Shown in pieces: positions 1 to 64,000 of a DNA stretch of 64,000 nucleotides (position 1 is its first letter; every line of letters begins with the position of its first letter). Origin of the DNA: Stappia sp. ES.058 (GTDB lineage: Bacteria > Pseudomonadota > Alphaproteobacteria > Rhizobiales > Stappiaceae); NCBI RefSeq assembly GCF_900105595.1, contig NZ_LT629784.1, positions 1,612,001-1,676,000 on the forward strand, written 5' to 3'. Made by a program: the position numbers and the translations under genes. The notes beneath the pieces were generated by a model, which was given only the letters and a program-made list of their open reading frames with translations, was not told the origin of the DNA and did not search any database.

Positions 1-599
1 GGAAGCTTGTTCTCCACGCCGCTGCCGGCGGAGTGGTAGCCATAGACCAAACCAAAATGATCGCCGAAGTCATTGGCCGCCAGGTCGACGCGGTATTGAT
101 CGCCAATCGACCAGATGCCCTGGATTTTGGAAGCGCTGTAGTTCCCGGACCATCCCGCCCGTCCGATCGTGCCGCGCGAGGATGCGCCTGCGAGGATATC
201 TGCGCTGGTCTCCAGGTCGCCGGTCATCTGACCGCCGGCCTTCGAGAGCTTGCCGGCGATCGCCGTCGACCAGTCAGGCCCGATGCCGACCCCGCCGCCC
301 ACCTTCGTGGTGAGTGGTCGCCCGGCCGGGGCGCCGGTGATGTCGACATCCGTCAGATCGTTGATCGCGTGGGTGTGGTTCGCCGCCGCCTTGGCATCGA
401 GTGCTGCCTGAAGTCCGGTTACGTCTCCAATGACGTGACCGTGCGTGCCGAGCGCTGCCTGCGACACGGATATCAGGAGCGAGGCAACATCCGCATCGAT
501 CGATTGCAGTGCGGAGACCAGCCGCTGGACGTCCGTGTCCAGTTCGTTTTCCGGGTGCGGCAGCGGATAGCCGCGATTGGCTGTCGTTGGTGTGGGCAT
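1..599 (-). CDS. Phage tail fibre protein, N-terminal part (cut by left window edge)
   Basis: The frame is open from an ATG at 599 to the window edge, about 199 codons, with an AGGAGG ribosome site just upstream (around 604-610). The visible protein begins MPTPTTANRGYPLPHPENE. It then has the low-complexity pattern typical of tail fibres: GDVTGLQAALDAKAAANHTH, a LTDVDITG segment, and KLSKAGGQMTGDLETSAD. Repeats of this kind occur in Mu/P2-type fibre and H-like proteins that trimerise and bind the host surface. It lies just downstream of the DUF4815 gene, where a fibre is expected after J and I. Overlapping open frames on the plus strand are shadows. The receptor-binding C-terminus is not visible. 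Confidence 0.8.
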   Translation of the reverse strand, partial: MPTPTTANRGYPLPHPENELDTDVQRLVSALQSIDADVASLLISVSQAALGTHGHVIGDVTGLQAALDAKAAANHTHAINDLTDVDITGAPAGRPLTTKVGGGVGIGPDWSTAIAGKLSKAGGQMTGDLETSADILAGASSRGTIGRAGWSGNYSASKIQGIWSIGDQYRVDLAANDFGDHFGLVYGYHSAGSGVENKL

Positions 600-608
600 T
601 CATGCCTC

Positions 609-3600
609 CTAGATGGTCACGGCCCGAAGATCCGCGAGCGAGGGCCGCGCAGCCGGCCCGCCGGTGAGCGTCAACCGCACGCGGGTCTGCGCGCCCCACG
701 TCGGTTGCGGATCGACGGGATTGATTTCGTGCTGCCTGTCGACCCAGCCCGCCAGTTCAAGCGCCTCGGTCTCTGCGAGCGGGATCGTCTGCCAGGCGGA
801 CGCTGCATCCTGCAGTTCCACAGTGACAGTCGAGCCCGGCGGGAGGTTTGCCTTGAGCCAGACCGGAAGGCGTGTCGCGCCGTCGACGATGAAGGCGCGG
901 CTCACATAGGTCGCCGTGTCCCTCAGGCTTCCGGCGATCAATTGCGCACCGGGGAAAAGCGTCGGGCTGGCGGTCTCCGTTCCGGCGAGCACCGCACGCA
1001 CCGTCACCGTCTCCGTCAGCCGTCCGGTGAGCTCCACCACCTGATCCGGCACCATCCGCAGGATCTCGCCACCGGGCCGCTCGACCTCGAAGACGACACG
1101 GCAGGCGGCGGTGGGAAGGTCGACGGCGGCGCGGATCACGAGATCCGTGCAGTCGACGAGAGCGACCGTCCCGAGTGCGATGGTTTTCGTGGTCGGCGCA
1201 AAGCGCGCGGCCGCGAGCGCAAAGGTCAGATCCTCGTCTTGATGCGGCGTCCAGGTCCTCGCGTTGCTGGACGACAGCATGACGCCGACCGAATAGGGCT
1301 GCGCCGCAACCCGTTCCTGCCGGGCGGCGTCGAAGTCGCCGACGGCGGCCGAGTTGATCGCATGGGCTTCATCATCGGACTTGAGGACGAAGCAGACCTC
1401 GCGCCCCGCCGGCAGCCAAACGGGCTCCGGCAGCGCGATCGTGTGCGGTTGTCCGATCACGACCGCCGAGATCTCGACGAACGCCTGCGTCAGGATCTCC
1501 GCCGTCGGCAGGCCTTGAGCAACAGTGCGGATCTCCAGAAGGCAGGGATTGGCCGCATCGCCCACCGCACAGAATGTCACCGTCACGCTCGCCAGATGCC
1601 GGCCTGCGCCGCCAGGCAGAATGAAGGTCTGTGCCAGCGGGTCGACCGACCCGCCTTCGAGGTTCTGCGTGGACGCATCTTCCTGCGCGATCCACACCGG
1701 CGGATCGCTCCACCGGGTCACATTGGTGACCTGCCGCATGACCGTGATGTCGATCCGGCCTTGGCCGACGAAGACCGCCGAGGCCGAGGTTCCCGAGGCG
1801 CCGGTGGCGCGCACAAGCTTTCGGCCCGCCGGGTAGGTTTCCGCCACAACCTCGATCGTGCCGGTCACCTCGCCATTCGCATCGGCGACCAAGACGGGAT
1901 CCGGCGTCACGTCGACGCCATCGAAGGTGAGTTCTGACAGGATCTCGCCGGCGCCGAAGCCCGACACCGTGAAGGCAATCGAGATCGGCCGCAGGAACTC
2001 GGCCAGTTCCTCGCGCTGATCGACCTCTTCCGCCTCCGTCGTCGTGCGCGCCCGATTGCCGGAGCCGAACACACGGGTCTCGGCCGAGGCCCATTCCGTC
2101 CGTGTCTCCGTCCAGAAATCAACGGCAGGCGTAAGCGCCAGCTCAGCCGGGATCGGGGTGAAATTCGCATACGGATTGACCAGCCGGCAGCGCGTCGAGA
2201 GCGGCTGCGAAACCTCCGTCTCGGCCGTCCAGTCGAGCATGACGGGCGCAGCGATCGGCAGGGAAAACACTGTCGGGTCAATCGCCAACTGGCACGAGCC
2301 TTCGAACACGGCCGCGTCCTGCACAATACCGCCATCGCGATAGCGATCAGACGTGAACGGGTCGACGAAGACGCCTCGCTTTGCGACCGGCTCGCGGCTG
2401 TCGATTTGTCGGCGCAAGCGCTCCAAGGCGACGAGATTGTAGAGATCGATCTGGCGGGCATAGAGCCGGTAAAGCCCCGCGACGGTGAGCGGCCGGACAT
2501 CCGAGTTGATGATGGTCGGCGCAGCCGTCCAGGAGTTCACCACCTGGCACAGCGCCAGATGCCGCTCCGGGACCGCCGGCGGCACCGCGCGCGAGCGGCT
2601 GGCAATGCCTTCGATGTAGACGACCCGACCGTCCGGATCGAGGCAGAGCCGGTCGATGCGCGGGAGCTTGTAGTCGTACGTCAGCAGCACCTCGCCGCCG
2701 GTCACTCCGCCAGCCAGCGTGACGCTGGTGTCGGTGGTCGCAACCGGCGCGACCGCATCGCGGTAACGGTATGTGACCGTATAGCTCGACCCCGCCGCCG
2801 GCTCCGCACCACCCGGCGTCCAGTCGACGCGGTCGGCGTTCAGCACGTAGTCAGTGCCGGCGGTATAGGTCGTGCCGCCCTGGGTAACTTCGACCAGTGC
2901 GGTAACGCTGGTGTTGGCGAGCGCGTCGAGCGCGCCAGCGGTGGGACCATGGGTGACCGTCTCGGTCACTTCCTTGGTGATCAGCGCCGTCACCAAGTTG
3001 GCGAGCGGCGGGAAGCGCAGCACGAATGTCGCCGTGCCCGAGCCGCCGTCATCGAACGAATGCTGTTCCGCGTCCACGCGCTCGACGTCGAAGCGTTCCT
3101 CGACCGCAAGACGAAGCGAGGCCGTGCGCTGGAACTTCACGCCGTCGACGTTGGCGATGCCGGCCTCGATCACAAAGACCTGGTCAAGGCCGACCATCCC
3201 GAGTGCCGCAACGCGGCAGCCGTCGACGATGTAGGAGCCGTTGACGTCGCGATCGTAGGCCGCGATCGCCTGGACGGTTTCGGAGAGATCCGACGGCGGC
3301 GTCTGGTCGAGCGCCACGCCGTGCTGGAGCCGATAGACCGGATACAGCTCGCCCGGCTGACCATCGCCGGCAAAGCCCCACTGCAGCGTCTCGACGATGC
3401 GCGCGGCGCCGGCTTCGCCTTCCGCTGCCGTTCCCGGCGCCAGCCCCAGAAGATCCGGATCCTCGACCTCGGTCACCGCGTCCTGCACAAGCCGAACGCC
3501 GATCACGACGTCGCCGGCCATCGGCACGCCGGCAAGCGTTGCCTCATCGACCGGGCGCACGTCTCCGGCGGCGAAGACACGGCCCGCCTCCAGAAACACC

Positions 3601-3824
3601 GAGCCGGCCGCCTCGTCGACGAGGATTGCGCCGCCATCGATGCGGTCACCGTCGCGCGCGGAGAGCTCGCCGACACGCTTGATCCGACCGCGCAGGACGG
3701 ACTGCGCCTCGTTCAGCTCGGCACCCTGCAGAAAGCGGCCCTCGCGGAACACCACATCGGTGACGTCCGGCTTGGCCGGCGTGCGGTCGAAGGCGTCCGC
3801 GATCAAGGGATGGTTGAAGGCCAT
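609..3824 (-). CDS. DUF4815-type phage tail protein, 1071 aa
   Basis: This large virion protein is encoded between tail protein I and the fibre. The N-terminus (MAFNHPLIADAFDRTPAKPD, then FREGRFLQGAELNEAQSVLR) matches the DUF4815 family of phage tail and baseplate-associated proteins. The rest is beta-rich with Ig-like stretches. The start is the ATG at 3824, preceded by GAGG, 7 bp after the stop of the I gene. The longer upstream extension of the open frame does not look coding. It probably links the baseplate to the fibre or forms part of the tail tip. This role is inferred from position, and no catalytic motif was recognised. Confidence 0.8.
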   Translation of the reverse strand: MAFNHPLIADAFDRTPAKPDVTDVVFREGRFLQGAELNEAQSVLRGRIKRVGELSARDGDRIDGGAILVDEAAGSVFLEAGRVFAAGDVRPVDEATLAGVPMAGDVVIGVRLVQDAVTEVEDPDLLGLAPGTAAEGEAGAARIVETLQWGFAGDGQPGELYPVYRLQHGVALDQTPPSDLSETVQAIAAYDRDVNGSYIVDGCRVAALGMVGLDQVFVIEAGIANVDGVKFQRTASLRLAVEERFDVERVDAEQHSFDDGGSGTATFVLRFPPLANLVTALITKEVTETVTHGPTAGALDALANTSVTALVEVTQGGTTYTAGTDYVLNADRVDWTPGGAEPAAGSSYTVTYRYRDAVAPVATTDTSVTLAGGVTGGEVLLTYDYKLPRIDRLCLDPDGRVVYIEGIASRSRAVPPAVPERHLALCQVVNSWTAAPTIINSDVRPLTVAGLYRLYARQIDLYNLVALERLRRQIDSREPVAKRGVFVDPFTSDRYRDGGIVQDAAVFEGSCQLAIDPTVFSLPIAAPVMLDWTAETEVSQPLSTRCRLVNPYANFTPIPAELALTPAVDFWTETRTEWASAETRVFGSGNRARTTTEAEEVDQREELAEFLRPISIAFTVSGFGAGEILSELTFDGVDVTPDPVLVADANGEVTGTIEVVAETYPAGRKLVRATGASGTSASAVFVGQGRIDITVMRQVTNVTRWSDPPVWIAQEDASTQNLEGGSVDPLAQTFILPGGAGRHLASVTVTFCAVGDAANPCLLEIRTVAQGLPTAEILTQAFVEISAVVIGQPHTIALPEPVWLPAGREVCFVLKSDDEAHAINSAAVGDFDAARQERVAAQPYSVGVMLSSSNARTWTPHQDEDLTFALAAARFAPTTKTIALGTVALVDCTDLVIRAAVDLPTAACRVVFEVERPGGEILRMVPDQVVELTGRLTETVTVRAVLAGTETASPTLFPGAQLIAGSLRDTATYVSRAFIVDGATRLPVWLKANLPPGSTVTVELQDAASAWQTIPLAETEALELAGWVDRQHEINPVDPQPTWGAQTRVRLTLTGGPAARPSLADLRAVTI

Positions 3825-3831
3825 TCGATCC

Positions 3832-4974
3832 TCATTCAAAATCGAGAAGGAAGGTGACGCGCTCGCGCACAGTGCGGCCGAGCACAATCGAGACCGGCGT
3901 TCGGGCAATCGCCGCTTGCGGCGTCACGAGATCGCCTGCGTCGATCCACAGCGCGCCGGGCTTTGTCGGGTCGGCATGATGCGCGCCACACAGGACGCCG
4001 ACTTCCGCCGCTTCTTCGCCGGCGCCATCGCCGAAGCCGGTCAAGGCCTCGACATAGACCCGGTCGCCGCTGGCAGCCGGCGCAAGGCTTTCGCCATTGA
4101 AACGGAAGACCTCACTGGCCGCCGGCACGACGCCGACCTGAGAAATCGCCTTTGCCCGGCGTGCGCCGATGAGCGTGCCATTCGAGCGCCAGAAGCCGAC
4201 ATAGGCGCCGAAGCCCGCCAGCGTCTGCGCCATCTGCGCGTTCCGTGTCCCCGGCGACCCAAGCTCGGCCCAAGTCTGCGTGATCTCCGCCCAGGGCGTC
4301 TGAATATCGACCCAACGCAGGCCGGACGATCCGTCACCGGGGATCCAGATCCCAAGCGCCGTCAGCTCCGCCTCGCTCAAGGTGACCGCGAACGGATACC
4401 CGCGCCCGAAGGACCACTTCGGCCCGTCCAGACCGCTCGTTTCCGGGAGATGCACGCCGCTGTCGTCGCCAAGAATGCACGTGCTTGCCCGCGTCCAGGA
4501 CGCCTCGGCGGCCGGTACGTCATGGCCGCGCACGCCGCGCCGGAAGTGCGAGCGCGCGGGTTGCGACAGCCGCGCAACGCCGTCGATCGGCACAAGGTCC
4601 GCCTCGTCGTCGCGGACACGATCAAGGTCGAGTTGATAGTCCGCCCAGGCCAGACGGCGCGCGGGCGGGTCGACGATCTCAGCCGAGTAACCGACAAAGC
4701 CGAGCCCCATCGCCATGCCGGCATGCGTGCCGCGCAGCCGCTCCCAGCGAATGCCGTCGTCGAGCAGGTCGTAGAGGTTCGGCACATAGGGTGACAACGG
4801 CCCGAGGCTGTATTCGTACGTCAGCCAGGGCGCGAGCGCCGGCTGCGGGTTGACGATCTTCCAGCCGGCAATCGCATCCGCGGCCGGCTCAAGACCGGCA
4901 ACCACGCCGGCGCCAGTCAAATCGAGCGCGCGCTCAAGCGGCGTCGAATTGGAGGGAACCAGTGTCGTCGTCAT
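3832..4974 (-). CDS. Phage tail protein I (P2 gpI-like), baseplate
   Basis: The product has 380 aa beginning MTTTLVPSNSTPLERALDLT. It lies directly after gpJ and a 54-codon gene, and it overlaps that small gene by 4 bp (ATGA). The segment around NLYDLLDDGIRWERLRGTHA, followed by an aromatic stretch, fits the P2 tail protein I family, which builds the baseplate wedge with gpJ and gpW. It is longer than P2 gpI (about 180 aa). The extra C-terminal half may be a fibre-attachment extension. The family assignment rests on order and general similarity. Confidence 0.72.
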   Translation of the reverse strand: MTTTLVPSNSTPLERALDLTGAGVVAGLEPAADAIAGWKIVNPQPALAPWLTYEYSLGPLSPYVPNLYDLLDDGIRWERLRGTHAGMAMGLGFVGYSAEIVDPPARRLAWADYQLDLDRVRDDEADLVPIDGVARLSQPARSHFRRGVRGHDVPAAEASWTRASTCILGDDSGVHLPETSGLDGPKWSFGRGYPFAVTLSEAELTALGIWIPGDGSSGLRWVDIQTPWAEITQTWAELGSPGTRNAQMAQTLAGFGAYVGFWRSNGTLIGARRAKAISQVGVVPAASEVFRFNGESLAPAASGDRVYVEALTGFGDGAGEEAAEVGVLCGAHHADPTKPGALWIDAGDLVTPQAAIARTPVSIVLGRTVRERVTFLLDFE

Positions 4975-5135
4975 CGACCGCGGCCTCCGGTATTCGACTG
5001 CCCGGCACACGCCAGGAGAAAGACAAGCTTGTCATGGCCGGCCGCGATGCGGTGCCGAAGGTCGATCTCGCGACACGCGAAGAGCTTGGCAACGCGGGCA
5101 ACCGGATCGCGATCCCAGTCGATCTTGATAGTCAT
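4971..5135 (-). CDS. Small phage protein of 54 aa between J and I
   Basis: A short gene of 55 codons starts at ATG 5135, overlaps the end of gpJ by 4 bp, and overlaps the start of gpI by 4 bp. The product begins MTIKIDWDRDPVARVAKLF, is highly charged, and has one short hydrophobic stretch (KLVFLLACAG). The exact ATGA couplings on both sides argue that it is translated. I do not recognise the family. It could be a baseplate assembly chaperone or a small structural part. A longer upstream reading of the same frame is not supported. Confidence 0.55.
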   Translation of the reverse strand: MTIKIDWDRDPVARVAKLFACREIDLRHRIAAGHDKLVFLLACAGQSNTGGRGR

Positions 5136-5980
5136 CGCCCTCGGCGTCCGTCCTCGATCACGACGGATTGCAGCGCGATCGCTTCCGTCGGCGCGGCAAC
5201 GACGTCCTCGGCCGGGGCGATCACCTCGACCCGCGTCACGCCGGGCCGCATGGCGCGTGCCACAAGCCACGAAGCCGTGAGGTCGAGCCCGAGAAGCGCT
5301 TCCGCCGTCCATGCCTCCTGAAGGACCGTCGGCAGGTCCGCGACAACCGATTGCGACGCATCCGGTGCAAGTCGAACCCGAAGGACTACGTCGACGAACT
5401 TGCGGACGGCAGACGCAACCTCGAAACGATCGGAGACCACCCGCACGGACGGCGCTTCAAGCGCCGCGCGCACCGTGTCGAGCAGGCCTTGATCGGCTAC
5501 ACCGTCCGCCTCGGTCGAGAGCACCGCAATGCGCACGGTCGGGTCGCGGCCATCGCGCCAGATCGCGACATTGCGCACCCGCACGTCCGACGCCATGGCG
5601 ACCGCCTTGTAGCGCTCGACCGGCCCGCCGGCGGAGCGGCCGAGGATCGTCAGGCGCACACGCTCGCGCAGCCGCGTGTCCGTCTCTCCGGATAGGCGCA
5701 CGACATCGTAGAAGGCGGCCAGGTGGTCGAGATCGGAGTTGCGCGCGAACGCGAGCAGATTGGCGCGGGCCGCATCGTTGATCCGCCCGCGCAGGAGCAA
5801 TTCGCGATAGGCAAAGGCCTGGCAGACGATCGTCACCGGATCGGTTTCCAGTGCGCCGACGTCCCAGGCAATGCCGACCTCGGCAAGCCGCGCCCGCGCG
5901 TCTTCGATCAGCGACGCCAGCAGCGCTTCATAGTCCAGCTTTTCGATAATCGCCGGGGCGGGAAGCTGCGGGATCGTCAT
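5132..5980 (-). CDS. Baseplate assembly protein J (P2 gpJ-like)
   Basis: The product has 282 aa beginning MTIPQLPAPAIIEKLDYEAL. The pattern ALLASLIEDARARLAEVGI, then FAYRELLLRGRINDAARANL and LDHLAAFYDVVRL, is the classic N-terminus of the gpJ baseplate wedge family. A central region carrying SAGGPVERYKAVAM follows. It overlaps gpW by 4 bp upstream and the 54-aa gene by 4 bp downstream. J assembles with W and I at the contractile-tail baseplate. Confidence 0.9.
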   Translation of the reverse strand: MTIPQLPAPAIIEKLDYEALLASLIEDARARLAEVGIAWDVGALETDPVTIVCQAFAYRELLLRGRINDAARANLLAFARNSDLDHLAAFYDVVRLSGETDTRLRERVRLTILGRSAGGPVERYKAVAMASDVRVRNVAIWRDGRDPTVRIAVLSTEADGVADQGLLDTVRAALEAPSVRVVSDRFEVASAVRKFVDVVLRVRLAPDASQSVVADLPTVLQEAWTAEALLGLDLTASWLVARAMRPGVTRVEVIAPAEDVVAAPTEAIALQSVVIEDGRRGR

Positions 5981-6357
5981 GCGGCCCCCACCAGAACGTC
6001 GGCGACGCGATCCTCGCGAAGGCTGTAGTCGCCAAGATGACCTGCCGGATAGAAGACGCCGTCAAGCCGGAAGACGAAGCGCCCGGACCGGCCGCCCTCG
6101 ACCATATCGATCATGCGCAGACGAAAGCCGGGCTCCCCGTTGCGCGGATCTTCAAGCGCATCGGCGATCGCCACATAAAGCTCCAGGAGCGTGCGCGGAT
6201 TGGCCGGCGCGTCCTGAAGCTCGGGCACGCGGGAGCCGAAGTCCCGGCGCATGACGCGGGTTCCGAAACGGGTCGTGATGACCTTGCCGATCGACTGGAC
6301 GCAATGGTCCCAGCCGGTCAACACGCGTCCCGTCCTGGCGTCGACCCCGGTGCGCAT
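5977..6357 (-). CDS. Baseplate protein W (GPW/gp25 family)
   Basis: The product has 126 aa. The motif RFGTRVMRRDFGSRVPEL is the diagnostic core of the GPW/gp25 family of baseplate wedge proteins with lysozyme-like fold ancestry. The start is the ATG at 6357. It overlaps gpJ by 4 bp, and 3 bases separate it from the 65-aa gene upstream. The V-W-J-I order is that of phage P2. The length is typical. Confidence 0.9.
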   Translation of the reverse strand: MRTGVDARTGRVLTGWDHCVQSIGKVITTRFGTRVMRRDFGSRVPELQDAPANPRTLLELYVAIADALEDPRNGEPGFRLRMIDMVEGGRSGRFVFRLDGVFYPAGHLGDYSLREDRVADVLVGAA

Positions 6358-6360
6358 GGG

Positions 6361-6558
6361 TCAGCCTTTCGCCTTCGCGGCCGGCTTGTCGGCGTCGACG
6401 GCCTTGGCCTTGTCGGCGGCCGGGTCCTCCAGCTCGCCGGCAATCACCGCATATTGCGCCTGTTCGGCGGTGAGCTTGATCGTCTTGCCCTTGCCGGGAT
6501 TGCGCACGCCGGCGACCCAGGGGCCGGCGGCTTCGAGAACGCGGTAGGATTTCTGCAT
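6361..6558 (-). CDS. Small phage protein, 65 aa, unknown
   Basis: A short gene lies between V and W and begins MQKSYRVLEAAGPWVAGVRN. The C-terminal third is rich in Ala, Lys and Asp, which is typical of small phage proteins. A GGAGACC-like ribosome site precedes the ATG at 6558. The N-terminus, with KTIKLTAEQAQYAV, resembles small phage proteins found beside head or tail genes, but I cannot name a family. It is co-oriented with its neighbours and closely spaced. Confidence 0.55.
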   Translation of the reverse strand: MQKSYRVLEAAGPWVAGVRNPGKGKTIKLTAEQAQYAVIAGELEDPAADKAKAVDADKPAAKAKG

Positions 6559-6580
6559 GTCGGGTCTCCTGTGGATGGGG

Positions 6581-7147
6581 TCAGACGAGCACGTCGTCGG
6601 CGCCTTCGATCGCGCGGTGGCCGGCTTCGTCGCGGGCGTCGACGTGGTGAACCTTGCGGGTGCCGTTGTTGAGCCGGGTGCGCGCGGTGGTCACCAGCTC
6701 GTCGGCGGTGATGCGCAAGGCCGCCCCGCCGATCCCGATCTCGATCGCATTGCGGGTGATCTCGATACGGGCATCGCCGTGCTTGATGACGAACCGTTTG
6801 TCATCATCGGTCGGACGCGGATTGTCCTTGGTGTAGCCATCCCGCACGGCCAGCGATTGCGGGCCGACTTCACCGTGCGGCGACAGGAGCCGCATCGTCT
6901 CGCCGATCGCGACCGGCACATGGGTGGAATAGCCGCCAACGCCATCGCCGGCGCTTTCCTGCACCTGCACCCAGGGCGAAAGGAACGGCTTGCCGTTGCG
7001 CGGGTCCGGCGGCATCAGCTCAAGACGCACCTTGGTGCCCTTGATCTCCACGACCTTGCCGGTCATGTGGCTTGCGGCAAGGCGCCGGTTGAGCGCGTCG
7101 ACCGACTTGCGCAGGGTTCGGATCTCGCGGGCGACGGTCGGGATCAC
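6581..7147 (-). CDS. Phage baseplate assembly protein V / gp45-like spike
   Basis: The product is 188 aa from a GTG start at 7147 that overlaps the gp37 stop (GTGA). An N-terminal helix (TVAREIRTLRKSVDALNRRL) is followed by an OB-like barrel (GKVVEIKGTKVRLELMPPDP, then PWVQVQESAGDGVGGYSTHV) and a C-terminal beta-repeat part (RFVIKHGDARIEITRN). This is the architecture of the P2 gpV/Mu gp45 membrane-piercing spike. It heads the V-W-J-I baseplate block. The longer N-terminal reading of the frame is not supported. Confidence 0.85.
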   Translation of the reverse strand: MIPTVAREIRTLRKSVDALNRRLAASHMTGKVVEIKGTKVRLELMPPDPRNGKPFLSPWVQVQESAGDGVGGYSTHVPVAIGETMRLLSPHGEVGPQSLAVRDGYTKDNPRPTDDDKRFVIKHGDARIEITRNAIEIGIGGAALRITADELVTTARTRLNNGTRKVHHVDARDEAGHRAIEGADDVLV

Positions 7148-7668
7148 GGCGCAACCTCCGCATCCGGATCGAAGGGCTCGCCGTTCACCTCGAAAATGAG
7201 GTCTATGATCGGCAAATTGGCGAAGACGCCGGCGGTCGCGTTGCGCAGAACCTGCGTCCATTCGACAGCAACGACGGAAACGCCGCGCCGGTCCATCTTG
7301 CCGCTCAAAACGGGCGCGATCCGCAGCTTTGAGGGCGCGCCGATGTTGTCCAGGCCGAAGCGCTGGCGCGGTGACAGGATGGCGAGAACGGCCTCGGCCA
7401 TCGCCCAGGCATCATTGTCGCGTGCGGGCTCCGGGCCTTGCACGATCGCGAAGGCCGCGCATTCAAGCGGGAGCTCGTAAGATCCGTCGGCGTTTGACCG
7501 GACGGGCGCGCGCAGGACGCCGATGCGCAGACCTGGCGTGCGGATGGAATTGCGCTCCAGTTCGTCGAGATCGAAGCGGCCGAGCTGCAGTTCGCAGCTT
7601 TTGAGGGTCGGCAAAGCGGCCTTGAAGGTGGTTTCAACGGCGCTTCGAAAAGCGTTGATCCGGCTCAT
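7144..7668 (-). CDS. Mu gp37-like protein (DUF1834)
   Basis: The product has 174 aa beginning MSRINAFRSAVETTFKAALP. Placement after gp36 and gpG, and the length, fit the DUF1834/gp37 family of Mu-like phages, a probable head-tail connector or tail-terminator component. Four-base overlaps with gpG upstream and V downstream indicate one translation-coupled late operon. No catalytic motif is visible. Family assignment is mainly by synteny and overall character. Confidence 0.7.
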   Translation of the reverse strand: MSRINAFRSAVETTFKAALPTLKSCELQLGRFDLDELERNSIRTPGLRIGVLRAPVRSNADGSYELPLECAAFAIVQGPEPARDNDAWAMAEAVLAILSPRQRFGLDNIGAPSKLRIAPVLSGKMDRRGVSVVAVEWTQVLRNATAGVFANLPIIDLIFEVNGEPFDPDAEVAP

Positions 7669-8144
7669 TGCAGGATACTCCCGAGCCAGTCCCGCGCGGC
7701 CGCCTCAATGTCGGCGCGGTTCTCGGCCGAAAGACCCATCCATGTACGTGCCGGCATGGTCACAGCGCGGGCGAAGACGGCCGCATCGCCGACCATAAAC
7801 AGAAGTGCCTTGCCCTTCTTCGGCTTGATCGTGCCGCCTTCCTGATGGATGCGGGCATAGACGAGGCCCGAGCCGACCGTGACACCATGACTTGAGGCGA
7901 TGTAATCGACGGAGCGCGACAGGTGGCCTTCCGAATAGAGGATCGAGGTTCCGGCGCGGTTCGACGTCCAGGCCGTGCCGTCCGGCGCGGTCTTTTCCTG
8001 TTCGATCCGCCGCCGGGTCTGTTCCTGGACAAGCCGGCCGATGCCATCGGAAAGCTCGTCCTTGGGTGCGTCCGCAAGCCCTTCGATTTGCACCAGGCGC
8101 GCGGCAAGATCGCTGTCGTCGATGCGGATCGCAACGCCGGTCAT
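7665..8144 (-). CDS. Phage virion morphogenesis protein (Mu gpG-like)
   Basis: The product is 159 aa from ATG 8144, MTGVAIRIDDSDLAARLVQI. The blocks VQEQTRRRIEQEKTAPDGTA and LYSEGHLSRSVDY, plus the C-terminal PARTWMGLSAENRADI, are characteristic of the phage virion morphogenesis (tail completion) family that includes Mu gpG. In Mu, G sits between F and I. Here it lies further downstream, between gp36 and gp37. It overlaps both neighbours by 4 bp. Confidence 0.88.
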   Translation of the reverse strand: MTGVAIRIDDSDLAARLVQIEGLADAPKDELSDGIGRLVQEQTRRRIEQEKTAPDGTAWTSNRAGTSILYSEGHLSRSVDYIASSHGVTVGSGLVYARIHQEGGTIKPKKGKALLFMVGDAAVFARAVTMPARTWMGLSAENRADIEAAARDWLGSILQ

Positions 8145-8557
8145 GACCGCCCCCGGCCGAAGAGGCGCGGTTCGGCGAAGAAGGCGGCGCCGCTGTCGCT
8201 GGATGCGCCGTCGACGGAGATCTTCGGTTCCGCCGATCCAAGCCCGGCCTTGCCTTCGGCGATGCGTTTCAGGAGATCGACCGCGTCCTTGTATCGATCC
8301 TCGATCGTGGTCGTGAGCGCGGCATGCCGGTTCGCCAGGACATAGACCGCGATATTGGCGCAAGGCGAAATCAGAACGTCCGGACGCGTGGCAAGCGGTA
8401 GCTCATAGCGCGCCGAGATATGCGCATCGATCTCGCGGGCCGCGAACTCAAGGGCGCGCGCGATCGCCGCCGCCGGATCGACATCCTCGGGGAGAATGTC
8501 GGCGAGGAAGTCCGCGCCCCAGATCTCTTCGATGTCGGCTTGGCTGGCGTAGATCAC
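8141..8557 (-). CDS. Mu gp36-like protein (DUF1320)
   Basis: The product is 138 aa from a GTG start at 8557, MIYASQADIEEIWGADFLAD. The helical segment AIARALEFAAREIDAHISAR followed by YELPLATRPDVL is the signature of DUF1320/gp36, a head-tail connector-type protein in Mu-like phages. It overlaps the gpG start by 4 bp. Confidence 0.86.
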   Translation of the reverse strand: MIYASQADIEEIWGADFLADILPEDVDPAAAIARALEFAAREIDAHISARYELPLATRPDVLISPCANIAVYVLANRHAALTTTIEDRYKDAVDLLKRIAEGKAGLGSAEPKISVDGASSDSGAAFFAEPRLFGRGRS

Positions 8558-8591
8558 GACGCGCTCCGGGGTGGCGGTTGACGGGCCGGCC

Positions 8592-8969
8592 TCAGTCGGC
8601 CGGCTGGATCTTCACGGTGAGGGCGGGGTCGCCTTCGATCGCAGCGCGGTCCGCGCCGCTCAGATCGGCGAGCGGGATCTCGGTCGGGTCCTTGCCGAAG
8701 GCGCGCCCGGCGCGCCGGCGCGGTCGGCGCGCCGTCACGACGAGAACCTCGGCGGGATCGGACGGCGGTTTCGACTTGCCGTCGTCGGGCTTCGGCGTGG
8801 ATTTGGTGGACGCCTTCGGCTTTGCGGCTTTCGCGACGGGCTTGGATTTCTCGGCCGGCTGGGGCTTGTCGGCCGCCTTGGGGTCGTTGGCGGCTTGTGT
8901 CCCGGCAGCTTTCGGCTCTGCCGGGTTGGCTGTTTCGGATGCGGTGGACGGTGATGTTTCGGGGGGCAT
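8592..8969 (-). CDS. HI1506-related phage protein
   Basis: The product is 125 aa. The N-terminal two thirds are low-complexity Ala/Lys/Pro (for example KPVAKAAKPKASTKSTPK) and probably disordered. The C-terminal part (LADLSGADRAAIEGDPALTV) resembles the small HI1506-related proteins encoded after the Mu gpT capsid gene. A GGAGG ribosome site precedes the ATG at 8969. It may be a capsid-associated or decoration protein, which is inference. Confidence 0.65.
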   Translation of the reverse strand: MPPETSPSTASETANPAEPKAAGTQAANDPKAADKPQPAEKSKPVAKAAKPKASTKSTPKPDDGKSKPPSDPAEVLVVTARRPRRRAGRAFGKDPTEIPLADLSGADRAAIEGDPALTVKIQPAD

Positions 8970-9039
8970 GGCGGCCTCCTGTAAGCAGGATCGGGATCAG
9001 GGCGAGGAGACACGGGCGCGGCCGGCGCGCCCGTCAGGC

Positions 9040-9939
9040 TCAGGCGAGATGCGGGATCTCGATGATCTGGAGCAGGTTCCGGTCGGTATTGGTCTCACCG
9101 TTTGCCAGGCGTTCGGCGAGGATCAGGTCGCGCGCGGCATCGGCGTGGGTGCTGCCGACGACGAGCACATTCGGCTTGACCCCGAGCGGCCGGCCCGCCT
9201 CGTTCTTCAGGTCCATCATGGCCCTTCGTGCCGCGCGCAGGTTGTCCTTGGTGAGGTCGGCTTTCGACGCAAAGGCCATCTGCCAGAACCCGAAGCCGGC
9301 CGCCGCGCGTCCATCGACGCCATAGGTGAACTTGTCCTGGTCGAACACGCGGTCGGAGGTCTTGGGATCGTCCTTGCGCACGAAGCGGTATTCGCGGCGC
9401 TTCTGGTAGATCAGCGGCTTCAAAGCCCGCGTCGTGTCCATCAAGTACCAGGGCACGCCGGCGCCGGCCTGCATGTTGGAGACGGACACTTCCTTGCGCG
9501 TCTCCGGGTCGATCACAGGGTGATCGGTGTCGAAGAAGGGCTGCCCGTCGTAGCACTCCGCCTCGAAGGCCTGGTCGAGCATTTCGAAGACGAGTTCGTC
9601 CGGATGCGCTGCGGCCGAACGGCCCATCTCCGTGAAGAGCGGCGAGTACATCCCGTACTGGTCATCGCTGATATCGTCGGCCTCGACCTCGACCGTGCCC
9701 TCGAACTTGCGGTTTCGGATCGTATAGCGGTGCGTCGCCATCGTTTCATAGACGCGCGAGCCGATCCATTCCCGCAGCTTCGGGAACTTGCCGAGCCACG
9801 CATAGGAGTTTTCGCGCGTGGAAGAGGTGATCATGGTCGCGATCTGCGGCCAGTACGGCTTCACCTCCGCGAAGCCGTTTTGATAGGCGCGGGAAAACCC
9901 GCGAAAGAGATCGTCGAGAGATTGCTGGTCAATGATCAT
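9040..9939 (-). CDS. Major head subunit (Mu gpT-like)
   Basis: The product is 299 aa from ATG 9939, MIIDQQSLDDLFRGFSRAYQ. Family features are the N-terminal helix, TSSTRENSYAWLGKFPKLRE, WIGSRVYETMATHRYTIRNR, and the central FFDTDHPVIDPE. These place it in the Mu gpT major capsid family (HK97 fold). It lies downstream of the protease and a small decoration-like gene, as in Mu. The longer open frame extending to 10,485 does not look coding. Confidence 0.93.
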   Translation of the reverse strand: MIIDQQSLDDLFRGFSRAYQNGFAEVKPYWPQIATMITSSTRENSYAWLGKFPKLREWIGSRVYETMATHRYTIRNRKFEGTVEVEADDISDDQYGMYSPLFTEMGRSAAAHPDELVFEMLDQAFEAECYDGQPFFDTDHPVIDPETRKEVSVSNMQAGAGVPWYLMDTTRALKPLIYQKRREYRFVRKDDPKTSDRVFDQDKFTYGVDGRAAAGFGFWQMAFASKADLTKDNLRAARRAMMDLKNEAGRPLGVKPNVLVVGSTHADAARDLILAERLANGETNTDRNLLQIIEIPHLA

Positions 9940-9989
9940 CGGATGCGGTCCTTGCGGAGAAGATGAAATCGGTCGGCGGTGCCGGGCTT

Positions 9990-10391
9990 TTAGATCTCGA
10001 CCCAGACGCCGGCGGGGTCGACGGCGACAACGCGGCCGGCGGACGAACGTGTGCCCGTGCCGTCGGTCCTGGCGACCGTCTCGTCGTCGACGATGAAGCA
10101 GGTCGTGCCGACGTCGGCCTGGGCGACCGGATCGGCGTCGAGATTGTCGAACTGGAAAGCGCGTTTGCGCAGGATTTCGATCCGGGCTTCGCCGGCAGCA
10201 CCTTCGGTGTTGTCGACGGTGCGCTCCGCGCGCCCCAACGCGATCAACCCGGTTGCCGTGCGCCCCGGCCTGGCGAACCCGGCCTCGAGCACGACGAGCG
10301 ATCCGGCGAGGATCTTCACGCCGGCCGCGACCGGGTGGCTTTCGCGCTCGGGCAGGCGCATGCGGGTCTGACGTTCCTTGATGAGGGCCAT
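9990..10391 (-). CDS. Small head protein between protease and capsid (decoration-like)
   Basis: The product has 133 aa beginning MALIKERQTRMRLPERESHP. It is beta-rich, with VAAGVKILAGSLVVLEAGFA and FIVDDETVARTDGTGTRS. In Mu-like phages the gene at this position often encodes a decoration or stabilisation protein. It is co-oriented and evenly spaced with the protease and capsid genes. The function is inferred from location. Confidence 0.7.
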   Translation of the reverse strand: MALIKERQTRMRLPERESHPVAAGVKILAGSLVVLEAGFARPGRTATGLIALGRAERTVDNTEGAAGEARIEILRKRAFQFDNLDADPVAQADVGTTCFIVDDETVARTDGTGTRSSAGRVVAVDPAGVWVEI

Positions 10392-10447
10392 GAGATGGAT
10401 CTCCGGTCGGGCGCGGCGCGCCGTGGGTCAAAGGGCTGCGGCGCGCC

Positions 10448-11446
10448 TCAGGCGGTCGCGGCGTATTCCTCGTCGGACAAGCCAAGCTTCGAGGCGATGC
10501 TGCGCTGCTGATCGGTGAGCGCGGTCTTGCCGGCCGCCGGGTCCTTGTCGTCGAGATCGGACGGCTTTCCGATCACCGGCAGGGTTCCGACCAGATCCTT
10601 GAAGCGATCAAGGCCGCCCTCCTGGGCGCAAAGGGCGCGGTAGTGCTCGCGCGAAGCCGGGGCGATCTTGCCGCCCTTCACGGCATCCTCGATCGCCGCA
10701 TTCACGTCCGCCTCGCGGATCTTCGCCTGTTCGGCGGCAAGCGCCGTCTCGGCCGTATCGGCGCGGGCGATCGCCTGGTCGTAATCGGCGCGCGGAACGA
10801 AGCGCTCGATGTCCGGCGCACTCGCGGCGGCCGTCGCTGTCTGGTGCTCGGTCTTGAGGCGTTCGACAGCGGCGAGGATGTTGTCGATCGAAGCGCCGGC
10901 ATCAAGGCCGAGCGCGCGGCAAAGGGCTGTGAGGTCCATGGAGGTCTCCGGGAGGTTGGAGGGAGCATCGGGAGAAGCGGGATCTTCGGCGCGCGACAGC
11001 GCTGCCATGCGCAGCGCCGGGCGATTGACCAGGCCGGCACCGGCAATGCGGAGGATTTCGCCGGTCTTGGAATGCAGAAACTCGGGCGACAAAAAGCGGT
11101 ACTCGCGTGCCGCGATCATGGCGGCGGCCTTGTCGGTCCACTCGACCGCGCCCCAAAGCGCACCGTCGCGGATCTCCATCGCGGTGATCCAGCCGGCCGC
11201 CGGCGCGGTTTCGCCTTTCGGCGCGCGGTGCGCCTGGCCGTGTTCATAGTCGATCGGGAGCGGCGCGCCGTTTGCCTTGAAGGCGGCGATCACAGCTTGA
11301 GGATCGGACAGGCGCCAGCGCCGGCCGTCGCGGGCAACCAGCTCCGGCCCTGCGGGCAAGAGCTGCACCCATGCGGGCGCCGCCGAACCGGTGTCGGAGG
11401 CGATGGAGGTTGTCGAAAAAAGGGCGGTTGCGGTTCGCGTCGTCAT
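10448..11446 (-). CDS. Mu-like prophage protease/scaffold (gpI-like)
   Basis: The product is 332 aa from ATG 11446, MTTRTATALFSTTSIASDTG. The N-terminal half carries PLPIDYEHGQ, then APAAGWITAMEIRDGALWGA and YRFLSPEF, the core of the Mu I protease family that matures the capsid. The C-terminal half is helical and Glu/Ala-rich (TAETALAAEQAKIREADVNA), as expected of a scaffold. It is the first gene after the inserted island. A dyad at 11,484-11,498 lies about 37 bp upstream of its start. Confidence 0.9.
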   Translation of the reverse strand: MTTRTATALFSTTSIASDTGSAAPAWVQLLPAGPELVARDGRRWRLSDPQAVIAAFKANGAPLPIDYEHGQAHRAPKGETAPAAGWITAMEIRDGALWGAVEWTDKAAAMIAAREYRFLSPEFLHSKTGEILRIAGAGLVNRPALRMAALSRAEDPASPDAPSNLPETSMDLTALCRALGLDAGASIDNILAAVERLKTEHQTATAAASAPDIERFVPRADYDQAIARADTAETALAAEQAKIREADVNAAIEDAVKGGKIAPASREHYRALCAQEGGLDRFKDLVGTLPVIGKPSDLDDKDPAAGKTALTDQQRSIASKLGLSDEEYAATA

Positions 11447-11871
11447 GGGCGACAACGTGCAGGACGTACCGAACACCCGCGCCCCTGACAGTGTCAGGCG
11501 GAGGGTCGCCAGGTCCGGCGGTCAAATCCGGTCGAAAGCGTCACTTCCCCGCTTCAACATCCGCACGATGCAAACCGCACCCGCGCCCCGGCAACAGCTT
11601 CGCCGTTAAAGGGGGTTTAAAGGGGGTAGGACGTGCGTTTGGGGCGTGTGGCGGGGATTGGAAGGCGAAGTGCGACTGGAAACGCCTCGCGGGTCGGAAG
11701 AGACGGGCCGGCTCAGAATATCGAATATCCGGCGACACCACGTCGCGGGAAGCGATCTGTCGCTGCAAGGGTGAGCGAACGACGCTATTGGGACCGGGAG
11801 CGGGCTGGCAGGTATAGCCGGTTGCCTACGAACAGCGGTCATTCAAAGACGTGATCGAGGTGCAGAAGTCT
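11447..11871. other. Intergenic region between island and head operon
   Basis: About 425 bp without a convincing gene. It holds the dyad at 11,484-11,498, a G-rich direct repeat (taaaggggg twice, about 11,606-11,628) and a tandem heptamer GAATATC at 11,716-11,729. Open frames here have basic, low-complexity translations typical of non-coding GC-rich DNA. It probably contains the left island boundary and a late promoter for the protease operon. Confidence 0.5.
11484..11498. promoter_or_regulatory. Dyad CCTGACA-N-TGTCAGG upstream of head operon
   Basis: A near-perfect palindrome with 7-bp arms around one base lies about 37 bp upstream of the protease start. The same core (CTGACA-N-TGTCAG) occurs at 24,274-24,286 upstream of the lysis operon and is found in no other intergenic region that I inspected. 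Position suggests a binding site for the phage late activator (Mor/C-like). That role is inference. Confidence 0.5.
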
Positions 11872-12207
11872 TCACTCGCACCAGTGAATGCGTCCAGTTC
11901 GGACCCAAAAGTGTGACCTGCAACCTGTGTTGCGCCATACTGAAGGGTGAAGTGTTGGGCGGCCTTGAGCATCGGTGGAAAATGACCACTGGGGCTTGGC
12001 CTCGGGGATAACCATGAGTTCGATGGTTGCACCACACCCGCACGGGCAGCGCATGCCAACGCTCAAATCATCGCCGTCGTCTCGAAGGAGCACAAGGTTC
12101 CGTATTGGAAGGGGGTTCGGGAGGACATCGCTGTCCACTTCGATCAGTCGTCTTGCTGGGCCATGTTGATCCCATAGCCGCCTAAGCCAGGCAATTATCG
12201 GATTCAT
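11872..12207 (-). CDS. DUF6527 family protein, probable zinc-binding partner of the Ubl system
   Basis: The product has 111 aa with a dense set of potential zinc ligands: CPCGCG at residues 54-59, H87 (TLHPSVW), C96 and H99 (GCRSHF), H108 and C110 (IHWC). This pattern matches DUF6527, a small family repeatedly encoded beside multi-ubiquitin and ThiF genes. It overlaps the E1-JAB gene by 4 bp (ATGA at 12,204-12,207), so it is the third gene of that operon. It could be a treble-clef-like E3 or adaptor. That role is inference; the overlap and ligands are seen. Confidence 0.8.
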   Translation of the reverse strand: MNPIIAWLRRLWDQHGPARRLIEVDSDVLPNPLPIRNLVLLRDDGDDLSVGMRCPCGCGATIELMVIPEAKPQWSFSTDAQGRPTLHPSVWRNTGCRSHFWVRTGRIHWCE

Positions 12208-13598
12208 GCGGAGTTCTCCAAATCTACCAACCCGGGCAGGCCGATCAAAGGCTCATGCGCGCCACGACCTAGAAGCGCGTTCTCTGACATCGGGAATGAA
12301 TCTTCGCCGAGGTAACATTCTTCCGGATCTGACAGGCTGAAAGTGGTCCGGGCATAGTCGCGGTTTGGCTCGTGGCGAATGGCGAACGCCCGCGCCAGAA
12401 ACTCGTTTGCAACTGCAGATGCGGCCCGCATGTTAAGCGTGATGACCGAAGGTGTTTCTTCGATCATTCCCTTGATATAACCAGCGGACAATTCGGCGTC
12501 GAAACCCTCTGGATCATGTTGCCGGAGATACTCGGCTCGCAGCCCCTCTTGGGTGTAGACCCCGCGGTCCCCCAGCGTCGCGCCGCCGGGTTGAACATAG
12601 TCGATGCGACCACATACGTCGATGATTTCGACAATGCCGTCATCGTTGTGCGTCGGGATCGTTACACCCACATCGAACAGTGGCAACACAAACGCCGACG
12701 AAATCAGATCGAGAACCTGACGACCTTCCTGACTGTCGACGCAGCTGAACAACACGTCGCATTGACCGGCAGCAATGACGGCATCGCGGTTGTTTATCGC
12801 AGCATTGATCGGCACGGCTACTCCTGTGCCGCGATATGTCTCAATTGCGGAGGCGAAGATATCGACCTTCGGACGGCGAAGTTCTGCGTCTGCCAGGCCC
12901 GAATTCAGGATACGGTTAAGGTTCTTGCGCTCAATGACATCAAAGTCGATCAGGACAATCTTGCCGAAACCAAGACGAGCCAATTGTTCCGCGACGATAG
13001 AGCCGGTGCCTGAAACTCCTACTACGGCTGCAGACATGAATGATAGTTCACGGGTCATCTGGCTGGTGAATGCCATTGATGGTTTATCAAGGCGACCATT
13101 CTTAATTGCGCTATCCCAAAAATATAGGATGTCATCTCCGGAAACGGTTACCAAGTCGACAGGCGTCTTGTTCATCTCAAAATCATAGAGCCTCGCCCGT
13201 ACGGCTCCGTCAGGAGTCATGATGGCCGACCCATGTCGCTTCCCAATAGCGTGAAAGAGGCCAGGGATGACCTTCAAGTCGCTGCTGTCATCAAGAGATG
13301 AAAAGTCCAGCCACCCACCAGGATGGGAATGCAGTAACAAAATAGTGAGTCCTTGCTCCTCCGCTGCGTCGATGGCATCTTCGATGTAGCGGCCAGGCCA
13401 ATTGATAAAATCTGGCAAGCGCTTGCAATCACAGTGCGGAACCAAAATCTCTCGCTGAACGATCAGTCGGTCACGTGGCGCGGGAGAAGCTGAGCAAATC
13501 AATATTGCGGCAGCTTCTTTGCCGTCGCCCGGGAAGAGATGGCGCATGAGAGACGCGTGAGTGACCCCAGCAAATGCGAGTGTCGTCTGCGGCATCAT
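12204..13598 (-). CDS. JAB peptidase - E1-like ThiF adenylyltransferase fusion
   Basis: The product is 464 aa from ATG 13598, overlapping the upstream Ubl gene by 4 bp. The N-terminal JAB/JAMM domain (about 1-150) shows HSHP at 90-93 and S100 and D103, which is the full H-x-H-x7-S-x2-D zinc motif of deubiquitinase-like peptidases. The C-terminal E1/ThiF domain (about 180-410) shows the nucleotide loop GVSGTGS (194-200), the acidic IDFD (217-220) and NLNRI (226-230). The segment after VQPGG (335-339), where ThiF relatives often have a Cys-x2-Cys pair, reads ATLGDRG. C280, C286 and C329 are present, but none is an obvious thioester cysteine. It would adenylate and process the Ubl partner. Fusion of the activating and deconjugating enzymes in one chain is characteristic of some bacterial Ubl operons. 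Confidence 0.88.
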   Translation of the reverse strand: MMPQTTLAFAGVTHASLMRHLFPGDGKEAAAILICSASPAPRDRLIVQREILVPHCDCKRLPDFINWPGRYIEDAIDAAEEQGLTILLLHSHPGGWLDFSSLDDSSDLKVIPGLFHAIGKRHGSAIMTPDGAVRARLYDFEMNKTPVDLVTVSGDDILYFWDSAIKNGRLDKPSMAFTSQMTRELSFMSAAVVGVSGTGSIVAEQLARLGFGKIVLIDFDVIERKNLNRILNSGLADAELRRPKVDIFASAIETYRGTGVAVPINAAINNRDAVIAAGQCDVLFSCVDSQEGRQVLDLISSAFVLPLFDVGVTIPTHNDDGIVEIIDVCGRIDYVQPGGATLGDRGVYTQEGLRAEYLRQHDPEGFDAELSAGYIKGMIEETPSVITLNMRAASAVANEFLARAFAIRHEPNRDYARTTFSLSDPEECYLGEDSFPMSENALLGRGAHEPLIGLPGLVDLENSA

Positions 13599-14701
13599 TG
13601 TCCAACTTCCTTGGCAAATGCCGATTCCACAATCGCCAAGTGGGTGACCACATTGTCGGTTTCCGGGTTCCACTTTGATCCCGGGCCGCGGTGACGTGAC
13701 CAGCGCTGGAAGATGAGGCCGCGGATGGTTTCCGTCGCCTGTGTGGCCGGAATAGTACCACCAGACCTAAGATTGAGGGCAGGGTGGGCATAAAACATGT
13801 CGATCTGGACCTGCGGGTAAGTGGGCAAGATCTGGATCGCTAAAGTGATCGTGAGGACGTTGTAGCCCGGGGGCACAGGAAACTCGTAGATGATGAGCCA
13901 ACGGCCGGCGGAATCAGTCTCCCAACGCAAGCCCAGGCTATCGAGATACTCTACATCGACGGCTTGCAGAGCGAAGTCACGGCGGGGTGCAGGGAGCGCC
14001 TCGCCGTTGTTGACGTCCTTGGCCGTAAGCCGGATCTTTTCGATGCCAGGCGTGGTCAGGTCGATAATGTCGTTGGGCTGAAGCTGACGCTTCGGCTTGC
14101 CCTGGACTTTCAGGATCATGATCCAGGCGTTGGGATCGAAGTTCGCCTGTGCCATGGCGTCCGCCGCCGAGATGTTCGGCAGAGTGGAAATGACGGTCTT
14201 GCCCTGGACATTGAGCTTCCAAACCTTCGGTTTGCGGCTCTTGAATTCCTCGACACCCTTTCCTTTGATCTTGATAACATCCATGTCCTGCACCAGCAGA
14301 TCAGGCTCGTCTTCCCGTTCCAGGTAGATGACTTTATCGGCATCAATCCTGCCCAGCTTGCGAACTACGGCGCCAGAGATGACGTCGGCGGGCCAGTCGA
14401 TGGTCTCGTCATTGATCGTGATGCGGTTGGTGCTGGCGCTCACTGCTACGATGAACTTGTGGCTTTTGTTCAGGTCAGCCTCTTCCTGGACGCGGATGTC
14501 TTCCAGATCACCGTCACGCTGCTGCTGCAGAACATACGCATGCTGGTCAGCATTGAAGCCAGCAACCTTGGCAATCTTTCCGCCGGTCGGTGAGTCTGTC
14601 TCGACGTCGACACGGCGGAAGATAAGGTCCGTCCCGGCGATTTCGATAATGGTGGTATTTTTGCCGTGGCTCAACACGGCGGTGCTTTCTTTTGCGCTCA
14701 T
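13595..14701 (-). CDS. Multi-ubiquitin-like protein with C-terminal E2-like domain
   Basis: The product is 368 aa from ATG 14701, with GAGGGC six bases upstream. Three beta-grasp (Ubl) units are apparent at about 22-88, 92-158 and 160-227. Each has the strand-turn-helix pattern and ends in a D-I/D-V-I strand (for example DMDVIKIKG, PNDIIDLTT). Residues about 230-368 fit the bacterial E2-like family linked to multi-ubiquitin proteins: LGLRWETD, VPPGYNVLTI, LPTYPQVQIDMFY, FQRWSRHR, KWNPETDN. The whole protein contains no cysteine, so no canonical E2 thioester can form. No Ubl unit ends at a free C-terminal Gly-Gly. The longer start inside the inverted repeat is rejected. Confidence 0.85.
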   Translation of the reverse strand: MSAKESTAVLSHGKNTTIIEIAGTDLIFRRVDVETDSPTGGKIAKVAGFNADQHAYVLQQQRDGDLEDIRVQEEADLNKSHKFIVAVSASTNRITINDETIDWPADVISGAVVRKLGRIDADKVIYLEREDEPDLLVQDMDVIKIKGKGVEEFKSRKPKVWKLNVQGKTVISTLPNISAADAMAQANFDPNAWIMILKVQGKPKRQLQPNDIIDLTTPGIEKIRLTAKDVNNGEALPAPRRDFALQAVDVEYLDSLGLRWETDSAGRWLIIYEFPVPPGYNVLTITLAIQILPTYPQVQIDMFYAHPALNLRSGGTIPATQATETIRGLIFQRWSRHRGPGSKWNPETDNVVTHLAIVESAFAKEVGQ

Positions 14702-14750
14702 TTTTAAGCCCTCATAGTTGGTTTTCGACGGCGGACCGTCCCTATGATGG

Positions 14751-14815
14751 TTGCGCTCGAGGCTCAGCATTCCGACAAGAAAAAAATGTGTCGGAATGCT
14801 GAGCCTCGAGCGCAA
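14751..14815. repeat. Perfect 27-bp inverted repeat between the divergent island operons
   Basis: The left arm is 14,751-14,777 (starting TTGCGCTCGAGGCTCAGC). The right arm is 14,789-14,815 and is its exact reverse complement. The 11-base spacer is A-rich. Pairing stops at the bases just outside. It lies 50 bp upstream of the multi-Ubl start and 80 bp upstream of the preferred sigma-like start. It could be an operator for the divergent promoters, a hairpin in either leader, or the footprint of a small mobile element. Both strands through it read as a spurious ...MLSLERN..., which explains the false N-terminal extensions of both genes. Confidence 0.9.
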
Positions 14816-14894
14816 CAAAATCGAAGGCCGAGAGGTGGAAAAATGGGAACGCTATAGGCAAGATACGATTTTGCCAGATTCTACGGAGAGCTCT

Positions 14895-15485
14895 GTGGAC
14901 CAAGCTCCAAATTGTTTCAGTGCTGGCGATGCCCGCGAGGCATTCCAGATGCTTACTGATCGCGACCGGGTAAATTTGGCGCGTGTTGCCGATTTTTTGG
15001 CGGGCAAAGACAATCTTGCGTCGGCTGATGAACTGATAAACGAAGCGTACGTCAGGATTTCAACTGGACAGCGACGTTGGAAGCGGACAAAGACATTTCC
15101 GCAGTTTTTTGCGGGCGTCCTGCGAAGTCTGGCCAGTGACAATGCGTTTCTGTCCGACGTTAGAAAGGTCAACAACCTTCACGGTGGCTATGCTGCGTTG
15201 GATGGTGATGACACACTTGCCGTGGAAGCAGTCGATAACTCGATCGAGCTTAAGCAAAAGGCATTGGTTGAGGAGATGTATGCCCATCTTGAGCAGCACT
15301 TCGCCGGCGACAGCGAAATGCAGATGCTGTTAATGGGGGTACAGGACGCGCTCCGTGGCGAAGACCTTAAACGGACCATTGGTGTAGATACCAAGAGGCT
15401 GGCAGCGCTTCGGACAAGATTTAACCGAGAGATAGATAAATTTATCGCTGGGTATCGCGCGAGGGAAGGACAGTCCCATGGCTGA
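14895..15485 (+). CDS. Sigma-factor-like (ECF-type) DNA-binding protein
   Basis: The product is 196 aa from GTG 14895, with GGAG six bases upstream. Earlier starts at 14,751 and 14,796 lie in the inverted repeat. The segment NLARVADFLAGKDNLASADE followed by LINEAYVRISTG and FPQFFAGVLRSLASD resembles sigma-70 region 2. The C-terminal EDLKRTIGVDTKRLAALRTR looks like a region-4 helix-turn-helix. It is co-transcribed with the 122-aa and ImmA/IrrE genes (8-bp overlap). Likely role: promoter-specific activator of the island. It could also be a degenerate sigma acting as a repressor. Confidence 0.68.
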   Translation: MDQAPNCFSAGDAREAFQMLTDRDRVNLARVADFLAGKDNLASADELINEAYVRISTGQRRWKRTKTFPQFFAGVLRSLASDNAFLSDVRKVNNLHGGYAALDGDDTLAVEAVDNSIELKQKALVEEMYAHLEQHFAGDSEMQMLLMGVQDALRGEDLKRTIGVDTKRLAALRTRFNREIDKFIAGYRAREGQSHG

Positions 15486-15846
15486 CCAAAATAAGGATAT
15501 GGTGGATAACCTCATTGAGTTCATTCTGGCCGATGAGGGCCCTGTGCTGGCTGAAGACCAGCCGCTTTTGCAGTTGTTCAACGATGCCATCGCCAACGGG
15601 GAGCAAAAGCTGGCGCGTGAGCGGCTGCAACGGGCCAAGGCTGGTGCAGCCGCAGCGCAGCCGTTGACAGCGACAGTTGTTGATCTTGAAAATGCTCGTC
15701 AGTTGCTGGTTCGTGCAAAGTCCGGCGACACTTCTGCACAGATCACTCTTGCTGCCCGATTTGGCGATGGGACTATCGACGCGGATTTGGACGCCATAGC
15801 GGAAGATATTGCAGAGCTGGAGGCCGATCTCCGTGAAGAGGATTGA
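15478..15846 (+). CDS. Acidic 122-aa protein between sigma-like and ImmA genes
   Basis: The protein begins MADQNKDMVDNLIEFILADE and ends in a strongly acidic helix (DLDAIAEDIAELEADLREED). No helix-turn-helix, signal peptide or membrane segment is visible. A GGAAGGA site precedes the ATG. The start overlaps the sigma-like gene by 8 bp and the end overlaps the ImmA start by 14 bp, so translation is coupled. The position suggests an anti-sigma or regulatory substrate that the metalloprotease could cleave. I do not recognise a family, and this role is inference. Confidence 0.7.
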   Translation: MADQNKDMVDNLIEFILADEGPVLAEDQPLLQLFNDAIANGEQKLARERLQRAKAGAAAAQPLTATVVDLENARQLLVRAKSGDTSAQITLAARFGDGTIDADLDAIAEDIAELEADLREED

Positions 15847-16624
15847 TCCGCTACCAACCAACCTCAAGCCAGATGCTCTGCTCAAATCACTCGGGATATG
15901 CCGTCCGGAGGACATTGATGTCGAGGCTATAGCCTACTTCGCCGGCCTGAAGATCAAGCGTCGCCATCTCAAGAGTTGCGAGGCCATGATTACAGGCATG
16001 GGCGATCGCGGCATCATCTCGGTTCTTCCTGATTCAATGCCGGCTCGGGCTAGGTTCTCCATCGCTCATGAGTTGGGTCACTGGGCGCAACATCGCGGGC
16101 AGACCATAGCGTGTCGATCTACTGATATCGGGAAATTCTCGAAGACCAATAACGTTGAACGAGCCGCCGACCAGTATGCTGCGGATCTTCTGATGCCCTG
16201 GTCGCTTTTCAGAGAGGTCTGCAAACAGCATCACAAGTTGGACCTCAAAGCATTGAAGGCAATTGCAGGCGTATTTCAATGCAGTCTTACGGCCACATTG
16301 ATCCGAGTGATTGACAGTGATCGATATCCAAACCTCATGATGATCCACCATCACGTCAGTGCCGGGCGCAAGTGGTTCAGGGCAGCGAAGAATATCCCTG
16401 GTTTCTGGTTCCCGCGAGATGAGCTGGACGCCGAGAGTTTCGCCTTCGAACTTCTGCACAACCCCCAAGCCCGCGATGAAGGGTTTCCCCGGAAAATAGG
16501 TGCCGACGCTTGGTTCAATACCAAAGGCGCTGATCGTTATGAAATCACCGAGCAGTCGTTTCGGGTGTCTGGGGAAGGTGTGGTGACCATTCTGAAGCTG
16601 CATGAAGCTATGATCGGATATTGA
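15833..16624 (+). CDS. ImmA/IrrE family metallo-endopeptidase
   Basis: The product is 263 aa from GTG 15833, with GGAGG eight bases upstream. The zinc motif HELGH (79-83) sits in RFSIAHELGHW, and the third ligand is probably E109 in NNVERAADQYAADLLMP, which is the standard ImmA/IrrE (M78) pattern. The C-terminal domain of about 140 aa is of unknown fold and could sense a signal. Relatives cleave HTH repressors (ImmA on ImmR, IrrE on DdrO). Here no HTH repressor is adjacent, so the sigma-like or the 122-aa protein is the natural candidate substrate. Confidence 0.85.
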   Translation: MKRIDPLPTNLKPDALLKSLGICRPEDIDVEAIAYFAGLKIKRRHLKSCEAMITGMGDRGIISVLPDSMPARARFSIAHELGHWAQHRGQTIACRSTDIGKFSKTNNVERAADQYAADLLMPWSLFREVCKQHHKLDLKALKAIAGVFQCSLTATLIRVIDSDRYPNLMMIHHHVSAGRKWFRAAKNIPGFWFPRDELDAESFAFELLHNPQARDEGFPRKIGADAWFNTKGADRYEITEQSFRVSGEGVVTILKLHEAMIGY

Positions 16625-16919
16625 CGCGTATTTGAATTTTTTCTGTACATGCAGAATTTTAAGGGCAAAGCACTGCTGCGTATGGTGGGCTGCTCGAACG
16701 TCAGCTATTGGGAGTTGCCTGGAGGCCACTGAATTACCGAAATGGGGCACGAATCAGACGTAATTCTGGTGGCCGCCGAACGATCGTTAATCTACCTTTG
16801 AGTTTTTAAACTTCATCGACACCTGTATACTCTGGCTCGCACACGGGCAAATCAAGCCTTCGGGCGCGCTCGGCCACCTGTGTTGGCGAAGGGTTTGCGA
16901 CCTTCTGCCCGTGTGCCCT
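16625..16919. other. Intergenic region after gpF with a long inverted repeat
   Basis: About 295 bp, A/T-rich in its left part, with no convincing gene. An 11-bp inverted repeat (GCACACGGGCA at 16,839-16,849; complement at 16,906-16,916) encloses 56 bp and ends 4 bp from the gpF stop codon. Read leftward it would form a stem at the 3' end of the gpF transcript. It may terminate the phage operon before the island or mark the island boundary. No run of T follows it, so an intrinsic terminator is not certain. Confidence 0.5.
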
Positions 16920-18185
16920 TCACTCCACATCCGTTCCGGGTTGCTTGTCGAAATACCGCGCCTTGCGGCGCGGTCGGAACAACGTGCGCATGCGCCAGTT
17001 CCGGCCGAGGGGATCCAGCACCATGAACAGGCCGGTCTCCGGATCGAAGGCGCGTATGGTGCCGGCGAGGTCGCGGCGCAGCCGTGCGCGTTTCAGGATG
17101 TCGCCGAAGTCCGGCCAGGCGGAGACATCGACCACCCGCCTGTGATCGGCCGCATGGCCGATGGTCGCCGCGTCGATCATAACGGGCAGATAGTCGTCTC
17201 CGAAGCGCCCAGGTGCCACCGCCACCGGAAAACGTGTTAGGGCGAAGCCGTGCTCGCCATTTAGCCGCGCCGCAATATCGCGGCCAGACAGCCCTTCCGC
17301 CTTGAGCGCCGGCACCCGTGCGGCGCGCTTCAGGCCGACGTCGATCGCGTCCTGGACGAAGACCTTGAACGCTGGCGACGCGGTGAAGTCGGCAATCGCC
17401 GCGCGCCGTGTCGGCGTGGGCAACTCCCCAAGCCGACCGGACAGCAGCTCGGCGACGTTCTGCCCGCGCGTCTTGCCGGGGTTGGTGTCCCAGCCCGGAT
17501 CGATGCCGACTGGCACATTCACCGTCTGACCCGTGCGCTTGTTTCGCCAGGGCCGCATGACGATCTGCGGGCCGCCGTCTTCCGGGTCGTAGCCGAGGCG
17601 TTCGGCTTCGCGTCTTGAGATCTGGCGCACGCCGCATTTGCAGCCCCAGCCGTTCGGCGGATAGTGCGTCTCCCAGAACGGATGATCGACGGGCAGGATG
17701 ATGCCGACCCAGCTGCGGTGTTCGGGCCGGCGCCGTTCGGCGAGCGACAGCGTGTAGACCAGGTACGGCAGGAAGCGTTTCGTGCGCTGGGTCCGCTCCC
17801 ATTCGCCGGCGGCATGGGCGGTGCGGATGTTCGCCCAATAGATCGTGCGCAGCCGGCGCGGGCTGCCGAGCTGTACGATCTTGGAGACGCCGTCAGCCGG
17901 GTCTTTCGCGATGCGCTTGCCCCACCATCCTTTCGCCTGCAGGGTCGGCGTCAGCCGCGCCTTGAAGTCCTCGAAGGGCACGCGGTTGACGATGGCGTCA
18001 TCAACGGCCTTGCGCAGATCGTCGAGCACATCGAAGCCGGCGGTCTTCGCCGCCGTGAAGGCATAGGCATGTTCGCGCGGGGCGATGTCGCGCCAATCGA
18101 AGGTCGGCCGCGATCCCTTTTCGCGGAAATAGCGCGTGACCTCCGGCGAGGCGGTCAGGAACTGCTCGGGCAGATCAGCCGGCAT
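16920..18185 (-). CDS. Phage minor head protein (Mu gpF / SPP1 gp7 family) with C-terminal extension
   Basis: The product has 421 aa beginning MPADLPEQFLTASPEVTRYF. It contains the head-morphogenesis core: NIRTAHAAGEWERTQRTKRF, the HPFWETHYPPNGWGCKCGVR block (the W-x-C-x-C segment typical of gpF), and ISRREAERLG. Residues about 290-421, ending VLDPLGRNWRMRTLFRPRRK, look like one of the BECR-fold phage-associated nuclease-type domains often fused to gpF proteins. That last assignment is from memory of the family and is uncertain. It overlaps the portal stop by 11 bp. The island follows immediately downstream. Confidence 0.88.
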   Translation of the reverse strand: MPADLPEQFLTASPEVTRYFREKGSRPTFDWRDIAPREHAYAFTAAKTAGFDVLDDLRKAVDDAIVNRVPFEDFKARLTPTLQAKGWWGKRIAKDPADGVSKIVQLGSPRRLRTIYWANIRTAHAAGEWERTQRTKRFLPYLVYTLSLAERRRPEHRSWVGIILPVDHPFWETHYPPNGWGCKCGVRQISRREAERLGYDPEDGGPQIVMRPWRNKRTGQTVNVPVGIDPGWDTNPGKTRGQNVAELLSGRLGELPTPTRRAAIADFTASPAFKVFVQDAIDVGLKRAARVPALKAEGLSGRDIAARLNGEHGFALTRFPVAVAPGRFGDDYLPVMIDAATIGHAADHRRVVDVSAWPDFGDILKRARLRRDLAGTIRAFDPETGLFMVLDPLGRNWRMRTLFRPRRKARYFDKQPGTDVE

Positions 18186-19770
18186 CGCCCAGCCCGTGCG
18201 CGATCAGGGCAAGATCGGCGATCCGGCGCGCCAGCGGCCCGACGTCGAGCGTGCCGGCCATCCGTTCGAGCCGTGCTTGCAGATCCTCATAGGAACTGGC
18301 GGCGGCGAACTCCGCCTGGAGCTGATCCATGACCGGCGCGAGATCCGCGCCCCATTCATCGAGCGCGCCCTCCAGGAGGTCGTCGAGCTCGTCGGGCTCT
18401 TCGCCGCTGCGAGCGGTCGCGTGGATCTCGCCGCAGGAGGGGCATGCGCGCGCGGTTGCCGGATCGTCGGCATCCTCGTCTTCCGGTTCATCCGCTTCGG
18501 GCTTGTCTTGAGGGTCGGCCTTCGGCTTTGCCGCCGGCGTCAGCACGTCCGCATCTTCCTCCGGTTCGCTCAGGCCAATCTTCTCCCGAACCTCCGCCAT
18601 CGAGACCTTGAGCCCGAGCGGCACCAGTTTGGTGAGCGCGTCGGACAGCGTCTTGATGTCCTCGGCTTCGGCCACCGGCAGATCGACGGTCGGGTAGCGT
18701 TCTTGCGGGCCGAAGTTGAAGGCGATGAAAGGCTGGACCAGATCGCGGTTGATCGTGGCAGCACACTGGCGCGCGTCGGCGCGCAGGATGTCGTAGCGCA
18801 CATTCTCGTGCACCTGCGCCTGGGCAAGCGACGAACCGTCGTCGGTGGTCATCGTCTGGCCGAGCACGCCCTTGGAGATCTGCGCGTCGAGATAATCGGC
18901 CATCGCGCCGAAGACGGCATTGCCGGAGCCGCCCTTGGCTTCGATGAACTCGATCTCCATGCCCGACGGAATGATTGCGGCCGCATCGGAGGCGAGATCG
19001 CGCACGGCGCGCAGGAGCACGCGCTTTTCATCCGGCGTTGCGCCGCGTCCGTAGCGGCCGACGCGAAGCGGCATGCCGAAGACCTCCAGGAACGCGGCCC
19101 AGTCCTTGAGCGTGTAGGATTTCAGCAGGAAGGCCCAGGCATTCAGGCGCGCCAGCCCGCCCCGGATCGGCTGGCCGGACTTGAGCTTCGGCACATGGCG
19201 GATGAAGGAATAGCGCGACAGCGCGCGGCCCTCGATCGACCCGTCCTCGCGCAGGCGCAATTCGCGTCCCGTCTTGCGGTCGAACTGGAAGTGTCGCGGA
19301 TCGCGCCAGGCGTACTCGCGCGGACGCCATTGCGCCCCGTACTCCCAGAGGATCTCGACGACGGAAAAGCCTTTGCCGAGCGCGTCGAGCACGTCGATCT
19401 GCATCGCCTCGAATTCCGGCGCTTCGACAAGCTCGCGCACCGCGTCGAGGATCTTGTCGTCTGTCGCCCCGCCATCAGGCGGGTTGACCGCCGGCTCGAT
19501 CGCCAGCACCGCGCGCTTGCGGGTGCCGAGAACCGAGGCGTAGTGGAGATCGCGTTCCTCCATTTCCTCGGCAAGCGCAAGGTAGTCGGCGGGATCCCCT
19601 TCCACCGCGTTGCGCAGCATGCGTGCGAGTTTGCCCGGGGTCAGACCGGAAGCAACGGGATCGCTCCACAGCGCACGCACGCCGGTCAGGGTCGGCGCGG
19701 CCTCTTCCTTCAGGAGCGACGGGGACGAGACGGGCCGACCGTGCGGATCGACAAGCTGATAGGTGCTCAC
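18175..19770 (-). CDS. Portal protein (DUF935, Mu gp29-like)
   Basis: The product is 531 aa. The preferred start is GTG 19770, which overlaps the terminase stop (GTGA) and sits six bases from AGGAGG. The next GTG upstream (19773) is also possible. The N-terminus MSTYQLVDPHGRPVSS, then DYLALAEEMEERDLHYASVL, GTRKRAVLAIEP and SRYSFIRHVPKLKSGQPIRG, are hallmarks of DUF935 portal proteins. The C-terminal region has a CPSCGE segment and acidic low-complexity stretches. It forms the DNA-entry ring of the capsid. Confidence 0.93.
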   Translation of the reverse strand: MSTYQLVDPHGRPVSSPSLLKEEAAPTLTGVRALWSDPVASGLTPGKLARMLRNAVEGDPADYLALAEEMEERDLHYASVLGTRKRAVLAIEPAVNPPDGGATDDKILDAVRELVEAPEFEAMQIDVLDALGKGFSVVEILWEYGAQWRPREYAWRDPRHFQFDRKTGRELRLREDGSIEGRALSRYSFIRHVPKLKSGQPIRGGLARLNAWAFLLKSYTLKDWAAFLEVFGMPLRVGRYGRGATPDEKRVLLRAVRDLASDAAAIIPSGMEIEFIEAKGGSGNAVFGAMADYLDAQISKGVLGQTMTTDDGSSLAQAQVHENVRYDILRADARQCAATINRDLVQPFIAFNFGPQERYPTVDLPVAEAEDIKTLSDALTKLVPLGLKVSMAEVREKIGLSEPEEDADVLTPAAKPKADPQDKPEADEPEDEDADDPATARACPSCGEIHATARSGEEPDELDDLLEGALDEWGADLAPVMDQLQAEFAAASSYEDLQARLERMAGTLDVGPLARRIADLALIAHGLGDAG

Positions 19771-21458
19771 CACAAGCCTCCTGAGCGTGATGGATTGATG
19801 CCGCCGGCGCGGGCGAAGTCGTCGTCATCGTCGAGCGGCGGTCCGCCGCTCTGCCCGAATTGCGCAAGCGGCGAATGCCGCGCGGCGGTGTAGTCGAACT
19901 CGGGGAGATCCTGACGGCTCACGTACCAGGCAAGCGCGGAGGCGATCGCGCTGTCGCCGTGGCGCTTCATGCCGTCCGCGCCGTTGACGCTGTGATCGTC
20001 GGGAACCTTGATGATGCCGTCGACGTATTGCAGCGCCTGGTGATCCCGCAGGATGTCGTCGTCCTTCGGCAGGATCACGGTGCGATCGGAGAACGCCTCG
20101 ATATAGGCGGGCATTTCGACCTGGTACCAGGCGCGCGACAGGCTCACTTCGATGATCGACGGACCGTATTTCTGGGCGGCGACTTCGGCGATATAGGCGC
20201 CGTTGCCGGTGGCATCGAGCGCGCCGCCCGACATGCGCGGCAGCCGGTCGACGATGTAAAACAGGATGTCGCGTTGTTGGTCGAAGGGCACATTGCGCAG
20301 CTCGACGATCAGCCCGGAGCGGCGCACGAGCGCGCGGGTGATCGCCATGACGTTGATCACGGTCAGATCGCCCTTGCGCGCGAAGTCTTCGCCAAAGACA
20401 TGCGGCAACAGCGGGTCGAGCTTTTCCAGATGGGGTTTCAGCTCGCGTTCGCAGAAGTCGAGCGTGTCGGCCTTGCGGATGTGTTCCGGCGCATTCTTGA
20501 AGTCGTCGCTGCACGCCCACCGCACGATCGGGATGCCGTCCGCCATGCAGGCTTCGATCTGCACGCGGGTGAGTGCTGCCCCCTCCGCTTCGGCGGGAAT
20601 AGCGTCGAGCTCCTGGCGCATGGCCGCCTGACGCGCGCCATAGGCGCCCCGGATCTTCGCTTCCCACTCGGCTTCGCCCTCGGCCGTCCATTCGATCCCT
20701 TTGATCAGGCAGACGCGCTTGTAGAGCCCGTTTGCGACCGCCGTGCCGAAGGGGATGTGATGGACGGAGAACGGGACCTTGCCGGCACGCGCTTCGCGGA
20801 TCAGTTCGTTGAAGGGGTTCAGAACGCCGTTGTGGGTCGAGATCACGCGGATCTTGCCGCCCCAGATCAACAGCGCGTTGACCGCATCGAGCACACCGCG
20901 CACGTCTTGGTGAAACGCGGCCTCATCGATCACGACGATACCCTGAAGCCCGCGGATGTTTTCCGGGCGCGACGACAGGGCCTCGACGCGGTAGCCACTG
21001 GCGAAGCGGATGCGGAAGGCGGAGATCATCCGCGTCGAGCCGTCTGCTTTTTGGTCTTCGAACAGGAATTCCTCGATCGCCGCGAGCTCTTCGCCGATCG
21101 ATTTCGCGAACTTCGCGACATAGCCGATGAACTCGCGGCCCTTGTCCTTGGTGTCGCCGATGTAGAAGACGTTGTCGCCGCCGGCGGAGCGCTTTGAGGC
21201 GGCGATCAATGTGTCGTCGAGCGCCTCGCCGAAGGTGATGCCGGTGCGGCGGCCCTTTTCGGCAAGCTTCAAGTCGGATTTATCCGCGATCCAGTCGACC
21301 TGGTGCGGCATCAGGATCCCGTCGGCGAGCGGGTCGAGATCGTCCGGCACCTCGGCGCCGCGCGGCAGGTCGCCGGGCAGGTCTTCCGGTTCGCGCGTGA
21401 TCAGCGGTGGACCGGCGAAGAGATCGGGATCGCGGGGGTTGCCGGGCTCTTCGCTCAT
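19767..21458 (-). CDS. Terminase large subunit (Mu gp28-like)
   Basis: The product has 563 aa. The ATPase part shows LKLAEKGRRTGITFGEAL (Walker A-like) and IVVIDEAAFHQD (Walker B). The C-terminal nuclease part includes DLTVINVMAI and GALDATGNGAYIAEVA. The family is the Mu gp28 terminase, which packages by headful from integrated copies. It overlaps DUF3486 by 4 bp (ATGA). Confidence 0.93.
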   Translation of the reverse strand: MSEEPGNPRDPDLFAGPPLITREPEDLPGDLPRGAEVPDDLDPLADGILMPHQVDWIADKSDLKLAEKGRRTGITFGEALDDTLIAASKRSAGGDNVFYIGDTKDKGREFIGYVAKFAKSIGEELAAIEEFLFEDQKADGSTRMISAFRIRFASGYRVEALSSRPENIRGLQGIVVIDEAAFHQDVRGVLDAVNALLIWGGKIRVISTHNGVLNPFNELIREARAGKVPFSVHHIPFGTAVANGLYKRVCLIKGIEWTAEGEAEWEAKIRGAYGARQAAMRQELDAIPAEAEGAALTRVQIEACMADGIPIVRWACSDDFKNAPEHIRKADTLDFCERELKPHLEKLDPLLPHVFGEDFARKGDLTVINVMAITRALVRRSGLIVELRNVPFDQQRDILFYIVDRLPRMSGGALDATGNGAYIAEVAAQKYGPSIIEVSLSRAWYQVEMPAYIEAFSDRTVILPKDDDILRDHQALQYVDGIIKVPDDHSVNGADGMKRHGDSAIASALAWYVSRQDLPEFDYTAARHSPLAQFGQSGGPPLDDDDDFARAGGINPSRSGGLW

Positions 21459-22036
21459 TTCCGGACCCCGAGGAATTCGCGACGGAGTTGTTCAACCGCT
21501 TCCGCCGACAGACCGGCTTCCTTGCTCATCGTGTCGACGACTTCCTCGACCCTCTCAGTGAACTCGGCTTCGACCTTCTGGCGGCGCGTTGTGGACACGG
21601 ATTGCGCGGCTGCGGCGGCCCGAAGCGCGTTTGCGAGTTCCTGCGCGCCCTTGGTCGACAGGCCGCCGTCGCCGGCCGATTGCAGGATCTCGAAGATCAG
21701 CGTCTTGATCGCCTCGGCCGCGATGATCGTAAGATCGTCGGATGCGCCGGCGTCGAGCCGGTCGCTCAGGGCGGAGGCGATGTTGCGGGTTTCCTCGATC
21801 CGCTTCGCCATGGCGGCAAGCTTCACGCTGTAGCGGTTGAAGGACGAGAAGGACGGAACGTCGAAGCCGGCGCCGGTTTCGCCCTGGATGGCGATCAGCT
21901 TCTCGCGGAACTCGGTGTAGATCTCGACTTGCGTTCGGTCGCGCGCGGTCAGTTCCTTCGCCGCCCAGGCGACGACGTCCTCGCATTCATCCGGGAGCCT
22001 GTCGATCGCCGACAGCCGGCCGCGCCCCTTGCTCAT
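21455..22036 (-). CDS. DUF3486 protein, terminase small subunit (Mu gp27-like)
   Basis: The product is 193 aa from ATG 22036 (MSKGRGRLSAIDRLPDECED). A TTG at 22042 that overlaps the upstream stop is an alternative. The segment FREKLIAIQGETGAGFDVPS, then FSSFNRYSVKLAAMAKRIEE, is typical of DUF3486, which pairs with gp28 terminase. The C-terminus is helical. Confidence 0.88.
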   Translation of the reverse strand: MSKGRGRLSAIDRLPDECEDVVAWAAKELTARDRTQVEIYTEFREKLIAIQGETGAGFDVPSFSSFNRYSVKLAAMAKRIEETRNIASALSDRLDAGASDDLTIIAAEAIKTLIFEILQSAGDGGLSTKGAQELANALRAAAAAQSVSTTRRQKVEAEFTERVEEVVDTMSKEAGLSAEAVEQLRREFLGVRK

Positions 22037-22038
22037 GG

Positions 22039-22335
22039 TCAATCCACCGGCGAGGGCTTGGCGACGCCTTCCAGATAGGCGCGGCGCTCGACGTGATCGA
22101 GGCCGGCACGGCGCAAGCCGGCGACCAGCACGGTTCCGGCTTCCGACAGGCTCACCGCGTCGAGTTCCGCGAGCCGGTGGAGCTGCGTGCGGACGTAGTC
22201 GCGGGACTTGCGGTGCCCGAAGGTTTCCAGGACGCGCACGAGCAGCGTTTCGTTCAGGCGGTGGTCGGTTTCTTCGGAGAGAGCCCGCAGGATGATCAAA
22301 CGGCAGTCGCCCGCGATGTGTTCGGAGAAGCTCAA
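22039..22335 (-). CDS. Small phage HTH-like protein (VpaChn25_0724 family, Mu gp26-like)
   Basis: The product is 98 aa from a TTG start at 22335 that overlaps the upstream TGA, with GGAGG seven bases before it. The sequence FSEHIAGDCRLIILRALSEE, followed by GHRKSRDYVRTQLHRLAELD, matches the winged-helix-like family encoded before DUF3486 in Mu-like phages. It could be a packaging or DNA-binding accessory. The TTG start is unusual but is supported by the RBS and the coupling. Confidence 0.8.
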   Translation of the reverse strand: MSFSEHIAGDCRLIILRALSEETDHRLNETLLVRVLETFGHRKSRDYVRTQLHRLAELDAVSLSEAGTVLVAGLRRAGLDHVERRAYLEGVAKPSPVD

Positions 22336-22670
22336 CGCTTGCCCTCCTTGTTCAAGAGATAATCGGAGATCCGTTCGGTCACGCGTTGAAGCGCTTTCAA
22401 AGTGTCCTCGACACCGCCGAAGCGAACGCTCATTCCCTCGATCTGCTTGTCGAGCTGGTGGAGATCGTCGCGGTCGGGAAGCGTGTTGAGCTTGGCTTCG
22501 ACCCGATCGACCCGCGCCTGCTGTTGTTCGACCTTGGCCTCTAGCGCCGCGATCGCCTGGGTGTTCTTGCGCGACCCGCGTGTAAGCCAAGTGTAGACGA
22601 CGCCCGCAGAGCTGATGCCAAGGGCAATGACGCTCAGGAACGCATTCAGCTTCGACCAGTCGAACCACAT
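22332..22670 (-). CDS. DUF2730-like protein (Mu gp25-like), membrane-anchored coiled coil
   Basis: The product is 112 aa from ATG 22670 (MWFDWSKLNAFLSVIALGIS). A GTG six bases upstream is also possible. One N-terminal transmembrane helix is followed by a coiled coil (AIAALEAKVEQQQARVDRVE). This is the DUF2730 layout in Mu-like phages, in the lysis/packaging junction. It may act as a spanin-like or membrane-linked factor, which is inference. Confidence 0.78.
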   Translation of the reverse strand: MWFDWSKLNAFLSVIALGISSAGVVYTWLTRGSRKNTQAIAALEAKVEQQQARVDRVEAKLNTLPDRDDLHQLDKQIEGMSVRFGGVEDTLKALQRVTERISDYLLNKEGKR

Positions 22671-22676
22671 GAGCAC

Positions 22677-23069
22677 CTACCGCAGCGACCGGAGAGCAGC
22701 GACGCCGCTGCCGACATAGAACAGCCACTGGATCATCTGCCCGCCCCAGGCTTCCAGAATGGGGACCGTCGCAACGCCCCAGCCGAAGCGGAAGATGCTG
22801 TCCAGAATGACCGCTGCCCACCACGCGCCGAGCGGCAGAACGAAGAGACCCGCGAAGCCCCAAAAGGCCGCGTGTTCCAGCTTCGCGGAATTGAACTTCG
22901 CGAGTTCCTTGGTCTCGACGATCGCCGCACGGATCGCCTCGATTTCGACCTGGGTGCGCAGTTTCTCGCGGCCGGTTTCTTCCGTTTGTCGGCGTTCCAG
23001 ATAGGACAGCGTGCGCTCGACCAGACCGGAGGACGCGAAGCGCAGGACGACGGAGAGAAGCCAGCTCAT
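22677..23069 (-). CDS. Phage membrane protein, holin-like
   Basis: The product is 130 aa. Residues 1-60 are a charged helical region (RRQTEETGREKLRTQVEIEA). Two transmembrane helices follow (AFWGFAGLFVLPLGAWWAAV and QMIQWLFYVGSGVAAL). It lies directly after the lysozyme and a 66-aa membrane protein, with a 4-bp overlap, in the lysis cassette. A holin or antiholin role is likely from context and topology. Confidence 0.7.
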   Translation of the reverse strand: MSWLLSVVLRFASSGLVERTLSYLERRQTEETGREKLRTQVEIEAIRAAIVETKELAKFNSAKLEHAAFWGFAGLFVLPLGAWWAAVILDSIFRFGWGVATVPILEAWGGQMIQWLFYVGSGVAALRSLR

Positions 23070-23266
23070 GCGTCACCCCCGATCGGCGTCCGCGTGATCC
23101 GGCGCAGGAAGATGTTCAGCCCGCCGACGATCAGCATCGCCCAGAGCGCATCGCGTGGTTCCAGGTAAAGGTGCCAGTCGAAGACCTCGAGAAAGCGCAG
23201 GACTTCGGCGGCGACCGGAAGAAGCGCGACGAGCGTGTTGACGATCAGCGTGCGGAACCCCCTCAT
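23066..23266 (-). CDS. Small phage membrane protein, 66 aa, lysis cassette
   Basis: It begins MRGFRTLIVNTLVALLPVAA with one clear N-terminal transmembrane helix and a second hydrophobic stretch (LWAMLIVGGLNIFLRR). It overlaps the lysozyme stop and the next gene by 4 bp each. It could be a holin or pinholin partner. The longer open frame upstream is not supported. Confidence 0.65.
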   Translation of the reverse strand: MRGFRTLIVNTLVALLPVAAEVLRFLEVFDWHLYLEPRDALWAMLIVGGLNIFLRRITRTPIGGDA

Positions 23267-24210
23267 GCCGTGACCCTCCGGGAAAAAAGGCCGGACAGGC
23301 GGTGGCGGATCTCGTCGCGATAGCGCCAGGCGACAACCGCGCCGCCGAGGACGGCCAACCCGAGCCCGATGCCGGCAACCCAAAGCACCCAATCCGGTGC
23401 GCCGCCCTGTGCGGCGGCCACGCCGGCGCCGGAAACCAGCGCCCCGACACTGGTTGTCGTACCGGCCTCGCCAGCGGCCGCCGCACGCTCAAGGGCTGCC
23501 GCCGTCGCTGGGCCGAGAATGCCATCGGTCTTGAGGTGTGGGTGATCCTTCTGGAAAGCAAAGACTGCCTTTGTCGTCGTCGGTCCGGCCAGCCCGTCGA
23601 GGGCGCCGTCGTAGTGACCGAGACGGGTAAGGATCGTCTGATAGTGCCGCAGCTCGTCGCTTGCGCTGGACGCGCGCGCCACGTCGGCACGCGGCGGGAC
23701 GTTGATCGCCTTGGATGTCGAATAGATCCCGCGCTGGATCAGCAGCGCCTCGGCCTGACGGCGTTTCACCAGGCCAGGCAGACGACGGCCGGCCGCCGTG
23801 GTGCCCGTCTTGCGCAGCAGTTCGGCGGCGGCGCGGGCATCGCCTTTGGCAAGCGCCTTCGCCCACCGCCATGTGGCCGCGCGCGGACCGAGATTGAAGC
23901 AAACGGAGGCCGCGCCGTCGTAGTGGTGCTGACGGGTCGGCTTGATGTGGCGCACGACCGCCGCGCCGTATTCTTCATCGGTGATCTGGGGAAGGATGCG
24001 ATGACACTCTTCGCGTGTGATCGTGTCGCCGAACTTCAGCGGCCGTCCGCGCGTCTTGATCCAGTAGGCTTTGAACGTCGCCGACCGGTTGGTAAAACCG
24101 GTTCCGATCGTCGGAACCCCGACGGGGTCTCGATAAGTGCGGCTGACGAACCCTTCATGCGCGACGATCTCGCGCGCACCCTGCGGGCTCAATTTTTCGA
24201 TGATCGGCAT
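23263..24210 (-). CDS. Endolysin: GH24-type lysozyme with peptidoglycan-binding domain and C-terminal TM
   Basis: The product is 315 aa. The catalytic pattern E19-x8-D28-x5-T34 is complete in HEGFVSRTYRDPVGVPTIGT, the T4/P21 lysozyme signature. A PG-binding domain follows at about 185-245 (LTRLGHYDGALDGLAGPTTT, then FQKDHPHLKTDGILGPAT). The C-terminus has a transmembrane helix (WVLWVAGIGLGLAVLGGAVV) and a basic tail, which is unusual for a soluble endolysin. It suggests membrane tethering until holin triggering. It is the first gene after the late dyad at 24,274-24,286. Confidence 0.9.
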   Translation of the reverse strand: MPIIEKLSPQGAREIVAHEGFVSRTYRDPVGVPTIGTGFTNRSATFKAYWIKTRGRPLKFGDTITREECHRILPQITDEEYGAAVVRHIKPTRQHHYDGAASVCFNLGPRAATWRWAKALAKGDARAAAELLRKTGTTAAGRRLPGLVKRRQAEALLIQRGIYSTSKAINVPPRADVARASSASDELRHYQTILTRLGHYDGALDGLAGPTTTKAVFAFQKDHPHLKTDGILGPATAAALERAAAAGEAGTTTSVGALVSGAGVAAAQGGAPDWVLWVAGIGLGLAVLGGAVVAWRYRDEIRHRLSGLFSRRVTA

Positions 24211-24273
24211 GTGGATCGCCCCGGCCTCGTTGGATGAGGCCCACGGTGGCGGATCGGTCGATGCGGGGTGAGA

Positions 24274-24286
24274 CTGACACTGTCAG
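24274..24286. promoter_or_regulatory. Dyad CTGACA-N-TGTCAG upstream of lysis operon
   Basis: A 13-bp palindrome lies 8 bp downstream of the mor stop and about 64 bp upstream of the endolysin start. The same core is upstream of the protease operon (11,484-11,498). In Mu, Mor and C bind dyads at the middle and late promoters, so this is a candidate activator site. That role is inference. Confidence 0.55.
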
Positions 24287-24293
24287 CGGCAGG

Positions 24294-24692
24294 CTAGAAA
24301 AGGTCGCCCTGATTGGGGTCCTTGGCGCGAATGCGCGCTCTTGCGCGATAGGCGGTGCGCTCATGGGTTCCCGCCGCTGCCGCAGCTTGCCGCGCCGATG
24401 CGCCGTTTTCAAGCGCCTTAAAGAGCGTGCGCCGTGCGCTCGCCGTCCGGGCGATCGGGATCAGGAAGCGCCCTCCGGAATTGCGGACCCGAAAGTGTTC
24501 GCAGATCTTTTCCGCAGCCGGTTGTCCGACCGTCTGGCAAAGCCAGTGTTCCGGCGCCGGTCGGCTCGGGATGTAGACCGTTTGACCGCCGCGCGCCGCC
24601 GCCAGTTTCAGGGCCGCATCGAGACCCGCGACCTCGGCAATCTCGGCCAGAAGGTCCGGCAGATAGGCGTGGTCGGAGGCGCTGGACGGCAT
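24294..24692 (-). CDS. mor: Mor transcription activator family (middle/late gene activator)
   Basis: The product is 132 aa. The block GGQTVYIPSRP, then AEKICEHFRVRNSGGRFLIP and a C-terminal HTH (ALENGASARQAAAAAGTHER), is the Mor/C family pattern of Mu. It follows gemA closely. The palindromes at 24,274 and 11,484 are candidate targets. It would switch the phage from early to lytic gene expression. Confidence 0.9.
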   Translation of the reverse strand: MPSSASDHAYLPDLLAEIAEVAGLDAALKLAAARGGQTVYIPSRPAPEHWLCQTVGQPAAEKICEHFRVRNSGGRFLIPIARTASARRTLFKALENGASARQAAAAAGTHERTAYRARARIRAKDPNQGDLF

Positions 24693-24695
24693 GGA

Positions 24696-25346
24696 TCATA
24701 CCTTGCGCAAAGCGGCGCGCAGCTTTGCGCCAAGCACGTTCATCAGATCGATCCAGGCATCCTTGGAGAAATCCGCATAGGCGCTACCGGGCTGCATCCG
24801 CGCGACCCATGCGTCGAGCGACGCGGCCGGCGCGGCGTCCAGCCGCGCAAGGCGCATCCAGATTGTCACGAGGATCTGGAACCGATGATCGTTCATCAAC
24901 GGCGGCAAGCTTCGCTCGCGGCGATAGAGACCCTCGTTTCCGCTTTCCCGGCGCATCCAGTCCTTGAGCGCCTCGATCACCTTGGTCGCATCGTCGCCAT
25001 GACGCAGCCAGCGTCCGTGCGAGATCCCGGTCTGGCGCTTGACGAAAGCGATCAGCGCCGCATCGGAGGCATTCTCGACGATCCCGAGGTTCCAGGCCGC
25101 AATCCAAAGCGCCTGGAGCTTGGCGGCATAGGGCCCGGACAGGCGATCCGCACGGGGCTTTGAACCGCCCTTCGAAGACCGTTTGAAGCCCTGCTGTTCG
25201 AAGGCCAAAACAACCTTGCGTCGTTCCGCTTCGGTGAGATCCTTCGCCGACCGCTTGCCGGTCTCGCGCGCCAGAAAATCCCGATAGGTCTCGTCGTCGA
25301 GACCGAGTTCTTTCTTGGCGATGTGGATCGTTGCGAGCGTGCTCAT
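24696..25346 (-). CDS. gemA: GemA-like regulatory protein (Mu gp16)
   Basis: The product is 216 aa from ATG 25346, MSTLATIHIAKKELGLDDET. The motif KKELGLDDETYRDFLARETG and the later AKLQALWIAAWNLGIVENAS are diagnostic of the GemA (DUF1018) family, which modulates host gene expression and DNA topology in Mu. It overlaps the upstream small gene by 4 bp. Confidence 0.9.
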   Translation of the reverse strand: MSTLATIHIAKKELGLDDETYRDFLARETGKRSAKDLTEAERRKVVLAFEQQGFKRSSKGGSKPRADRLSGPYAAKLQALWIAAWNLGIVENASDAALIAFVKRQTGISHGRWLRHGDDATKVIEALKDWMRRESGNEGLYRRERSLPPLMNDHRFQILVTIWMRLARLDAAPAASLDAWVARMQPGSAYADFSKDAWIDLMNVLGAKLRAALRKV

Positions 25347-25522
25347 GACCACCCCCAGCGGTTCGCGAGGAAGTGCGGGGACGGAACCGCTTGCGATTGG
25401 TTCGGCCGGCTTTGGGACGGCGAGCGTAACGTGGGCTTGCGAACAGCGGGCCCGGTGTCGCGCTGGATCGCTTTCGCGAGATCCGCGAAGCTCTGAACGG
25501 TGGAGGCGTTGCGTTCGGTCAT
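25343..25522 (-). CDS. Small early phage protein, 59 aa, unknown
   Basis: It begins MTERNASTVQSFADLAKAIQ from ATG 25522, where one base is shared with the DUF3164 stop (TGATG). The end overlaps gemA by 4 bp. It is Ser/Pro/Arg-rich in the second half and probably partly disordered. No family recognised. The couplings on both sides support translation. Confidence 0.5.
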   Translation of the reverse strand: MTERNASTVQSFADLAKAIQRDTGPAVRKPTLRSPSQSRPNQSQAVPSPHFLANRWGWS

Positions 25523-26172
25523 CACGAGGCCCTCGCGAGATCGATGGTGACCGGCTGCCAAGTGCCGTCGGGCGTGTCCCGTTCGTAGAAGCGGATGTAC
25601 GTCTTTGAGCCGACAACGCGCATGGCCTGGCGGATCGCATCCATCGCGCGGCGCCAGCGCTCGTCCTCGATATCAAGGCGGAGCAGCATGAAGATCTCCG
25701 AACGGTTGATCTGACCTGCCTTGTCGGTGTTGAACGCGCGTGTGACGATCGCCCGGATCTCTGGACGACTGTCCGCCGCCCATTCGTTGAGACACTCGTC
25801 GATCAGTTCCTTGGCGATCTGGAGCTGCGGGCCGAAATCGATGAAGTCTGACACCTGCACCTGTACCTTCATGCAGCCATCGAAGGTCATGAAGGTCTTG
25901 TTGCCCTTTCGTCCGCCTTTGCTGACGCCATACTCCTGGGCGAGCAGCGCCTCGAACGCGCCGAGATCCTCGAATGTGTGCCCGCGAAACCGCGCGATCT
26001 GGTCGGAAAGCGCCCGCGCAAAGCCCATGATCTTGCGCACCGTCTCGTCTTCAAGTGCGTCTTCCGGCTTGATCATCTCAACCGGCACGAGCGAGCCTTT
26101 CGCATCGCGCATGTAGGTCTCGCCGTCGATCTCGCGTCGGCCGTCATCGGTCGTGGCGACTGTCTCGGTCAT
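25522..26172 (-). CDS. DUF3164 family early phage protein
   Basis: The product has 216 aa. The N-terminal EIDGETYMRDAKGSLVPVEM, then GGRKGNKTFMTFDGCMKVQV and FGPQLQIAKELIDECLNEWA, are the DUF3164 pattern, a protein conserved in the early operon of Mu-like phages. Its biochemical function is not established. It overlaps both neighbours at start and stop codons. Confidence 0.9.
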   Translation of the reverse strand: MTETVATTDDGRREIDGETYMRDAKGSLVPVEMIKPEDALEDETVRKIMGFARALSDQIARFRGHTFEDLGAFEALLAQEYGVSKGGRKGNKTFMTFDGCMKVQVQVSDFIDFGPQLQIAKELIDECLNEWAADSRPEIRAIVTRAFNTDKAGQINRSEIFMLLRLDIEDERWRRAMDAIRQAMRVVGSKTYIRFYERDTPDGTWQPVTIDLARAS

Positions 26173-26633
26173 AGATACTCTCCGTTTCGTTGGTCGAGGG
26201 CCGAGCGGCCCGGAGCCGGGTCGCCCAGCAGGGTCTGGTTCGGATCGCCACGTCCCGCTGGGGCATGAACGATCGGGACTTCGCGGTAACGCCGGAAGAT
26301 CGCGTCGCGCAGCGGTCTGGGGGTCGGCTTGGGCTCCGGGTGCGATGGTGGGGGTGCAGATACGTGCGCCGGCGTTGGCGCGGGTTCCGCCGCAAGTTGC
26401 TCTTCAAGGCTCGGCCCACTGTGCAGCGCGCGCATTTCCTCGCGATAGGCGAGCTCCAGATTGACCGCGTGGACCAGCCTCGCGATTGCCGCGACGAGAT
26501 CCGCACGCCGGGTCTGGCCGGTCATGATCTGCGCGGCCACTTCCTTCGCGGCAATCGCGGCCGGCGTGTCCTGCCGTGTGCCATCGAAGACGGCATCGAC
26601 GATTTCATCGACAAGATCGTGTAGCTCACTCAT
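26169..26633 (-). CDS. Early phage protein, 154 aa, unknown
   Basis: Residues 1-75 are helical (LHDLVDEIVDAVFDGTRQDT, AAIARLVHAVNLELAYREEM). The C-terminal half is Pro-rich and probably disordered (EPAPTPAHVSAPPPSHPEPK). ATGA overlaps occur on both sides. No family recognised. It may be a regulatory or host-takeover factor, judging only from its place in the early operon. Confidence 0.6.
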   Translation of the reverse strand: MSELHDLVDEIVDAVFDGTRQDTPAAIAAKEVAAQIMTGQTRRADLVAAIARLVHAVNLELAYREEMRALHSGPSLEEQLAAEPAPTPAHVSAPPPSHPEPKPTPRPLRDAIFRRYREVPIVHAPAGRGDPNQTLLGDPAPGRSALDQRNGEYL

Positions 26634-26899
26634 GCAACCGACCCTCCATCGCCGGAGGAATGCGGAACCGGACGCGGCACGATCGGCAGTCGAACCACCT
26701 TCCCGGTCTGCATGTCCGCCTCGGTGATGCGCGCCGGGCCGGCGACCTGACAGCTTTCCAGACTGTTTGCCCGCTTCAAAAGGTCGAGCAGCACCAGCTT
26801 GGTCATTTGCGTCTGCATGGCGCTCAGGTGAAGTTCGCCGCGCTCGTTGGTGGCGTCGTCGACCATGGAACGAAACTTTCGAAGTTCATCGCTCAGCAT
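26630..26899 (-). CDS. Early phage protein, 89 aa, unknown
   Basis: It begins MLSDELRKFRSMVDDATNER and is helical through about residue 50 (QTQMTKLVLLDLLKRANSLE), with a Pro-rich tail. It overlaps the upstream gene by 14 bp and the next gene by 4 bp. No family recognised. Confidence 0.58.
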   Translation of the reverse strand: MLSDELRKFRSMVDDATNERGELHLSAMQTQMTKLVLLDLLKRANSLESCQVAGPARITEADMQTGKVVRLPIVPRPVPHSSGDGGSVA

Positions 26900-27272
26900 C
26901 GCCGCCTCCCTTTACACGCGAGTGCGGGCAGCCCGACCGGCAGGCGCGGAACATCCGTACCCGGTGCGCGGATGTCGACGCGTAAGGCTTCTTCTGCCAG
27001 TCGAGACATTGATTGCGGGACAGATCGCCAAGCACAGGGCAGTCGACCGAAAGCCCCATCAGTGCACCGCGCACGCGTTCCTCGACCTTCTCAAGGTCGC
27101 CGGGATAGCGCGCGTTGATCACCTGACTGACGACGGCCGGCGAGTAACCGATGCGCTTGCCGGCACCGGTTAGCCCGTCTCGGTCGGCGAGCACCGCGAG
27201 TTCGGCAATCCAATCGGGAGCATCGACCCAGGCGGCAGCGGCCTTGTCGATCATCGGGATTGGCACCGTCAT
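26886..27272 (-). CDS. HTH-type small early phage protein, 128 aa
   Basis: It starts at ATG 27272 (MTVPIPMIDKAAAAWVDAPD), overlapping the upstream stop by 4 bp. The segment TGAGKRIGYSPAVVSQVINA followed by RYPGDLEKVEERVRGAL has a lambda-repressor-like HTH. The C-terminus has three cysteines (VDCPVLG, RNQCLDW, RACRSGC) that could bind metal. It may be an early transcription regulator. Confidence 0.68.
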   Translation of the reverse strand: MTVPIPMIDKAAAAWVDAPDWIAELAVLADRDGLTGAGKRIGYSPAVVSQVINARYPGDLEKVEERVRGALMGLSVDCPVLGDLSRNQCLDWQKKPYASTSAHRVRMFRACRSGCPHSRVKGGGDAER

Positions 27273-27901
27273 GACGACACCTCGGCAGCGACCGGCTCGC
27301 CGTGCAGGTTGTTGGTGTTCGGGTCGTAGACCACTTCCGTGCGAAGGATCTTTGGTGGCTTCGGCCCTGTGTTCATGGAGGGTTTCAAGCGCCACTTGGT
27401 CAGATGGCGCGGCCGTCCTGCCTCCAGGCAATGCAGGTAACCGGCTTGGGCGAGGTGTTTGATGTAGCTATGCACCGACACCGTCTTGATCAGGCGGTCG
27501 TCTGTCGAGGCGAACGCCGCCAGTTCTTTCGCATTAAACCCGTCGCGCAGAAGGTTGCGCATCGTGTTCCAGAGAAGCTGTTGAACAGACGGCGGAGCCT
27601 CCGTGCCGTCCCTGCGCAGGCGCGGCGCCTCGGCTCGACGCTCAACAAGTTGGTAGACAGTGCGCCGGTATCGCGGATCCGTGCCAGCTTGCCCGGCCAC
27701 CACAATAACTCCGGCTGCGCGCAGTCTGCGAAGGTAGTCACTCACGGAACTATCGCCGGGGTCGCAACACGCCTGATCGACGTCGTGTTTCGTGAAGGGT
27801 GCGCCGTCGCGGGTGAGGTCGAGAATGACGGACCACACGTGCTCGTATCCGCGCAGCACGGGCCGACCCTTGATCGTCTTGAGCTTGAGGACCGCCGCCA
27901 T
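27269..27901 (-). CDS. Early phage winged-helix-like protein, 210 aa
   Basis: Two wHTH-like segments are visible: APFTKHDVDQACCDPGDSSV with DYLRRLRAAGVIVV (about 35-70), and FNAKELAAFASTDDRLIKTV with SYIKHLAQAGYL (about 120-160). This suggests a DNA-binding role near the transposition genes. It shares one base with the MuB stop and 4 bp with the next gene. I do not know a family name. Confidence 0.65.
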   Translation of the reverse strand: MAAVLKLKTIKGRPVLRGYEHVWSVILDLTRDGAPFTKHDVDQACCDPGDSSVSDYLRRLRAAGVIVVAGQAGTDPRYRRTVYQLVERRAEAPRLRRDGTEAPPSVQQLLWNTMRNLLRDGFNAKELAAFASTDDRLIKTVSVHSYIKHLAQAGYLHCLEAGRPRHLTKWRLKPSMNTGPKPPKILRTEVVYDPNTNNLHGEPVAAEVSS

Positions 27902-28671
27902 CAGATCCGCCCTCCGCGCCGCCGGATAGGGGTCTCGCCGGTGAAGATCCGCCCGGTGTAGGAGGTTCGGTCAAGATCCTTGAGACCGTGATTGCGGGCG
28001 AACTGTCCGATCTCATGCAGGGTGGTCGCGATGCGCCGCGCCTTGCCGGCCGTCTGCTTCCGAATGTCGTTGAGCAGCTCTTCGGCAATGGCCACTTCGG
28101 GCACGAGGAAGCCGGCAAGCGTTACGGTGTCTTCGAGGTCGCAAGGCTGCGCCAGACGGAAATCCAGAACCCGGTTGTGCACCCGCTCGTGGGCTTCGAG
28201 CTTCTTCGGCAGAAGTTCCTCGCCGATCAGGACCACGGGCGCTTGCGTGGTTTCGTGGATGTCGCGGACGAACTCGATCATCTTGCCATCGACGAGCTTG
28301 TCGGCCTCGTCGATGATCAGCGGACGATTGGGAGCGTCTCCCATGCGGTGGATGATTTCATCCATCATCGCTGCCACCGTGCCGCGCGGACGCGGTTGCC
28401 CGAGTTCTTCCAGAAGCGCCTCGCAAAACCGCTTTTGTCGCCAGTAGTGACGAACCTCGATATAGACGGCGCCCGTCTTGTTCATGGCGTATTGCGCCGC
28501 GACCGATTTCCCGTAGCCGCTGTCGCCAGAAAAGACGCCGATCCCCGGCAGACCGACGCCGCGATCCTTGAGCGTCTCGATCAGCATCATCAGCGTCATG
28601 ACGTTCTTGAGCGGGGCGATCGAGCCTCGCCTGGGCGCTTCGCTCTTGACCATCGCCAGATTTCCAGTCAT
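27901..28671 (-). CDS. MuB-like transposition ATPase
   Basis: The product is 256 aa from ATG 28671 (MTGNLAMVKSEAPRRGSIAP), preceded by GAGG. Walker A is GDSGYGKS (49-56) and Walker B is PLIIDEAD (117-124), as in the MuB/TniB-type AAA+ ATPases that select target DNA and activate MuA. It is shorter than Mu MuB (about 312 aa) and lacks its long N-terminal HTH region. It lies just downstream of the transposase. Confidence 0.92.
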   Translation of the reverse strand: MTGNLAMVKSEAPRRGSIAPLKNVMTLMMLIETLKDRGVGLPGIGVFSGDSGYGKSVAAQYAMNKTGAVYIEVRHYWRQKRFCEALLEELGQPRPRGTVAAMMDEIIHRMGDAPNRPLIIDEADKLVDGKMIEFVRDIHETTQAPVVLIGEELLPKKLEAHERVHNRVLDFRLAQPCDLEDTVTLAGFLVPEVAIAEELLNDIRKQTAGKARRIATTLHEIGQFARNHGLKDLDRTSYTGRIFTGETPIRRRGGRI

Positions 28672-28736
28672 CAAAACATCCTCTTTTGACTTTGAAGGGC
28701 TCCGGTTCGCCGGGGCTCTTTTTTTGTGGGCAGCGC

Positions 28737-30911
28737 TCAGCCGCCGAAGTCCTCGCTCATCAACGCGAGCGCACGGTATTCCGGGCCGGCCTGATAGCCG
28801 CCGAGCCACATGGCATCGACGGTTTCGATCTCTTCGCCACGGGCAATGCGGTCTTCCAGATCGAGCGCGCGCTTAAACCGGAGCTGTGGCGTCTCCTGCG
28901 ACCGGATGGGGGTCACCTTCGCCTGCTTGGAAACCGGCGCCGTAAGTTCGCTCCGCAGCTCGGCCATTGCCTTGGCTTCATGGGTGCTCTTTTGGGGAGC
29001 CGCCGGCTCGGCAACGGCATCCAGCGCGTTTCGAATATCGGCGGTCGCGTGTTCGCTCTCGCGCCTGGGCAGTGACACCACGTTCGGAACGTCGCGCGCG
29101 GCAACGTCGAGAACCCGTTCGATCAGCGGGCGCCCCTTGGTGATCTCGCGAATGTGCCGCTTCGCTTCACGTGTTGCGGCGTCCAGGGTCTCGGACTGTG
29201 CTTCGCGCTTGGCCGCAAGCACCGTCGACGGGTGGATGCCGGCAAGCTCGGGACAGATCGCTTCGTCGATAAAGGTCCCGTCGCCGGCGTCGAAGACAAT
29301 CACGCGCCCGGCGTTGTTGGGGTCCATGCGAACGAAGACCTGGGTGCCGGGAAGGGCTGCGTTGATCACGTAATGGAAGTGATCGATCCGGATGCCTTGC
29401 TTGGTGACCGTCCGCAGGCCGTCCTTGCCGGCGACCGGCATGAGCAGGATGTCGAGGGCGCGCGCATCGACCGCGCGGATCTCCGCATCGGAAGCCATCG
29501 CGGCTTGAGCCGGCGTCTTGCCCTTGAGGGCTGAGTGCGGGCGGTGATTGTAGCGCGTCTCCGTCCAGGCATCGGCGAAGCGCTGCAATTCCAGTCCGGT
29601 CATGGACACGTCGAAGAGATCGGCGGTGTCCGCGCCGAGACGATCTGCGAAGCTCTTGCGGTCCTCGATCGCCTTCCGGTCGGCGACGTTATGGCCGACA
29701 AAGCCCGGCAGAAGCGTTGCGCAATCGTGCTGGAAGGTCTTGATGACGCGCTCGACGTGCCCCTTTTGTTGCGGGCTGTAGGCGTCGGACACGTCCATCT
29801 CGATATCGAGGGCGGCGAACAGACGTTTCGTGTCGTTGGCGACGAAGTCCGATCCGTTGTCGGTCTTGATCGTGTCCGGCACGCCCCATGCGAGGATCGC
29901 GCGGCGCAACAGCATGGCGACGGCGGAAGCGCGCGGGGTCTTTGAGACGTAGAAGATCGTGCGCCGCGTCGCGATATCGATACAGGCGTAGATCGCATGC
30001 CGACCGTCGGTGCAAAGCGCGTCCACCGGAGAGGCGTCGATCTGCCAGAGCGCATTCGGTTCGCGAATGTGCCGCAGTGCGCCGATGCCGGCCGGCGCCA
30101 TCGTCGAGCGGTACTTGTCCGGGTTCGACAGCTTCGTCAGGGCGACTTTCTCGGCCTCTTTAAGCCGCTTCAAAAAGTGCTGGAACGTGCGAACCGGAGG
30201 GATCTCGACGGATGCAATTTGCCCCTGTCGCTCGACCTGGAGCGTCTCGCCGAATTCGTCGCGGCAAAGGGTACGAATGTGATCGGCCGAGAGATGCGGT
30301 TGATGGGCGACAAGTGCGAAAATGAAGGCGCGAACGCCACCGCCGTTGGCCGCGTCGAGAACGCCCTTGCCCTTGCGAGCGGTGGAGCGGTCGACCGCCA
30401 ATGCATCGGCCTTGCCTGCGCGTTTCGCGGAGCGCCACCTTTGCAGGGAACGTTTGGACAGCTGGGGAACGGTATCCCTGATCCAGTCCTCGACTTCGAT
30501 CGAACGGGTGGTGTAGCGATCGGCGAAGATCTGCAGCCGGGACGAAAGCCCGAGCGTCAGGCCGGCCGAGAAGCTCTCGAACGCCTGGACGATGGCGAGC
30601 CGCGCATCCCGGTTGACGCGGGCGGTCTCGGTGCCGGTGAAGGTGAGCTTCGTATTGCCGTCGGCGTCCCGCGTCACTTCCCGCCGCACGGCGAGCGCGC
30701 GCCGCGTGAATTCAAGCTGGGCTTCGGTCGGGAAAAGCCGAAAATGGTACTCGCGACCGCCGCCGCCTTCCATGCCCTTGCGAAGGCGAGTGAGGAAGGG
30801 GTGGTCGGCCCATTGTTCGCGTTCTGCTAGCCGGCGGACATTTTGCTCCGTACCAGGCAATCCCGGCAGGCCAAGTTCGGCGGCCTCGCGTGCGGTGAAC
30901 CATTCCTTCAT
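28737..30911 (-). CDS. MuA-like DDE transposase
   Basis: The product is 724 aa from ATG 30911 (MKEWFTAREAAELGLPGLPG). The N-terminal Mu-type DNA-binding domain recognises phage ends or enhancer. The catalytic DDE triad is D292 (WQIDASPVDAL), D351 (IKTDNGSDF) and E387 (KGHVERV), with the D-35-E spacing intact. A Mu C-terminal beta-barrel and a C-terminal MuB-interaction tail follow. It catalyses replicative transposition. It overlaps the upstream gene by 4 bp. The longer frame to 31,067 is not coding. Confidence 0.96.
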   Translation of the reverse strand: MKEWFTAREAAELGLPGLPGTEQNVRRLAEREQWADHPFLTRLRKGMEGGGGREYHFRLFPTEAQLEFTRRALAVRREVTRDADGNTKLTFTGTETARVNRDARLAIVQAFESFSAGLTLGLSSRLQIFADRYTTRSIEVEDWIRDTVPQLSKRSLQRWRSAKRAGKADALAVDRSTARKGKGVLDAANGGGVRAFIFALVAHQPHLSADHIRTLCRDEFGETLQVERQGQIASVEIPPVRTFQHFLKRLKEAEKVALTKLSNPDKYRSTMAPAGIGALRHIREPNALWQIDASPVDALCTDGRHAIYACIDIATRRTIFYVSKTPRASAVAMLLRRAILAWGVPDTIKTDNGSDFVANDTKRLFAALDIEMDVSDAYSPQQKGHVERVIKTFQHDCATLLPGFVGHNVADRKAIEDRKSFADRLGADTADLFDVSMTGLELQRFADAWTETRYNHRPHSALKGKTPAQAAMASDAEIRAVDARALDILLMPVAGKDGLRTVTKQGIRIDHFHYVINAALPGTQVFVRMDPNNAGRVIVFDAGDGTFIDEAICPELAGIHPSTVLAAKREAQSETLDAATREAKRHIREITKGRPLIERVLDVAARDVPNVVSLPRRESEHATADIRNALDAVAEPAAPQKSTHEAKAMAELRSELTAPVSKQAKVTPIRSQETPQLRFKRALDLEDRIARGEEIETVDAMWLGGYQAGPEYRALALMSEDFGG

Positions 30912-31372
30912 CGCCGGAACCTCCACCTTGCTTCGAGGGAGGCCTTGCGTGCCGCGACGTCGCGCTCGTGCTCTTCGATCAGGTGCAGTTCGATCAGGTC
31001 GGCATAGCGCGCATCGACAACGACCAATCCGAAGCGCTCGACGATCGCTCCGAGAAGCCCCTGACAACCGGTCGCGTCAACCAGGGCGATGAATGCATCG
31101 AGAGGGATGCGGTGTTCCTCCGATGCCTCGGACGCCCATTTGTCGAGGGTGGTCTCAGAAACCGCCCGCCCGAGTGTCTCGGATATCTGTCGGGCGATCT
31201 CCGCACGCGACGCACCGCCTTCGCGTGCCTCGCGCAGTCCCCGCGACACCATGCGCGCGATCTGACTGTCGAGCGCGCCACGGCTCGACTGTTCTTCGCC
31301 GAGCCCGACCGTGACTTGCGGCGGGGTCCAGGAAAACAGGTCTTGCGTTTGGGTGTCGCGACGGCGGGACAT
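30908..31372 (-). CDS. Early phage protein upstream of transposase, 154 aa
   Basis: It begins MSRRRDTQTQDLFSWTPPQV. A helical central part (MVSRGLREAREGGASRAEIA followed by RQISETLGRAVSETTLDKWA) has an HTH-like arrangement. Proteins of this type precede the A gene in alphaproteobacterial Mu-like phages. It overlaps the transposase start by 4 bp. The function is unknown; it may be a regulator of transposase or DNA ends. Confidence 0.68.
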   Translation of the reverse strand: MSRRRDTQTQDLFSWTPPQVTVGLGEEQSSRGALDSQIARMVSRGLREAREGGASRAEIARQISETLGRAVSETTLDKWASEASEEHRIPLDAFIALVDATGCQGLLGAIVERFGLVVVDARYADLIELHLIEEHERDVAARKASLEARWRFRR

Positions 31373-31377
31373 GACGT

Positions 31378-32250
31378 TTAGCCTCGCTCCGCCAGCCAGA
31401 GATCGATGGCGTCACGATGTGCCTCGAAGAAGCGATGTTGCTCCGTTCGCTTGAGCCGTGAGAAACGATCCGACACCTTCTCCCAAGGCTTTGGCGTCTG
31501 TGCCGGCTGGGTCTTGTCGATGACGGCAATTGCATCGTCGATCGTTGTCGCCGTGGGTGGCTCCGCCAGCATGAGACCGATGATCTGCGCTTGCCGGTCC
31601 GGTGTCTGGTCCGCGAGTTTCAGGAGTTCGGACTGGTTGCAGGCCAAGGGGCTGTCGGCGATGCGATCGCGGATGTCGGGCGAGATCGTCGCGATCTTGA
31701 GCGCCAGATAGATCGCCCGCTGGCTCAGGCCGAATGCGGCCTGAGCTGCCTCCGAAAAGCAAACTGCCAACTTGGCACTTTGATCGTCGAGATCCCCGTT
31801 CGGCTGAATTCGTGCAATGTTTGCACTAATTCCGGCATCCGCCTTTTTCGCCTTCCTGCCGGGCTTCACCTTGCCATGCGCAGCCTCATAAATGTCGCGC
31901 CAGGCGCCGATCGCAACGGCGCGCTCCAGCGGGTTCAGCTCGAACCGCATCAGGTTCTCGCGGATCTCGCGCAACTGGATTTCTGCCGCGTCGGCGAAGG
32001 CATCGGGTGCATGGAGTATCGCCGGAATTTTCGTCCATCCGAGCAGCGATGCTGCAGCCAGCCGGTGCGCCCCATAGATCAGCCGATAGCGACCTTCCTC
32101 AGTCGGCCCGACCGCCTCGATCGGCGTCAGCAACCCCCGTTGATCGAGATCTTCCGCAAGGGCTTCGACGCGCGCCGGCAGCGCCTTGCGCAGGCGATTG
32201 GTCGAGTCGATTGCGGCCAGATCCAGATCCATGATGGTGTGTGCAGTCAT
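31378..32250 (-). CDS. ParB-like nuclease-domain protein
   Basis: The product is 290 aa from ATG 32250 (MTAHTIMDLDLAAIDSTNRL). The ParB/Srx N-terminal fold is visible (EALAEDLDQRGLLTPIEAVG, then YRLIYGAHRLAAASLLGW, the GxHR-type box). A helical region resembling the ParB KorB-like HTH follows (AQAAFGLSQRAIYLALKIAT). Such proteins occur in the early region of several Mu-like phages. The role is uncertain: regulation or DNA handling. Longer N-terminal readings are not supported. Confidence 0.82.
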   Translation of the reverse strand: MTAHTIMDLDLAAIDSTNRLRKALPARVEALAEDLDQRGLLTPIEAVGPTEEGRYRLIYGAHRLAAASLLGWTKIPAILHAPDAFADAAEIQLREIRENLMRFELNPLERAVAIGAWRDIYEAAHGKVKPGRKAKKADAGISANIARIQPNGDLDDQSAKLAVCFSEAAQAAFGLSQRAIYLALKIATISPDIRDRIADSPLACNQSELLKLADQTPDRQAQIIGLMLAEPPTATTIDDAIAVIDKTQPAQTPKPWEKVSDRFSRLKRTEQHRFFEAHRDAIDLWLAERG

Positions 32251-32380
32251 GTGTTTCGTCCCGGTGATCTTGTTGTGCCCCGAAAAAGCGGCCGGGCCTG
32301 TCGCCGCACGACCCGGCCAGTTGGGGAGGAAACGCGGGTAGCCCCGCCGCCCGGCCACTGACGCAGGTCGCGCGATCGCA

Positions 32381-32680
32381 TCAGGTCGGCACCTCGATTG
32401 CGTGCCAGGGTGCTCCGCCGATCCCGCGCGCATTGAGCCAGTCGGCTTCCGCTTGGGCTTCGCAGAGAGAGCCGAACCGGTGCGCGTCGCCCTCGAAAAA
32501 ACTGGTCTCGGCAACGACGACGGTTCTGCCGCTGTCGGCCGCGATCTGATGCGTCTTGCCCTTGTGGAAGTAGGTTTCGCCGCTGGCGGAGACTTTCAGC
32601 AACACGGCCTTTCGAGACCGTCCCGGCACCGCGAGACTGTTGTCAGGAAAAGCGCGGTTTGCAGACGGAAGAGCCGTCAT
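32381..32680 (-). CDS. Early phage protein, 99 aa, unknown
   Basis: It begins MTALPSANRAFPDNSLAVPG. The central part reads as beta-strands (AVLLKVSASGETYFHKGKTH, then GRTVVVAETSFFEGDAHRFG) and ends in a helix with a Trp. No family recognised. About 130 bp separate it from the ParB-like start. It is co-oriented with the early operon. Confidence 0.6.
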   Translation of the reverse strand: MTALPSANRAFPDNSLAVPGRSRKAVLLKVSASGETYFHKGKTHQIAADSGRTVVVAETSFFEGDAHRFGSLCEAQAEADWLNARGIGGAPWHAIEVPT

Positions 32681-32797
32681 TTCGACACTCCTTTGTCAGG
32701 ACGCCGACGGACGTTTTGCCTGTTCCGATCAAGCGGGGCGGCACTACGCTCGTGGCAGGTAGCCGGTTGGGCTGCGAAAGAACGATGGAGATGATCG

Positions 32798-33088
32798 ATG
32801 GAACAGACCGACATGGATTGGCTGCGCGAGCACCGCGAGAACGCGCGCGATGTGATCATGCGTTGCCTGGCGGCCGGCCTTGAGAGAGTGAAGCCCGGCG
32901 TCACCGCTGATGTTCGGGAGGCGGCCGAACGGTTGCTGTTCGATTGGCCGGACGGCACGCCGCCATATGTGCGCGCCTTCGCCGACGAGGAAACCCGAAG
33001 GCTCATCGCGCTGATCCTTCCGTCTGGCGAAGCTCGTCCAGAACCTCCGGCAGGACCTCGCGCACCGCATCGCGGACGGCGGCCCTGA
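32798..33088 (+). CDS. Small plus-strand gene inside the early region, 96 aa
   Basis: It begins MEQTDMDWLREHRENARDVI. A GGAG ribosome site lies 9 bases before the ATG, and the composition is balanced and helical. The minus-strand frames opposite are Ser/Arg-rich and look like shadows. Its last 86 bp overlap, in antisense, the end of the 62-aa early gene at 33,003-33,191. No family recognised. If real, it is transcribed against the early operon and could be a small anti-repressor or cargo gene. Confidence 0.55.
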   Translation: MEQTDMDWLREHRENARDVIMRCLAAGLERVKPGVTADVREAAERLLFDWPDGTPPYVRAFADEETRRLIALILPSGEARPEPPAGPRAPHRGRRP

Positions 33089-33191
33089 AATGGTCGTGCA
33101 TCTTGGCGCCGAGATCAGCCGTAACCTCCGCAAGCAAGGCTCCCTGAGCCTCCCGCTTCTTGGCGAGGATTTCGCGTGGCGACATGCTCAT
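33003..33191 (-). CDS. Small early phage protein, 62 aa
   Basis: It begins MSMSPREILAKKREAQGALL, and most of it is one long amphipathic helix (HFRAAVRDAVREVLPEVLDE). It overlaps the ner stop by 4 bp (ATGA), which argues for translation coupled to ner. No family recognised. Its 3' part is antisense to the plus-strand gene at 32,798-33,088. Confidence 0.58.
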   Translation of the reverse strand: MSMSPREILAKKREAQGALLAEVTADLGAKMHDHFRAAVRDAVREVLPEVLDELRQTEGSAR

Positions 33192-33484
33192 GCCGCCGCG
33201 CGGTCCTGGCCGCGATTGCCGCTGGTGGCACGCCGCGCATACCTGCTAGAAAGAATGCGGGTTTTCTTGATCGGATACCGATCGGGAAAGAGCTGTTCGA
33301 CGGGCACCTCAAGGAAGTCGGCAATCGCCTTCTCAGCCTTGCTGTTTTTGCGCGTCCAGATGTGGCCGAAGCTGTTGGGCTTCATTCCGATGCTCTCGGC
33401 CAGCGCGGAAAGTGTCATGCCACGCCGGTGCAGCTCGGCCTTGATGGAATGCTGGTCCCAGGCGGGAGGCGTTCCGGGCTTCAT
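33188..33484 (-). CDS. ner: Ner-like (Nlp family) transcriptional regulator
   Basis: The product is 98 aa. The sequence WDQHSIKAELHRRGMTLSAL, then AESIGMKPNSFGHIWTRKNS and EKAIADFLEVPVEQLFPDRY, is the Ner/Nlp family of lambda-like HTH proteins. In Mu, Ner turns down both the repressor and the early promoter to favour lytic growth. It is the first gene of the leftward early operon, divergent from the c-like repressor. Confidence 0.9.
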   Translation of the reverse strand: MKPGTPPAWDQHSIKAELHRRGMTLSALAESIGMKPNSFGHIWTRKNSKAEKAIADFLEVPVEQLFPDRYPIKKTRILSSRYARRATSGNRGQDRAAA

Positions 33485-33585
33485 GGGCTACCCCTTTCGA
33501 AACCGGCCTGCGGTAACAGGCCGGTTTCTTTGAACGGTTGATGTGAAACAACGGCCCTAAATCACGGGCCGATAAGATAGAGGTA

Positions 33586-33622
33586 AAACGCATACGCGCT
33601 TTTGTAAAGCGCAAATGCGTTT
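33586..33622. promoter_or_regulatory. Imperfect 37-bp operator palindrome at the repressor start
   Basis: Outer half-sites AAACGCAT (33,586-33,593) and its mirror ATGCGTTT (33,615-33,622) flank inner half-sites GCGCTTT and AAAGCGC. The palindrome ends on the base before the repressor ATG (33,623). It is therefore the likely operator shared by the repressor and the divergent ner promoter. The repressor has no room for an ordinary ribosome site, so it may be translated from a leaderless or very short leader. Confidence 0.7.
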
Positions 33623-34159
33623 ATGGGTGATCTATTGGCTCGACCAGAAACAGAACCCAAGACGCCATTGGCCCAACGGCTGCGAGAGTTGCGCCGCAAG
33701 TGCGGCGACCCACAGCGAAACGAACTCGCCAAATTGTTCGGTGTTAGCGTCACGGCGATCGCGACATATGAGAGGGGTGATCGAGAGCCGGCAGCGTCGG
33801 TGCTCGCGGCATATGCCGAGGTTTTCGGGGCAAACCTCAATTGGCTTCTCACCGGCGAAGGAGAGATGTTCGTCGATCCGTCCAAGGCGCCGGCAAGGGC
33901 GACGCCTTCGATCAACCCGGCGCTCTTTCGTCAGGTCGGTCGTTTGGTCACGCGGGTGCACAAGGAAGAGGGGATCAAGCTTCCGCCCGACGCGGCCTTG
34001 GACGAGCAAGCCGACGCCTACAATGCGCTCCTGGCACGCGCTGAGAACCCGTCCGACGCCGACGAGTTGATGGCGCTTCTAGCCTGGTTGGAAGCCCGTT
34101 TGAAAAAACGCCTACGCTCCGCTGCAGCAGAACCCGGCACCGGGAAACAGCAGGCCTGA
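33623..34159 (+). CDS. c-like phage repressor, XRE family
   Basis: The product is 178 aa from ATG 33623. The N-terminal HTH (about 14-75) reads TPLAQRLRELRRKCGDPQRN, then ELAKLFGVSVTAIATYERGD and ANLNWLLTGEGEMF. The C-terminal part is helical with no S24/LexA-type peptidase motifs, so RecA-stimulated self-cleavage is unlikely. It is the only clear plus-strand phage gene at this end and corresponds to Mu c by position. It should maintain lysogeny through the operator at 33,586-33,622. Confidence 0.88.
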   Translation: MGDLLARPETEPKTPLAQRLRELRRKCGDPQRNELAKLFGVSVTAIATYERGDREPAASVLAAYAEVFGANLNWLLTGEGEMFVDPSKAPARATPSINPALFRQVGRLVTRVHKEEGIKLPPDAALDEQADAYNALLARAENPSDADELMALLAWLEARLKKRLRSAAAEPGTGKQQA

Positions 34160-34518
34160 TGGCAATACGGTTGCCAGTGCTACTGATAATTGCACCGCAG
34201 GCAAGTTTTACAATCCGTATATGCACGCTATTCGGGTATCTGGTTGCGCCGATTTAGGGCGCGTCGCGATTTCGGAGTTAACAAGCAAGATCGGCGGGTT
34301 TCCGCCGTTTCGAACACCGAAGAGGTTTTCGGAGTTCCAGATCCGTCACACACAGGACGACAGCCCGAGACACGCTCTGGGAACGTTCGACCTTGATCCC
34401 CGGAAACCGCAGAAACCCGCTATTTCAGGGTTGAACGCAAACATTCGACCTTTCACATCGGATTGGCGGTTTTCCGCCGATCCAAATTGCCGCTATTTCG
34501 CGATCAGCGGCGCTTTAT

Positions 34519-34536
34519 GCCATTTGATCTTGCGCG
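34519..34536 (+). repeat. Internal copy of transposase-site-like 18-bp motif
   Basis: Sequence GCCATTTGATCTTGCGCG. It matches the terminal copy at 34,634-34,651 in 16 of 18 positions and in the same orientation. The 115-bp spacing is similar in scale to spacing between end-binding sites of Mu-type phages. Role inferred. Confidence 0.55.
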
Positions 34537-34633
34537 CCAGTTTTCAGATATGCACGCGGACAATCTCGAATAACTCTTTAATATCAATAATTTTCGGCAG
34601 TTTTCGGCAATTCCCACCTAATCCCGGTTCTGT

Positions 34634-34651
34634 GCCATGTGTTCTTGCGCG
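34634..34651 (+). repeat. Terminal copy of transposase-site-like 18-bp motif
   Basis: Sequence GCCATGTGTTCTTGCGCG, five bases from the proposed prophage terminus ...TTACA (34,656). Likely the end-proximal transposase-binding site. The assignment depends on confirming the prophage end. Confidence 0.55.
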
Positions 34652-34656
34652 TTACA

Positions 34657-34918
34657 GATCGAAGGCATGCTCGCAAGCTCCACTCACCAGCGCCTCACCG
34701 GGGCGGCCGTGCGGGAACTGACGACCGAGGCCCGCAGCCGACTCCGGCTCGGAAAGGGCGGCTATCGGCGGGAATACGTCCGGGCCTTCGCCCAGCGCGT
34801 CGAGGTCGCCGACGACGCGATTTACATCAAAGGGAACAAAAACGTCCTGTTGAGGACGCTGGTAGCCAACAAGGGAGGGAAATCGGCGGGAATCGGCATT
34901 CCCGGTTTTATACCGAAG
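34657..34918 (+). pseudogene. C-terminal remnant of a probable serine recombinase
   Basis: From about 34,657 the frame reads IEGMLASSTHQRLTGAAVRE, then RLRLGKGGYRREYVRAFAQR and VEVADDAIYIKGNKNVLLRT. This resembles the C-terminal tail of large serine recombinases/integrases (the VxVxDxxIxIxGxKxxL pattern). No start or catalytic domain is present. The frame runs on in antisense through the tRNA, which is a read-through artefact. A hairpin (34,887-34,904, CGGGAAT/ATTCCCG) lies near its end. It looks like an older integrative element's integrase gene that the Mu-like phage split. The 5' half should be outside the window, beyond the prophage's left end. Confidence 0.55.
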
Positions 34919-35008
34919 TGGCGGAAGAGGTGGGATTCGAACCCACGAGACGGTTGCCCGCCTGCCGGTTTTCAAGACCGGTGCCTTCAACCACTCGGCC
35001 ACTCTTCC
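34919..35008 (-). tRNA. tRNA-Ser (anticodon UGA), CCA encoded
   Basis: Read on the minus strand it begins GGAAGAGTGGCCGAGTGG. The acceptor stem GGAAGAG/CTCTTCC, a D-loop, the anticodon loop CTTGAAA (anticodon TGA), a long variable arm typical of class II tRNA-Ser, and GGTTCGAATCC in the T arm are all present. The 3' CCA is encoded (34,919-34,921). Length is 90 nt with CCA. tRNA-Ser genes are common integration targets, which fits the recombinase remnant downstream of its 3' end. Confidence 0.95.
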
Positions 35009-35328
35009 ATTGTGCTCTCGTTTGGCCGCGCGGACGTGGATTGTCAAGTGAGATCAAGGGAACGGTGAGGGGGCATGAAAAACCGCCGATCCGGAAGGTC
35101 GAGGCAGGGACCGGATCGGCGGTTGCGCCGGGGTGCCGGCGTTTGGCGCGGGGGCACGCGCCATGCCCTTGTTTCTAGTCCCGTCTTCTCGACCGCGCTG
35201 TGACAGGGATCACAAAAGCGTCATCTGCTGTGTTGATCCGTCGAGGAGATGAGGGCGTAACCGGGACCAGGCAAGCATCGCAGTGGCGGCCCCGATGGCT
35301 GGCCCGAAAAGAACACCGGGAGACGATC
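35009..35328. other. Intergenic region between tRNA-Ser and small secreted protein
   Basis: About 320 bp. It must hold the tRNA-Ser promoter (leftward) and the promoter of the 134-aa secreted protein (rightward). Open frames are short and unconvincing. A short dyad TGTGACAGGGATCACA lies around 35,200-35,215 and could be a CRP/FNR-type site by appearance only. Confidence 0.4.
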
Positions 35329-35733
35329 ATGCAAACCTCATTGATGAACACCGGTCTGTTGGCAATGGCGCTGATGGCGGGCGCCGCCTTTTCCGCGACG
35401 GCGGAGGCCAACACCCAATTGTCGCAAAACGAGATAAAGCAGGTGGTCACCGGCAAGCGGATCTACCTGAAAACGCCACTCGGTGGCGAGTTTCCACTCC
35501 ATTACCGGTCCAACGGCAAGGTCGACGGCTCCGGCGACGCTGTCGGGCTGGGTCGGTTCATGCAGCCCAACGACGAAGGGCGCTGGTGGGTTCGCGGCAA
35601 TCGCCTGTGTCAGAAGTGGCAGAGCTGGTACGATGGCAAGCAGTTCTGCTTCACCTTGTCGAAGGGCGAGGGAAGCACGCTCTACTGGACCCGTGACGAC
35701 GGGAAGAGCGGGCGCGCACGTATCGGAAACTGA
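35329..35733 (+). CDS. Small secreted/periplasmic protein, 134 aa
   Basis: It starts at ATG 35329 (MQTSLMNTGLLAMALMAGAA) with a GGGAGA ribosome site. A signal peptide ends near ATAEA-N. The mature part, LSQNEIKQVVTGKRIYLKTP, then PLHYRSNGKVDGSGDAVGLG and RWWVRGNRLCQKWQSWYDGK, is a small beta-rich domain with two cysteines (RLCQKW, KQFCFT) that may form a disulfide. Similar secreted proteins are common in Rhizobiales. The function is not known to me. The longer start at 35,200 is less likely. Confidence 0.8.
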   Translation: MQTSLMNTGLLAMALMAGAAFSATAEANTQLSQNEIKQVVTGKRIYLKTPLGGEFPLHYRSNGKVDGSGDAVGLGRFMQPNDEGRWWVRGNRLCQKWQSWYDGKQFCFTLSKGEGSTLYWTRDDGKSGRARIGN

Positions 35734-36058
35734 ACATGATTTTTCGGGTGATACCCAAAGGTGACACCCTTGTTGAAAACGTCACTGGTATGCCGCCTTT
35801 CGCTCGACCACGCTTTCACCTTGCGGTAAGGGATCTCATGCTAGACAGGCTGTGATGCGCCATTGGGGGGCCGCGTCGCAGTGAAATGAGGTCCCGCCGG
35901 TGCGTAGAGCGCTGCGGTGTCGTCTTTCAGGGGAACTGCCCGCGCCGAAGAAGCGTGTGGGAGGTTTTTCTGACCCCCGGGGTCGGGGGTGTGGGTGCGA
36001 ATGTCGCGCCGGACACATCGCTTCCATTGCCGGCACGAGTATCGAGTAGGGCGGCAAC
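35734..36058. other. Intergenic region upstream of rlpA
   Basis: About 325 bp with no convincing gene. It contains a C/G-rich dyad GACCCC-C-GGGGTC (35,972-35,984). The rlpA promoter should lie here. Minus-strand open frames are Arg/Pro-rich shadows. Confidence 0.4.
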
Positions 36059-37192
36059 ATGACGACAGGCAAGGATCCGACGGTTGGCCGTCGGGCACCG
36101 GGCTCCTCTCACGATCATTCTGGAGCCTTCTCACGAACGTTTTCAGCTGCGCCCGCTGCGCAGGTGAGGCCGGTTCCCGTTCTGGCAATGACGGCGCTCT
36201 GCCTTGCGCTTGCTGCCTGCAGCTCTTCGCCGACAGGCAAGAAAAAGGTCAAGTTCAGCGAAGAAAAATACGGCGTTGCGGCAAGCCCGCGACTGATCGC
36301 CGGCAACAAGCCTGTGCCCAAGGGTGGCGGTCGCGCGTTTGTTGGAAAGCCCTACAAGGTTGCCGGGAAATGGTACCGCCCCAAGGATGACCCCAATTAC
36401 AAGGCGGTTGGTCTTGCGTCGTGGTATGGCCCGACGTTTCACGGTCGACAGACCGCCAATGGCGAGATCTTCGACCGCAACGCCTTGACGGCAGCGCACA
36501 CGACAATGCCGCTTCCCTCCTACGCCCGCGTGACCAATGTCAACAACGGGCGCTCTTTGATCGTTCGGGTCAATGACCGCGGCCCGTTCCATGGCAACCG
36601 CAAGATCGATCTGTCCGAACGCGCCGCGACCATGCTGGACTACAAGTCCAAGGGCGTTGCCAAGGTGAAGGTCGAATACATTGGCCGTGCCCGTCTCGAC
36701 GGCCTCGATGAATCGTATTTGATGGCCTCCTACCGCGGCCCGGGCGCGACGCAACCCGGCGCGACGCAGCCTGGAACGCTTCTGGCGCAGGCATCGCCGC
36801 CCGCCGGTCTCCTCGGTCCTGCTCCCGTGCCGCGCAGCCGTCCCTATGGCGCCGCCTTTGCCAGCAACGCGATGTTCTCGAACACCGTCACCGCGGCCTT
36901 TGATCCGGCAGTTGCCTTCGAGGCCGGAGAAGGTGCTGTTCGGGTCGCCTCGCTCAACGGATTTTCCGGTACAGCCGGCGAAACGGGGCCGCTGCTTGGC
37001 TATGATGCGCCGGCCACTTCCGGTGCGCAGACGTTGCCCGGCAGCGTCCAGGGTCAAACCAGTGGCAGCTTCGTTGCCGGGTCCGCCATCTCGTCTTACG
37101 TTGCGGATCGTCGGATTGCTTCCGCCTACAGTGCTTTTGAGGCAATCGAGGGCGGCTCACCGCTCTCGCGCCTTGCAAATGCCCGGCGCTGA
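36059..37192 (+). CDS. rlpA: RlpA-like septal lytic transglycosylase, lipoprotein
   Basis: The product is 377 aa. The lipobox LAAC ends at C54, after a hydrophobic stretch VLAMTALCLALAAC. The N-terminal 34 residues before it are long, so a downstream GTG (36,161) may be the true start. The double-psi beta-barrel core is at about 115-205: GLASWYGPTFHGRQTANGEI, TAAHTTMPLPSYARVTNVNN and VRVNDRGPFHGNRKIDLS. These carry the E and D residues used on denuded peptidoglycan. A long Pro/Ala-rich C-terminal tail follows, and no SPOR domain is recognisable. It acts at the septum in the periplasm. Confidence 0.88.
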   Translation: MTTGKDPTVGRRAPGSSHDHSGAFSRTFSAAPAAQVRPVPVLAMTALCLALAACSSSPTGKKKVKFSEEKYGVAASPRLIAGNKPVPKGGGRAFVGKPYKVAGKWYRPKDDPNYKAVGLASWYGPTFHGRQTANGEIFDRNALTAAHTTMPLPSYARVTNVNNGRSLIVRVNDRGPFHGNRKIDLSERAATMLDYKSKGVAKVKVEYIGRARLDGLDESYLMASYRGPGATQPGATQPGTLLAQASPPAGLLGPAPVPRSRPYGAAFASNAMFSNTVTAAFDPAVAFEAGEGAVRVASLNGFSGTAGETGPLLGYDAPATSGAQTLPGSVQGQTSGSFVAGSAISSYVADRRIASAYSAFEAIEGGSPLSRLANARR

Positions 37193-37243
37193 TGCGCCTG
37201 TGGATAAGCCGGTAGGCGCAGGCTTGCGCGACGCGTATGGTCA

Positions 37244-37275
37244 ACGTCCCGGACACCGTCGTCCGGGACGTTTTT
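37244..37275 (+). terminator. Rho-independent terminator after rlpA
   Basis: An 11-bp perfect stem (ACGTCCCGGAC at 37,244-37,254 with GTCCGGGACGT at 37,261-37,271), a 6-base loop and a T-run (37,271-37,275) follow the rlpA stop by about 50 bp. This is a textbook terminator separating rlpA from the carboxypeptidase gene. Confidence 0.9.
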
Positions 37276-37309
37276 CGTCGTGACGTCAGACCATGAAGGT
37301 GGTGTCTAA

Positions 37310-38491
37310 ATGAGCGGGCGCACGCGGTTTTCAGCACTTCTTGCCGTCCTGCTTGCCCTCGTTGCACCGGCCGGCCTGCCCCTTGCGCAAGAGGCAACCG
37401 GGAACGGCAAGCCAGAACCGCCCGTTCTGCTTCTGGATTTCAGCACCGGCACGCTGTTGAACAGTCGCAACGCCAACGTCGCCTTCCAGCCCGGCTCCAC
37501 CGCGAAACTGATGACCGCCGCCGTGGTCTTCGAAGCCCTGTCGGCGGGTGAGATCTCCGAAGACACCCTCTTTCCCGTCAGCGAACACGCCTGGCGCAGT
37601 GGCGGTGCGCCGTCCGGCGGCACGACCATGTTCGCCCGGCTGAAAAGCGAGGTTCCCGTCCTGGATCTGCTGAAGGGGCTGATCGTCCAGAACGCGAACG
37701 ACGCCGCAATCGTCCTTGCCGAAGGGCTTGAGGGCAGCGAAGACGCCTTCTCCTTGCGGATGAATGCATTGGCCGAGCGGATCGGCATGACCGGGAGCCG
37801 GTTTGCAAATCCAACCGGCTATGAGGCTCCAGGCGCGGTGACCACTGCGGCCGACCTGGCACGCCTTGCGGGGTTCGTCCTGACCCGTCATATGGACCGA
37901 TATGCGCTTTTCAGCCTTCCCGACTTTGCCTGGAACGGTATTTTCCAGCGCAACAAGAACCCCTTGATCGGCGAGATCGCCGGGATCGACGGGCTTGCGG
38001 CCGGCTCCAGCGAGAAATCCGGCTACAACGGCGTCGGGTCGGTCCTGAGGGCAAACCGCCGCCTGATCGCGGTGGTTGCGGGACAGCCTTCGGCAGAGGA
38101 GCGGACAGATGCCCTCAGGGCGCTTTTCGACAGTCTGGAGAAGGATTTCGAGGATGTCGTCCTGTTCGAAAAGGGCGCGGCACTCGCCGAGGCCCGTGTA
38201 TTCGGAGGCACGCAGTCCAGTGTCGAGCTTCTGGCGCGCGAGCCCGTGGAAGTCCTGCTGCCGCGCGGCAGCAAGCGCGACTACCGGCTGAGGGTGATCT
38301 ATACCGGCCCCCTGAAGGCGCCCGTGGAACGCGGCGAGACCGTCGGCGAGTTGCGGGTAATGCGCGACCGGAATGTCGTTTTCCGCGTTCCGCTGTCGAC
38401 CGCCGAAGCTGTTGCACGGGGGACGGTAACCGGTCGGGCCGCGGACGCGTTGCGTGAAACACTTTTTGGATGGTGGCTCGATGAGGGATGA
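37310..38491 (+). CDS. D-alanyl-D-alanine carboxypeptidase (DacF/PBP5 type)
   Basis: The product is 393 aa with a signal peptide (residues 1-26). The SxxK motif is S63-T-A-K66 (PGSTAKLM), and the third motif reads EKSGYNG (K-S-G instead of the usual K-T-G). The second motif position reads N128-A-N130 (QNANDAAIVLAEG) where SxN is expected. A C-terminal beta-domain of DacA type follows. It trims pentapeptides in the periplasm. The start precedes tmk, which overlaps its stop by 11 bp. Confidence 0.9.
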   Translation: MSGRTRFSALLAVLLALVAPAGLPLAQEATGNGKPEPPVLLLDFSTGTLLNSRNANVAFQPGSTAKLMTAAVVFEALSAGEISEDTLFPVSEHAWRSGGAPSGGTTMFARLKSEVPVLDLLKGLIVQNANDAAIVLAEGLEGSEDAFSLRMNALAERIGMTGSRFANPTGYEAPGAVTTAADLARLAGFVLTRHMDRYALFSLPDFAWNGIFQRNKNPLIGEIAGIDGLAAGSSEKSGYNGVGSVLRANRRLIAVVAGQPSAEERTDALRALFDSLEKDFEDVVLFEKGAALAEARVFGGTQSSVELLAREPVEVLLPRGSKRDYRLRVIYTGPLKAPVERGETVGELRVMRDRNVVFRVPLSTAEAVARGTVTGRAADALRETLFGWWLDEG

Positions 38492-39233
38492 AGAGCGTGT
38501 CGGTGCAACACGTGAGGCCTTAAGCGAATTGCCAAGGCAGGGACGCTTCATCACCTTCGAGGGGGGAGAAGGGGCGGGGAAATCCACCCAGATTTCCCGC
38601 CTGAAAGACCGGCTGAACGCGGCCGGTATCTCGGCGATCGTGACCCGGGAGCCGGGAGGGTCTCCAACGGCGGAGACAATTCGCGAGTTGCTCTTGTCCG
38701 GTAAGGTCAAGCCGCTTGGTGCCGAAATGGAGGCGGTGATGTTCGCCGCCGCGCGCGCCGATCATGTGGATGAAAAGATCCGCCCGGCGCTCGCTTCCGG
38801 AGACTGGGTGCTGTGCGACCGCTTCGCAGACAGCACCCGTGTGTATCAGGGCGAGGCCGGAGTCGATCCCGCCTTTCTCGACCGGCTGGAAGCCGTGGCC
38901 GTCGGTGGATATCGGCCCGACATGACCGTTTTGATCGACGTTTCGCCGGACGTCGGCCTGTCCAGGGTGGCTGCGCGCAGCGGTGCCAGCGGGTCCTCCA
39001 GCGATCCCGACCGCTTCGAGACAGACACGAAGGAGGTGCACATGCGACGGCGTCAGCTCTTTCTAGATCTGGCTGCCTCGGAACCGTCGCGTTTCGCTGT
39101 CATCGATGGCGGCACGTCGGCCGATGCCGTGGCAAACGAGATCTGGCAGGCGGTGCGTGCGCGCTTTCCGGTCGACCTTGGTCATGCGGGACCCGCTGCA
39201 CCCGATGCCCGCCGCGACCGGATCGGAGGCTGA
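38481..39233 (+). CDS. tmk: Thymidylate kinase
   Basis: The product is 250 aa from ATG 38481, overlapping the carboxypeptidase stop. The P-loop is FEGGEGAGKST, followed by VTREPGGSPTAETIRELLL and the DR motif (LCDRFADSTRVYQGEA). It phosphorylates dTMP to dTDP in the cytoplasm. The last 25 residues are an Ala/Pro/Arg-rich extension. The dac-tmk-holB order is standard in Rhizobiales. Confidence 0.96.
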   Translation: MRDEERVGATREALSELPRQGRFITFEGGEGAGKSTQISRLKDRLNAAGISAIVTREPGGSPTAETIRELLLSGKVKPLGAEMEAVMFAAARADHVDEKIRPALASGDWVLCDRFADSTRVYQGEAGVDPAFLDRLEAVAVGGYRPDMTVLIDVSPDVGLSRVAARSGASGSSSDPDRFETDTKEVHMRRRQLFLDLAASEPSRFAVIDGGTSADAVANEIWQAVRARFPVDLGHAGPAAPDARRDRIGG

Positions 39234-39238
39234 CCGCG

Positions 39239-40309
39239 ATGGATCCGCATGACGCCCATGCCTTCGAAGCGGATGCACTGGACGGCATCCCACTGCCACG
39301 CGAACGCACGGTCCTTTATGGCCATGCAGCGGCGGAACACGCGCTTCTGGAGGCCTATCGCTCGAGCCGGATGCATCATGCCTGGATCCTGGCTGGCCCC
39401 AAGGGGATCGGCAAGGCGACGCTGGCGCTGCGCTTCGCCCGTTTCGTGCTGGCCCATCCCGATCCGGTTTTCGCTGCGGTGCGGACAGCCACGAACCTGA
39501 CGGTCTTGCCCGACGATCCGACCTTTCGCAAGGTGGCCGCGGGCGCACATCCAGGCATCCTGCACCTCAAGCGGCCCTATGATGCGAAGCGCAAGTCCAA
39601 GGACAAGTTCAAGCAGGACCTGACGGTCGACGAGGTGCGGCGCGCGGTGCCGTTTTTTGGATCGACCGGTTCGCAAGGGTCATGGCGGATCTGTATCGTC
39701 GATGCGGCCGACGACATGAACCAGAACGCCGCCAACGCACTTTTGAAGGTCCTGGAGGAGCCGCCGAAGCGCTCGCTGTTTCTTGTTCTTGCGCATTCCC
39801 CGGGGCAGCTGTTGCCGACCATTCGCTCGCGCTGTCGCATGCTGACGACGCAGCCTTTGCAAAACGAGGAGGTCGTCGCCGGGCTTGCCGAATTCGGCGT
39901 CGCCGCAAAGGAGACGCGCGAAGCCGAACGCGCGGCCGCGCTCGCGCACGGCAGTCTCAGAAAGGCAATCATGCTGGCATCAAGCGATGCAATTGAACTG
40001 GCCGATGGCTTTGCCGGGCTTGTGAAACAGCTTCCGGACATCGACGTCGCTCAGGCGCATGGTTTTGCCGATGCGGTTGCCCGCAGCGGTGCCGACGATG
40101 CATGGACGTTGTTCCAGGATCTCGTTGCAGACCACCTTCATTCGCGTCTCGATCCGGCGTCCGGCATGGCGTTGCAGCGCCTTGTCAGGGTCGCCGAGGT
40201 ATGGGAAAAGACGAGCCAAGCCGCCCGCGAGGCAGACGCTTTCAACCTTGATCGCAAGCAGCTCGTGTTGAACGTGTTTCGCGACTTGGCGGAAACCGCA
40301 AGCAGCTGA
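39239..40309 (+). CDS. holB: DNA polymerase III subunit delta prime
   Basis: The product is 356 aa from ATG 39239, with GGAGG nine bases upstream. The clamp-loader AAA+ fold is seen in HHAWILAGPKGIGKATLALR (P-loop-like), ICIVDAADDMNQNAANALLK and VLEEPPKRSLFLVLAH, then IRSRC, the SRC motif. It is part of the clamp loader with delta and tau/gamma, following tmk as usual. Confidence 0.94.
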   Translation: MDPHDAHAFEADALDGIPLPRERTVLYGHAAAEHALLEAYRSSRMHHAWILAGPKGIGKATLALRFARFVLAHPDPVFAAVRTATNLTVLPDDPTFRKVAAGAHPGILHLKRPYDAKRKSKDKFKQDLTVDEVRRAVPFFGSTGSQGSWRICIVDAADDMNQNAANALLKVLEEPPKRSLFLVLAHSPGQLLPTIRSRCRMLTTQPLQNEEVVAGLAEFGVAAKETREAERAAALAHGSLRKAIMLASSDAIELADGFAGLVKQLPDIDVAQAHGFADAVARSGADDAWTLFQDLVADHLHSRLDPASGMALQRLVRVAEVWEKTSQAAREADAFNLDRKQLVLNVFRDLAETASS

Positions 40310-40430
40310 CCATTAAGGCGCGCGCGGTTTTGAGACGACGCCTGCCGCCTGTTGCGCGGACGACCCTGTTCTGCGTGGGCGAATGCCGCGCTTTCCCATG
40401 GCCACCGAACTCCGGATCGACAAGACGTTC

Positions 40431-41996
40431 ATGACCGACCGATCTCCCTTTCTCGTCTCGACGGCGATTTCCTACCCCAACGGCGTTCCCCACATCGGAC
40501 ATGCCTATGAGGCGATCGCGACGGATGCCATCGCCCGGTTCCAGCGGCTCGACGGACGCGACGTGCTGTTTCTGACCGGAACCGACGAGCATGGACAAAA
40601 GATGCTGCAGACCGCGCGCGGCGAGGGCATCCCGGTTCGCGATCTGGCCGATCGCAACGCGGCGCGCTTCCAGGAAATGGTCGCGGCTCTCGGGTGCTCG
40701 AATGACGACTTCATCCGCACCGTCGAACCGCGTCACCATGCGGCAAGCCAGGAAATATGGCGCCGGATGGCTGCCAATGGCGACATCTACAAAGACAGTT
40801 ATTCCGGCTGGTACTCAGTGCGCGACGAGGCCTATTACCAAGAAAACGAGACCGAACTGCGCGACGACGGGGTGCGCTATGGACCGCAGGGGTCTCCGGT
40901 GGAATGGGTCGAAGAGGAAAGCTATTTCTTTCGATTGTCCAACTATCAGGACAAGTTGCTCGCCCATTACGAGGCCAATCCCGATTTCATCGGTCCGGAC
41001 GAGCGGCGCAACGAGGTCGCCAGTTTCGTCAAGCGCGGCCTGAGGGATCTGTCGATTTCGCGAACGACCTTCGACTGGGGCGTGCCTGTGCCCGGCGACG
41101 AGCGCCATGTCATGTATGTCTGGGTGGATGCGCTCACCAACTACATCACCGGTGCAGGCTTTCCCGATGAAAGCGATCCGCGCTGGCGGTTCTGGCCCGC
41201 GAACCTGCATGTGATCGGCAAGGACATCGTGCGCTTCCATGCGGTCTATTGGCCGGCCTTCCTGATGTCCGCCGGCATTGAGCTGCCGAAGCGCGTGTTC
41301 GCGCATGGTTTCTTGTTCAACAAGGGCGAGAAGATGTCGAAGTCGGTCGGAAACGTGATCGATCCCTTCGCGCTGATCGACCACTACGGGCTTGATGCTG
41401 TTCGCTATTTTTTCCTGCGGGAGGTGCCATTCGGACAGGACGGCAACTACAGCCACGATGCCATCGTCAACCGGATCAATGCCGATCTCGCCAATGATCT
41501 CGGCAATCTGGCGCAACGCTCGCTGTCGATGATCGGCAAGAACTGTGGCGGAACTCTGCCCGCGCCGGGAGACCTCAGCGCCGAGGATAGGGCGATGCTT
41601 GCCCAAGCTGACGCGATGCTGGCGACGTCGCGCGCGGCGATGGACAAACAGGCGATCCACCAGATGCTTGCCTGCGTGTGGGCCTGTGTCGGAGAAGCCA
41701 ACCGGTATTTCGCCGGTCAGGAGCCCTGGGCGTTGAAGAAGACCGATCCCGAACGCATGGGCACCGTCTTGTATGTGACGGCCGAGGTTATCCGCCAGGT
41801 GGCGATCCTGGCGCAACCGGTCATGCCGACGAGCGCGGAAAAGCTTCTCGACCTTCTCAAGGTCGATCACACCGCACGCGGCTTTGATGCGGTGGGTGAC
41901 TGCGGACGCCTGACACCGGGCACCGAACTGCCGAAGCCCGCCGGTGTCTTTCCGCGCTATGTGGAGGCCGAAACAACCGACAGCGGAGCCGCCTGA
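40431..41996 (+). CDS. metG: Methionyl-tRNA synthetase
   Basis: The product is 521 aa from ATG 40431 ([20 protein letters not shown]). An upstream ATG at 40,398 is less likely. The HIGH motif is [13 protein letters not shown] is intact ([10 protein letters not shown]), and [10 protein letters not shown] and [10 protein letters not shown] are typical. This is the short form without a C-terminal tRNA-binding domain, as is usual in alphaproteobacteria. It charges tRNA-Met in the cytoplasm. Confidence 0.97.
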
Positions 41997-42790
41997 TGCT
42001 GGTCGACAGCCATTGCCATCTCGATTTTCCAGACTTCGACGCCGAGCGCGACGCGATCATCGAGCGCGCCAATACAGCCGGTGTCGCGCTAATGGTGACG
42101 ATCTCGACCCGGGTTGCGATGTTCGATCGGATCCGAGCGCTCGCCGAACACTATCCTTGTGTCTATTGCTCCGTCGGCACCCATCCGCACAACGCCGGGG
42201 AAGAGGCGGAAATGGCGGTCTCGATCGAGGATCTCGTGCGCCTGTCCGCGCATGAGAAGGTCGTCGCTATCGGTGAGGCCGGGCTCGACTACTTTTATGA
42301 CAAGTCCCCGCGCGAAGCGCAGGCCAGCGGGCTTCGCCGCCACATCGCGGCCGCACGCGAAACCGGCCTGCCGCTTGTCATTCATTCTCGCGATGCTGAC
42401 GACGACATGGCGCGTATCCTGACAGAGGAAACCGAGAAGGGCGCGTTTCCAGCTCTCCTGCATTGCTTCTCGTCGGGTCGCGACCTGGCGATGACCGGCA
42501 TTGATCTGGGGCTCTATGTGTCGTTTTCCGGCATTCTGACCTTCAAGCGCTCAGACGAACTGCGCGCGATTGCAGCCGATCTGCCGGCGGATCGGCTTCT
42601 GGTGGAAACCGACGCACCCTATCTGGCGCCGCAACCCTGGCGCGGCAAGCGCAACGAACCGGCCTATGTCGCACATACAAACAGGGTGCTCGCCGAGGCC
42701 CGGGGCGTCTCGGAAGAGGACATGGCACGTCAGACCAGCGAGAACTTCTTCCGCCTGTTTTCCAGGGTTCCGGGAGTGGCTGCGCAATGA
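41996..42790 (+). CDS. TatD family DNase-like metal hydrolase
   Basis: The product is 264 aa. The metal ligand motif is DSHCHLDFPDFD, followed by GTHPHNAGEE, IGEAGLDYFYD, VIHSRDAD, LLHCFSSG and VETDAPYLAP, the complete TatD/YcfH pattern. Its start overlaps the metG stop (TGATG), and its end overlaps the MBL hydrolase start by 4 bp. The physiological substrate is not settled in this family. Confidence 0.94.
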   Translation: MLVDSHCHLDFPDFDAERDAIIERANTAGVALMVTISTRVAMFDRIRALAEHYPCVYCSVGTHPHNAGEEAEMAVSIEDLVRLSAHEKVVAIGEAGLDYFYDKSPREAQASGLRRHIAAARETGLPLVIHSRDADDDMARILTEETEKGAFPALLHCFSSGRDLAMTGIDLGLYVSFSGILTFKRSDELRAIAADLPADRLLVETDAPYLAPQPWRGKRNEPAYVAHTNRVLAEARGVSEEDMARQTSENFFRLFSRVPGVAAQ

Positions 42791-43614
42791 GCGACGATGG
42801 GGAATTGGAATTCACGATCCTCGGCTGCGGATCCTCCGCAGGGGTGCCGCGCGTCGGCAATCTCTGGGGCGACTGCGATCCGGATGAGCCGAAAAACCGC
42901 CGCAATCGGTGCGCCTTGCTGGTGCAGCGAACGGGGAAGGGCGGCACCACCACCGTTCTCGTGGATGCCGGGCCGGATCTGAGACAGCAGCTTCTCGATG
43001 CCCGCGTGACGCATCTGGACGCCGTGCTCTTGACCCATGCCCACGCTGATCACCTGCATGGGATCGACGATCTGCGGCCGCTCGCGATCACGCACAGACA
43101 ACTTATCCCCGTGCATATGGATGCAACGACGTCGGTTCGCGCACACGACCTGTTCTTCTACGGGTTCAAAACGCCCGAGGGATCGAGCTATCCGCCGATC
43201 CTGAAAGAGAACCGCATCGAACCTGGCAAACACTACACGATCGACGGCGCCGGTGGGCCGATCCCGTTCCAGCCTGTCAAGGTGGCCCATGGCGACATCA
43301 ACGCACTCGGCTTTCGCTTTGGATCTGTTGCCTATCTTCCAGATGTCAAAAGCATTCCGGACGCATCACGGCCAACCTTCGAAGGCCTGGACACCTGGGT
43401 GATCGATGCCCTTCGACGCACGCCACATCCGAGCCATTTTTCCCTCGACGATGCGCTTGAATGCATTCGTGACCTTGCCCCGAAACGGGCGATCCTGACG
43501 AACATGCATATCGATATGGACTACGCCACCCTGACGCAGGAATTGCCCGACGGTGTGGTGCCGGCCTACGACGGGATGCGGTTTCGCGGGGCTCCGGGTC
43601 ACGAACCGAAATGA
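42787..43614 (+). CDS. MBL-fold metal hydrolase (PhnP-like)
   Basis: The product is 275 aa. The metal motif LTHAHADHLHGIDDLR (HxHxDH) is intact. The N-terminal GCGSSAGVPRVGNLWGDCDP and the later YLPDVKSIPD are typical of PhnP-like/Lactamase_B proteins that follow metG and tatD in Rhizobiales. It overlaps both neighbours by 4 bp. The substrate may be a cyclic phosphodiester, but this is unproven. Confidence 0.9.
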   Translation: MSDDGELEFTILGCGSSAGVPRVGNLWGDCDPDEPKNRRNRCALLVQRTGKGGTTTVLVDAGPDLRQQLLDARVTHLDAVLLTHAHADHLHGIDDLRPLAITHRQLIPVHMDATTSVRAHDLFFYGFKTPEGSSYPPILKENRIEPGKHYTIDGAGGPIPFQPVKVAHGDINALGFRFGSVAYLPDVKSIPDASRPTFEGLDTWVIDALRRTPHPSHFSLDDALECIRDLAPKRAILTNMHIDMDYATLTQELPDGVVPAYDGMRFRGAPGHEPK

Positions 43615-44153
43615 CCCGCAAGATGCGCGCGCCGACCGAAGAGCGGTTGATGCGCGCGGCCTTGCATTATCTCGACCGCTACGGATCGAGCGCGGGCAAC
43701 CTGCGCCGTGTGCTGGAACGCAAGGTCTGGCGCGTCGCCGCAGCACTCGAGGAAGACCCGGCGACTTTTGCGCATTTGATCGACATCGTGGTGTCGCGCT
43801 GCGAGGCGTCCGGGTTGGTCGATGACAGGCTCTACGCGGAATCAAAGATCATCTCCGAGCGCCGCAAGGGACGCTCGGCCCGTCGCATCGCAGCGGTGTT
43901 GCAGACCAAGGGCATTTCCCAGGAGATGGCCGAGACGCTGCTCGCGCGCGACGAAACCACAGATCTCGCGGCTGCCTGCATCGCGGCACGCAAGAAGCGC
44001 TTCGGACCCTGGCGCAAGGGTGGTGCCGACACTGAACGCCAGCGCAAGGAGATTGCCTCCTTGTGCCGTCAAGGGTTCCGGCTGTCGCTGGCGCGCAAAG
44101 TTGTCGAGGCGAGCGACAGCGACACGCTTTTAAGCGATACCGACGAAACGTGA
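43611..44153 (+). CDS. recX: RecX-family regulatory protein
   Basis: The product is 180 aa with the three-helix repeats of RecX: ALHYLDRYGSSAGNLRRVLE, then ASGLVDDRLYAESKIISERR and KGRSARRIAAVLQTKGISQE. It overlaps the MBL hydrolase stop by 4 bp. RecX limits RecA filament growth. The location after the metG-tatD block, away from recA, is common in alphaproteobacteria. Confidence 0.85.
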   Translation: MTRKMRAPTEERLMRAALHYLDRYGSSAGNLRRVLERKVWRVAAALEEDPATFAHLIDIVVSRCEASGLVDDRLYAESKIISERRKGRSARRIAAVLQTKGISQEMAETLLARDETTDLAAACIAARKKRFGPWRKGGADTERQRKEIASLCRQGFRLSLARKVVEASDSDTLLSDTDET

Positions 44154-44534
44154 CGTTGTGCAAAGGCGTCCTTGTCCGACAAGGCCGCCATACAGGGCAC
44201 GTCGTCACCGGCGCTGTGGATGAAGAAAAAACGCGAAGTACCTGAGATGACGTGCATCTTGCGAAGCGGAATCAAACAGGAATGCCACCTGGCTGACATA
44301 AATAAGTTCCATAATATATATTATGCGAATTAGTAACATGCGACACGCAGACCGCCTTGCACACGATTGACTGAAGCGCGGAACGCCCTCCCGGTGTCTC
44401 CGGTACCAACCTGGCAATCGGACTTGGCAACCGGGTTTGGCGCTGAACTGAGAGCCGCCGCGACTTTGGCTATCACCGGCAGGCCGACGTGATCCTGCCC
44501 GGCAGCAGCAACTGCAGGGTCTGACAGCGCCGTA
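44154..44534. other. Intergenic region between recX and M20 hydrolase
   Basis: About 380 bp between convergent genes. It holds an unusually A/T-rich segment with a perfect 16-bp palindrome CATAATATATATTATG at 44,310-44,325. No gene is convincing. Part of it may serve as bidirectional terminator, although no clean stem with T-run was seen. Confidence 0.45.
44310..44325. repeat. A/T-rich 16-bp perfect palindrome
   Basis: CATAATATATATTATG is its own reverse complement and stands out in GC-rich DNA. It lies between two convergent stops, so a promoter operator role is not obvious. It could be a binding site of an A/T-preferring regulator or nucleoid protein. Confidence 0.5.
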
Positions 44535-45773
44535 TCAGGTCGCCGGTGTATCCGGATCCGGAGAGGTCAGCAGCCGACGCAAGGTTGCTGTCACCACATC
44601 GGTCGCAGCGCGAATATCGCTCAGCTGCACGTGTTCATCGGTGGCATAGGCGTTCGCGGCCACAAGCGAGTCCGGCCCCGATCCATAAAGAACCGTGGGA
44701 ATGCCGGCATCGGCATAGTGGCGCGCATCGCTGAAGAGCGGAGACCCCGTGATGCGCGGCTGCGGCTGGGGGAAAAGCTTCCGGATTTCCGATTGTACGG
44801 TGTCGGCCAGCCGCTCGGCACCCGCGACCGGGCGCAAGGGTTCGGCAAGCAGGAGCCTGCGGCATTCCACCTCCAGGCCATCGCGCGGCGACACCGCGGC
44901 CTCGATCAATGCGAACAACTCCGCCTCGACCGCCTCCCCCGTTTCTTCGGGGACGAGCCGCCGGTCGATACGCAGCATCACGCGGTCCGGCACGACATTT
45001 GTGTTCACACCGCCCTGGATCATGCCGACGGTGAGCAATGGCATCATCTCGGTGTCGACGGTGCTCGGACGCTGCGCGATCCGGTCGCGTTCGCCGTATA
45101 GGGCGGACAGAATTCCGGTCGCGGCTTCCAGTGCATCAATGCCGCCGTGAGGCGCCGCAGCATGAGCCGCGCGTCCGCGCACAATCACTTCCACCTGAAG
45201 GCAGCCGTTGTGCGCTGTCGTGACCGAACGGCTGAATCCCGAGGCGATCACGCAATCCGGCTTGGTGAGATCCTGACCGAGCAGCCAGCGCGGCCCAAGC
45301 GTTCCGCCGGCCTCCTCGTCACAGGTGATATGAAGTTCAACCGTGCCGTTCAGGTCCTCGGGTGCGTCGCTTACGGCAAGCAGCGCGAACACATAAACAC
45401 TGATGTCGGACTTGCCGAAGACCGTGCCGCGGCCATAGAGCGCGCCGCGCGCCTCCTCCGCGCCAAAAGGATCGACGCTCCACCCGTCACCGGCTGGAAT
45501 GACATCGCCATGCGCATTGAGCGCAACCACGGGCCCGCCCTCGCCAAAGCTGCGCCGTACGATGAGGTTGACCACGCTGCGCATGCCGGCCTGGCGGACA
45601 AAGGGTTCCGGCACCGGATGCCATTCCGGGTGAAGGCCGAGGTCCTGCAACGCCGCCGCCGTTGCCTCTGCGAACTCGGTCATGTCGCCGGGCGGATTTT
45701 CGCTCGGCACGCGAATGAGATGTTTGAGAAAGTCCAATTGCCTGGAAAAGCGCGCGTCGTCTGCGGCAGTCAT
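44535..45773 (-). CDS. M20 family metallo-hydrolase (ArgE/DapE type)
   Basis: The product is 412 aa from ATG 45773 (MTAADDARFSRQLDFLKHLI). M20 motifs: ALNAHGDVIPAGDGWSVDPF (first metal H and D), GRGTVFGKSDISVY, HITCDEEAGGTLGP (catalytic E) and a C-terminal SDARHYADAGIPTVLYGSGP. The dimerisation domain carries a PHGGIDALEAATG block. It lies downstream of the BMP transporter operon, so the substrate may be an imported N-acylated or ureido compound. This is inference; the exact substrate is unknown. Confidence 0.85.
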   Translation of the reverse strand: MTAADDARFSRQLDFLKHLIRVPSENPPGDMTEFAEATAAALQDLGLHPEWHPVPEPFVRQAGMRSVVNLIVRRSFGEGGPVVALNAHGDVIPAGDGWSVDPFGAEEARGALYGRGTVFGKSDISVYVFALLAVSDAPEDLNGTVELHITCDEEAGGTLGPRWLLGQDLTKPDCVIASGFSRSVTTAHNGCLQVEVIVRGRAAHAAAPHGGIDALEAATGILSALYGERDRIAQRPSTVDTEMMPLLTVGMIQGGVNTNVVPDRVMLRIDRRLVPEETGEAVEAELFALIEAAVSPRDGLEVECRRLLLAEPLRPVAGAERLADTVQSEIRKLFPQPQPRITGSPLFSDARHYADAGIPTVLYGSGPDSLVAANAYATDEHVQLSDIRAATDVVTATLRRLLTSPDPDTPAT

Positions 45774-45925
45774 TGTCCGTATCCTTGCCGGGATTGCCCC
45801 GGTCCCGGCGCGAGGCCCCTTGGACCATGACACCAATCCACTGCGCCCGTCGGATTGGCAAGATGTCCGCAAACCGGACAGGAAACGGCGGCGGACATCG
45901 ACCCGCCGCCGCTTCGGTTGGTGCC

Positions 45926-46996
45926 TTACTGCGGAAGCTGGTCGTCAATACCCTTGACGTACCAGTTCATGCCGAGCAGCGATCCGTCGTCAAGGATGAT
46001 GCCATCCTCAACCGCCAGATCGCCGTTCTGCTTGTAGATCGGGCCCGTAAAGGGATGGAATTCGCCGCTGCGGATCTTGTCCGTCATTGCGGCGGCTTCA
46101 TTGGCAACGTTCTCGGGAAGGTTCGTGAACGGTGCCATCAGCACCATGTCCTTGGCGAAACCGCCCCAGATATCTTCGCTCTTCCAGGTGCCGTCGAGGG
46201 CGGCCTGAACGCGGTTGACATAATAGACGCTCCAGTCGTCGACGATGGCCGTGAGCTGCGCCTTGGGTGCGAACCTGATCATGTCGGTCGCCTGGCCGAA
46301 GCCGACCGCACCGCGCTCCTCGGCGACCTGCAGCGAAGCCGGGCTGTCGGTGTGCTGGCTGATCACGTCCGCCCCCTGGTCGAGCAGCGCCTTGGCGGCG
46401 TCGGCTTCCTTGCCCGGATTGTACCAGTCGTTGACCCATACGATCTTGAGCTTGAAGTCCGGATTGACCGATTGCGCGCCCAGCATGAAGGAATTGATGC
46501 CGCGCACGACCTCCGGGATCGGGAAGGAGCCGATGTAGCCGGCCGTGCCGGTTTTCGACACTTTCGCCGCGATCTGGCCGATGACGTAGCGGCCCTCGTA
46601 GAAGCGTGCCGAATAGGTCGAGACATTGTCCGCCCGCTTGTAGCCGGTGGCATGTTCGAAATTCACGTCCGGGAATTTCTTGGCGACCTTCAGGGTCGGG
46701 TTCATGAAGCCGAACGAGGTGGTGAAGATGAGGCCCGCGCCGTCACGCGCAAGACGCTCGATGGCGCGTTCCGCATCCGGACCCTCGGACACGTTCTCGA
46801 TATAGGTGGTCTCGACCTTGTCGCCGAAAGCCGCCTCGATCGCCAGCCGTCCCTGGTTGTGCTGGTAGGACCAGCCGTGATCGCCGATCGGTCCGAGATA
46901 GATGAAGCCGACCTTGAGCTTGTCGTCGGCCGCCTGTGCGCCGACCATCCCAAGTCCGAGTGCCGCGGCAAGCGCGATCCCGAATAGTTTTTTCAT
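45926..46996 (-). CDS. BMP family ABC substrate-binding protein
   Basis: The product is 356 aa with signal peptide MKKLFGIALAAALGLGMVGA-QA. The PnrA/BMP fold pattern is GFIYLGPIGDHGWSYQHNQG, then FTTSFGFMNPTLKVAKKFPD and YIGSFPIPEVVRGINSFMLG. This family binds nucleosides or related purine compounds. It is the first component of the BMP - permease - permease - ATPase set, adjacent to xanthine dehydrogenase genes. An AGGAGCC site precedes the ATG. Confidence 0.93.
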   Translation of the reverse strand: MKKLFGIALAAALGLGMVGAQAADDKLKVGFIYLGPIGDHGWSYQHNQGRLAIEAAFGDKVETTYIENVSEGPDAERAIERLARDGAGLIFTTSFGFMNPTLKVAKKFPDVNFEHATGYKRADNVSTYSARFYEGRYVIGQIAAKVSKTGTAGYIGSFPIPEVVRGINSFMLGAQSVNPDFKLKIVWVNDWYNPGKEADAAKALLDQGADVISQHTDSPASLQVAEERGAVGFGQATDMIRFAPKAQLTAIVDDWSVYYVNRVQAALDGTWKSEDIWGGFAKDMVLMAPFTNLPENVANEAAAMTDKIRSGEFHPFTGPIYKQNGDLAVEDGIILDDGSLLGMNWYVKGIDDQLPQ

Positions 46997-47170
46997 GTGA
47001 GGCTCCTGTTCCTCGTTTCCAAATGCGAAGGTTTTTTCAAATTCTGTGCCGGCGGTCATCTCCTTTCCGGCACGCAGCCCTTGTGTTCGTTCCCGTCCCC
47101 TGCTCTCTCGCTCCACGCGATTGTTTGCCTTGCGCGATTGGTCCGCACCCGTTCGATCCGCGTCGCATGC

Positions 47171-48091
47171 TCAGCGATCCGGCACGAACGGCCGTCCCAG
47201 GCAGGCCGGGGTGTTGACCCGTGTAAGTATGCGGTTCCGGGAGATGATGACAAGCACGGCGATGGTCGCGATATAGGGAAGCGCGGACAGGAACTGTGAG
47301 GGGATCCCGACCCCATGCGCCTGGGCATGAAATTGCAAGATCCCGACCGCACCGAAGAGATAGGCGCCAGCGAGCACCCGCACCGGGCGCCAGGTCGCGA
47401 AAACGACCAGCGCCAGCGCGATCCAGCCCCTCCCAGCAGTCATGCCCTCGACCCATTGCGGCGTATAGACGAGCGACAGATACCCCCCCGCCAGGCCCGC
47501 GCAGGCGCCGCCGAACAATACCGCAAGATAGCGCACCTTGATCACTGAAACGCCAAGCGCATGGGCGGAGGCGTGATTGTCGCCGACCGCACGGATGACG
47601 AGACCGGCACGCGTTCGAAACAGCACGTATGAAACCCCGGCAACCAGTGCAAGCGACAGATAGACGAGGATATCCTGCCCGAACACCAGCCGCCCGATCA
47701 GCGGAAGATCGCTCAGAACCGGGATGGAGATGCCGGTCAAGCGGATGCCCGGCTGTCCGACGAAGGCCTCCCCGATCATGCCGGACAGGCCGAGGCCGAG
47801 CAATGTCAAAGCCAGTCCGGTCGCAACCTGATTGGCGACCAGATGCAGCGTGAGAAACCCGAACAGGAGCGCCATGCCCATGCCTGACACGAGCGCGAAA
47901 ACCGCGCCCATGTAGGGCGATCCCGTGGCCTGCGCGCCGGCGAAGCCCATAACGGCACCGACGATCATCATGCCCTCGACGCCCAGGTTCAATACCCCCG
48001 AACGCTCCACCACGAGTTCGCCGATGGCCGCCAGCAGCAACGGGGTCGCCGCCGTGATGACGGTGAAAAGAATGGATTCAAACGCCCCCAT
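47171..48091 (-). CDS. ABC transporter permease (nucleoside/purine, second subunit)
   Basis: The product is 306 aa with about eight transmembrane helices. ELVVERSGVLNLGVEGMMIV, then FGGACAGLAGGYLSLVYTPQ, are typical of BPD_transp_2 permeases paired with BMP proteins. It follows the partner permease by 3 bp. The last 20 residues are an extra polar tail. Confidence 0.92.
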   Translation of the reverse strand: MGAFESILFTVITAATPLLLAAIGELVVERSGVLNLGVEGMMIVGAVMGFAGAQATGSPYMGAVFALVSGMGMALLFGFLTLHLVANQVATGLALTLLGLGLSGMIGEAFVGQPGIRLTGISIPVLSDLPLIGRLVFGQDILVYLSLALVAGVSYVLFRTRAGLVIRAVGDNHASAHALGVSVIKVRYLAVLFGGACAGLAGGYLSLVYTPQWVEGMTAGRGWIALALVVFATWRPVRVLAGAYLFGAVGILQFHAQAHGVGIPSQFLSALPYIATIAVLVIISRNRILTRVNTPACLGRPFVPDR

Positions 48092-48094
48092 CGC

Positions 48095-49174
48095 TCAGGC
48101 CCCCTTGGCGGTGACGCTCGGCTTGGCAAAACGGATCCGGTAGAGGATCAACGTGTCGCAAGCGAGCACATAAAACAGCAAAAGCCCCTGAAAGACCCGG
48201 GTGGTCTTGTCGGATATGCCGAGCGTGACCTGCGCGGCCTCTCCGCCAAGGTAGGAAAGAGCAAGCAGGAAGCCGGAGAAGAAGATTCCGATCGGATTGA
48301 GCCGGCCCAGAAATGCGACGATGATCGCGGTAAAGCCGTAGCCGGGCGAGATCACCGGCGTGAGCTGGTTGACCGACCCCGACACTTCGCCGATGCCGGC
48401 AAGCCCGGCAAGCCCGCCGGACAGCAGGAAGGCAAAAAGGATCATCTTGTTGCGTGAGAACCCGGCAAACCCCCCGGCGCGCGGCGCCTGCCCCAGAACC
48501 TTGATCTCGAAGCCCTTGAGCGTCTTCATCAGCACGACCGCCAGGGCAATGACGACAATCACCGCGAAGATCGCCCCGACATGCATGCGCCCGTCGGCAA
48601 GCGCCGGCAAGGTCGCCGCCTCCGAAAACACCCGGCTTTCCGGGAAGTTGAAGCCTTCCGGATCGCGCCAGGGTCCGCGCACAAGCCAATCGAGAAGGAG
48701 TTGCGAAATATAGACCAGCATCAGGCTTGTCAGAATCTCGTTTGTGCCGAACCGCACCTTCAGCACGGCCGGAATTCCACCCCACAACATGCCGCCGACG
48801 ATCCCCATGACGAGCATCAGCGGCAGGGTGAGAAAATTCTCGAAACCGGGAAGCAGGATCGGCAATATCGAGCCGGCGAGCGCTCCGGCAGTGAACTGCC
48901 CTTCCGCGCCGATGTTCCAGGTGTTCGACAGGAAACACACCGCCAGACCAACGCCGATCAGGATGAGGGGCGTTGCCTTCACCACCAGCTCCTGAAGCGA
49001 CCAGGACGCCGTTAGCGGGTCGATGAAGAACACGTAGAGCGCCACCGCCGGGTTTTGCCCGAGCGCCGCGAACAGGATCGCGCCGGTGACCAGCGTCAGC
49101 GCAATCGCGATCACCGGTGACAGCAATGCCATCGCTGTGGAGCGTTCGGCACGTTTTTCGAGTTCAAGCCGCAT
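48095..49174 (-). CDS. ABC transporter permease (nucleoside/purine, first subunit)
   Basis: The product is 359 aa with multiple TM helices. FLSNTWNIGAEGQFTAGALA, then ILTSLMLVYISQLLLDWLV and GYGFTAIIVAFLGRLNPIGI, match the partner BPD_transp_2 permease. It overlaps the ATPase gene by 11 bp. The two permeases form the membrane channel. Confidence 0.92.
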   Translation of the reverse strand: MRLELEKRAERSTAMALLSPVIAIALTLVTGAILFAALGQNPAVALYVFFIDPLTASWSLQELVVKATPLILIGVGLAVCFLSNTWNIGAEGQFTAGALAGSILPILLPGFENFLTLPLMLVMGIVGGMLWGGIPAVLKVRFGTNEILTSLMLVYISQLLLDWLVRGPWRDPEGFNFPESRVFSEAATLPALADGRMHVGAIFAVIVVIALAVVLMKTLKGFEIKVLGQAPRAGGFAGFSRNKMILFAFLLSGGLAGLAGIGEVSGSVNQLTPVISPGYGFTAIIVAFLGRLNPIGIFFSGFLLALSYLGGEAAQVTLGISDKTTRVFQGLLLFYVLACDTLILYRIRFAKPSVTAKGA

Positions 49175-50750
49175 CGCCCGCGCCTCCGCTGTCCTCGTCG
49201 AGGCCGCCCATCAACAGTCCTATCCGCTCGCGCGTCAATTTATGGGAAGGTATCGCCTCCGAGAGTTTTCCGCGCGAGATCACCGCGACCCGATCGGCGA
49301 TCTCGAAAATCTCGTCGAGATCCTGGCTGATCGCCAGAACGGCCGCCCCATGGCGCGACAGATCGATAAGTTCCTGGCGAATGAGTGCGGCAGCCCCTGC
49401 ATCCACCCCCCAGGTCGGCTGATTCACCACAAGCAACTCCGGCTGGCGATCGAGTTCTCGGCCGATCACGAATTTCTGGAGATTTCCGCCCGACAGCGAG
49501 CGCGCCTCGGGATCGTCATGCGACATGCGAACGTCGAAGTTCTTCTTGATCTTCTGTTCCAGTTCACCGGCGCGCTCTGTCTTGAGGAATCCGCCCTGCA
49601 CGAGTCCGTCGCCGGTACCGTGTCGGGTCAGCACAAGGTTTTCCGACAGCTTCAGCCCCGGCACCGCCCCGTGTCCGAGCCGTTCCTCCGGAACGAACGC
49701 CGCGCCGGCCCTGCGGCGCTTCGTGATGCCGGTGCGGCCCATCGGGGTCCCGCCAATGGTCACCGCCGTGTCACGCGACGCGAGCCGCTCGCCGGACAGG
49801 AGTTCGAAGAGCTCACTCTGGCCGTTTCCCGCAATGCCGGCAATCGCAACGACTTCGCCGGCGCGCACATCCAGGTTGATGTCTTCAATGGCAACCGCAA
49901 ACGGACCTTCCGCAGTCGCACTCAGCTCCTTCAGCGCGAGTTGAACATCGCCTTCGCGCGGAACGACGCCGCGTTTGAGATCGTGCACGGCACTGCCGAC
50001 CATGAGCCGCGCCAGCGAGCCGGCCGTTTCCCCGGCTGGATCGCATTCCATCACCACCTTGCCGTGACGCATGATCGTGGCATGGTGGCAGATGCGCTGC
50101 ACTTCTTCCAGGCGATGCGAGATGTAAAGGATCGCGCAGCCTTCCGAAGCCAGGCGCTCCAGGGTGACAAACAGCTGGTCTGCCTCCTGCGGCGTCAGAA
50201 CGGACGTCGGCTCGTCCATGATGATCAGGCGCGGTTCCTGCAGGAGACAGCGCACGATCTCGATGCGTTGGCGCACGCCGACCGAGAGATCGGCGACGAT
50301 TGCCGCAGGATCGAGCGTCAGTCCGTAGTCGCGAGACACATGGCGGATGCGTTCCGACAGCTCGCGGAAGGACTGGCCGGGCGGCATGGCGAGTGCGATG
50401 TTTTCGGCAACGGTGAGGGCCTCGAACAGCGAGAAATGCTGAAATACCATGCCGATACCGAGCGCCCTCGCCTCGGCCGGCGACGCGATGGTGACGGATT
50501 GTCCCTGCCAGGTGAGGTCTCCCTCATTGGGGTCGAGTGCACCATAGAGGATTTTGACCAGCGTCGACTTGCCGGCGCCGTTTTCGCCAAGCAGCGCATG
50601 GATTTCACCCGCGCGCAGCGTCAAGGACACGCTGTCGTTGGCAAGAATGTCGCCGAAGCGTTTGGTGATGCCTTGCGCTTCAAGGAGAATGGTTCCGTGC
50701 CGCTCACGGACCACCCCGTGTTGCGGGGTCGTTGTATCGTCCACTGTCAT
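49164..50750 (-). CDS. ABC transporter ATP-binding protein with two NBDs
   Basis: The product has 528 aa. NBD1 has Walker A GENGAGKST, an LSVGVRQRIEI signature and Walker B LIIMDEPTS. NBD2 has a degenerate Walker A (GIAGNGQSE) and the LSGGNLQKFVIGREL signature. This fused form is usual for BMP/sugar-type transporters (RbsA-like). It overlaps the permease by 11 bp and starts 17 bp after the xdhC stop. Confidence 0.94.
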   Translation of the reverse strand: MTVDDTTTPQHGVVRERHGTILLEAQGITKRFGDILANDSVSLTLRAGEIHALLGENGAGKSTLVKILYGALDPNEGDLTWQGQSVTIASPAEARALGIGMVFQHFSLFEALTVAENIALAMPPGQSFRELSERIRHVSRDYGLTLDPAAIVADLSVGVRQRIEIVRCLLQEPRLIIMDEPTSVLTPQEADQLFVTLERLASEGCAILYISHRLEEVQRICHHATIMRHGKVVMECDPAGETAGSLARLMVGSAVHDLKRGVVPREGDVQLALKELSATAEGPFAVAIEDINLDVRAGEVVAIAGIAGNGQSELFELLSGERLASRDTAVTIGGTPMGRTGITKRRRAGAAFVPEERLGHGAVPGLKLSENLVLTRHGTGDGLVQGGFLKTERAGELEQKIKKNFDVRMSHDDPEARSLSGGNLQKFVIGRELDRQPELLVVNQPTWGVDAGAAALIRQELIDLSRHGAAVLAISQDLDEIFEIADRVAVISRGKLSEAIPSHKLTRERIGLLMGGLDEDSGGAGDAA

Positions 50751-50766
50751 GTGATCCCCCGCCCCC

Positions 50767-51777
50767 TTATCCTATGGCATCGACGGCGCCGGCAAGGCCG
50801 GTCCGTCGTTTTTTGTGGACGCAAGAACGATGATCCCGGCGCATGATCAGCTCTGCTGCAATCGATGCGGCTATCGCGGCCGGGAGTTTAGAGGCGATCC
50901 CGGAAATGCCGACCGGACAGCGGAAAGCCGCGTCGAGAAGGCCGGCATCGTGCCCTGCGGAGAGAAGGCGCGACCGCATCCGCGCAGCCTTCGTCTCACT
51001 TCCGATCATGCCGACCCCGGCGATTCCGCGGCAGCGCAGCGCCACATCGGCGATGGCGAGATCGAGCCCGTGATCGTGGGTCATGACAAGCACGTCGGCA
51101 CCCGCAGGGGTGCTGGCCGCATCATGCAGCGGATCTGTTGCCAGCACCGTGCGGACATTGGCTGGAACACGCGCGGGGAAAACCTCCGCCCGGTTGTCGA
51201 TCCAGATAACCGAGAACGGCAAGGGAGCAAGCGCAAGGACAAGTGCCTTGCCGACATGCCCTGCCCCAAAAAGCATCACTGGCGTCGTCTCGTTGCCGAA
51301 CCGTTCGTACAGCGTGTTTTCCTTCAGCAGAACCCTCGCACCATCCTGCAATTGGCACCGCTCATCCGAGACGACACGCCGGGATGGGGCGTCGTTTTCG
51401 GGGATCGACATACTGGTCACGAAAAGACCGTCCGCTTCCAGCCGTGCCAGACGGTCGACTTCGGCGCGTCGCTTCCGCGAAATCGTCTCGAGCGCGAGCG
51501 TGATCCGGCCCCCGCAACATTGTCCGAGATCCGGACCAAGCGACATTCGCTCAAGCCGAAAGCCATCCTGTACGGCCCGCGCGTTGGCTGCGGCCGCCTC
51601 GATCGTCTGATATTCCAGCATGCCGCCGCCGATGGTTCCGTGGAAGCGCCGCCCGGCGTCGACGACCATGCGGGCACCGGCCTCCCGCGGCGCGGACCCT
51701 TCGACGGCAACGACCGTCACCAGCACACAGGCGGGTTCATCCTCAAGCATTGCCAAAACGCAGGCCCAGGCTCTCAT
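50767..51777 (-). CDS. xdhC: Xanthine dehydrogenase accessory protein XdhC
   Basis: The product is 336 aa from ATG 51777, overlapping the xdhB stop by 4 bp. The N-terminal LVTVVAVEGSAPREAGARMV, then GTIGGGMLEYQTIEAA and a C-terminal Rossmann-like part (PVMLFGAGHVGKALVLALAP), are the XdhC pattern. XdhC inserts sulfurated molybdenum cofactor into XdhB. The longer open frame upstream is within xdhB and not used. Confidence 0.93.
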   Translation of the reverse strand: MRAWACVLAMLEDEPACVLVTVVAVEGSAPREAGARMVVDAGRRFHGTIGGGMLEYQTIEAAAANARAVQDGFRLERMSLGPDLGQCCGGRITLALETISRKRRAEVDRLARLEADGLFVTSMSIPENDAPSRRVVSDERCQLQDGARVLLKENTLYERFGNETTPVMLFGAGHVGKALVLALAPLPFSVIWIDNRAEVFPARVPANVRTVLATDPLHDAASTPAGADVLVMTHDHGLDLAIADVALRCRGIAGVGMIGSETKAARMRSRLLSAGHDAGLLDAAFRCPVGISGIASKLPAAIAASIAAELIMRRDHRSCVHKKRRTGLAGAVDAIG

Positions 51778-54131
51778 GCGGACGATTTCCTCCGCTTCAT
51801 CACCGTCACGGCGCGCAGGATTTCCTCCGCAGTCGCGGGCGCGTTCAAGTCGGGCAGCAGGCCCGGTGCAAGGCTCGCGACCGCATCGTGAATGGCGCTG
51901 AAAACCGAAATCGCGAGCATCACGGGGGGCTCCCCGACCGCCTTGGAGCGAAACACGGTGGGCGAAGGATTGCCGGAAGAGGCATAGAGCGCCACGTGGA
52001 AATCCTCCGGTACATCCGATGCGGTCGGGATCTTGTAGGTCGACGGCGCATGCGTGCGCAGTCGACCGCTTTCGTCCCAGACGAGTTCCTCCGTCGTCAG
52101 CCAGCCCATACCCTGGACGAATCCGCCCTCGATCTGGCCGATGTCGATGCCCGGATTGAGCGACTTGCCGACGTCGTGGAGAATGTCGACGCGATCGACA
52201 CGCATTTCGCCCGTCATCGTGTCGATGGTGACCTCGGAGCATGCCGCACCATAGGCGAAATAGTGGAACGGTCGCCCGGAGGCGCTCGGTCGGTCCCAGG
52301 TGATGCTCGGCGTCGCGTAAAACCCGGTTGCCGACAACTGGATGCGGGCGAGATGCGCCGCACGTGCCAGCGCTTCCAGCGACATCGCCTCATCCCCGAA
52401 AAACACCTGATTGTCGCGAAAGGCGATGTCTTCCCGCGCAACGCCATGATGCTCGGAGGCAAAATCGATCAGCCGCGTCTTGATGGTTTCCGCAGCGATC
52501 TGCGCGGCCATGCCGTTGAGGTCTGTGCCGGAGGAGGCCGCCGTCGGGCCGGTGTTCGGAACCTTGCCTGTATGAGTTGCGGTGATCTTCACCCGTTCCA
52601 GCGTTACGCCGAAGACCTCTGCGACAATCTGCGCGACCTTCTGGAAGAGCCCCTGCCCCATCTCCGTACCGCCGTGATTCAGGTGGACCGATCCGTCGGT
52701 ATAAAGATGCACCAGTGCGCCGGCCTGGTTGAGATGCTTGAGGGTGAAGGAAATGCCGAATTTCACCGGCGTCAGCGCAAGTCCCCTCTTCAGGATCGGA
52801 CTGCGGGCATTGAATTCTCCAACAGCGGCCCGGCGTTCCCGGTAGCGCGAGCTTTCCTCAAGCTGCTCCACAAGCGCATGCAGGGTGGCGTGTTCCTCCA
52901 CATGCATGCCATAGGGTGTCGTGTCTCGGTCCGCGCCGTAAAAATTCAGTTTGCGCACATCGAGCGGGTCCTTGCCAACGGTGATCGCCAGCGCGTCCAT
53001 CATCCGCTCCGCCGCGAGCATGCCTTGCGGGCCGCCGAAGCCGCGAAACGCGGTGTTGGAGCAGGTATTGGTCTTGAGCCGCCGCGAATGGATCAGCGCA
53101 TCGGGATAAAAATAGCTGGAATCGGCGTGAAACATTGCGCGGTCGACGACGCCAAGCGACAGATCTGCCGAATAGCCGCAGCGGGCGTGAAACAGCATCT
53201 CTGCCGCGCGAATACGCCCGTCCTCGTCATGTCCAAGCGTCCAATGGGCCCGGAAGTCATGGCGCTTGCCGGTCATGATCATGTCGTCGTCGCGGTCGAG
53301 CCGCAACTTGCAGGCATGCCCGGTGACGCGGGCAGCGAGCGCCGCAAGCGCCGCCCAGTGGTTCGCCTGGCTTTCCTTGCCGCCAAAGCCGCCACCCATG
53401 CGCCGGACTTCCACTGTCACGGCGGCATCCGGCACCGACAACACGCGTGCGATGATATGTTGCGTTTCGCTCGGGTGCTGCGACGACGTGTGGACGAAGA
53501 CGTCGTTGTCCTCACCCGGAACCGCAAGCGACACCTGCCCTTCCAGATAGAAATGCTCCTGCCCGCCGATCTCCATCTGTCCGCGCAGCTTGGCTTGCGA
53601 TGTCGCAAGGCCGGTCTCGGGCGAGCCCTTGCGAAACTGATAGTCGGGCAAAACGGTTTCGTTGGCAGACAGCGCATCATCGATGGTCAGGACCGGAGGC
53701 AGTGGATCAGCGACGATCTTCATTTTCCTGGCGGCGCGTCGGGCGGCATCGCGGCTGGTTGCGATCACCGCGAAGATCGGCTGTCCCCAGTAAAGGATCT
53801 CGCGATCGGCAAGCATAGGTTCGTCGCCGACGGCGGGCGAAACGTCGTTCTTCCCCGGCACATCCGTGCAAGTCAGCACCGCCACGACACCGGGACTTTG
53901 CCGCACAGGCTCCAGATCAAGCTCCGAAATCGCGCCTCTTACGACGTCACTTGCCCAACCCGGCACCACATGAAGGGTTCCGGCGGGCTCGCGAATGTCG
54001 TCGACATAGGTTGCACTGCCGCTCACATGCTTGATTGCGCTGTCATGCGGGGTGGGCTGCCGCACGATTGCAAGCGCGCTGTCGTCGCCTGACAAAGGGT
54101 TCGTGTCTTCGCCCCTATCCTCAAGCGGCAT
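51774..54131 (-). CDS. xdhB: Xanthine dehydrogenase, molybdopterin-binding subunit
   Basis: The product has 785 aa. Motifs: VRRMGGGFGGKESQANHWAA (the GGGFGGK loop), TAFRGFGGPQGM, and the catalytic Glu region SKAVGEPPVMLAISVF. It oxidises hypoxanthine/xanthine to urate using the Mo cofactor. It overlaps xdhA by 11 bp and xdhC by 4 bp. Confidence 0.96.
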   Translation of the reverse strand: MPLEDRGEDTNPLSGDDSALAIVRQPTPHDSAIKHVSGSATYVDDIREPAGTLHVVPGWASDVVRGAISELDLEPVRQSPGVVAVLTCTDVPGKNDVSPAVGDEPMLADREILYWGQPIFAVIATSRDAARRAARKMKIVADPLPPVLTIDDALSANETVLPDYQFRKGSPETGLATSQAKLRGQMEIGGQEHFYLEGQVSLAVPGEDNDVFVHTSSQHPSETQHIIARVLSVPDAAVTVEVRRMGGGFGGKESQANHWAALAALAARVTGHACKLRLDRDDDMIMTGKRHDFRAHWTLGHDEDGRIRAAEMLFHARCGYSADLSLGVVDRAMFHADSSYFYPDALIHSRRLKTNTCSNTAFRGFGGPQGMLAAERMMDALAITVGKDPLDVRKLNFYGADRDTTPYGMHVEEHATLHALVEQLEESSRYRERRAAVGEFNARSPILKRGLALTPVKFGISFTLKHLNQAGALVHLYTDGSVHLNHGGTEMGQGLFQKVAQIVAEVFGVTLERVKITATHTGKVPNTGPTAASSGTDLNGMAAQIAAETIKTRLIDFASEHHGVAREDIAFRDNQVFFGDEAMSLEALARAAHLARIQLSATGFYATPSITWDRPSASGRPFHYFAYGAACSEVTIDTMTGEMRVDRVDILHDVGKSLNPGIDIGQIEGGFVQGMGWLTTEELVWDESGRLRTHAPSTYKIPTASDVPEDFHVALYASSGNPSPTVFRSKAVGEPPVMLAISVFSAIHDAVASLAPGLLPDLNAPATAEEILRAVTVMKRRKSSA

Positions 54132-55602
54132 GGGAAGCCTCCTCGCGCCGGGCGCCGGTGATCCGCGTGCGTTCGTCCGGCGTTCCGCCGATTTCCACCA
54201 GCGCCTTTGCTAGCAAGGCGCGTGCCACCTCCTGACGATAGTCCTCGCTTGCGCGCATATCGCCGATCGGAGTGAAATCTTCAGCCAGAGCCTTCAGCGC
54301 CCCCGCCCAGGTCGACGGTTTGTCCGGTCGCGCGCCCACGAGCGCGATCTCCGTCGCTTCCGCGCGCTTCGGCGTCGGGGCCATGCCGCCATAGGCGATC
54401 CGTGCCTCGGTGACGCCGCCATCGACAAGCGTCAGCCGAACCGCCATAAGCACGGCGGTGATGTCCTGATCGAAGCGCTTAGAGATCTTGAAGCAGCGAA
54501 AGGCGTGGTTCGGATCGAGCCGAGGCACATAGAGACCCGTTACGATTTCGCCGGGCTCGCGGTCCTGCTTGCCATAATCGAGGAAAAATCCATCGAGCGG
54601 CAACGTGCGGGCGGCCGCGCCCTTGCGCAATTCAAGCGTCGCTCCGAGCGCGATCAAGGCCGGCGGGCTGTCGCCGATGGGCGAGCCATTGGCGATGTTG
54701 CCGCAGACGGTGCCGGATGCGCGCACCTGCCGCGACCCGATGCGCCGCCACAATTCGCCGAGATCCGGATCGATCCGAGCCATGAAATCATGGGTGTCGC
54801 CAAAGGTTGCGCGGGCGCCCATCAAAACGCCGCCGGCAGTTTCCTCCGCACCCTCCAGTTCTGCGACCCGCCCGATCCATATGATTTTCGGTAGATATCG
54901 CAGCTGTTTCGTGACCCACAGTCCGACATCGGTCGCCCCTGCCAGGATGGTGGCGTCGGGATGCTGTTCATAAAGTACGGCCAACGCATCGACCGACGCC
55001 GGCGCGGCGAAGAACCCATCGCCGCTTGAAATCATCACGTCCATATCATCCTGTAGCGCAGTCAGCGCTGCCATCGTCTCGTCCGCACGCCGCGAGAATG
55101 CGTCGTCGATGGTCTCGAAACAGGCGCCGAGCGCGGCGGCCACGATCGGACGATACCCGGTGCAGCGGCACAGGTTCCCTGCCAGCCAGTCGGTCACGGT
55201 CTTGCGCGTCGCCGGCACGTCCGGCGCGTGATAGAGCGTAAACAGGCTCATGATGAAGCCCGGTGTACAGAAGCCGCATTGCGACCCATGGCAGTCGACC
55301 ATCGCCTGCTGCACCGGGTGCAGCTTGCCGTCTGCCGCGAGATCCTCGACCGTCACCAGTTCCGCACCGTCGAGCATGCCGAGAAACTGGATGCAGGAAT
55401 TCACCGGCTGATAGACCAGCCGCCCCTCAACCACACGGCCAACAGCGACCGTGCACGCCCCGCAATCCCCCTCCCCGCAGCCTTCCTTGGTGCCGGACAG
55501 TCCCCGCCGCAGGCGAAGGTAATCGAGCACCGTTTCGTTCGGCCTGACCTCGCAAAGTTCGACGACGTCGCCGCGATGAAGGAAACGGATGGCGCTGCGC
55601 AT
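54121..55602 (-). CDS. xdhA: Xanthine dehydrogenase, small subunit (2Fe-2S and FAD)
   Basis: The product has 493 aa. The first 2Fe-2S cluster is C42, C47, C50 (EGCGEGDCGACTVAVG) with C70. The second is CGFCTPGF with CRCTGYRP. The FAD-binding domain follows (IGSRQVRASGTVCGNIANGS, which binds FAD in this family), and a CO dehydrogenase-type flavin C-terminal domain ends the chain. It transfers electrons from the Mo centre to NAD. Confidence 0.96.
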   Translation of the reverse strand: MRSAIRFLHRGDVVELCEVRPNETVLDYLRLRRGLSGTKEGCGEGDCGACTVAVGRVVEGRLVYQPVNSCIQFLGMLDGAELVTVEDLAADGKLHPVQQAMVDCHGSQCGFCTPGFIMSLFTLYHAPDVPATRKTVTDWLAGNLCRCTGYRPIVAAALGACFETIDDAFSRRADETMAALTALQDDMDVMISSGDGFFAAPASVDALAVLYEQHPDATILAGATDVGLWVTKQLRYLPKIIWIGRVAELEGAEETAGGVLMGARATFGDTHDFMARIDPDLGELWRRIGSRQVRASGTVCGNIANGSPIGDSPPALIALGATLELRKGAAARTLPLDGFFLDYGKQDREPGEIVTGLYVPRLDPNHAFRCFKISKRFDQDITAVLMAVRLTLVDGGVTEARIAYGGMAPTPKRAEATEIALVGARPDKPSTWAGALKALAEDFTPIGDMRASEDYRQEVARALLAKALVEIGGTPDERTRITGARREEASHAA

Positions 55603-55605
55603 GGC

Positions 55606-55965
55606 TCAGCTCCCGCGATACGTCGAATAGCCGAAGGGCGACAAAAGCAGGGGCACATGATAGTGCGCGTCGGGATCGGAGATGCCGAAGCGCAGCGGAA
55701 TCACATCCAGGAACAGCGGCTCGGGCAAGTGTTCGACCGTGGAGCGTAGATAGTCGCCCGCCTCGAAGCGCAGTTCATAGACGCCGGGCCGGAAATCCGC
55801 ATCGCTCAGGATCGGGCCGTCGACCCTGCCGTCGTCATTGGTCACGGCATCCGTGAGTTTCAAGAAGGTGTCGCCGCCATCCTCCCGGCGCCAGAGCGAG
55901 AGCGTCAGCCCGCTTGCCGGACGCCCGAGTGCCGTATCCAGAACATGTGTCGTCAGTCGTCCCAT
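55606..55965 (-). CDS. uraH: 5-hydroxyisourate hydrolase
   Basis: The product is 119 aa, a transthyretin-like fold. The N-terminal [19 protein letters not shown] and the C-terminal YRGS motif (residues 116-119) are the hallmark of HIU hydrolase. It acts on the product of urate oxidation. A uricase and an OHCU decarboxylase are not in the window. It starts the leftward operon with xdhA, 3 bp apart. Confidence 0.94.
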
Positions 55966-55998
55966 CAGTCTATCCCGTCTTTGGCGATCAAGCCCATG

Positions 55999-56017
55999 AT
56001 GACCATGGATTGGTCAT
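55999..56017. promoter_or_regulatory. Dyad ATGACCA-N5-TGGTCAT upstream of uraH
   Basis: A 7-bp perfect inverted repeat with a 5-base spacer lies 34 bp upstream of the uraH ATG and 55 bp after the LysR stop. It is a good operator candidate for the uraH-xdhABC operon. It does not fit the usual LysR T-N11-A form, so the binding protein is uncertain. Confidence 0.5.
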
Positions 56018-56071
56018 GCCTTGAAAGAGTGCACGACCCAAAGTCCGTAAACCAGAACAGATTCGTGATCT

Positions 56072-57013
56072 CTATGATGCCGTATCGGCATCGATTTGAG
56101 AAAGCCGATCGCCGACTGCGGACACCGAATGCTCGAAAAACGCCTGCGCGGCATGGCTCAGCCCTCGATGCGAAGATGTGAGCACGGTGAAACGGTCCCG
56201 ACTCAGTGCCGGATCAGCCAGCGGAAGAAAGACGAGTTCGCCCTGGCCCATCTCCCGCTCGAGACCGATGATTGTCTGGAAGGCGATGGCTTCGCCCGCC
56301 GCGGCCAGACGTTTCATCATCCTGAGCGAATTGGCCTCGACGAAGGCCCGCCCCGCAAGAGCGTCGGCGGGAAGGGCCGCATCGATGAGCTTGCGCAGGG
56401 ACAGATCGCGCGTGGGCAAGCAGAACGGATGCGCCAGACACTCGGCCAGATGCAGCGGATGCCGTTTCGCCAACGGATGCCCCGGCGCCATGACCGCGCC
56501 GATGGCGAGATCCCGACGAAAGACGCCATTCAGGCGGGGATCTTCGGGTGGCTCGAAGGAAAAGCCGACATCCGTCTGGCCGGCGATGACGGCCTCCGCA
56601 ACCTCGTCTGACCCGGAGATGCGAACCGACACGTGGATGCCGGGGTAGAGCTTGCGAAACTCCATAACGACGGCCGGCAGCAGCGCTTCCGACACGCTTT
56701 CCACGCTGGCGATGCTGACCGCGCCGCTGCGCATCCCGGTGAGCGCGTCGAGCTCTCCGGCGGTGGCCGAGAAATCGGACAGCGTGCGCAGGACATGCGC
56801 ACGCAGGATCTCGCCGGCCGGCGTCAACCGCACACCGCGCGCCAGCCGGTCGAACAGCACGTGCCCCAAAGCTCGCTCCAGCCAGAGAACCTGCCGGTTG
56901 ACCGCACTGGAGGCGATGTTGAGTTCGCGCGCCGCGGCGCGGATGGAGCCAGCCCGGGCGACCGCCGCGAAATACCGCAAGGCCGGCCCGTAGAGATGCC
57001 GCGACTTGTCCAT
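56072..57013 (-). CDS. LysR-family transcription regulator
   Basis: The product has 313 aa. The N-terminal wHTH (ALRYFAAVARAGSIRAAARE, then NIASSAVNRQVLWLERALGH) and the C-terminal co-inducer domain are typical. It lies upstream of uraH in the same orientation, so it probably regulates the purine locus. The effector is unknown. Confidence 0.9.
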   Translation of the reverse strand: MDKSRHLYGPALRYFAAVARAGSIRAAARELNIASSAVNRQVLWLERALGHVLFDRLARGVRLTPAGEILRAHVLRTLSDFSATAGELDALTGMRSGAVSIASVESVSEALLPAVVMEFRKLYPGIHVSVRISGSDEVAEAVIAGQTDVGFSFEPPEDPRLNGVFRRDLAIGAVMAPGHPLAKRHPLHLAECLAHPFCLPTRDLSLRKLIDAALPADALAGRAFVEANSLRMMKRLAAAGEAIAFQTIIGLEREMGQGELVFLPLADPALSRDRFTVLTSSHRGLSHAAQAFFEHSVSAVGDRLSQIDADTAS

Positions 57014-57052
57014 TTCCGGTGCCCTGACTGTTCCCCGTCTGCGAACCCGGTA

Positions 57053-58030
57053 TCAGGGAACGAGCACCGTTGTGCCGGTGGTCTTGCGGCCCTGAAGGTC
57101 CTCATGCGCCGTTACGGCGTCCTTCAGCGCATATTCCTGATTCACCTGGATCTTCACGTCCCCAGACCGCACCACCTCGAAGAGATCGTTGGCCGTCTCC
57201 TCCAGATCGGCACGCGAGGCAATATAGGTGAAAAGGGTCGGGCGGGTCGCGAAGAGCGAGCCCTTCGGGCCGAGCAGGGCGAGGTTGAAGTCGGTGATGG
57301 GCCCGGACGACTGCCCGAAGGAAACCCAGAGCCCAAGCGGCCGCAGGCAGTCGAGCGATCCCGGATAGGTGTCCTTTCCCACCGAATCGTAGACGACGTC
57401 GCAAAGCTTGCCGTCGGTGATCTCGCGCACCCGGTCGACGAAGTTTTCCGTGCGATAGTTGATCACATGTGTGTAGCCGTTCGCCCTGGCGAGTTCGGCC
57501 TTTTCCGCCGAGCCGACGGTGCCGATCACCGTTGCGCCAAGCTTGGCCGCCCACTGCCCGACAATCAGCCCGACACCACCGGCTGCCGCATGAAAAAGCA
57601 GCGTGGTCTCAGGCGTTACGGTGTAGGTCTTGCGCAGCAGATAGCGCGCGGTCATGCCCTTCAGCATCATGCCGGCGGCAGTCTTGTCGTCGACGCCTTC
57701 GGGAATGATCACAAGGCGATCGGCCGGAACCAGCCGCTCCTCCGCATAGGAGCCGAGCGGCCCGACATAGGCCACCCGGTCGCCCGGCGAGACATTGGTC
57801 ACCCCCTCGCCAACGGCGGTGACCACGCCCGCGCCCTCGTTGCCGGGAGTGAAGGGCATGCCCGCCGGCGCCGGATACAGGCCGGAGCGGAAGTAGGTGT
57901 CGATGAAATTCAGCCCGATTGCGGTGTGGCGAACACGCGCCTCGCCCGCGCCGGGATCGCCGATCTCGACCTCCTCCCATTTCATCACGTCCGGACCGCC
58001 CGTTTCATGCACCCTGATCGCGTGAATCAT
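57053..58030 (-). CDS. Quinone oxidoreductase (zinc-independent MDR family)
   Basis: The product is 325 aa from ATG 58030 (MIHAIRVHETGGPDVMKWEE). The NADPH loop is HAAAGGVGLIVGQWAAKLGA, and GLNFIDTYFRSGLYPAP is the QOR substrate motif. It reduces quinones by NADPH in the cytoplasm. It is divergent from the SulP gene. The longer open frame to 58,537 is not coding. Confidence 0.92.
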   Translation of the reverse strand: MIHAIRVHETGGPDVMKWEEVEIGDPGAGEARVRHTAIGLNFIDTYFRSGLYPAPAGMPFTPGNEGAGVVTAVGEGVTNVSPGDRVAYVGPLGSYAEERLVPADRLVIIPEGVDDKTAAGMMLKGMTARYLLRKTYTVTPETTLLFHAAAGGVGLIVGQWAAKLGATVIGTVGSAEKAELARANGYTHVINYRTENFVDRVREITDGKLCDVVYDSVGKDTYPGSLDCLRPLGLWVSFGQSSGPITDFNLALLGPKGSLFATRPTLFTYIASRADLEETANDLFEVVRSGDVKIQVNQEYALKDAVTAHEDLQGRKTTGTTVLVP

Positions 58031-58180
58031 TTTAGTGTCTCTCCCTGAGAAATCATCGGTTGCCAGGATCATGGGGCGCACGCCGGCGCCGGGCAAGCCC
58101 CGCGAAGCGTGCCTTGCGCCATCATGGCGCACCCGGTCACCGCTGGCGCCGACCTGCTTCGTGGTGCTATTCGGTGTTTC

Positions 58181-59446
58181 ATGCGCCAACCGAAGATTCT
58201 CACCACGCTGAAAACCTACAATTTGTCTTCGTTCGTCGCCGACCTTCTGGCGGGCGCGACCGTTGCGATGGTGGCGTTGCCGTTGAGCCTTGCGATCGCC
58301 ATCGCCTCCGGTGCATCCCCGGAAAAAGGACTTGTCACCGCAATCGTCGCCGGCTTTCTGATCTCGCTTCTCGGCGGAAGCCGGGTTCAGATCGGCGGTC
58401 CGACCGGCGCGTTCATCGTCGTGGTGCACGCAATCATTGCCGATCATGGCTACGACGGTCTGGTGCTCGCCACCTTCATGGCCGGGTTCATTCTGCTGAT
58501 CGCCGGCTATTTTCGCGCCGGAAACCTCATCGCCCATGTTCCCGAAGCGGTCATCAACGGATTTACCATCGGCATCGCCATCGTCATAGCTTTCAGCCAG
58601 ATTCCCGATTTCCTGGGAATGACGCTTCGCGACGCGCCGGCGGAGTTTCTGGATCGTCTGGCCGCGCTCTGGACAGCACGTGAAACTGTCACGCCCGCAG
58701 CGCTGGGCGTGGCACTTGTCGCCGTTGCACTCATCGTCGGTTTGCGCCGCCTCGCGCCTCGTTTTCCCGGTCTCATCGTCGCCGTTGGCGTGGCATCGGC
58801 GCTCGTGGTGGTCCTTGCGCTGCCGGTCGACACGCTCGGCTCGCGCTTCGGCGCCCTGCCCTCCAGCCTTCCCGCCCCGGAGTTTCCGGAAATCTCCTTT
58901 GCCCGCTTCACCGAACTGCTTCCCTCAGCCCTGGTGATCGCATTTCTCGCCGGGGTGGAATCGCTTCTTTCCGCGATGGTTGCCGACCGGATGATCGAAG
59001 GCCGGCATCGCCCGAACGCGGAACTGACGGCGCAAGGCGCAGCGAACATCGCGTCGGCGCTTTTCGGCGGCCTGCCCGCGACCGGAGCGATTGCCCGCAC
59101 GGCGACCAACATCAAGGCCGGCGGCCGCACGCCCGTTGCCGGCATCGTCCATGCCCTGGTGATCCTGGCGATCATGCTGCTGGCGGCGCCGATGGCCGGC
59201 TATCTCGCCATGCCCGCCCTCGCGGCGCTCCTGATGGTGACGGCGTGGAACATGAGCGAGCCGCACCGCTGGGCCAGCTACGCGAAAGGGCCGGCCTCCG
59301 ACCGCCTGCTGCTCATGCTGACGCTGGTGCTCACCGTGCTCGTTGATCTCACGGTGGCGATCGGAGTCGGTGTCGCGCTCGGCCTTGCCTTGCGCGCAGC
59401 GAGCAAACGGCGTCAGGACAGCGACTGGACGCCACCGGAACGCTGA
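58181..59446 (+). CDS. SulP-family anion transporter without STAS domain
   Basis: The product is 421 aa from ATG 58181 (MRQPKILTTLKTYNLSSFVA). The SulP core is clear: DLLAGATVAMVALPLSLAIA, GGSRVQIGGPTGAFIVVVHA and GVESLLSAMVADRMIEGRHR. It ends right after the last TM helix with a short basic tail. No STAS domain or downstream STAS gene is visible. Likely substrate is sulfate, bicarbonate or a dicarboxylate; not decided from sequence. Confidence 0.88.
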   Translation: MRQPKILTTLKTYNLSSFVADLLAGATVAMVALPLSLAIAIASGASPEKGLVTAIVAGFLISLLGGSRVQIGGPTGAFIVVVHAIIADHGYDGLVLATFMAGFILLIAGYFRAGNLIAHVPEAVINGFTIGIAIVIAFSQIPDFLGMTLRDAPAEFLDRLAALWTARETVTPAALGVALVAVALIVGLRRLAPRFPGLIVAVGVASALVVVLALPVDTLGSRFGALPSSLPAPEFPEISFARFTELLPSALVIAFLAGVESLLSAMVADRMIEGRHRPNAELTAQGAANIASALFGGLPATGAIARTATNIKAGGRTPVAGIVHALVILAIMLLAAPMAGYLAMPALAALLMVTAWNMSEPHRWASYAKGPASDRLLLMLTLVLTVLVDLTVAIGVGVALGLALRAASKRRQDSDWTPPER

Positions 59447-59455
59447 TCCGCCTGA

Positions 59456-60181
59456 CTACGCCTGGCTCTTTGCCTTGCGCCGCGACGCGGCAAGGATGTT
59501 GATGATCTCGACACCGGCCGAAAACGCCATGGCGAAATAGATGTAGCCACGCGGGATATGAAAGCCCAGACCGTCGGCGATCAGCGCAACACCGATAAGA
59601 AGCAGGAAGGCGAGCGCCAGCATCTTCGTGGTCGGGTGCTTTTGCACGAAAGCGGAGATCGGGCCCGAGGCGATATACATCGCGATCATCGCAATCACGA
59701 CGGCGGCGACCATCACTTCGATGTGTTCGGCCATTCCGATGGCGGTAACGATGGAATCCACTGAAAACACCATGTCGATGACGATGATCTGGGCGATTAC
59801 CGCGCCGAACCCGGCTGCTGCAGCAGAAGAGGTGTTGTCCTGGTGCCCCTCGATCCCTTGATGAATTTCATGTGTCCCCTTCACAAGCAGGAAGAGACCT
59901 CCGGCGAGCAGGATAAGGTCGCGCCAGGAGATCGCTTCGCCGAGCACGCTGAAGACCGGTGCGGTCAGGCCGATCAGCAGCGTGAGCACGGACAGAAGCG
60001 CGATGCGGAAAACCAGCGCAAGCGCCAAACCGATCTGGCGGGCGCGCATCGCCGTCTTCGGCTCCAGGCGGGCAACGATCACCGAAATGAAGATGATGTT
60101 GTCGATGCCGAGAACGATTTCCATCACCGTCAGGGTGAGAAGGCTCGCCCAGACGGCTGGATCGTACAGAAGATCAATCAT
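59456..60181 (-). CDS. TerC family membrane protein
   Basis: The product is 241 aa with seven TM helices. The TerC motifs MEIVLGIDNIIFISVIVARL and VIDMVFSVDSIVTAIGMAEH carry the conserved acidic residues (GIDN, FSVDS). Members export or handle Mn and other metals or support secreted-enzyme metalation. It is convergent with the SulP gene, 9 bp apart. Confidence 0.9.
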   Translation of the reverse strand: MIDLLYDPAVWASLLTLTVMEIVLGIDNIIFISVIVARLEPKTAMRARQIGLALALVFRIALLSVLTLLIGLTAPVFSVLGEAISWRDLILLAGGLFLLVKGTHEIHQGIEGHQDNTSSAAAAGFGAVIAQIIVIDMVFSVDSIVTAIGMAEHIEVMVAAVVIAMIAMYIASGPISAFVQKHPTTKMLALAFLLLIGVALIADGLGFHIPRGYIYFAMAFSAGVEIINILAASRRKAKSQA

Positions 60182-60281
60182 GGAAACGCCTCACGCATAG
60201 CAGAGCGGTCTTGGCCGTTCGCAGCCGACCATCCGGTAGTCGCAGAAACGCTGGGGTCTGCCAACTCCGGCGGGACGCGTT

Positions 60282-61028
60282 TCAGCGCAGGGCGTCGAGA
60301 AGCTGTTGAACGGCCGAGACCAGGAGAAGATAGAGGCTCGATCCGGCCAGCAGCCATTTCACCAAACCTTCGGCCGAAAGCCCGTTGGCGATGGCAAGAC
60401 CCGCACCGATGAACCAGAGCAGCGTGACAAAGAGCGTAAGCGGGCGCCAACGCGCAACGCGCACCGGATGCACGAAACGGATCGGCGCGAAGGTAAGCGC
60501 GCACAAGACAATGATACTGACGATGGTGAAGACTTCAGAGGAGGACAGCACCATAAGACCGAAGACTGCCATGTTCCAACCGGTCGGAAAGCCCTTGAAG
60601 GAGCCGTCCGGCTGCTTCATGCCGTTGTCTGCAAAATAAAGCGCGCCGGTAAAGACGATCAGACCGCCGCAAATCCAGTTCCACGGCGAGGAGACCATGC
60701 CGCTGCCGGCCAGCGCGAAGGCTGGCAAGAACACATAGGTCGCGTAGTCGATGACGAAATCGAGCGATGCGCCGGACCATTGCGGCATGCGGTTCGCGAT
60801 ATCGAAACGTCGTGCCAGCGGCCCGTCGACGCCGTCGATGACCAGGGCAACCCCCAGCCATACGAACAGCATGCCCCAGTCGCCCTGAGCCCCGGCAAGC
60901 AGCGCCAGCAAGGCGACCGGCGCGCCGAGCGCGGTCAGAACATGAATCAGGAAAAGCGGGTGCGCGCTCTTCAGCCGGCCCGTCACGCCCGTTTCCGCAT
61001 CCGCCAATTTGCCTTTCGCCACAGGCAT
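60282..61028 (-). CDS. pcs: Phosphatidylcholine synthase
   Basis: The product is 248 aa with several TM helices. The CDP-alcohol phosphotransferase motif D-G-x2-A-R-x8-G-x3-D-x3-D is complete in DGPLARRFDIANRMPQWSGA followed by SLDFVIDY. The context and length match Pcs, which condenses CDP-diacylglycerol with choline at the inner membrane, typical of Rhizobiales. Confidence 0.92.
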   Translation of the reverse strand: MPVAKGKLADAETGVTGRLKSAHPLFLIHVLTALGAPVALLALLAGAQGDWGMLFVWLGVALVIDGVDGPLARRFDIANRMPQWSGASLDFVIDYATYVFLPAFALAGSGMVSSPWNWICGGLIVFTGALYFADNGMKQPDGSFKGFPTGWNMAVFGLMVLSSSEVFTIVSIIVLCALTFAPIRFVHPVRVARWRPLTLFVTLLWFIGAGLAIANGLSAEGLVKWLLAGSSLYLLLVSAVQQLLDALR

Positions 61029-61170
61029 CGCCTCGTGTCATGCCGGAGGTATTCCGGCGCGGGCGTCTTGTCGCCCCCAATCCTTTCGTATGCCTTCAAC
61101 TTGGCTGAACTGCAACCGAACACATGCATTTTGCAGAAAACGACTGCCACAAAACCTTTGAAGCCCGGTT

Positions 61171-62121
61171 TTATCCTGTCAGCAGCGTCTGGCCGGCATC
61201 GGACAGAGCGAGCACGAAGACGCCCCAGAGGATCAGGAAAACACCGATCGCGCGCGGGATCCAGAGGCGATGCACCGTCTTTTCCAGCGCCATCAGGAAA
61301 CCGAGAACAGCGATCCAGACGACATTCATGATCCCGACTGCGAACATCACCGTCATCAGGGCCCAGCAACACCCCAGGCACAACAGGCCCTGAACGATGC
61401 CAAGCCTGTAAACCTCGACATAGGAGACGGGTCGGCGCTCCATGAAGAAGGGAATCGGTCGCTGGCAACGAAGCAGACAGGCGAGTTTTGCCGGCGTGAA
61501 CTGATAGATGCCGGCGGCAATGAGCGTGGTTCCCGCCAGCACCATCGTTGCCGGCGACATCATCGGCGACATCATCCGCGCCGCCGTCAGCAGACCTTGC
61601 GCCAGCGTCGCCAATGCGCCGTAGCCGATCCAGATCGACAGATACCCAAGCGCGAGCACGACGACCGGGCCTACACGGCGCGCGCTCCCGCCCATCGGTT
61701 GCGGCAGTTCCGCATAGGAGGCAATCATCGGTGCGGCGCTCGGCAACATCATCGCCAGCGCCATCATCACCCACATGATGAAGACGAGTGCGGCATCCGA
61801 TACGCTCCAGATATCGGAGGCCGGCATGCCGAAGGTCGTCGTGCCTTCCGGCAGGCAGATAATCGCAAGCGCTGCGCGCGCTTCGGGGGACAGCCCGGCG
61901 AACAGATTGAAGCTGTTGAAGAGCGCCATCCCCGGCCCGAGCTCGCTCATGTCCATGGCGGGCAGCATGTCGGCAACCATGGCGGCGAGATAGATCCAGC
62001 CGGCGGCGGCCGCACATCCAACGGCGAGAAAGACCGCCAGACGCGGATTGCGCGCAAGCGAGCGCACGGGATGCACTGCGTCGGTCTTCGTGCCTGCGGT
62101 CTTTTCCGGATGCACCGTCAT
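61171..62121 (-). CDS. DUF2182 integral membrane protein
   Basis: The product is 316 aa from ATG 62121 (MTVHPEKTAGTKTDAVHPVR). The core FIMWVMMALAMMLPSAAPMI, then KLACLLRCQRPIPFF and LGCCWALMTVMFAVGIMNVV, is diagnostic of DUF2182, a predicted metal-binding membrane protein family. The CLRCQ and CCW cysteines may bind metal. The function is not established. Confidence 0.88.
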   Translation of the reverse strand: MTVHPEKTAGTKTDAVHPVRSLARNPRLAVFLAVGCAAAAGWIYLAAMVADMLPAMDMSELGPGMALFNSFNLFAGLSPEARAALAIICLPEGTTTFGMPASDIWSVSDAALVFIMWVMMALAMMLPSAAPMIASYAELPQPMGGSARRVGPVVVLALGYLSIWIGYGALATLAQGLLTAARMMSPMMSPATMVLAGTTLIAAGIYQFTPAKLACLLRCQRPIPFFMERRPVSYVEVYRLGIVQGLLCLGCCWALMTVMFAVGIMNVVWIAVLGFLMALEKTVHRLWIPRAIGVFLILWGVFVLALSDAGQTLLTG

Positions 62122-62320
62122 GGTCGGCTGCACTCTCCATCCTTGCCTTGCACAGCGCATTCGCCGCGTGGTGTATTCCCAGGCCCGCTTTACCATTACC
62201 GCCGGCGGATCCGGATACGAATGCCTACGGATGCGACCATATGCGCGCGGTGCAATCTTGCAATATCCTCAGCGCGCGTCATCTTGTCGACAACAGTCGA
62301 CCCTCGGCATGGAGATCCTC

Positions 62321-63568
62321 ATGGCCAAACGCGCAAGCGCCGCCAAGACAGACACGCCCGCAGCACCGACCGAGGTGGATGCCGCCGTTGTCGGCGCCGG
62401 TCCCTCGGGCATGGCGATGGCGCTTCTCCTCGCCCGCCACGGCTTCAGGACCGCGCTTATCGCGCCGGAGGCGATGGCGGGCGACGATCGCACGACGGCC
62501 CTGCTGGAATCCTCGGTCGAAATGCTGCGCACGCTTGATCTGTGGGAGGCAATCGAACCGCATACGGCGGCGCTCCGCCACATGCGCATCGTCGACGGTA
62601 CGGGACGGCTGATCCGCGCGCCCGAAGTGGTGTTCGATGCCTCCGAACTGGAACTCCCCGCCTTCGGCTACAACATCGCAAATCTCGATCTCAACCGCGA
62701 ACTGGCGAAGGCCTGCGCCGAGACGCCCGAACTCCTGCGAATCGATTCGAAGCTCGCCTCCCTCGTAACGGCAGGAGGTCACGCGGAACTGACGACCGAA
62801 GCGGGAGACACCGTAATCGCGCGCATCGCGATCGGCGCGGACGGACGCAAGTCCATGGTTCGCGAGGCGGCCGGGATCGCCGTCAAGGACTGGCGCTACC
62901 CGCAGTCGGCGCTGGTGCTGACTCTGGAGCATGGCGTTCCGCACCACAATCATTCAACGGAGTTCCACACGCCGTCCGGGCCCTTCACGCTCGTCCCGCT
63001 GAAGGGCCGCAAGTCCTCGCTCGTTTGCGTGGTCTCGCCCGAAGATGCGGCCTATCTCGCCGACCTTGACGACGCGGCACTGGGGCTTGAACTGGAACGC
63101 CGTGCGGCCTCGGTTCTCGGCAAGATGACGATCGTCGGCAAGCGGCAGATCTATCCGCTTGGCGGATTGACCGCGCGCACCGTCGCCGACAATCGCTGCG
63201 CCCTTGTCGGGGAAGCCGCGCATGTGTTTCCGCCAATCGGCGCACAGGGGCTCAATCTCGGCCTGCGCGATGTCGCGGCCCTCGGCGAGATGCTCGTCGC
63301 CGCACGCCGGCGGGGTGAGGATATCGGCGCAAGCGGTGCCCTTCAGGCGTATGAGCGGGCCAGGCGCCCGGATATCGCGACGCGCACGACCGCGGTCGAC
63401 CTGCTTAACCGCTCGCTGCTGAGTGATCTTCTCCCCGTTCAGGCGCTTCGCAGCGTCGGGCTGTATCTCGCAGGCCGGGTCTCGCCGCTTCGCAGGCTCA
63501 TGATGCGCGAGGGGATCGCCCCGATGATGGCTCGGCCCCGGCTGATGCGCGGCCTGTCGCTGCGATAG
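62321..63568 (+). CDS. UbiH/COQ6-type FAD monooxygenase
   Basis: The product is 415 aa from ATG 62321, with GGAG six bases upstream (ATG 62309 is an alternative). FAD Rossmann motif AAVVGAGPSGMAMALLLARH; mid-domain AIGADGRKSMVREAAGI; second motif ALVGEAAHVFPPIGAQGLNL. This is the ubiquinone-biosynthesis hydroxylase family (UbiH/UbiF/UbiL). The ring position cannot be decided from the sequence. It is divergent from DUF2182. Confidence 0.93.
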   Translation: MAKRASAAKTDTPAAPTEVDAAVVGAGPSGMAMALLLARHGFRTALIAPEAMAGDDRTTALLESSVEMLRTLDLWEAIEPHTAALRHMRIVDGTGRLIRAPEVVFDASELELPAFGYNIANLDLNRELAKACAETPELLRIDSKLASLVTAGGHAELTTEAGDTVIARIAIGADGRKSMVREAAGIAVKDWRYPQSALVLTLEHGVPHHNHSTEFHTPSGPFTLVPLKGRKSSLVCVVSPEDAAYLADLDDAALGLELERRAASVLGKMTIVGKRQIYPLGGLTARTVADNRCALVGEAAHVFPPIGAQGLNLGLRDVAALGEMLVAARRRGEDIGASGALQAYERARRPDIATRTTAVDLLNRSLLSDLLPVQALRSVGLYLAGRVSPLRRLMMREGIAPMMARPRLMRGLSLR

Positions 63569-63581
63569 TCCCGGCCCGGGA

Positions 63582-64000
63582 TCAGTCCGGATCGATCGCG
63601 CCAGCCCTGCCGCGGAACGCGCGATCAATGGGCACGATCGTCGCCGGGATCGGCGTGTCGTCCGCATCCGCTGTGAAATCGAACAGTCCGCGCTCCAGGA
63701 AATGCGGGTCGCGGAACGCGTCTTCCAGCGTGGCGAGAGGCGTCGCACAACAATCGGCGCCGGCCAGCACGGGCACCCATTCGGCCGCCGTCCGGCTGGC
63801 GATCCGCTCAGCCATGGCCGCGGCACAGGCTTCCGAATCGCGCCGGTCGTCGCGATGGAGATCCGGCAGTTCAACAGCGTCGCACAGCGCTTGCCAGAAC
63901 TTGTCTTCCAGCGCGCCGACAGCAATGAGATGACCATCGGCCGCCGGATACAGTCGGTAGCGCGGCGAAGCCCCTGTCAGCAGATCTGCTCCGTTTTTCG
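63582..64000 (-). CDS. CaiB/BaiF CoA-transferase, C-terminal part (cut by right window edge)
   Basis: The minus-strand frame is open from the edge to 63,582. It reads GADLLTGASPRYRLYPAADG, HLIAVGALEDKFWQALCDAV, RTAAEWVPVLAGADCCATPL and DAFRDPHFLERGLF, the C-terminal pattern of family III CoA-transferases (alpha-methylacyl-CoA racemase-like). The N-terminal catalytic Asp region is outside the window. The substrate is not predictable here. Confidence 0.88.
   Translation of the reverse strand, partial: KNGADLLTGASPRYRLYPAADGHLIAVGALEDKFWQALCDAVELPDLHRDDRRDSEACAAAMAERIASRTAAEWVPVLAGADCCATPLATLEDAFRDPHFLERGLFDFTADADDTPIPATIVPIDRAFRGRAGAIDPD

Follow-up and report, generated by a model that had tools for sequence, protein, structure and literature searches.

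A prophage-borne Bub operon faces a portable sigma-like/CapP triad, a candidate on-switch for immune operons

A Mu-like prophage in Stappia sp. ES.058 carries two divergent three-gene operons within its head genes. Both lie in the window, the 64,000-nt stretch of DNA analysed here (Table 1). The leftward operon encodes ubiquitin-like conjugation proteins and a DUF6527 protein, and the rightward operon is a triad of sigma-like protein, p122 and CapP-type protease. A perfect 28-bp inverted repeat (14750-14777 / 14789-14816) lies between them. PHROGs annotation identified a head protease, major and minor head proteins, portal, terminase, baseplate, transposase and transposition protein, confirming the Mu-like prophage named in the preliminary description, and the six genes do occupy a moron position, between Mu F-like and Mu I-like genes. 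In related prophages the same cargo site holds 359-382 nt or other cargo, so that a phage head operon is seen with an exchangeable cargo site. The window's five Mu head and packaging proteins have no match in any of 37 other retrieved loci, and carriage by a phage seems special to the window.

Table 1. Features of the cargo site and its two divergent operons (window positions).
Feature	Position	Strand	Details
Variable cargo site holding the whole block	11477..16919	.	flanked by Mu I-like (10448-11476) and Mu F-like (16920-18185) head genes
DUF6527 protein	11872..12207	-	111 aa, CPCGCG motif; third gene of the Bub operon; Pfam PF20137 1.5e-25
BubCD, JAB peptidase-E1 (ThiF) fusion	12204..13595	-	463 aa; Pfam and phmmer
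BubA-BubB fusion (multi-ubiquitin-like + E2-like domain)	13595..14701	-	368 aa; Pfam and PDB matches
Leftward promoter-like site TGTCGGAAT-N12-GCGCA, for the Bub operon	14752..14777	-	inverted-repeat arm
Rightward promoter-like site TGTCGGAAT-N12-GCGCA, for the regulatory operon	14789..14814	+	second inverted-repeat arm
Diverged ECF-like sigma factor	14895..15485	+	196 aa; GTG start from homology
p122, acidic all-helical protein; putative anti-sigma, putative CapP substrate	15478..15846	+	
CapP-type ImmA/IrrE (M78) zinc metallopeptidase	15833..16624	+	HELGH; PADLOC, PDB

All six open reading frames proposed earlier are real and intact. Homology corrected two starts, placing that of the sigma gene at GTG 14895 (196 aa) and that of CapP at GTG 15833. 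What extends the multi-Ubl and sigma ORFs upstream is the 28-bp inverted repeat read through both ways, not protein. Measured against Devosia orthologues (L011), pN/pS was 0.10-0.28 for all six genes, which argues against pseudogenes, a possibility that had been raised for the Ubl proteins. Pfam domains, conserved loci and pN/pS rule out chance or an ORF artefact as the source of the six genes. The repeat was rejected as a mobile element, its two arms being the only copies in the genome at ≤3 mismatches.

Sequence places the leftward operon in the Bub (bacterial ubiquitination-like) family. BubCD carries ThiF (1.5e-19) and Prok-JAB (1.2e-6) Pfam domains on one protein, aligns with Citrobacter BubCD over residues 11-458 of 463 (PDB 9ea4; phmmer 5.1e-145) and contains a JAMM-type HSHPGG...SSLDD motif and a GVSGTGS loop. 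Its neighbour joins Multi_ubiq (4e-19) and Prok-E2_E (5.2e-34) domains in a single protein, a BubA-BubB fusion that matches PDB 9d59 (1.7e-51) and BubB 9eav_D (5.5e-33) and in the window lacks cysteine over its whole length. RWSRH is common to all 14 aligned Bub loci. Phage protection by Bub operons had not yet been demonstrated, according to the available part of PMC13373217.

The triad combines a recognisable protease with two proteins in which Pfam finds no domain. The protease has a Peptidase_M78 domain (Pfam 3e-14) and matches PADLOC capP (E=9.5e-59) and the CapP structure 7t5t (4.9e-9); its HExxH motif, HELGH in the window, is kept in CapP of 37/37 triad loci. Relatives of CapP are activated by ssDNA and cleave CapH, as described in excerpts of PMC13373217 and PMC10904395. 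In the sigma-like protein, sigma regions 2 and 4 are predicted with weak scores but consistent identity, and NCBIfam gave only sub-threshold sigma matches to the 244-aa ORF (best 7.1e-5). p122 is 122 aa long and has 398 homologues at E<=0.001; alignment A2 shows an invariant TLAAR. Its predicted structure has five helices at a low pTM (0.39), and a Foldseek search with this model returned no match at E<=0.001 and no known anti-sigma fold. We took its best PDB matches, to a sensory rhodopsin transducer (0.047) and to CnrR (0.048, with alignment), as chance. We also rejected p122 as a CapH homologue. PADLOC capH matched it at only 0.0025, and 6/10 p122 members at E<=1; this profile is unspecific because it matches nearly everywhere (14/14 control genomes, 218/249 genomes). 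The p122 motif was absent by eye from the CapH-type proteins inspected (e.g. L111, L115, L117, L119).

Paired promoter-like sites lie between the triad and its partner operon. They face outward with the pattern TGTCSGAAW-N12/13-nnGCATA. Ranked with each locus's own sigma cluster excluded from training, no divergent pair anywhere in the locus outscored the one upstream of the sigma gene in 34/37 loci, and that pair was among the top 3 in 37/37. A pair score of 20 (full matrix) was reached by 36/37 triads, by none of the 15 loci retrieved through the capH profile (14 of them distinct, since L109 lies within L121) and by 18 of ~2,407 other windows. The two sites of a pair also vary together: left and right have 14.4 of 17 positions in common, compared with 11.3 (s.d. 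0.4) when partners are shuffled (0/2,000 draws came as high), and their spacing is equal in 30/33 loci, a level that shuffled pairs equal in 1.35% of draws. We rejected a sigma regulon elsewhere in the host: scanning its genome for the two-block site at <=1 mismatch gave seven matches, of which four had one mismatch and three were exact (both known sites plus G000:C1:1315400-1315425), and the reversed-pattern control gave two. Comparison across loci strongly supports recognition by the sigma-like protein of locus-specific two-block promoters in both directions.

The same symmetry could instead belong to an operator, though we think this unlikely. The sigma-like protein, no longer a sigma factor, would then bind the symmetric operator to repress it, p122 would serve as co-repressor, and CapP would cleave either one to derepress both operons, following the CapH+CapP pattern. 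Inverted-repeat sites with a half-site gap of 10-14 nt in 21/33 loci would suit a dimeric repressor, Pfam finds no sigma domain, and CapH+CapP and CapK+CapS are repressor systems in the excerpted text of PMC13373217. Against this, block spacing is fixed at 12 or 13 nt in 66/66 sites (search range 11-15), or 16-17 nt between cores, a distance like that between -35 and -10 elements, whereas half-site gaps run from 1 nt up to 29 nt (in L017, 45 nt by position); a dimer operator is expected to show the opposite. The weakly scored prediction of both sigma regions also speaks against a repressor.

The triad forms a conserved operon that points away from several types of immune operon. Recognised immune-type partners accompany 26 of the 37 triads, namely 14 Bub, 9 CBASS, 2 Pycsar and 1 Bil-like operon; the others face a beta-protein gene (one locus), only small function-unassigned genes (nine) or nothing clear (L080). 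Partners have changed repeatedly: with seven partner labels placed on a CapP tree of 36 rows, 12 changes are required, and its starred branches force at least two changes for Bub and at least five for CBASS. Many triads are on plasmids, where CapP matches comprised 47 records; 19 of them plus L019 and L020 were examined, and the 26 left out include near-duplicates and low-scoring rows. Among these plasmid matches, Cereibacter sphaeroides 2.4.1 (NZ_CP030276.1) has CapP scores identical to those of strain CH10, in which the triad faces a CBASS operon. Besides those in G000 and G383, CapP-profile matches (51/53 genomes, at most six candidates scored per genome) were weaker or broken, and L097-L099, the widely inspected loci among them, had no triad. 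Nor was there a triad at the other sigma-profile matches, L089 and L091-L093 (4/12 genomes).

Beside Bub, the triad recurs and can also be replaced. All six genes keep the same order and orientation in eight further genomes or plasmids (L011-L016, L019, L083), with a DUF6527 orthologue at the same position; the consistent absence of the triad from Ubl operons elsewhere, which would have told against the preliminary description, was thus not what we found. Domains and conserved neighbourhoods likewise bear out its Ubl operon with a sigma/ImmA module of its own. Its six-gene combination holds as a conserved set, but the Ubl part falls within the named Bub family, and the triad is portable. Three Bub loci (L094-L096) lack the triad, which is therefore not obligatory for Bub; the controller slot holds HTH+M78 in L094 and a WYL regulator in L096.

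Chance proximity in defence islands is a less probable explanation still than a repressor. CapP with p122, or the whole triad, would be a toxin-antitoxin or abortive-infection module, and the divergent sites ordinary autoregulation. The PDB does label the CapP entry 7t5t a toxin, and both the plasmid location of many triads and the partnerless L080 would fit. Yet the triad and its partner point away from each other and share promoter sites that vary together, which goes beyond proximity, most partners are recognised immune-type operons, and other known controllers occupy the same slot beside Bub. Least credible of all is one integrated six-gene Ubl defence system, the framing first proposed, with sigma, p122 and CapP as, for example, Bub substrates or effectors: the six-gene set is kept in nine loci, the window included, but the identical triad accompanies CBASS, Pycsar and Bil-like operons, and Bub has other regulators in L094 and L096. 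Since the triad also stands beside those other operons, we read the locus as a Bub operon accompanied by a transcription switch that can be separated from it.

We propose, with a probability of about 0.6, that this switch is a self-amplifying one in which sigma reads both promoters, p122 holds sigma and CapP frees it. The sigma factor would read a -35-like TGTCSGA and a -10-like GCATA/GCGCAA with cores 16-17 nt apart; given one promoter in each direction, it would therefore drive its own operon as well as the immune one. While the cell is quiet, p122, whose gene comes right after that of sigma, would bind sigma and hold it. By analogy with its relatives, CapP would be activated by ssDNA from phage replication or DNA damage and cleave p122. 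Freed sigma would then enter positive feedback, all the proteins would rise, and DNA stress would be the only condition to induce the predicted Bub conjugation activity. Support is good for the sigma-promoter step; the anti-sigma and cleavage steps are what we infer, the latter from CapP relatives. The prophage would carry the block as a moron, to the probable benefit of the lysogen.

More broadly, the triad may represent a fourth family of immune-operon controllers, a proposal on which we place even odds. It would comprise an activating cytoplasmic ECF-like sigma, a soluble anti-sigma and an ssDNA-triggered CapP, exchanged as a cassette among Bub, CBASS, Pycsar and Bil-like operons on plasmids, on chromosomes of alpha-, beta- and gammaproteobacteria and in at least one prophage, and using private promoter dialects. 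If so, a dialect private to each cassette would insulate neighbouring immune operons from each other, and the small genes driven by triads elsewhere, 93-aa and DUF2188 genes among them, would be unrecognised immune genes. Sigma-based self-amplifying control with orthogonal promoters would be a different logic for how costly immune operons stay off and then switch on. The poorly understood Bub family gains a predicted inducing signal, and TGTCSGAAW-N12/13-nnGCATA in both directions offers a signature for finding further immune operons. We did not find the triad mechanism described for such operons in the open-licence literature; the primary CapP, Bub and Ubl papers may mention the triad earlier, as may the comparative genomics of Burroughs and Aravind.

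Like the solved Citrobacter Bub proteins (9ea4, 9eav) and 9d59, the Bub operon of this locus has a JAB-E1 fusion, a multi-Ubl and an E2-like protein. BubA and BubB are separate chains there and one fused protein here, a DUF6527 gene is added downstream, and the controller is the sigma triad in place of CapW, CapH+CapP or CapK+CapS. The triad also resembles ECF sigma/anti-sigma pairs such as SigE/RseA, which are activated by anti-sigma proteolysis. In common with them it has a small partner gene directly after the sigma gene, a promoter-like equivalent of the two-block promoter upstream of their own operon and, in the proposed scheme, proteolytic release. Unlike in those pairs, the protease is an M78/CapP enzyme encoded in the same operon.

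Among immune controllers, the closest comparison is CapH+CapP, which controls CBASS and other immune operons in response to DNA damage. Both have a CapP-type protease as the last gene of a control operon that adjoins an immune operon. In place of CapH the triad has two proteins, one sigma-like and the other acidic and helical, and Pfam detects no CapH HTH repressor in either. Portability is common to the triad, CapW/BrxR and CapK+CapS, the latter two controlling Bub, CBASS and other operons in the sections available of PMC13373217; the six genes include neither the WYL-domain regulator that marks CapW nor the GHKL kinase/STAS-wHTH pair that marks CapK+CapS. Control by an activator under DNA damage has a precedent in SiwR, a WYL transcriptional activator that answers genotoxic stress (PMC10693628, in excerpt). 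The published controllers CapW, CapH+CapP and CapK+CapS act via repressors, as far as the excerpts of PMC13373217 describe them, whereas the triad switch would probably be activator-based.

The window pairs an immune-type operon of a known family with a candidate control cassette. The cassette, or triad, consists of a sigma-like gene, the p122 gene and a CapP gene, and lies divergent from a leftward operon that we assign to Bub because its products match solved BubCD, BubA and BubB structures. All six reading frames of the preliminary description are present where it placed them. The genes look functional, since comparison of the window with Devosia orthologues (locus L011) gives pN/pS of 0.10–0.28 across all six, indicating protein-level constraint.

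Features of the six-gene block and its paired promoter-like sites
Feature	Position	Direction	Basis or remark
DUF6527 gene	11872-12207	leftward	Pfam
JAB-E1 fusion (BubCD)	12204-13595	leftward	Pfam; solved 9ea4, E=5.1e-145, residues 11-458
Multi-ubiquitin protein with E2-like tail (BubA and BubB in one chain)	13595-14701	leftward	Pfam; 9d59, 1.7e-51; 9eav_D, 5.5e-33
Promoter-like site	14752-14777	leftward	
Promoter-like site	14789-14814	rightward	
Sigma-like protein	14895-15485	rightward	start set by homology
p122, acidic, 122 aa	15478-15846	rightward	between sigma-like and CapP genes
M78 peptidase, CapP-like	15833-16624	rightward	start set by homology; PADLOC 9.5e-59; PDB 7t5t, 4.9e-9

Solved BubA chains stop at ...VNNG, possibly as construct ends only, and the window's fusion (13595-14701) runs on from exactly that point with GEALPAPRRDF-type sequence. 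The motif RWSRH is kept in 14/14 Bub loci compared, and cysteine is absent from the BubA-BubB protein of the window and of 5 of the other 13. The sequence suggests that the JAB domain may cut BubA-BubB at the VNNG junction, freeing the Ubl.

The triad recurs widely. A sigma-alignment scan of 84,980 species genomes returned seven loci, L011-L016 among them. tblastn with the CapP of L020 matched 47 plasmid records, and all 19 that were fetched carry sigma, small-protein and CapP genes in a row; p122 and CapP are in pieces in L064, and the middle protein of L069 is missed by the p122 profile, yet has a similar tail. A sigma profile run over 397 genomes of the order hit 12, eight with triads and four (L089, L091-L093) with none. 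L082 came from a CapP profile run over 385 genomes of the class. The total is 37 triads, among which L064 and L066 are near-copies. Database names can mislead: among P0002, P0015 and P0066, "transposase" is the name given to two sigma homologues and "pantothenate synthetase" to one p122 homologue.

All six genes keep their order and orientation in L011-L016, in plasmid locus L019 and in genome locus L083. The six-gene combination proposed in the preliminary description thus recurs as one neighbourhood, but it is not exclusive: in two distant triads the partner is instead a CBASS operon (L017; cyclase, E2, patatin) or a Pycsar operon (L020; PycC, E2-type protein, PycTIR).

Paired, outward-facing promoter-like sites mark the divergent regions. 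The window's holds a perfect 28-bp inverted repeat, with no further copy elsewhere in the genome. Eight of the six-gene loci have a conserved part here that reads TGTCGGAAT-N12-GCGCA-like in either direction, with an A-rich gap, and the general form over 37 triads is TGTCSGAAW, 12 or 13 nt, nnGCATA, with 16-17 nt from TGTCSGA to GCATA. The host genome has one more exact match to the promoter-like pattern, the third in all (L122:5401-5426; G000:C1:1315400-1315425), which points to the end of an opposing gene and is possibly due to chance. Scanning each whole 9–21 kb locus with its sigma cluster left out of training, we found the top divergent pair just upstream of sigma in 34/37 loci (L071 by a hair); a pair at that place is among the top three in 37/37, ranking second or third in L013, L069 and L072; the window's margin under this test is small (17.9 vs 16.7). 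Scored with the full matrix, 36/37 triads contain a pair at 20 or higher, compared with 0/15 capH-profile loci (14 distinct, most only 2–3.3 kb) and 18 of about 2,407 other windows.

The two sites of a pair co-vary. At the threshold used, 33 loci have two clear sites; L017, L070, L072 and L090 fall outside this set, although L017 has both sites at a distance beyond the limit used. The spacing is the same on the left and the right in 30/33, matched by shuffled pairs in 1.35% of draws (one locus per cluster), and paired sites share 14.4 of 17 positions vs 11.3 with shuffled partners, with 0/2,000 draws as high. Within-site spacing is 12 or 13 in 66/66 sites, whereas the gap from one site to the other can be anything between 1 and 29 nt, as expected for two promoters of one locus-specific sigma and not for one dimer operator.

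Partners of the triad are diverse: 14 Bub (including L069, whose BubCD looks truncated), nine CBASS, two Pycsar, one Bil-like (L082; PADLOC BilC 9.4e-16, BilD 8.6e-18), one beta protein (L067; Pfam 2.1e-33, also a PADLOC family), nine with small genes only and one with none clear (L080). CBASS partners were named by PADLOC or Pfam in L017 and L085, by BLASTP in L090 and by record annotation in L064-L066, L071, L074 and L081. The small genes (L063, L068, L073, L075, L078, L079, L084, L086, L087) are of 93-aa, DUF2188 or DUF3892 types, partly by record annotation. The 93-aa type also adjoins CBASS in L064 and L066, and the DUF2188 type adjoins Pycsar in L088 and CBASS in L090. By analogy with the YegP-type gene reported beside CapK+CapS, these could be immune or stress genes that have escaped recognition. 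Partner labels require 12 changes on a 36-row CapP tree, which has some long branches; well-supported branches force at least two changes for Bub and at least five for CBASS. The cassette has repeatedly swapped partners.

The window's module occupies an exchangeable cargo site of a prophage. PHROGs matches include major head protein, head protease, minor head protein, portal, terminase large subunit, baseplate, transposase and transposition protein, and one IMG/VR contig (L003, L018, L123) is identical to the window in every protein compared. The six-gene block sits between Mu F-like and Mu I-like genes. A Mu I protein search found 16 viral loci, of which 14, the window's own prophage included, have both genes. 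L124, with head genes 92-98% identical to the window's, carries a KAP-NTPase gene and two others at the site (L124:4515-9593; NTPase of 1176 aa); in L126 the site holds a DUF6680 gene along with other ORFs; L125, L127 and L134 have 359-382 nt alone; and in the remaining eight the matched portions of the two genes are 554-1,641 nt apart. Because contents differ among related prophages, we regard the interval as exchangeable, which fits the moron position first proposed. It looks like a cargo hotspot and a possible source of unrecognised defence genes. The window's five Mu head/packaging proteins had no match in 37 other loci (L011-L017, L019, L020, L063-L090), so the module also exists independently of this phage.

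These features suggest a positive-feedback on-switch. The triad is conserved, its arrangement is divergent and its catalytic motifs are intact. That the sigma factor reads both sites is well supported, and from them it would drive both divergent operons. Gene order, small size and presence in every triad point to p122 as a putative anti-sigma factor, which would hold sigma and would also be the CapP substrate. By analogy with CapH+CapP and PprI, as described in PMC13373217 and PMC10904395, ssDNA would trigger CapP to destroy p122. Phage protection by Bub operons had not been demonstrated, according to PMC13373217.

Other controllers occupy the same slot. Bub operons without the triad were reached through the E2 family in three genomes (L094-L096; a fourth, weak match is G220): the divergent slot is taken in L094 by an M78 peptidase (PADLOC capP 2.2e-12) together with an HTH protein and in L096 by a WYL protein, and the L095 locus is on a short contig. 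Elsewhere in the host genome, a CBASS cyclase (L121; PADLOC 1.8e-112) adjoins an HTH protein (capH profile 5.8e-30) and CapP (8.7e-67), which means that two distinct controllers built on CapP coexist in the same cell. This locus (L121:3832-8107; G000:C1 near 3,904,000-3,908,000) has, by reading, E2-like and patatin-like neighbours of the cyclase.

Bub and CapP are already known. A search of open-licence literature yielded no description of the sigma/p122/CapP cassette, and the part of PMC13373217 consulted makes no mention of a sigma-based controller of Bub operons. That part reports CapW or CapH+CapP in 219/544 Bub operons and CapK+CapS in 59, all DNA-damage-responsive and working through repressors. 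A WYL regulator of activator type that responds to genotoxic stress is on record in PMC10693628. For these reasons, we rank the cassette as a probable activator-based variant among the controllers of immune operons.
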